Part shown: piece after piece, positions 1 through 12,877 of the stretch
Numbering within the stretch: the stretch's first letter is position 1
How the letters are laid out: each line of letters opens with the position of its first letter
Source of the DNA: an uncultured Clostridium sp.
Lineage (GTDB): Bacteria; Bacillota; Clostridia; Clostridiales; Clostridiaceae
Direction of reading: 5' to 3'
NCBI GenBank assembly: GCA_934746015.1
Contig: CAKVEW010000061.1
Location: forward strand, 1-12,877
DNA length: 12,877 bases
Translations under genes and position numbers: made by a program
The notes under the pieces: model-generated
Databases searched by the model: none
Told to the model about the DNA's origin: nothing
The model's input: the letters and a program-made list of their open reading frames with translations, nothing else

Positions 1-26
1 TTCAAGTGATTTAACTACAAAATTAA

Positions 27-64
27 CAAAAAGGATATTTTCATTTTTGAAAATATCCTTTTTG
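27..64. terminator. Bidirectional intrinsic terminator
   Basis: A perfect 16-bp inverted repeat (27-42 pairing with 49-64) encloses a 6-nt loop. The outer stem is A-rich on the left and T-rich on the right, so either strand gives a hairpin ending in a U run. It can end the unseen plus-strand unit to the left and the minus-strand rubredoxin-like/DUF4177 operon. Confidence 0.85.
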
Positions 65-75
65 TCTACAGTCTG

Positions 76-103
76 AGGTGGATTCAATTGAATCCACCTT
101 TTT
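76..103 (+). terminator. Second hairpin terminator, 24-nt perfect palindrome
   Basis: Positions 76-99 are fully self-complementary (core GGTGGATTCAATTGAATCC) and run into TTTTT on the plus strand only. As RNA this folds to a stem of about 10 bp with an AAUU loop and a U tail. It lies directly after the first hairpin, so rightward transcripts meet tandem terminators before the convergent minus-strand operon. A perfect palindrome could also be a protein site, but the U tract favours termination. Confidence 0.65.
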
Positions 104-147
104 ACATTGTTCTGCTAAATCTATCTTATAATAGCACTTATTTATAT

Positions 148-351
148 CTATGCTATATTTATAGATCTTTTAAACATTACTGACCCCTCATCTTCTTTTG
201 GAATCCAGCCTACACCTTCGTTTGGTTTAGTTAAAACTCCAACTAATTCCCAACCTGAATTTCCGTAATCATTAAGCTCATTTTGCAATTCTTCAGAATT
301 TCCTAAGCCTTTTAATGATGTTAATTTAATTACCTTGTATTCCCATCTCAT
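148..351 (-). CDS. DUF4177 family small protein
   Basis: A 67-residue soluble protein with the DUF4177 pattern: an N-terminal strand WEYKVIKL (3-10), a short helix with ELQNELNDYG (21-30), the hallmark GWELVGV (33-39) and a C-terminal VMFKR strand (58-62). Members are usually 55-75 residues with no known biochemical role, so no function is assigned. The start has an upstream GGTGAGG ribosome site. The gene begins 24 nt after the rubredoxin-like gene and shares its promoter, so the two are probably cotranscribed. There are no cysteines, so it is unlikely to bind metal itself. The family call is fairly safe; the role is unknown. Confidence 0.7.
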   Translation of the reverse strand: MRWEYKVIKLTSLKGLGNSEELQNELNDYGNSGWELVGVLTKPNEGVGWIPKEDEGSVMFKRSINIA

Positions 352-375
352 ATTCTCTATACCTCACCATAAATT

Positions 376-711
376 TTACCACTTACCGTTAGTCATATGT
401 CCTGCAAGCTCTGCCTTACATCTTTGCTTTATTGTCCAAGCTTCATTTTTTGCTTTTTCAAAGCCATTTACACACTTAGGATCAAGATTTATTTCTATAC
501 CTTCTTGTGCAAGCTTAGCAATCTTATCTGCTAATACAATTAATTCAGCATGAATGCTATTAGTTCTATCTGAAGCATAAATTTTTTCTGCTTCTTCACT
601 AGTAAGTTCAACGAACTTATCTTTTCCTAAATTACACTTTGGACAAACTTCTGGTGCTTCAAGACCTTCGTGTACATATCCACATACAGTACATTTAAAT
701 AACTTCTTCAT
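376..711 (-). CDS. Rubredoxin-like domain protein with helical C-terminal domain
   Basis: A 111-residue cytoplasmic protein. Residues 4-33 form a rubredoxin/rubrerythrin-tail knuckle with ligands C7 and C10 ([10 protein letters not shown]) and C23 and C26 (CPKC). In this family four Cys hold one iron for electron transfer. Residues about 37-111 form a mostly helical domain with a distinctive tail ([10 protein letters not shown], then FEKAKNEAW, then [11 protein letters not shown]) and two more cysteines, C80 and C98. The order is the reverse of classical rubrerythrin, where the rubredoxin domain comes last, and the two ExxH sites of its diiron domain are not evident. A longer frame begins at GTG 720, but that GTG overlaps the AGGAG sequence, so ATG 711 is chosen. 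A role in redox or oxidative-stress electron transfer is inference. It is the first gene of an operon with the DUF4177 gene. Confidence 0.75.
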
Positions 712-719
712 AATTATCA

Positions 720-724
720 CTCCT
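720..724 (-). promoter_or_regulatory. Ribosome binding site fixing start at ATG 711
   Basis: AGGAG on the minus strand ends 8 nt before ATG 711. It overlaps the in-frame GTG at 720, which therefore cannot use it. Confidence 0.75.
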
Positions 725-766
725 ATATTTAAAAAATCATATTTTTTATCTATTTAATATACATAT

Positions 767-795
767 ATATTACCTTATTTAATATTTATTGTCAA
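767..795 (-). promoter_or_regulatory. Sigma-A promoter of the rubredoxin-like/DUF4177 operon
   Basis: On the minus strand, a perfect -35 TTGACA (790-795) is followed after 17 nt by TAATAT (767-772), a 4/6 match to the -10. Initiation near 760 would give a leader of about 50 nt before ATG 711. The -35 sits in the loop of one inverted repeat and touches another (781-813), which suggests regulation. Confidence 0.6.
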
Positions 796-813
796 CTAAT
801 AAATATTATTAGT
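781..813. repeat. Two overlapping inverted repeats over the -35 box
   Basis: Repeat A is a perfect 10-bp pair (781-790 with 798-807, loop GTCAACT). Repeat B is a perfect 8-bp pair (795-802 with 806-813, 3-nt loop). They share bases, so only one can form as RNA. They lie between the stop of the MFS-GH2 gene and the next promoter. They could be a weak terminator for the MFS-GH2 transcript, but there is no good U tract. An operator for the rubredoxin-like promoter is the alternative. Confidence 0.45.
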
Positions 814-823
814 TATAAAAACA

Positions 824-3802
824 TTATGAATTTATATCCTTCATTATTTCTTGAATTCTATGATTAATTAATAGGATTTTTTCTTCATCTACCTTACAAA
901 TCTTTCTATCATAAGTATATATTCCATTGGTTTCATCCTCTACATCACTTAATTGCGTGTAAATACAACCACTTAATCCACTTTTTATAGCTGGTATAAT
1001 CATTTTTTCATACATATCTACAATACTATCTGTTAGCTTTTCAGAACTCTCAAAAGCTCCATATCCATAATTATTATATTTACTATAAATATGTCCATTA
1101 ATAGGATAGGAATATCCACCGCATTCTGATACTATTAATGGTCTTTCTGTTTTTGGTAAATCCATTGTTTTAAAATAAATATGCAGGCTATCTACATCAC
1201 TCTTTTCATGAATAAACCATCCAGATGTAGAATCTATAAATCTAGTATTATCAATATCTTTAACAATTTCATAGATATTATCACTTTGAAATTGGCCCCA
1301 GCCCTCATTAAATATAGTATAGCCAACGATACATGGATGATTGTACAGATGATTTATTGTATCTCTTGTATGATTAATAAATATTTCCCTTTGAGTCTTA
1401 CTTCCTCTTCTTGTATCCTTTAATTTAAGCCTTCCCATAGTAGGAAGCGCTGTATCTCTAATAAAAGAATATGAACCATTATTCACCATATCTTGAATTA
1501 CTAACATACCATGTTTATCACAATAATAATAAAAGCATTCTGGTTCTACCTTAATGTGTTTTCGTAACATATTAAATCCTAAATTCTTCATTCTTAAAAT
1601 ATCCTCTTCAAATTCCTTTTCTCTTGAAGGAAGGAAGATTCCATCACAGAAATATCCTTGGTCTAACACCCCATGTAAAAATATAGGTTTGTCATTTAAA
1701 CAAATTCTTTCTATTCCATCTATTTTATTTATAGATATAGTACGTAAAGCAAAATATGATTCTACTTTATCTTCAGATGTACTAATATTAATTTTATAAA
1801 GATGTGGATTTTCAACTGTCCATAAAATAGGCTTATATTTTCTTCCATCTGGTAAGGTAATCTTATCTAAATCTATCCTAAACTTATCACCTTTTTCATA
1901 TCTTGTATAAATATATCCCTCCAGATTTATATCTATTCTATATTCTGTTGCATTTGTATCTATTTCACATTCTATTCCATTCATATCAGGAGTTATTTTA
2001 ATATTATTAATAAATACCTTAGGAATACTTTCTAGCCATACAGTTTGCCATATTCCACTTACAGGGGTATACCACATTCCTCCACGGTTTTTACATTGCT
2101 TTCCGTATGGATATTTCTTAGATAAATTATCAGTAACCTTTACCACTAACTTATTTTCCTTATCTGTAAATAATGCCTCTGTCACATCTACTGAAAAAGG
2201 TAAATATCCTCCTTCATGTATCATTAACTTCTTATTATTTACCCAAACCTCTGCAACTTGATCTACAGCACCAAAATGTAGAATTACTTTATCTTTTATA
2301 AAATTATTAGGTAAGTTAAAGTATTTTACATAAGTCAAATGCTTTCCTACAGTTTTTTTATAACCAGATAAATTAGATTCAGGTGGAAATGGAACAAATA
2401 TATCTTCGCCATTTAACTTCCACACTCCATTTAAACTAAAGTAAGAATCTCTTTTCATTTGTGGTCTTGGATACTCTGTCCAATCAATTTCTCCATCTGT
2501 AGTAAGATTCCAATGCTCTTCTCTTATCATTTTAAAAATTAAATATAAAATAAAAAGAAGAATTGCAGCTATTATAAATGCAGCAAAATATATTCTTCTA
2601 TCTGGAATAAAGGAAGTAGTCCCATCATTATTTAAAATTGTTTTTGCATTACTTAAAACTATCGCTCCAATTGTTGGTCCAATAATTCCAGGTATAAGAA
2701 CTTGTCCTAAAATACGTAATCCTTGAAATAATCCTGATTTATTTTGTGGAATATTATCTCTTATCATCGCTCCAAAGCATGCCATTCCTGTTAAATATCC
2801 TATCATCATAAATAAGGATCCAACAAATACCCAAAGAATACTTGTACTGAAAAATAGTATAGTATAACCTATCATAAGAATTAAAATACTTGGAACTACA
2901 GACATCTTAAAGCCAAGCATATCATATACCTTTCCATAAAAAGCAGTAGTAATAGCAGCAATTATAATTGCTGGAGCCATAATAATTACATAATTAGTTA
3001 TTCCTAAGGTCTTTTCATAATAAAGAATTAAATATGGCATAAAAATATTAATAGAAATCCCAAAAACAGAAAATGCACCAACTACTGCATATAAAAGTTT
3101 ATTATCTCTTATAACAGATATACGAAAACTATAAAGGACATTCACCCAATACTTATTTGTTTCAGATGTAGTTTTTGCATTATCTTCTATTAGCATAAAA
3201 CCTAGCACCCCACTAATAATAACAATTACACCTATTATTAAGAAAATAGTAGTCCAGCTAGATTGTAAATCTAAATTAAATACCATGAAGCCACCAAATA
3301 CTATTAAAATAGACGCTAGTGGCATCATAGAATTAATTCCCTCTATACTTCCCCTATTGCTCTCATTTCCACAATCAGTCATCCAAGCATTAAAACAAGC
3401 ATCATTTGCCGCTGAACCAAAGAAGGTCATGATACAATCTAATATTATAAATAATGATATTCCAAGAGATGTAGCAGCTGCAGTACTTCCTACAATTGGA
3501 GTTAAGATATCGATTCTTATAAGAGAAAATGAAAGAATTGAAATTCCCCACATTATATATCCAGCACAAATAAATATCTTTCTATTTCCCAGCTTATCTG
3601 ATAATGCTCCTATAAAAAGAGTTGTTAAAGTTGCTGCTACTGAACTAGCCCCAACCATTAATGAAATATCAGCTGCTGATGCATTAAATATTTTATAAAT
3701 AAATACGTTTAAGTACATATTCTCAACAACCCAAGCAATTTGACCTATAAGACCAAATATAACGAGGGTTATCCAAAACTTCTTTCCTAGTTTAGTTTTC
3801 AT
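824..3802 (-). CDS. MFS transporter fused to GH2 glycoside hydrolase
   Basis: A 992-residue protein. Residues 8-425 are a 12-helix MFS transporter, with the loop 2-3 signature GALSDKLGNRK (65-75) and a last helix near 404-424. A linker of about 20 residues leads to a complete GH2 enzyme. Its sugar-binding domain starts at EYPRPQMKRDSYFSLNG (443-459) and runs through GGMWYTPVSGIWQTVWLE (574-591). An Ig-like domain spans about 592-690 and the TIM barrel about 695-992. The barrel holds acid/base E833 (FNEGWGQF) and nucleophile E893 (VSECGGYS). MFS C-termini are cytoplasmic, so the hydrolase should act on freshly imported glycoside. The NxK motif typical of beta-glucuronidases is not seen; the equivalent stretch reads TNGIYTYDRK (958-967). 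A galactosidase-like or arabinosidase-like specificity is possible but unproven. ATG 3802 has a strong AGGAGGTGA site. Close GH2 relatives are normally separate proteins of about 580 residues. No stop or frameshift interrupts the junction. Confidence 0.88.
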   Translation of the reverse strand: MKTKLGKKFWITLVIFGLIGQIAWVVENMYLNVFIYKIFNASAADISLMVGASSVAATLTTLFIGALSDKLGNRKIFICAGYIMWGISILSFSLIRIDILTPIVGSTAAATSLGISLFIILDCIMTFFGSAANDACFNAWMTDCGNESNRGSIEGINSMMPLASILIVFGGFMVFNLDLQSSWTTIFLIIGVIVIISGVLGFMLIEDNAKTTSETNKYWVNVLYSFRISVIRDNKLLYAVVGAFSVFGISINIFMPYLILYYEKTLGITNYVIIMAPAIIIAAITTAFYGKVYDMLGFKMSVVPSILILMIGYTILFFSTSILWVFVGSLFMMIGYLTGMACFGAMIRDNIPQNKSGLFQGLRILGQVLIPGIIGPTIGAIVLSNAKTILNNDGTTSFIPDRRIYFAAFIIAAILLFILYLIFKMIREEHWNLTTDGEIDWTEYPRPQMKRDSYFSLNGVWKLNGEDIFVPFPPESNLSGYKKTVGKHLTYVKYFNLPNNFIKDKVILHFGAVDQVAEVWVNNKKLMIHEGGYLPFSVDVTEALFTDKENKLVVKVTDNLSKKYPYGKQCKNRGGMWYTPVSGIWQTVWLESIPKVFINNIKITPDMNGIECEIDTNATEYRIDINLEGYIYTRYEKGDKFRIDLDKITLPDGRKYKPILWTVENPHLYKINISTSEDKVESYFALRTISINKIDGIERICLNDKPIFLHGVLDQGYFCDGIFLPSREKEFEEDILRMKNLGFNMLRKHIKVEPECFYYYCDKHGMLVIQDMVNNGSYSFIRDTALPTMGRLKLKDTRRGSKTQREIFINHTRDTINHLYNHPCIVGYTIFNEGWGQFQSDNIYEIVKDIDNTRFIDSTSGWFIHEKSDVDSLHIYFKTMDLPKTERPLIVSECGGYSYPINGHIYSKYNNYGYGAFESSEKLTDSIVDMYEKMIIPAIKSGLSGCIYTQLSDVEDETNGIYTYDRKICKVDEEKILLINHRIQEIMKDINS

Positions 3803-3826
3803 TTAAAGTCACCTCCTAATAAAATT

Positions 3827-3834
3827 TGTATACA
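3827..3834. promoter_or_regulatory. Possible operator, TGTATACA palindrome
   Basis: A perfect 8-bp palindrome TGTATACA within AATTTGTATACATCT lies in the leader of the MFS-GH2 gene, between its predicted promoter and ribosome site. GntR-type regulators of sugar genes often bind sites with a GTATAC-like core. No regulator gene is adjacent, and a site this short can occur by chance. Confidence 0.25.
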
Positions 3835-3853
3835 TCTCCATAATTTTACTTTT

Positions 3854-3862
3854 ATTATATCA
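3854..3862 (-). promoter_or_regulatory. Extended -10 promoter for the MFS-GH2 gene
   Basis: The minus strand reads TGATATAAT, a perfect extended -10 (TGnTATAAT). The -35 position (3877-3882) is poor, which an extended -10 can offset. Start near 3847 gives a leader of about 45 nt. The DsrE terminator just upstream makes this an independent transcription unit. Confidence 0.5.
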
Positions 3863-3896
3863 TGCAATAATTTTATAAGGTATTTATTATACACAA

Positions 3897-3930
3897 AATA
3901 ATCTTAGATTACTTAAAACCTAAGACTATT
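3897..3930 (-). terminator. Terminator of the cysteine desulfurase/DsrE operon
   Basis: The minus strand folds an 11-bp stem (3920-3930 with 3897-3907, one G-U pair) with a 12-nt loop, then a short U-rich tail. It lies 35 nt after the DsrE-like stop codon. Its sequence closely resembles the terminator at 5516-5552. Confidence 0.6.
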
Positions 3931-3965
3931 AAAATATAAATTCAATTTTATTGACTTAAATTCTT

Positions 3966-4286
3966 CTAAAAAGTTACTGTTTTATCAGCCCATTCAACCA
4001 TTTCTACACAATCAATCATTATAGACATTGGACATATATTAGTTTCCTTCATATTTCTAGATTTTAAACAAGTTCCACAGGCTAAAATTTCTCCTCCAAT
4101 TTCACTAAATTCCTTAAGTTGTGCTGCTACATTAAACTTTTCATGTGTAAGTGTCTCACATTCCACAGCTTCCCCCATTAAAAATACCTTCACTTCATGT
4201 CCCTTTTTCTTTGCAGTTACTGCAAATCTAAAAGCATTCCAAGCTTTCTCGAATTCCTTAGTTTCAATAATAACTCCAAGCTTCAT
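3966..4286 (-). CDS. DsrE/DsrF-like sulfur-relay protein
   Basis: A 106-residue cytoplasmic protein with a DsrE-like fold. It opens with strand KLGVIIET, then helix KAWNAFRFAVTAKKKGHEV (14-32), then strand VKVFLMGEAVEC (32-43), and has a conserved cysteine loop ILACGTCLKSR (67-77). C70 and C73 are candidate persulfide carriers; C43, C85 and C93 are further cysteines. In the DsrE and TusD families such a cysteine passes sulfane sulfur between partners. It starts 12 nt after the cysteine desulfurase, and its GGAGG site directly follows that gene's TAA, so the two are probably translationally coupled. The desulfurase is the obvious sulfur donor (inference). The final acceptor is not visible here. 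Confidence 0.78.
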   Translation of the reverse strand: MKLGVIIETKEFEKAWNAFRFAVTAKKKGHEVKVFLMGEAVECETLTHEKFNVAAQLKEFSEIGGEILACGTCLKSRNMKETNICPMSIMIDCVEMVEWADKTVTF

Positions 4287-4298
4287 TATTATTCCTCC

Positions 4299-5414
4299 TT
4301 AATAATTTAAATTTTTATTGATTTCATCAATAACAAAATCAATTTCATCTTTAGTTGTATATCTCCCAAGACTAAAACGTACAGCTCCGCGTCCAACCTC
4401 TTCAGAAACTCCCATTGCTTTTAACACAGGTGATATTGAAGTATTCCCTGAATGGCAAGCTGATCCTGTGGAAGCTAAAACATTATTTAACTTACCTAAT
4501 ACCTCATGTCCATTAAGTCCTAAAAAACTAATATTTAATGTGTTAGGAAGTTTATTTTCTGGATGACCATTTAGCTGTATTCTTTCACCAAATTTCTCTT
4601 TAAGCTGGCTATAAAAATAATCAGTTAATAATTTCACTTCATTATTTTTTAATTCATTCTTGGCGATTTCACATGCTTTTCCAAGTGCAACATCAAAAAT
4701 AATATTTTCAGTCCCCGCACGTCTTCCCTTCTCATGACCCGCACCATGAATTAGTGGCTCTATGTTAATACCTTTCTTCATGTATAACGCACCAATGCCC
4801 TTAGGTGCATATAGCTTGTGTCCTGCAATTGTTAGAAAATCAACTCCTAGTTTAGTAACATCAACAGGAACCTTACCTAATGATTGTGATACATCTGTGT
4901 GTAATATAACATCATGCTCTTTGCATATTTTAGAAATCTCTTCAATTGGTTGAAGTACACCAGTTTCATTATTAGAATGCATAATTGAAACAAGTATAGT
5001 TTTATCTGTAATTAAGCTCTCAAGTTCTGAAAGATTAACTATGCCATATTTATCAACTGTTAAATAACTTATTTCATATCCTAATTTTTCAAGAAAATGA
5101 CATGGTTCAAGCACTGCTGGATGCTCTACCTGTGAAGTAATAATATGATTTCCCTTATTTTTGAAAGCATGAGCCACTCCTTTAATAACCATATTATCTG
5201 ACTCGCTTCCCCCACTTGTGAAAATTATCTCTTCTGGTGAAGAGTTTATTAATTCTGCAACTTGCACTCTTGCCTTTTCAATAGCCCTTTTGGCAGTAAT
5301 TCCTAGCTCATGATTGCTAGATGGATTTCCATAGTTCCCATATATATATGGAATCATAGCCTCAGCAACTTCCTTATCTATTGGTGTTGTAGCATTGTAA
5401 TCTAAATAAATCAT
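4299..5414 (-). CDS. Cysteine desulfurase, NifS/IscS-like (class V aminotransferase)
   Basis: A 371-residue PLP enzyme that would convert L-cysteine to alanine and leave a persulfide on its active-site cysteine. It starts MIYLDYNATTP, typical of the NifS group. Visible landmarks, numbered from ATG 5414, are the cofactor-phosphate loop FTSGGSESDN (65-74), H97 in SQVEHP, D174 in HTDVSQ, the PLP lysine K200 in AGHKLYAPKG, and catalytic C320 in STGSACHSG. Length and order fit a complete enzyme. A longer frame opens at ATG 5441, but a GAAGGTGAG site lies inside it, 5 nt before ATG 5414, so the shorter start is preferred. The operon partner is a DsrE-like protein, not IscU, NifU or SufU. That suggests delivery to a sulfur relay (tRNA thiolation, selenium or cofactor sulfur) more than directly to an Fe-S scaffold, but this is inference. 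Confidence 0.92.
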   Translation of the reverse strand: MIYLDYNATTPIDKEVAEAMIPYIYGNYGNPSSNHELGITAKRAIEKARVQVAELINSSPEEIIFTSGGSESDNMVIKGVAHAFKNKGNHIITSQVEHPAVLEPCHFLEKLGYEISYLTVDKYGIVNLSELESLITDKTILVSIMHSNNETGVLQPIEEISKICKEHDVILHTDVSQSLGKVPVDVTKLGVDFLTIAGHKLYAPKGIGALYMKKGINIEPLIHGAGHEKGRRAGTENIIFDVALGKACEIAKNELKNNEVKLLTDYFYSQLKEKFGERIQLNGHPENKLPNTLNISFLGLNGHEVLGKLNNVLASTGSACHSGNTSISPVLKAMGVSEEVGRGAVRFSLGRYTTKDEIDFVIDEINKNLNY

Positions 5415-5417
5415 ATA

Positions 5418-5426
5418 CTCACCTTC
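5418..5426 (-). promoter_or_regulatory. Ribosome binding site fixing desulfurase start at 5414
   Basis: GAAGGTGAG precedes ATG 5414 with normal spacing. No comparable site precedes the upstream in-frame ATG at 5441, so the nine extra residues are probably not translated. Confidence 0.65.
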
Positions 5427-5459
5427 TCTATAAATTTTCATTTATTTTGCACTAATTTT

Positions 5460-5468
5460 AGTATAACA
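5460..5468 (-). promoter_or_regulatory. Candidate extended -10 promoter of the desulfurase operon
   Basis: The minus strand reads TGTTATACT, an extended -10 with TATACT. No convincing -35 lies 16-18 nt upstream. Start near 5453 would give a leader of about 40 nt. Confidence 0.4.
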
Positions 5469-5510
5469 TATTTTTTAATATACCCTTTCTTATAAATATA
5501 GTTTTATAAA

Positions 5511-5552
5511 ATAAAAAATAGCCTTAGATTATTTAAACATCTAAAACTATTT
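5511..5552 (-). terminator. Terminator of the TetR gene
   Basis: On the minus strand a 14-bp stem (5539-5552 with 5516-5529, two G-U pairs, 9-nt loop) is followed by a run of U with single interruptions. It lies 33 nt after the TetR stop and insulates that gene from the desulfurase promoter. Confidence 0.8.
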
Positions 5553-5584
5553 CACTAAATCTATCCCTTAATACTCTATCTTTT

Positions 5585-6166
5585 TTATAAATTAATTGAA
5601 TTTGCTGATTTTAATCCATTTAGAATTATATTTTCTGTTAATATTGCCATATACTCTGGAGATTCCTTAAGTCCATTATTAAGCCAATAGTCTATTAATC
5701 CAATAGCACCATATAAAATAAATGAATAATATTTATCAAAAAGAGATTTATCATTTTTTTTAAAAATATTAGACCAATCACTATAACCTTTTTCATATAT
5801 TACAGATACTATTTTTTTTATAAAAACCATATCTCCTCTTTCACAAAGAACAACCATACAAAAGTCACTATTCTTTGCTATAAAAGTAAATATATCTTTT
5901 AATATAGGTTTTGTTTCAATTTTATCTGGAGAAATTTCATGGGATAATATCATATTTTGAAATTCTTCAAAGAGATCCTTCTCAATTTCGCTTAGCATAT
6001 GAAAAACATCTTTATAGTGCAGATAAAAAGTTCCCCTATTTATATCTGCTTCTTCACATAACTCTTTTACTGTAATAGAATTTATATTTTTATCCTTCAT
6101 AAGAGTTATTAAACTTTTCTTTAATACATCTCTTGTTTTTCTTATTCTTCTATCATTATTAACCAT
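5585..6166 (-). CDS. TetR/AcrR family regulator, divergent from yhgE-like gene
   Basis: A 193-residue DNA-binding repressor type. The N-terminal TetR domain (about 8-55) holds the helix-turn-helix ITVKELCEEADINRGTFYLH (31-50), a canonical TetR recognition region with FYLHYKD. The remaining helices (about 56-190) are a ligand/dimer domain that is not conserved enough to name an inducer. The gene is divergent from the YhgE/Pip-like gene, the arrangement known for TetR-type YhgD and YhgE in bacilli, so control of that gene is the natural inference. The start has a GAGGGGTG site. Its terminator is at 5511-5552. The likely operator is the inverted repeat at 6295-6323, with a matching half (GAACATTATT, 6183-6192) next to its own start that would permit autoregulation. 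Confidence 0.88.
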   Translation of the reverse strand: MVNNDRRIRKTRDVLKKSLITLMKDKNINSITVKELCEEADINRGTFYLHYKDVFHMLSEIEKDLFEEFQNMILSHEISPDKIETKPILKDIFTFIAKNSDFCMVVLCERGDMVFIKKIVSVIYEKGYSDWSNIFKKNDKSLFDKYYSFILYGAIGLIDYWLNNGLKESPEYMAILTENIILNGLKSANSINL

Positions 6167-6182
6167 AAAAACACCCCTCTTT

Positions 6183-6192
6183 GAACATTATT
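6183..6192 (+). promoter_or_regulatory. Possible TetR half-site near the regulator's own start
   Basis: GAACATTATT repeats the sequence found on the minus strand of the left arm of the main operator (6293-6306). It lies 17 bp upstream of the TetR start codon. It is only a half-site and could be chance in AT-rich DNA. Confidence 0.3.
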
Positions 6193-6236
6193 AATTTAAA
6201 TTGTTGATTAATGAACTATTTGAATAATATTGATTA

Positions 6237-6265
6237 TTGCCTTTAGAAATTACTGTAATTATAAT
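6237..6265 (+). promoter_or_regulatory. Sigma-A promoter of the YhgE-like gene
   Basis: TTGCCT (6237-6242), a 17-nt spacer and a perfect TATAAT (6260-6265). Initiation near 6272 gives a leader of about 80 nt that contains the inverted repeat at 6295-6323. Confidence 0.65.
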
Positions 6266-6294
6266 AAATATCAAAGAAAAAAACAACACTGTGT

Positions 6295-6323
6295 TCAATA
6301 ATGTTCACTGAATACATTATTGA
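6295..6323. promoter_or_regulatory. 29-bp inverted repeat, candidate TetR operator
   Basis: A perfect 10-bp inverted repeat TCAATAATGT / ACATTATTGA with a 9-bp spacer. It lies about 23-51 nt downstream of the predicted yhgE start point and 28 nt before the start codon. A bound TetR dimer or pair of dimers would block elongation more than RNA polymerase binding. As RNA it could also form a hairpin just ahead of the ribosome site. Confidence 0.6.
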
Positions 6324-6351
6324 GATCTAAAGAAAATAGGAAGGTGATATT

Positions 6352-8814
6352 ATGGATAACTTGAAACAAGACAAATCACATTTATTCAAAATTATCAAAT
6401 TTATAGCAGTTATAGCAGTAATATTAATTCCAACAATTTATACTACTGTTTTCTTAGGTTCAATGTGGGACCCTTACGGAAATGTGGATAATCTCCCTGT
6501 GGCTGTAGTGAATTTAGATAAACCCCGTGATTACAATGGTGAGGAATTAGCTGTTGGCGATGAACTAGTTAAAAATCTTAAAGAGAATGCTTCTCTTGAT
6601 TTTAATTTTGTGGATAAAGAGACAGCTCAGAGTGGATTAGATAATGGATCTTATTATATGATAATTACAATCCCTGAAAACTTCTCTTATAATGCTACAA
6701 CTATTTTAGATGATAATCCTACAAAAATGGAATTACAATATAAAACAAACCCTGGTAAAAACTATATTGCTTCTAAAATGAGTGAATCAGCAATTCAAAA
6801 GATTACAACATCTATACAAAATAGTGTTACTGAAGTTTATGCTAAATCTGTATTTGATCAATTCTCATCAATAGGGGATCAGCTATCTGATGCTGCTGAT
6901 GGTGCCTCTCAAATAAATGAAGGATTAGTATCATTAAAAGAAGGTTCAGATACTATAGGATCAAACTTAAAAGTTTTATATGATAGTAGCTTAACCTTCA
7001 CAGATGGAATAAATACATACGAAACAGGAATTAACGATTATTTATCCGCTGTAAATAAAATACAAAGTGGTTCTGAAACTTTAAATACAGGAATCAATAC
7101 ATTAAATGATAAATCTTCAACTCTTGCTGAAGGAGTTAACAGTATTAATGCTGGTGCTAGTGCTTTAAATTCTGGAGCATCAGATTTACAAAAAGGAAGT
7201 GAAAATCTTCTTGGTGGATTAAATCTTCTATCTTCTTCTATAAGTACTTCCGTTAATGATGAAAATAGTAAGAACATCAAGACTTTAACTACTTCTTTAG
7301 ATAGCCTAAATTCAGGTATTAATAATATTAATAATGCTATTCAAAGTAGTTCAAACGATAATTTAACTTCTAGTTTTAAAGCCTTGGGAACAGACTTAAC
7401 TAATGTAGGAACTTCAGCTCAAAAATCTTCAGCTTACATAAAAGAACTTAAAACAAACATTGATAAGACTAAAGAAGCTGATTGGTTCAAAGCCTTAGAT
7501 ACAAGTACTCAAGAAGAGATTATAAATAATTTATCTTCTCCTCTAAATAACTTAAGCAATGAATTAAATAATATAACAAAAGAAACTTCATCGGCCTCTA
7601 ATGATTTAAATTCAGCTGTAAATGAAGCATCTATTATTTCTGGCCAAGTAGAGCAAGTAAAAACATCCTTAGGAGCTATTGCTAGTAATTCAAATATACT
7701 TACTGAAAAGTCTAAAAGTACTATAACTAGCTTATATTCAGGGCTTGAAACTGTAGGTAATACTTTAGATTATAAAATAATACCTGGAGCTAAAACTATA
7801 AACTCTGGTATAGCTTCCTTTAAGAATGGTAGCGAAAGTCTATACAATGGAACATCTACTTTAAACTCTTCAGTCCCAACTTTAACAAGTGGAATAGGAG
7901 AAATTGCTGAAGGTTCAAATACCTTAACACAAGGATTAAATACATTATCAGAAAATAACGATTCATTAAAATCAGGAATTAGTACAATAAATTCAGCTTC
8001 TAAATCTATTTCTGACGGAGCCTCTAAGCTTTATGATGGTTCCCTTGAATTAAGTGATGGTGCTAACAAATTGAAAGATGGCTCAGAAACCTTAAAAGAC
8101 TCTCTTGCAGATGGTTCAGAAACTATTAAAAGCACTAAATTATCTGATCAATCAAAAGAAATGTTTGCAGCACCTGTAGAAAGTGTAGAATCAGTTAATT
8201 CATATATTGCTAATAATGGTAGTGCAATGTCAGCATATATGATGTGTGTAGGATTATGGGTAGGTTGCCTAGCTTTCTGCATACTATTCTCTACAGAAAG
8301 AGATCTTAATAATGGAAAAGAAAATCCAAAAGAATTTTGGCCTAAGAAAGTATTAAAACTTTTATCCATAGCAATTATTCAAGCTGTAGTTATGGTTAGT
8401 GCACTTATGCTAATTAATGGACTTGACCCAGCTTACCTAGGTAGAACTTATTTAGTTGCTATAACTGCTTCAATATCATTTATGGCTATTGTTTACTTAA
8501 TGAATCTACTTTTAGGAAAAGTAGGAAGCTTTATTTTATTAATATTTATGATTTTACAATTAAGTGGTTCTGCAGGAACTTATCCAATAGACCTTTCAGA
8601 TAGCTTCTTCAAAGCTATTCATAACTATATGCCATTTACCTATGCTGTAGATGGATTTAGAAATGGGATATCTACTGGATTATCAATAGTTCCTCAAATA
8701 ACTGTTCTTTTAGTACTAGGTATTGTTTGTTCAATACTTTCTGTAATTGTCGTTATTAAGAAAAATGAAAGCACTAGAACAAGCCTACCAGAATTACTAG
8801 AAAAGGCTATATAA
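6352..8814 (+). CDS. yhgE: YhgE/Pip family membrane protein
   Basis: An 820-residue membrane protein. A first transmembrane helix (about 12-34) is followed by the family hallmark GSMWDPYGNVDNLPVAVVNLDK. A large extracytoplasmic region of about 590 residues follows, rich in Ser, Asn and Gly, with many imperfect 10-14 residue repeats of the type LxxGxxxLxxG (for example INEGLVSLKEGSDT and DGANKLKDGSETLKD), expected to form long helical or coiled structure. The C-terminal ABC-2-like domain has about five helices (near 626-647, 667-688, 700-722, 724-742 and 780-803). Lactococcal Pip is a phage c2 receptor; the bacillus homologue is YhgE. The physiological role of the family, export or envelope function, is unsettled. 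The start has an AGGAAGGTGAT site. It is controlled most likely by the divergent TetR gene and ends at the 8837-8882 terminator as a single-gene unit. The symbol is by family resemblance. Confidence 0.88.
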   Translation: MDNLKQDKSHLFKIIKFIAVIAVILIPTIYTTVFLGSMWDPYGNVDNLPVAVVNLDKPRDYNGEELAVGDELVKNLKENASLDFNFVDKETAQSGLDNGSYYMIITIPENFSYNATTILDDNPTKMELQYKTNPGKNYIASKMSESAIQKITTSIQNSVTEVYAKSVFDQFSSIGDQLSDAADGASQINEGLVSLKEGSDTIGSNLKVLYDSSLTFTDGINTYETGINDYLSAVNKIQSGSETLNTGINTLNDKSSTLAEGVNSINAGASALNSGASDLQKGSENLLGGLNLLSSSISTSVNDENSKNIKTLTTSLDSLNSGINNINNAIQSSSNDNLTSSFKALGTDLTNVGTSAQKSSAYIKELKTNIDKTKEADWFKALDTSTQEEIINNLSSPLNNLSNELNNITKETSSASNDLNSAVNEASIISGQVEQVKTSLGAIASNSNILTEKSKSTITSLYSGLETVGNTLDYKIIPGAKTINSGIASFKNGSESLYNGTSTLNSSVPTLTSGIGEIAEGSNTLTQGLNTLSENNDSLKSGISTINSASKSISDGASKLYDGSLELSDGANKLKDGSETLKDSLADGSETIKSTKLSDQSKEMFAAPVESVESVNSYIANNGSAMSAYMMCVGLWVGCLAFCILFSTERDLNNGKENPKEFWPKKVLKLLSIAIIQAVVMVSALMLINGLDPAYLGRTYLVAITASISFMAIVYLMNLLLGKVGSFILLIFMILQLSGSAGTYPIDLSDSFFKAIHNYMPFTYAVDGFRNGISTGLSIVPQITVLLVLGIVCSILSVIVVIKKNESTRTSLPELLEKAI

Positions 8815-8836
8815 AAATCTTAACAAATAAAATTAT

Positions 8837-8882
8837 AAAACCCTATAGAGTAGAATTTATAAAATCTACCCTATGGGGTTTT
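8837..8882. terminator. Shared terminator between yhgE-like and MarR genes
   Basis: An 18-bp stem (8837-8854 with 8865-8882) contains one G-T pair and one A-C mismatch, with a 10-nt loop. AAAA on the left arm and TTTT on the right make it usable in both directions, which suits two convergent genes. Confidence 0.8.
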
Positions 8883-8956
8883 CCATTTAACTCTTATTTA
8901 TATAATTAGATTGGTTTTAAAATCATATAATTTATATATTAAAATAAATACTTTTA

Positions 8957-9373
8957 TTATTCAATACTCCAACTTCTATTTAATAACTCCTTAAGTATTT
9001 CTACTTTTTCTTTTCCTAGAACATCTGATATTTCTTGCTCTAGTTGTTCTTTTAACTTTTTACTCTTTTTACAATAATCCTTTCCCTTACTTGTAAGCTC
9101 TGTATACTTATTATTACTTTCATTTATTACAAATTTTAAGTATCCTCTTGCTTCTAATTTTTTAGCACATTTGAACATAGCTTGACGAGATACATTAGCC
9201 TGCCTAGCTACTTCAGCAATAGATATTTTCCCCATATTAATTTTAGCTAGAAGAAGTGCTTCTGTATGGGATATATCCTCTTCCTCACTCTCTGCCCATC
9301 GCTCTTCAACTTCACGTCTAAGGATGATATGTTTTTCACTTATTAAATCAATTATATTTAAATCTCTCTTCAT
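8957..9373 (-). CDS. MarR family regulator, divergent from DUF2798 gene
   Basis: A 138-residue winged-helix regulator. The helix-turn-helix is at about 50-82 (ISIAEVARQANVSRQAMFKC, then KKLEARGYLK), followed by the wing (about 83-95) and a long C-terminal dimerisation helix (about 96-136). This matches the MarR fold in length and order. Two cysteines (C69, C101) are present; C69 lies in the recognition helix region, so redox sensing is conceivable but unsupported. The start has an AAGGTGAG site. The gene is divergent from the DUF2798 protein gene, and two near-identical palindromes in the 169-bp gap flank that gene's promoter. It is therefore likely the repressor of that gene and possibly of itself. 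The ligand is unknown. Confidence 0.85.
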   Translation of the reverse strand: MKRDLNIIDLISEKHIILRREVEERWAESEEEDISHTEALLLAKINMGKISIAEVARQANVSRQAMFKCAKKLEARGYLKFVINESNNKYTELTSKGKDYCKKSKKLKEQLEQEISDVLGKEKVEILKELLNRSWSIE

Positions 9374-9446
9374 TTTCTCACCTTATTTTGTATTTTAATA
9401 TATTGTAACATATATATTATTATATTTCAGTTTATCAAAAGCACTT

Positions 9447-9461
9447 GTCAACTTAGTTGAC
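9447..9461. promoter_or_regulatory. MarR operator 1, overlapping the -35 box
   Basis: GTCAACTTAGTTGAC is a perfect palindrome with 6-bp arms around TTA. Its right end forms part of the -35 TTGACT (9457-9462). MarR proteins bind palindromes of this size. Confidence 0.7.
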
Positions 9462-9485
9462 TTTTTCTGTAGTTATTGCTATACT
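9457..9485 (+). promoter_or_regulatory. Promoter of the DUF2798 gene
   Basis: TTGACT (9457-9462), a 17-nt spacer and TATACT (9480-9485). Each box differs from consensus at one base. Start near 9492 falls at the left edge of operator 2. Confidence 0.75.
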
Positions 9486-9491
9486 TTCAGA

Positions 9492-9506
9492 GTTAACTTA
9501 GTTGAC
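9492..9506. promoter_or_regulatory. MarR operator 2, at the transcription start
   Basis: GTTAACTTAGTTGAC matches operator 1 at 14 of 15 positions. The two sites are 45 bp apart start to start, roughly four helical turns, so dimers would sit on about the same face of the DNA. Confidence 0.7.
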
Positions 9507-9542
9507 AATTTTCATTTTACTGTTAGGAGGAAAACTTTTATT

Positions 9543-10001
9543 ATGGGTGAAACAAAACTTCAAAAATTTATTTTCACATTAATGATGTGCTTTGGCATGG
9601 TACTTGGTATGACTATTTATAATATGATTTTAAATGAAGGATTTCATAATCAATTATTTAATAATCTTTTAAAGGAATTTTGGTTGGGATTTTTTATAGC
9701 ACTTTTATTAGATGTATTTATTGTCGGTAAAATTGCAAAACTGATTGCATTTAAAATAGTAAAACCTACTAAAACTACAAAACAAATTAAGGTTGTATTA
9801 GCTATCTCTAGTTGCATGGTAGTAGGAATGGTATTATTCATGTCTATGTATGGTGCTATTGTTGCTGTTGGATTTAATAGTACGGCATTAAAGATTTACC
9901 CATTATGTATTGCTAGAAATTTAATTATGGCATTACCACTTAACTTACTTATTGTATCTCCTTTAGTTAGAGTATCATTTAGTAAATTATTTTCTAATTA
10001 A
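9543..10001 (+). CDS. DUF2798 family four-helix membrane protein
   Basis: A 152-residue integral membrane protein with four predicted helices (about 8-30, 46-66, 83-108 and 122-145). Helices 1-2 and 3-4 look like two copies of the DUF2798 hairpin: FTLMMCFGMVLGMTIYN in the first resembles ISSCMVVGMVLFMSMYG in the second, and each is followed by a helix ending in a basic loop. The family is small and uncharacterised; members often lie next to MarR or TetR regulators, so a drug- or stress-induced membrane role is plausible but not shown. The AGGAGG site is about 12 nt from the ATG, longer than usual, with no better start nearby. It is a single-gene unit, with operators upstream and a terminator at 10031-10081. 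Confidence 0.75.
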   Translation: MGETKLQKFIFTLMMCFGMVLGMTIYNMILNEGFHNQLFNNLLKEFWLGFFIALLLDVFIVGKIAKLIAFKIVKPTKTTKQIKVVLAISSCMVVGMVLFMSMYGAIVAVGFNSTALKIYPLCIARNLIMALPLNLLIVSPLVRVSFSKLFSN

Positions 10002-10311
10002 TTTATTTTCTTAGTATTTATATAAAATTAAAAATAGTAGTATCAACTTGAATATTAAATTCAGATTGATACTACTATTTTATAATATCTGCACATATAT
10101 ACTTATATTAATTATGCGAACTCATTTACTTGTGCTATGGTTCATCTTATTGTAATAAAAAAACATAGACTTTCCCATATACAATATAATTAGTATTATT
10201 TCTATATCAAATTTTAATTTTATTTTTTTGAAAATTTTTATAAAAATAGGATACACTTCAAGTCTATACTAACACATTTCATTTCTTAAATTTTTAATAA
10301 TTAAATTCTTA
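10002..10311. other. Gene-free stretch between convergent genes
   Basis: It contains the hairpin at 10031-10081. Beyond that no coding frame, RNA gene or convincing terminator for the minus-strand DUF4209 gene was found. A weak 17-bp palindrome with mismatches around ACTTGAAGT near 10255-10272 has no T tract. Confidence 0.5.
10031..10081. terminator. Terminator after the DUF2798 gene, branched hairpin
   Basis: A perfect 16-bp stem (10031-10046 with 10066-10081) encloses a 19-nt loop that itself contains a TGAAT/ATTCA pairing. The right arm ends in TTTT on the plus strand; the left side gives a longer U run on the minus strand, so it can act in both directions. Confidence 0.75.
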
Positions 10312-12231
10312 TTATTTTACTTCATCGTCTATAATATCTATTAACTCTTCTTTAATACATAAGTCATCATTAATTTTAATAATTACAATAACAATCAATT
10401 TCAAAATCCTATAATAGTCTGTTTCATATTCTTTCTCATCATTACTATTAGTACCGTGTAAATATTTATTTCTAATATCATACCCATTTGTAAACTTTGT
10501 TTTGTTAAGATAGTAATCAAAATAGTCTTGTTCATTTCTTGAAAACAAAGTGCTTTCAAAACAAACGTGATTTTTCTCTCCTAATTTTTTAATCACTTTT
10601 TTTATTTCTTCAGGATAATGCCAATAACTTAGCACATCATTATAATATAATTCTTTAAGAACATAGATCAAATTTAAATCTATAAACTTTAGATAACCAC
10701 TTACATCTTCAACAATTATATTATTATCAAATAACCACTGCATTTTTTGTAATTGATATTCCTTAAAATCACTTCTTAATACTTTTTCCTTAATGATCAA
10801 ATTTAAGAAATTCTTATATACACCTTTGCTTGGCATATAAAATATACTGCTTTGATCTGAAAATAAAAGAAATGAAACTGTTTTATACCAATCACTTAAA
10901 GGATAAACATATTTTTTCTGATTAAAAGATTTTATATACTTATTTTTAACGCTAGACGATGACATTTGTATCAATTCTTGATCAATTTCGCCTTCTTCAA
11001 TTAGTAAATTGTATTGCTTAAATATTCTGTCTATTTCCGGAAGAATGCTTCTACACTTTTCAAAATATGAAGTATTTTCTGATAGTAATTTAACAATAAA
11101 CTCATTAATATTAAATTCTTCTTTAATATACTCATTGAAAAACCATTCCATCATGCTCTCTATTCTTACACCAAAAATATTTAGTCCGTTTGCATAACTA
11201 AAAATCTCAGCATCAGAAATCATTTCTTTTGTTGTAAAGGCAAATGATCTATTGAATAGATGAGGTCCTGAATCTCTAAGTACATGCTCTAATGTACTTA
11301 CTTCATTTTGCTTTGAATCAAATTCTAAGCAAAACTTTTCATCAACAAAATTAAATATGTAAATAAAGTTATTCCATAATGTCGGATAGTCTAGATTATC
11401 TTCTAACCACTTACGACTTACCTTTATATCTACCATTCTATTATCCATACCTACCAATACAGCTTCCTCTTGATCTATCGGATAGGATATGGAGACACCT
11501 GATTTAAATCCTGATCCATTACTAAAGATTTTCTCTTCCTCTTCCTTTATTTTTCTTTTTGCATGTAATTTAATTTTATCTGGTATATTCAAACCTGTAC
11601 CTGTTGGAAAAGTTACAACTTTTCTTAAAACATTTATATTAGCCTCATTAGAAGCAATATACTCATCCATAAGCTTTAGTATTTCTTCAACAGTTAAAGA
11701 TTCTAGTAAATATAGCTCATTTTCCTTTAAATACTTAGAAATAATAGTTTCTACATTTTTAAAATCACTTAATAAATTTTCTTTTATAGCATTATCAAAA
11801 TATTCAACTAATCTTCTGAACTTTAAAATAATATAAACATGCATATGTTCTTTATTCATTAACTCTTTAAAATCACTCTCCGAAATCTCATTATAAATAT
11901 GGTACTTTTCAATAATCTCAAAGAAATCTTCTGTTAATGTAAAATCAATTTCATCATAAGCATTAATGAAATTTATTTTATTCTTACCAATAAAGATTCC
12001 TATTTTCTGTTTTATTTTTCGTTCATACATTTTTATATCTATTCTAGTCTGTTGTTGAATATAATTAGCAAATCCTTCTATGGAAATATATTTCAATGCA
12101 TTATAAAAATTTATAACCTCATTACAATCCAATTCTTCTTCAAGAGCATTGGTATTAATTCTTTCAATTATATTGCCTATTTCATAACCACATGCCATAT
12201 CAAACTCTGAATAAAACCTAATTGTCTCCAT
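10312..12231 (-). CDS. DUF4209-like protein with RNxxxHG motif
   Basis: A 639-residue soluble protein with no signal peptide or clear membrane helix. The N-terminal 500 or so residues are largely helical and rich in Lys, Glu, Asn and Ile, with a charged stretch HAKRKIKEEEEK near residue 220; no enzyme motif is recognised there. Near the C-terminus lies FTNGYDIRNKYLHGTN, with R587 and H592. This matches the conserved RNxxxHG of DUF4209, and the R-x4-H spacing also fits HEPN-type RNases. The human DUF4209 protein ERMARD is linked by name to RNA degradation, but activity for bacterial members is not established. A longer frame starts at TTG 12252, but the GGGGAGGAG site lies inside it, so ATG 12231 is used. 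It is a lone gene between a MarR unit and an IS end, which would fit an accessory or defence gene (inference). Confidence 0.6.
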   Translation of the reverse strand: METIRFYSEFDMACGYEIGNIIERINTNALEEELDCNEVINFYNALKYISIEGFANYIQQQTRIDIKMYERKIKQKIGIFIGKNKINFINAYDEIDFTLTEDFFEIIEKYHIYNEISESDFKELMNKEHMHVYIILKFRRLVEYFDNAIKENLLSDFKNVETIISKYLKENELYLLESLTVEEILKLMDEYIASNEANINVLRKVVTFPTGTGLNIPDKIKLHAKRKIKEEEEKIFSNGSGFKSGVSISYPIDQEEAVLVGMDNRMVDIKVSRKWLEDNLDYPTLWNNFIYIFNFVDEKFCLEFDSKQNEVSTLEHVLRDSGPHLFNRSFAFTTKEMISDAEIFSYANGLNIFGVRIESMMEWFFNEYIKEEFNINEFIVKLLSENTSYFEKCRSILPEIDRIFKQYNLLIEEGEIDQELIQMSSSSVKNKYIKSFNQKKYVYPLSDWYKTVSFLLFSDQSSIFYMPSKGVYKNFLNLIIKEKVLRSDFKEYQLQKMQWLFDNNIIVEDVSGYLKFIDLNLIYVLKELYYNDVLSYWHYPEEIKKVIKKLGEKNHVCFESTLFSRNEQDYFDYYLNKTKFTNGYDIRNKYLHGTNSNDEKEYETDYYRILKLIVIVIIKINDDLCIKEELIDIIDDEVK

Positions 12232-12235
12232 AAAA

Positions 12236-12245
12236 TCTCCTCCCC
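12236..12245 (-). promoter_or_regulatory. Ribosome binding site fixing the DUF4209-like start
   Basis: GGGGAGGAGA precedes ATG 12231, with GGAGG 7 nt away. It removes the seven N-terminal residues (from TTG 12252) of the longer frame. Confidence 0.8.
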
Positions 12246-12529
12246 ACACCAATAACTTTTTCTTTCTTTAAATATAGCTTATAATATAAATAATTTTGTT
12301 TATACTTAAATAATTTATCATCTTAATATATTGTTTAGTTTACTATTCTTTCAAATTAACTTAAAACATCTTACTAATCTACTCATATATATTATAATTG
12401 TAGCATGAATTATTTAATTTTTAACATATTCTCTAAGTTTATCCAATTTAATTCTATTGTAAATATCACATATATTAATTATTAAAAATTTCTTTTATTA
12501 AAAGTTGAAACCATATTTTTCGTATATAT
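12246..12529. other. Very AT-rich gene-free stretch
   Basis: The promoter of the DUF4209-like gene should lie here, but no paired -35/-10 is convincing; TATAAT-like words are common by composition. The longest protein-like trace is a stop-to-stop frame of about 24 codons ending at 12414 on the minus strand (ending DKLREYVKN), with no start codon or ribosome site. It could be a decayed gene end or chance. Confidence 0.45.
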
Positions 12530-12562
12530 AATAAAAACAACTGAAATAAATTCAGCTGTTCT
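12530..12562 (-). terminator. Terminator of the 31-codon gene
   Basis: On the minus strand a 10-bp stem (12551-12560 with 12536-12545, one G-U pair) with a 5-nt loop is followed by UUUU and further A/U. It starts 11 nt after the stop codon of the micro-gene. Confidence 0.8.
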
Positions 12563-12571
12563 TTTAAAACT

Positions 12572-12667
12572 TTATAAATAATTTTTAATAATTTCTTCTA
12601 ATAATTTTGGTTCTCCACAGATATGCTTCTCCGTATCGGTGTTAAGTGAGGTTGTAAACTTGCTCAT
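12572..12667 (-). CDS. Putative 31-residue small protein
   Basis: The frame starts ATG 12667, begins MSKFTTSLNTDTEKHICGEP and ends LLEEIIKNYL before TAA. An AAAGGAG ribosome site stands 7 nt before the ATG, and a good terminator starts 11 nt after the stop, so the gene looks complete and self-contained. The product is hydrophilic, has one cysteine (C17), a Gly-Pro containing middle and an amphipathic C-terminal helix, and has no leader peptide. It does not show AgrD or lantibiotic features. A TATAAT lies upstream (about 12699-12704), but its -35 is poor. The family is not recognised. It could be a regulatory or signalling peptide, a small protein partner, or the surviving 5' end of a gene truncated long ago. 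The terminator argues for the first two. Confidence 0.5.
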   Translation of the reverse strand: MSKFTTSLNTDTEKHICGEPKLLEEIIKNYL

Positions 12668-12765
12668 TACTTTTCTCCTTTTCTAATATACTTTTAAAAT
12701 TATAATTTAATTATGAGCTACATCCCCATATTATTCTATATAGTAATGTTCAAATTCAACATAGT

Positions 12766-12802
12766 TGCTCCAAAACTTCTTAACCTAAAAGAAGAAGGAG
12801 CA
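12766..12802. repeat. Imperfect hairpin beside the IS end
   Basis: TGCTCC (12766-12771) pairs with GGAGCA (12797-12802), and inside it CTTCTT pairs with AAGAAG across a small asymmetric internal loop. There is no T tract, so it is not a standard terminator. It sits 8 bp outside the proposed IS end. Confidence 0.4.
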
Positions 12803-12809
12803 CCCTTAA

Positions 12810-12833
12810 TGATCTGAACCCCAAATGTTGGAC
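12810..12833. repeat. Terminal inverted repeat of an IS3-family element (one end)
   Basis: The sequence from TGATCTGAACCCCAAATGTT through GGAC has the TG start and CCCC-AAA-GTTGGAC style seen at ends of IS3-family (IS150-like) elements. It begins 7 bp beyond the transposase stop. The exact outer base (12810 or 12815) cannot be fixed without the other end. Confidence 0.6.
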
Positions 12834-12840
12834 GTTTTGA

Positions 12841-12877
12841 TTAAGCAATCCTTTGGGATTGGGTACGGTATTGAACT
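12841..12877 (-). CDS. IS3-family transposase OrfB, C-terminal 11 codons (partial)
   Basis: The minus-strand frame entering from the right edge reads VQYRTQSQRIA and then TAA. This matches the conserved IS3 OrfB ending (usually SPVQYRTQS followed by a few residues). The DDE catalytic core lies outside the window, so whether the element is active is unknown. Confidence 0.8.
   Translation of the reverse strand, partial: VQYRTQSQRIA

Follow-up and report, generated by a model that had tools for sequence, protein, structure and literature searches.

An MFS carrier and a GH2 enzyme are joined in one polypeptide encoded in the window, the whole stretch of 12,877 nucleotides that was analysed, and this transporter-enzyme fusion from a gut bacterium is real, has intact catalytic residues and also occurs in gut bacteria related to it. 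In our best reading, to which we give a probability of about 0.6, it would be a one-gene import-and-cleave module for a small furanoside, with the enzyme tethered to its carrier. The gene (824..3802, minus strand, as are all its parts) is a single uninterrupted open reading frame of 992 amino acids from ATG to stop, and a Shine-Dalgarno-like AGGAGGTGA (3809..3817, minus strand) lies six bases 5' of the ATG. The carrier, with 12 helices, occupies residues 7-428 (2519..3784) as judged from Pfam MFS_1 and structure models; the MFS_1 match itself (residues 28-376) scored 122.1 bits against a cut-off of 33.4, which places this half in the MFS. It is followed by a linker of residues 429-443 (2474..2518), or 19 residues when counted from the motif at the end of TM12 to YPRP, and by the enzyme at residues 444-990 (833..2473), which consists of sugar-binding, Ig-like and TIM-barrel domains. 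The Pfam matches in this part, Glyco_hydro_2_N (481-594), Glyco_hydro_2 (596-687) and Glyco_hydro_2_C (698-877), all exceeded their cut-offs. The acid/base residue E833 (codon 1304..1306) stands within FNEGW and corresponds to E464 of ORF1110, and the nucleophile E893 (codon 1124..1126) stands within VSECGG and corresponds to E530. AlphaFold2, run with 108 fused sequences, predicted the GH2 domains behind 12 helices of membrane length, with a mean pLDDT of 84.4 and a pTM of 0.79, the latter not being taken as evidence for a fixed MFS/GH2 interface. The sequence-only reading had described a 12-helix carrier running without a stop into a complete GH2 enzyme through a linker of about 20 residues, and this description was borne out in each part.

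A protein search covering 5.8 billion proteins gave 8000 scored candidates, all at E values up to 0.001, and the best 120 of these 8000 matches were all 981-1028 amino acids long and carried both MFS and GH2 Pfam domains. Three of these 120 had a source name, MFS transporter of Roseburia sp. or Lachnospiraceae. The database copy P0002, which lies on a 36-kb contig, is 100% identical and may be the window's own source, was not counted as independent. When 84,980 species, each represented by one genome, were scanned for sequence patterns, 42 loci emerged, a lower bound because exact short patterns were used. By blastp of the locus ORFs, the two halves are fused in one ORF in 24 of the 42 (two of these, L016 and L019, are cut by contig ends), while three loci (L031, L032, L037) hold adjacent split MFS/GH2 pairs, ten hold the GH2 without this MFS and three the MFS without this GH2. 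One further locus, L033 (same bin as L019), holds an MFS piece truncated where its contig ends, and another, L042, is fragmented: at 8037-9324 it holds a fusion relative only in fragments (MFS residues 13-161, then GH2 pieces), either a decayed gene or an assembly error. The split relatives agree with the earlier expectation that carriers and GH2 enzymes usually are separate neighbouring genes. According to record names, the fused loci belong mostly to Lachnospiraceae; the others are L001 from a Clostridium, L009 and L012 from Erysipelotrichales, L014 from a member of the Oscillospiraceae and L005 from a bacterium whose record names no family.

The fusion is rare among sampled genomes. It was found in one of 225 genomes from the order of G001 (seed included; 0 of 224 without it), and from its rarity in that order we infer that the window copy was gained sideways; the G+C content of the fusion gene, 0.28-0.30, matches that of the window. 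The samples from the order and the phylum of G002 gave two of 392 (1/391 without the seed) and one of 398 (0/397), respectively, and split forms are undercounted in all these samples, as scoring in each genome was limited to the two or three best candidates. How widespread the fusion is, which the sequence-only reading had left open, is hence answered in part: more than half of the loci found are fused and mostly from Lachnospiraceae, yet few genomes carry the fusion when sampling is even. One match in the samples, in G134, seemed to run from MFS into GH2 and was rejected, since a separate GH2 gene lies there behind two permease-like ORFs (ABC type by eye). In G127, G130, G131 and G205, the GH2 matches belong to open frames 1074-1541 residues long in which this MFS has no match, and a group III-like GH2 appears to be joined to other parts. 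Among viral contigs, 37 stretches from one scan contained no relative of the fusion, and none of 316 matching plasmid records covered 80% of the query, the best ten of the 316 covering the GH2 half only.

The GH2 half bears the marks of the furanosidase group III of GH2 (CAZy GH2_18/GH2_19), the known members of which are beta-D-galactofuranosidases and alpha-L-arabinofuranosidases. Its best solved relatives by sequence were 7sf2, 9j6n, 9j6m and 7xyr with 349, 258, 256 and 188 bits, the next structure scoring 75, and a fold search likewise put these solved relatives closest. 9j6n and 9j6m are the beta-D-galactofuranosidase ORF1110 from Streptomyces; 7sf2, the closest structure, is titled beta-galactosidase. 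Group III is marked by replacement of the loop 8 Trp of the -1 subsite by Thr, and T949, which aligns with the YT of 9j6n and 7sf2, is this Thr and is invariant in 108 of 108 rows, as are the Glu nucleophile E893 and the NE acid/base motif N832-E833. The protein shares with ORF1110 sequence, fold, the catalytic pair and the Trp-to-Thr marker, as well as seven of the eight key residues whose alanine mutants keep at most 15.5% activity (D558, D678, E753, D771, E833, E893 and E957, each in 108/108 rows). The eighth, D500 (9.8% activity as alanine mutant), lies in a stretch absent from the window protein, and D508 of ORF1110 (33.5%) is replaced by S872. The window protein differs from group III enzymes such as ORF1110 in that the enzyme here forms the predicted cytoplasmic tail of a carrier. 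A generic LacZ or glucuronidase identity was ruled out, as the scores fell far below the curated cut-offs: the LacZ-type beta-galactosidase model NF052611 gave 100.8 bits against 999 and the beta-glucuronidase model NF007538 gave 105.9 bits against 544. The NxK motif of beta-glucuronidase (loop 8) was not seen by eye in residues 943-975.

Modelled alone, the MFS half showed 12 helices in an MFS fold with a mean pLDDT of 88.2. When 108 fused rows and 69 standalone relatives were aligned with the window protein, E27, N28, D122, D134 and R150 were invariant or nearly so, and the retention of this polar core speaks against a role of the MFS half as a mere anchor. The Pfam model of GPH-type sugar symporters, MFS_2 (PF13347), reached 18.8 bits in the window protein, below its cut-off of 27; some relatives carry MFS_2 in precomputed Pfam lists. 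A sequence search with a standalone MFS relative found no solved carrier, and the fold matches of the MFS half spread over many MFS families including drug exporters, with VMAT2, NorA, sialin, hexose carriers and, in one search, MelB close together and no single family standing out. The proposed importer role rests for this reason on the enzyme partner. With respect to sidedness, the loops that are cytoplasmic by MFS convention held more Lys and Arg than the other loops in all 108 rows (20 versus 6 in the window protein), which supports the earlier claim that the enzyme faces the cytoplasm. The GH2 half thus is probably on the cytoplasmic side, and an extracellular enzyme was rejected on this charge placement.

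Between the two halves, the stretch corresponding to residues 424 to 444 of the window protein measured 21 to 55 residues across 108 rows. From the TM12 motif to YPRP, the distance ranged from 19 (L001) to 113 residues (L035) in the 21 of 24 fused loci in which the search worked; the motif was missing in L002, L006 and L009, while L019 gave two readings and L001 also one false longer reading. This range argues for a tether and not for a rigid channel. Three loci from G+C-rich genomes, L029, L030 and L035, combine linkers of 108-113 residues with an extra GH2 insert before the TIM barrel. Both halves are under purifying selection and kept working, as dN/dS values (Nei-Gojobori, three pairs) lay between 0.13 and 0.21: 0.21 for MFS and 0.13 for GH2 between the window and L001, 0.18 and 0.21 for L030-L029, and 0.15 and 0.21 for L007-L036, domain borders being approximate in the latter two pairs.

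For phylogenetic analysis, the partial loci L016, L019, L033 and L042, the duplicates L043-L049 and the second GH2 genes of L021 and L022 were left out, and nine of 120 listed standalone MFS proteins and 12 of 120 listed fused proteins were added by choice. The MFS tree had 54 rows after the long branches L053 and L056 were dropped from the 56 of the quick tree. It placed 36 fused rows together with L057 on one side of a branch whose support (81/94) is not strong, and a clade of the fused rows without L057 was not rejected (p-AU 0.07). The standalone MFS gene of L057 (1411-2784) within this clade ends just past TM12 and, by eye, lies near an AraC-regulator-like ORF and the start of another GH2-like ORF. 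In the GH2 tree, with 61 rows after five long-branch rows were dropped from 66, a clade of fused rows alone was rejected (p-AU 1.6e-81), eight changes of state were required, and the fused rows plus 12 standalone GH2 rows fell on one side of a branch with a support of 99.7, a grouping that was named after the tree had been seen. By eye, seven of the 12 nested standalone GH2 proteins (L020, L023, L024, L025, L026, L027, L028) keep a linker-like start and those of L021, L022, L058 and L060 do not; the twelfth protein is that of L034. The GH2 gene at 7821-9965 of L024 begins, by eye, with a stub of the MFS start followed by the linker from behind TM12, as would be left by an in-frame loss of the carrier; an ORF nearby (L024:1-2016) has tandem ENTGSV-type repeats near its N-terminus.

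In split pairs with the MFS gene first, the gaps are 13, 11 and 13 bp in L031, L032 and L037, L061 has a 4-bp overlap and the ORFs of L052 overlap; in L053 and L056 the GH2 gene precedes the MFS gene. The pairs of L031, L032, L037 and L061 resemble the fusion in that homologues of its two halves adjoin each other in the same order, but they are two polypeptides and fall outside the fused clade in both trees. The plainest history suggested by these trees and gene orders would be that an MFS gene and the GH2 gene next behind it fused once and that the MFS half was repeatedly lost thereafter. The standalone GH2 genes inside the fused clade indicate that the fusion is dispensable.

No shared glycan cluster was found among 20 neighbours scanned at 14 of the 24 fused loci, the genes being assorted, nor was a conserved one found among ten neighbours of seven GH2-only loci. 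Sugar-related genes stood next to the fusion in L012 (alpha-amylase), L018 (GH3), L002 (a further GH2) and L009 (ABC ATPase), and the only neighbour types met twice were MatE (L003, L017) and HAD (L018, L038). A Pfam scan of eight other ORFs in the window likewise revealed no sugar gene beside the fusion. Given these assorted neighbours and the absence of a sugar gene alongside, the fusion can act as a single-gene trait.

In the favoured import-and-cleave module, the MFS half would import, probably in symport with a cation, a small glycoside that ends in a furanose; beta-D-galactofuranose and alpha-L-arabinofuranose are the most likely candidates for this sugar. The GH2 half, tethered at the cytoplasmic end of TM12, would then cleave the glycoside at the inner membrane face by a retaining two-glutamate mechanism. 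The tether would ensure a 1:1 supply of carrier and enzyme activities and may hold the glycoside concentration low at the carrier exit, so that uptake is favoured. It would form no rigid channel, and the module, having arisen by fusion of neighbours, would work outside an operon. The earlier suggestion that import and hydrolysis are physically coupled hence stands as far as a tether is concerned; the variable linkers and the nested standalone GH2 genes make it unlikely that the module depends on a rigid hand-over. The same two observations, along with the lack of a conserved neighbourhood in the scanned genes, would suit a possible though less favoured explanation, namely that the fusion does no more than lock in co-expression at equal amounts and allow transfer of the trait as a single gene, without any gain in flux from nearness. 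Against this stands the finding that 24 of 42 loci still have the halves joined, even where identity has fallen to 49-57%; a neutral accident would hardly have lasted so long. It is improbable in our view that the two halves are one machine in which the tethered GH2, by hydrolysing the glycoside, accelerates or gates the transport cycle, i.e. a vectorial glycosidase whose cleavage at the exit mouth drives uptake. If true, this would be a way of taking up sugar distinct from plain symport, ABC and PTS systems, one that a gut lineage has kept and repeatedly shed.

The module could also serve a different glycoside, for instance an aryl glycoside or a beta-galactopyranoside. The title of 7sf2 and the loss of D508 and D500 of ORF1110 point that way, but the group III Thr, the seven conserved key residues and the low scores of the LacZ and glucuronidase models weigh against it, and we hold this to be possible but less likely than a furanoside. 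A membrane anchor or sensor without transport would be in keeping with fold matches that single out no MFS family; it is rendered very unlikely by the polar core residues, which are conserved just as they are in standalone carriers, and by dN/dS values of 0.15-0.21 across the MFS half. Since split neighbours exist in relatives, one might finally suspect that an error in sequencing or assembly has merged two genes. The 24 fused loci, the best 120 of 8000 matches and independent fused relatives such as L001 at 87% identity rule out such an artefact, the probability of which we regard as negligible.

LplT-Aas fusions likewise join an MFS carrier to a cytoplasmic enzyme, an acyltransferase, that acts on the cargo, but they differ from the MFS-GH2 protein in their lipid cargo and unrelated enzyme. 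Transporter-enzyme fusions are already known, an example being MFS-bTGT (PMC11130926). In the Tsukamurella protein Tpau_0550, named in that paper as a candidate from fusion analysis, an MFS carrier and an enzyme presumed to use its cargo form one polypeptide as here; the enzyme is a tRNA-modifying one and the bacteria are different. Among the open-licence PMC papers found by our searches, no title or abstract opening described an MFS-GH2 fusion. The main text of the GH2 subfamily paper PMC12243196 contains neither 'MFS' nor 'transporter', and the portion on secretion states that transmembrane proteins were filtered out of that analysis. Galactofuranose is present in microbial and fungal glycans and absent from mammals, as is also stated in the abstract of PMC11084152. 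Little was found on the uptake of galactofuranose residues by Gram-positive gut bacteria, and a gene that alone provides both import and cleavage of such a glycoside would make a compact and portable trait. The relatives, some fused, some split and some secondarily unfused, provide a natural series in which the effect of tethering an enzyme to a carrier could be studied.

Elsewhere in the window, a DsrE-like protein (3966-4286) and a class-V aminotransferase (4299-5441), both on the minus strand, are encoded upstream of the fusion, and in L001 two ORFs of like size (106 and 371 amino acids) precede the fused gene in the same order. A 646-amino-acid ORF at 10312-12252 (minus strand) had no Pfam match at E 0.001. 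The 820-amino-acid protein encoded at 6352-8814 (plus strand) has ABC2_membrane_3 and DUF3533 matches near its N-terminus and a long repetitive middle, and we take it to resemble YhgE/Pip proteins; a TetR-type regulator is encoded beside it (5585-6166, minus strand).
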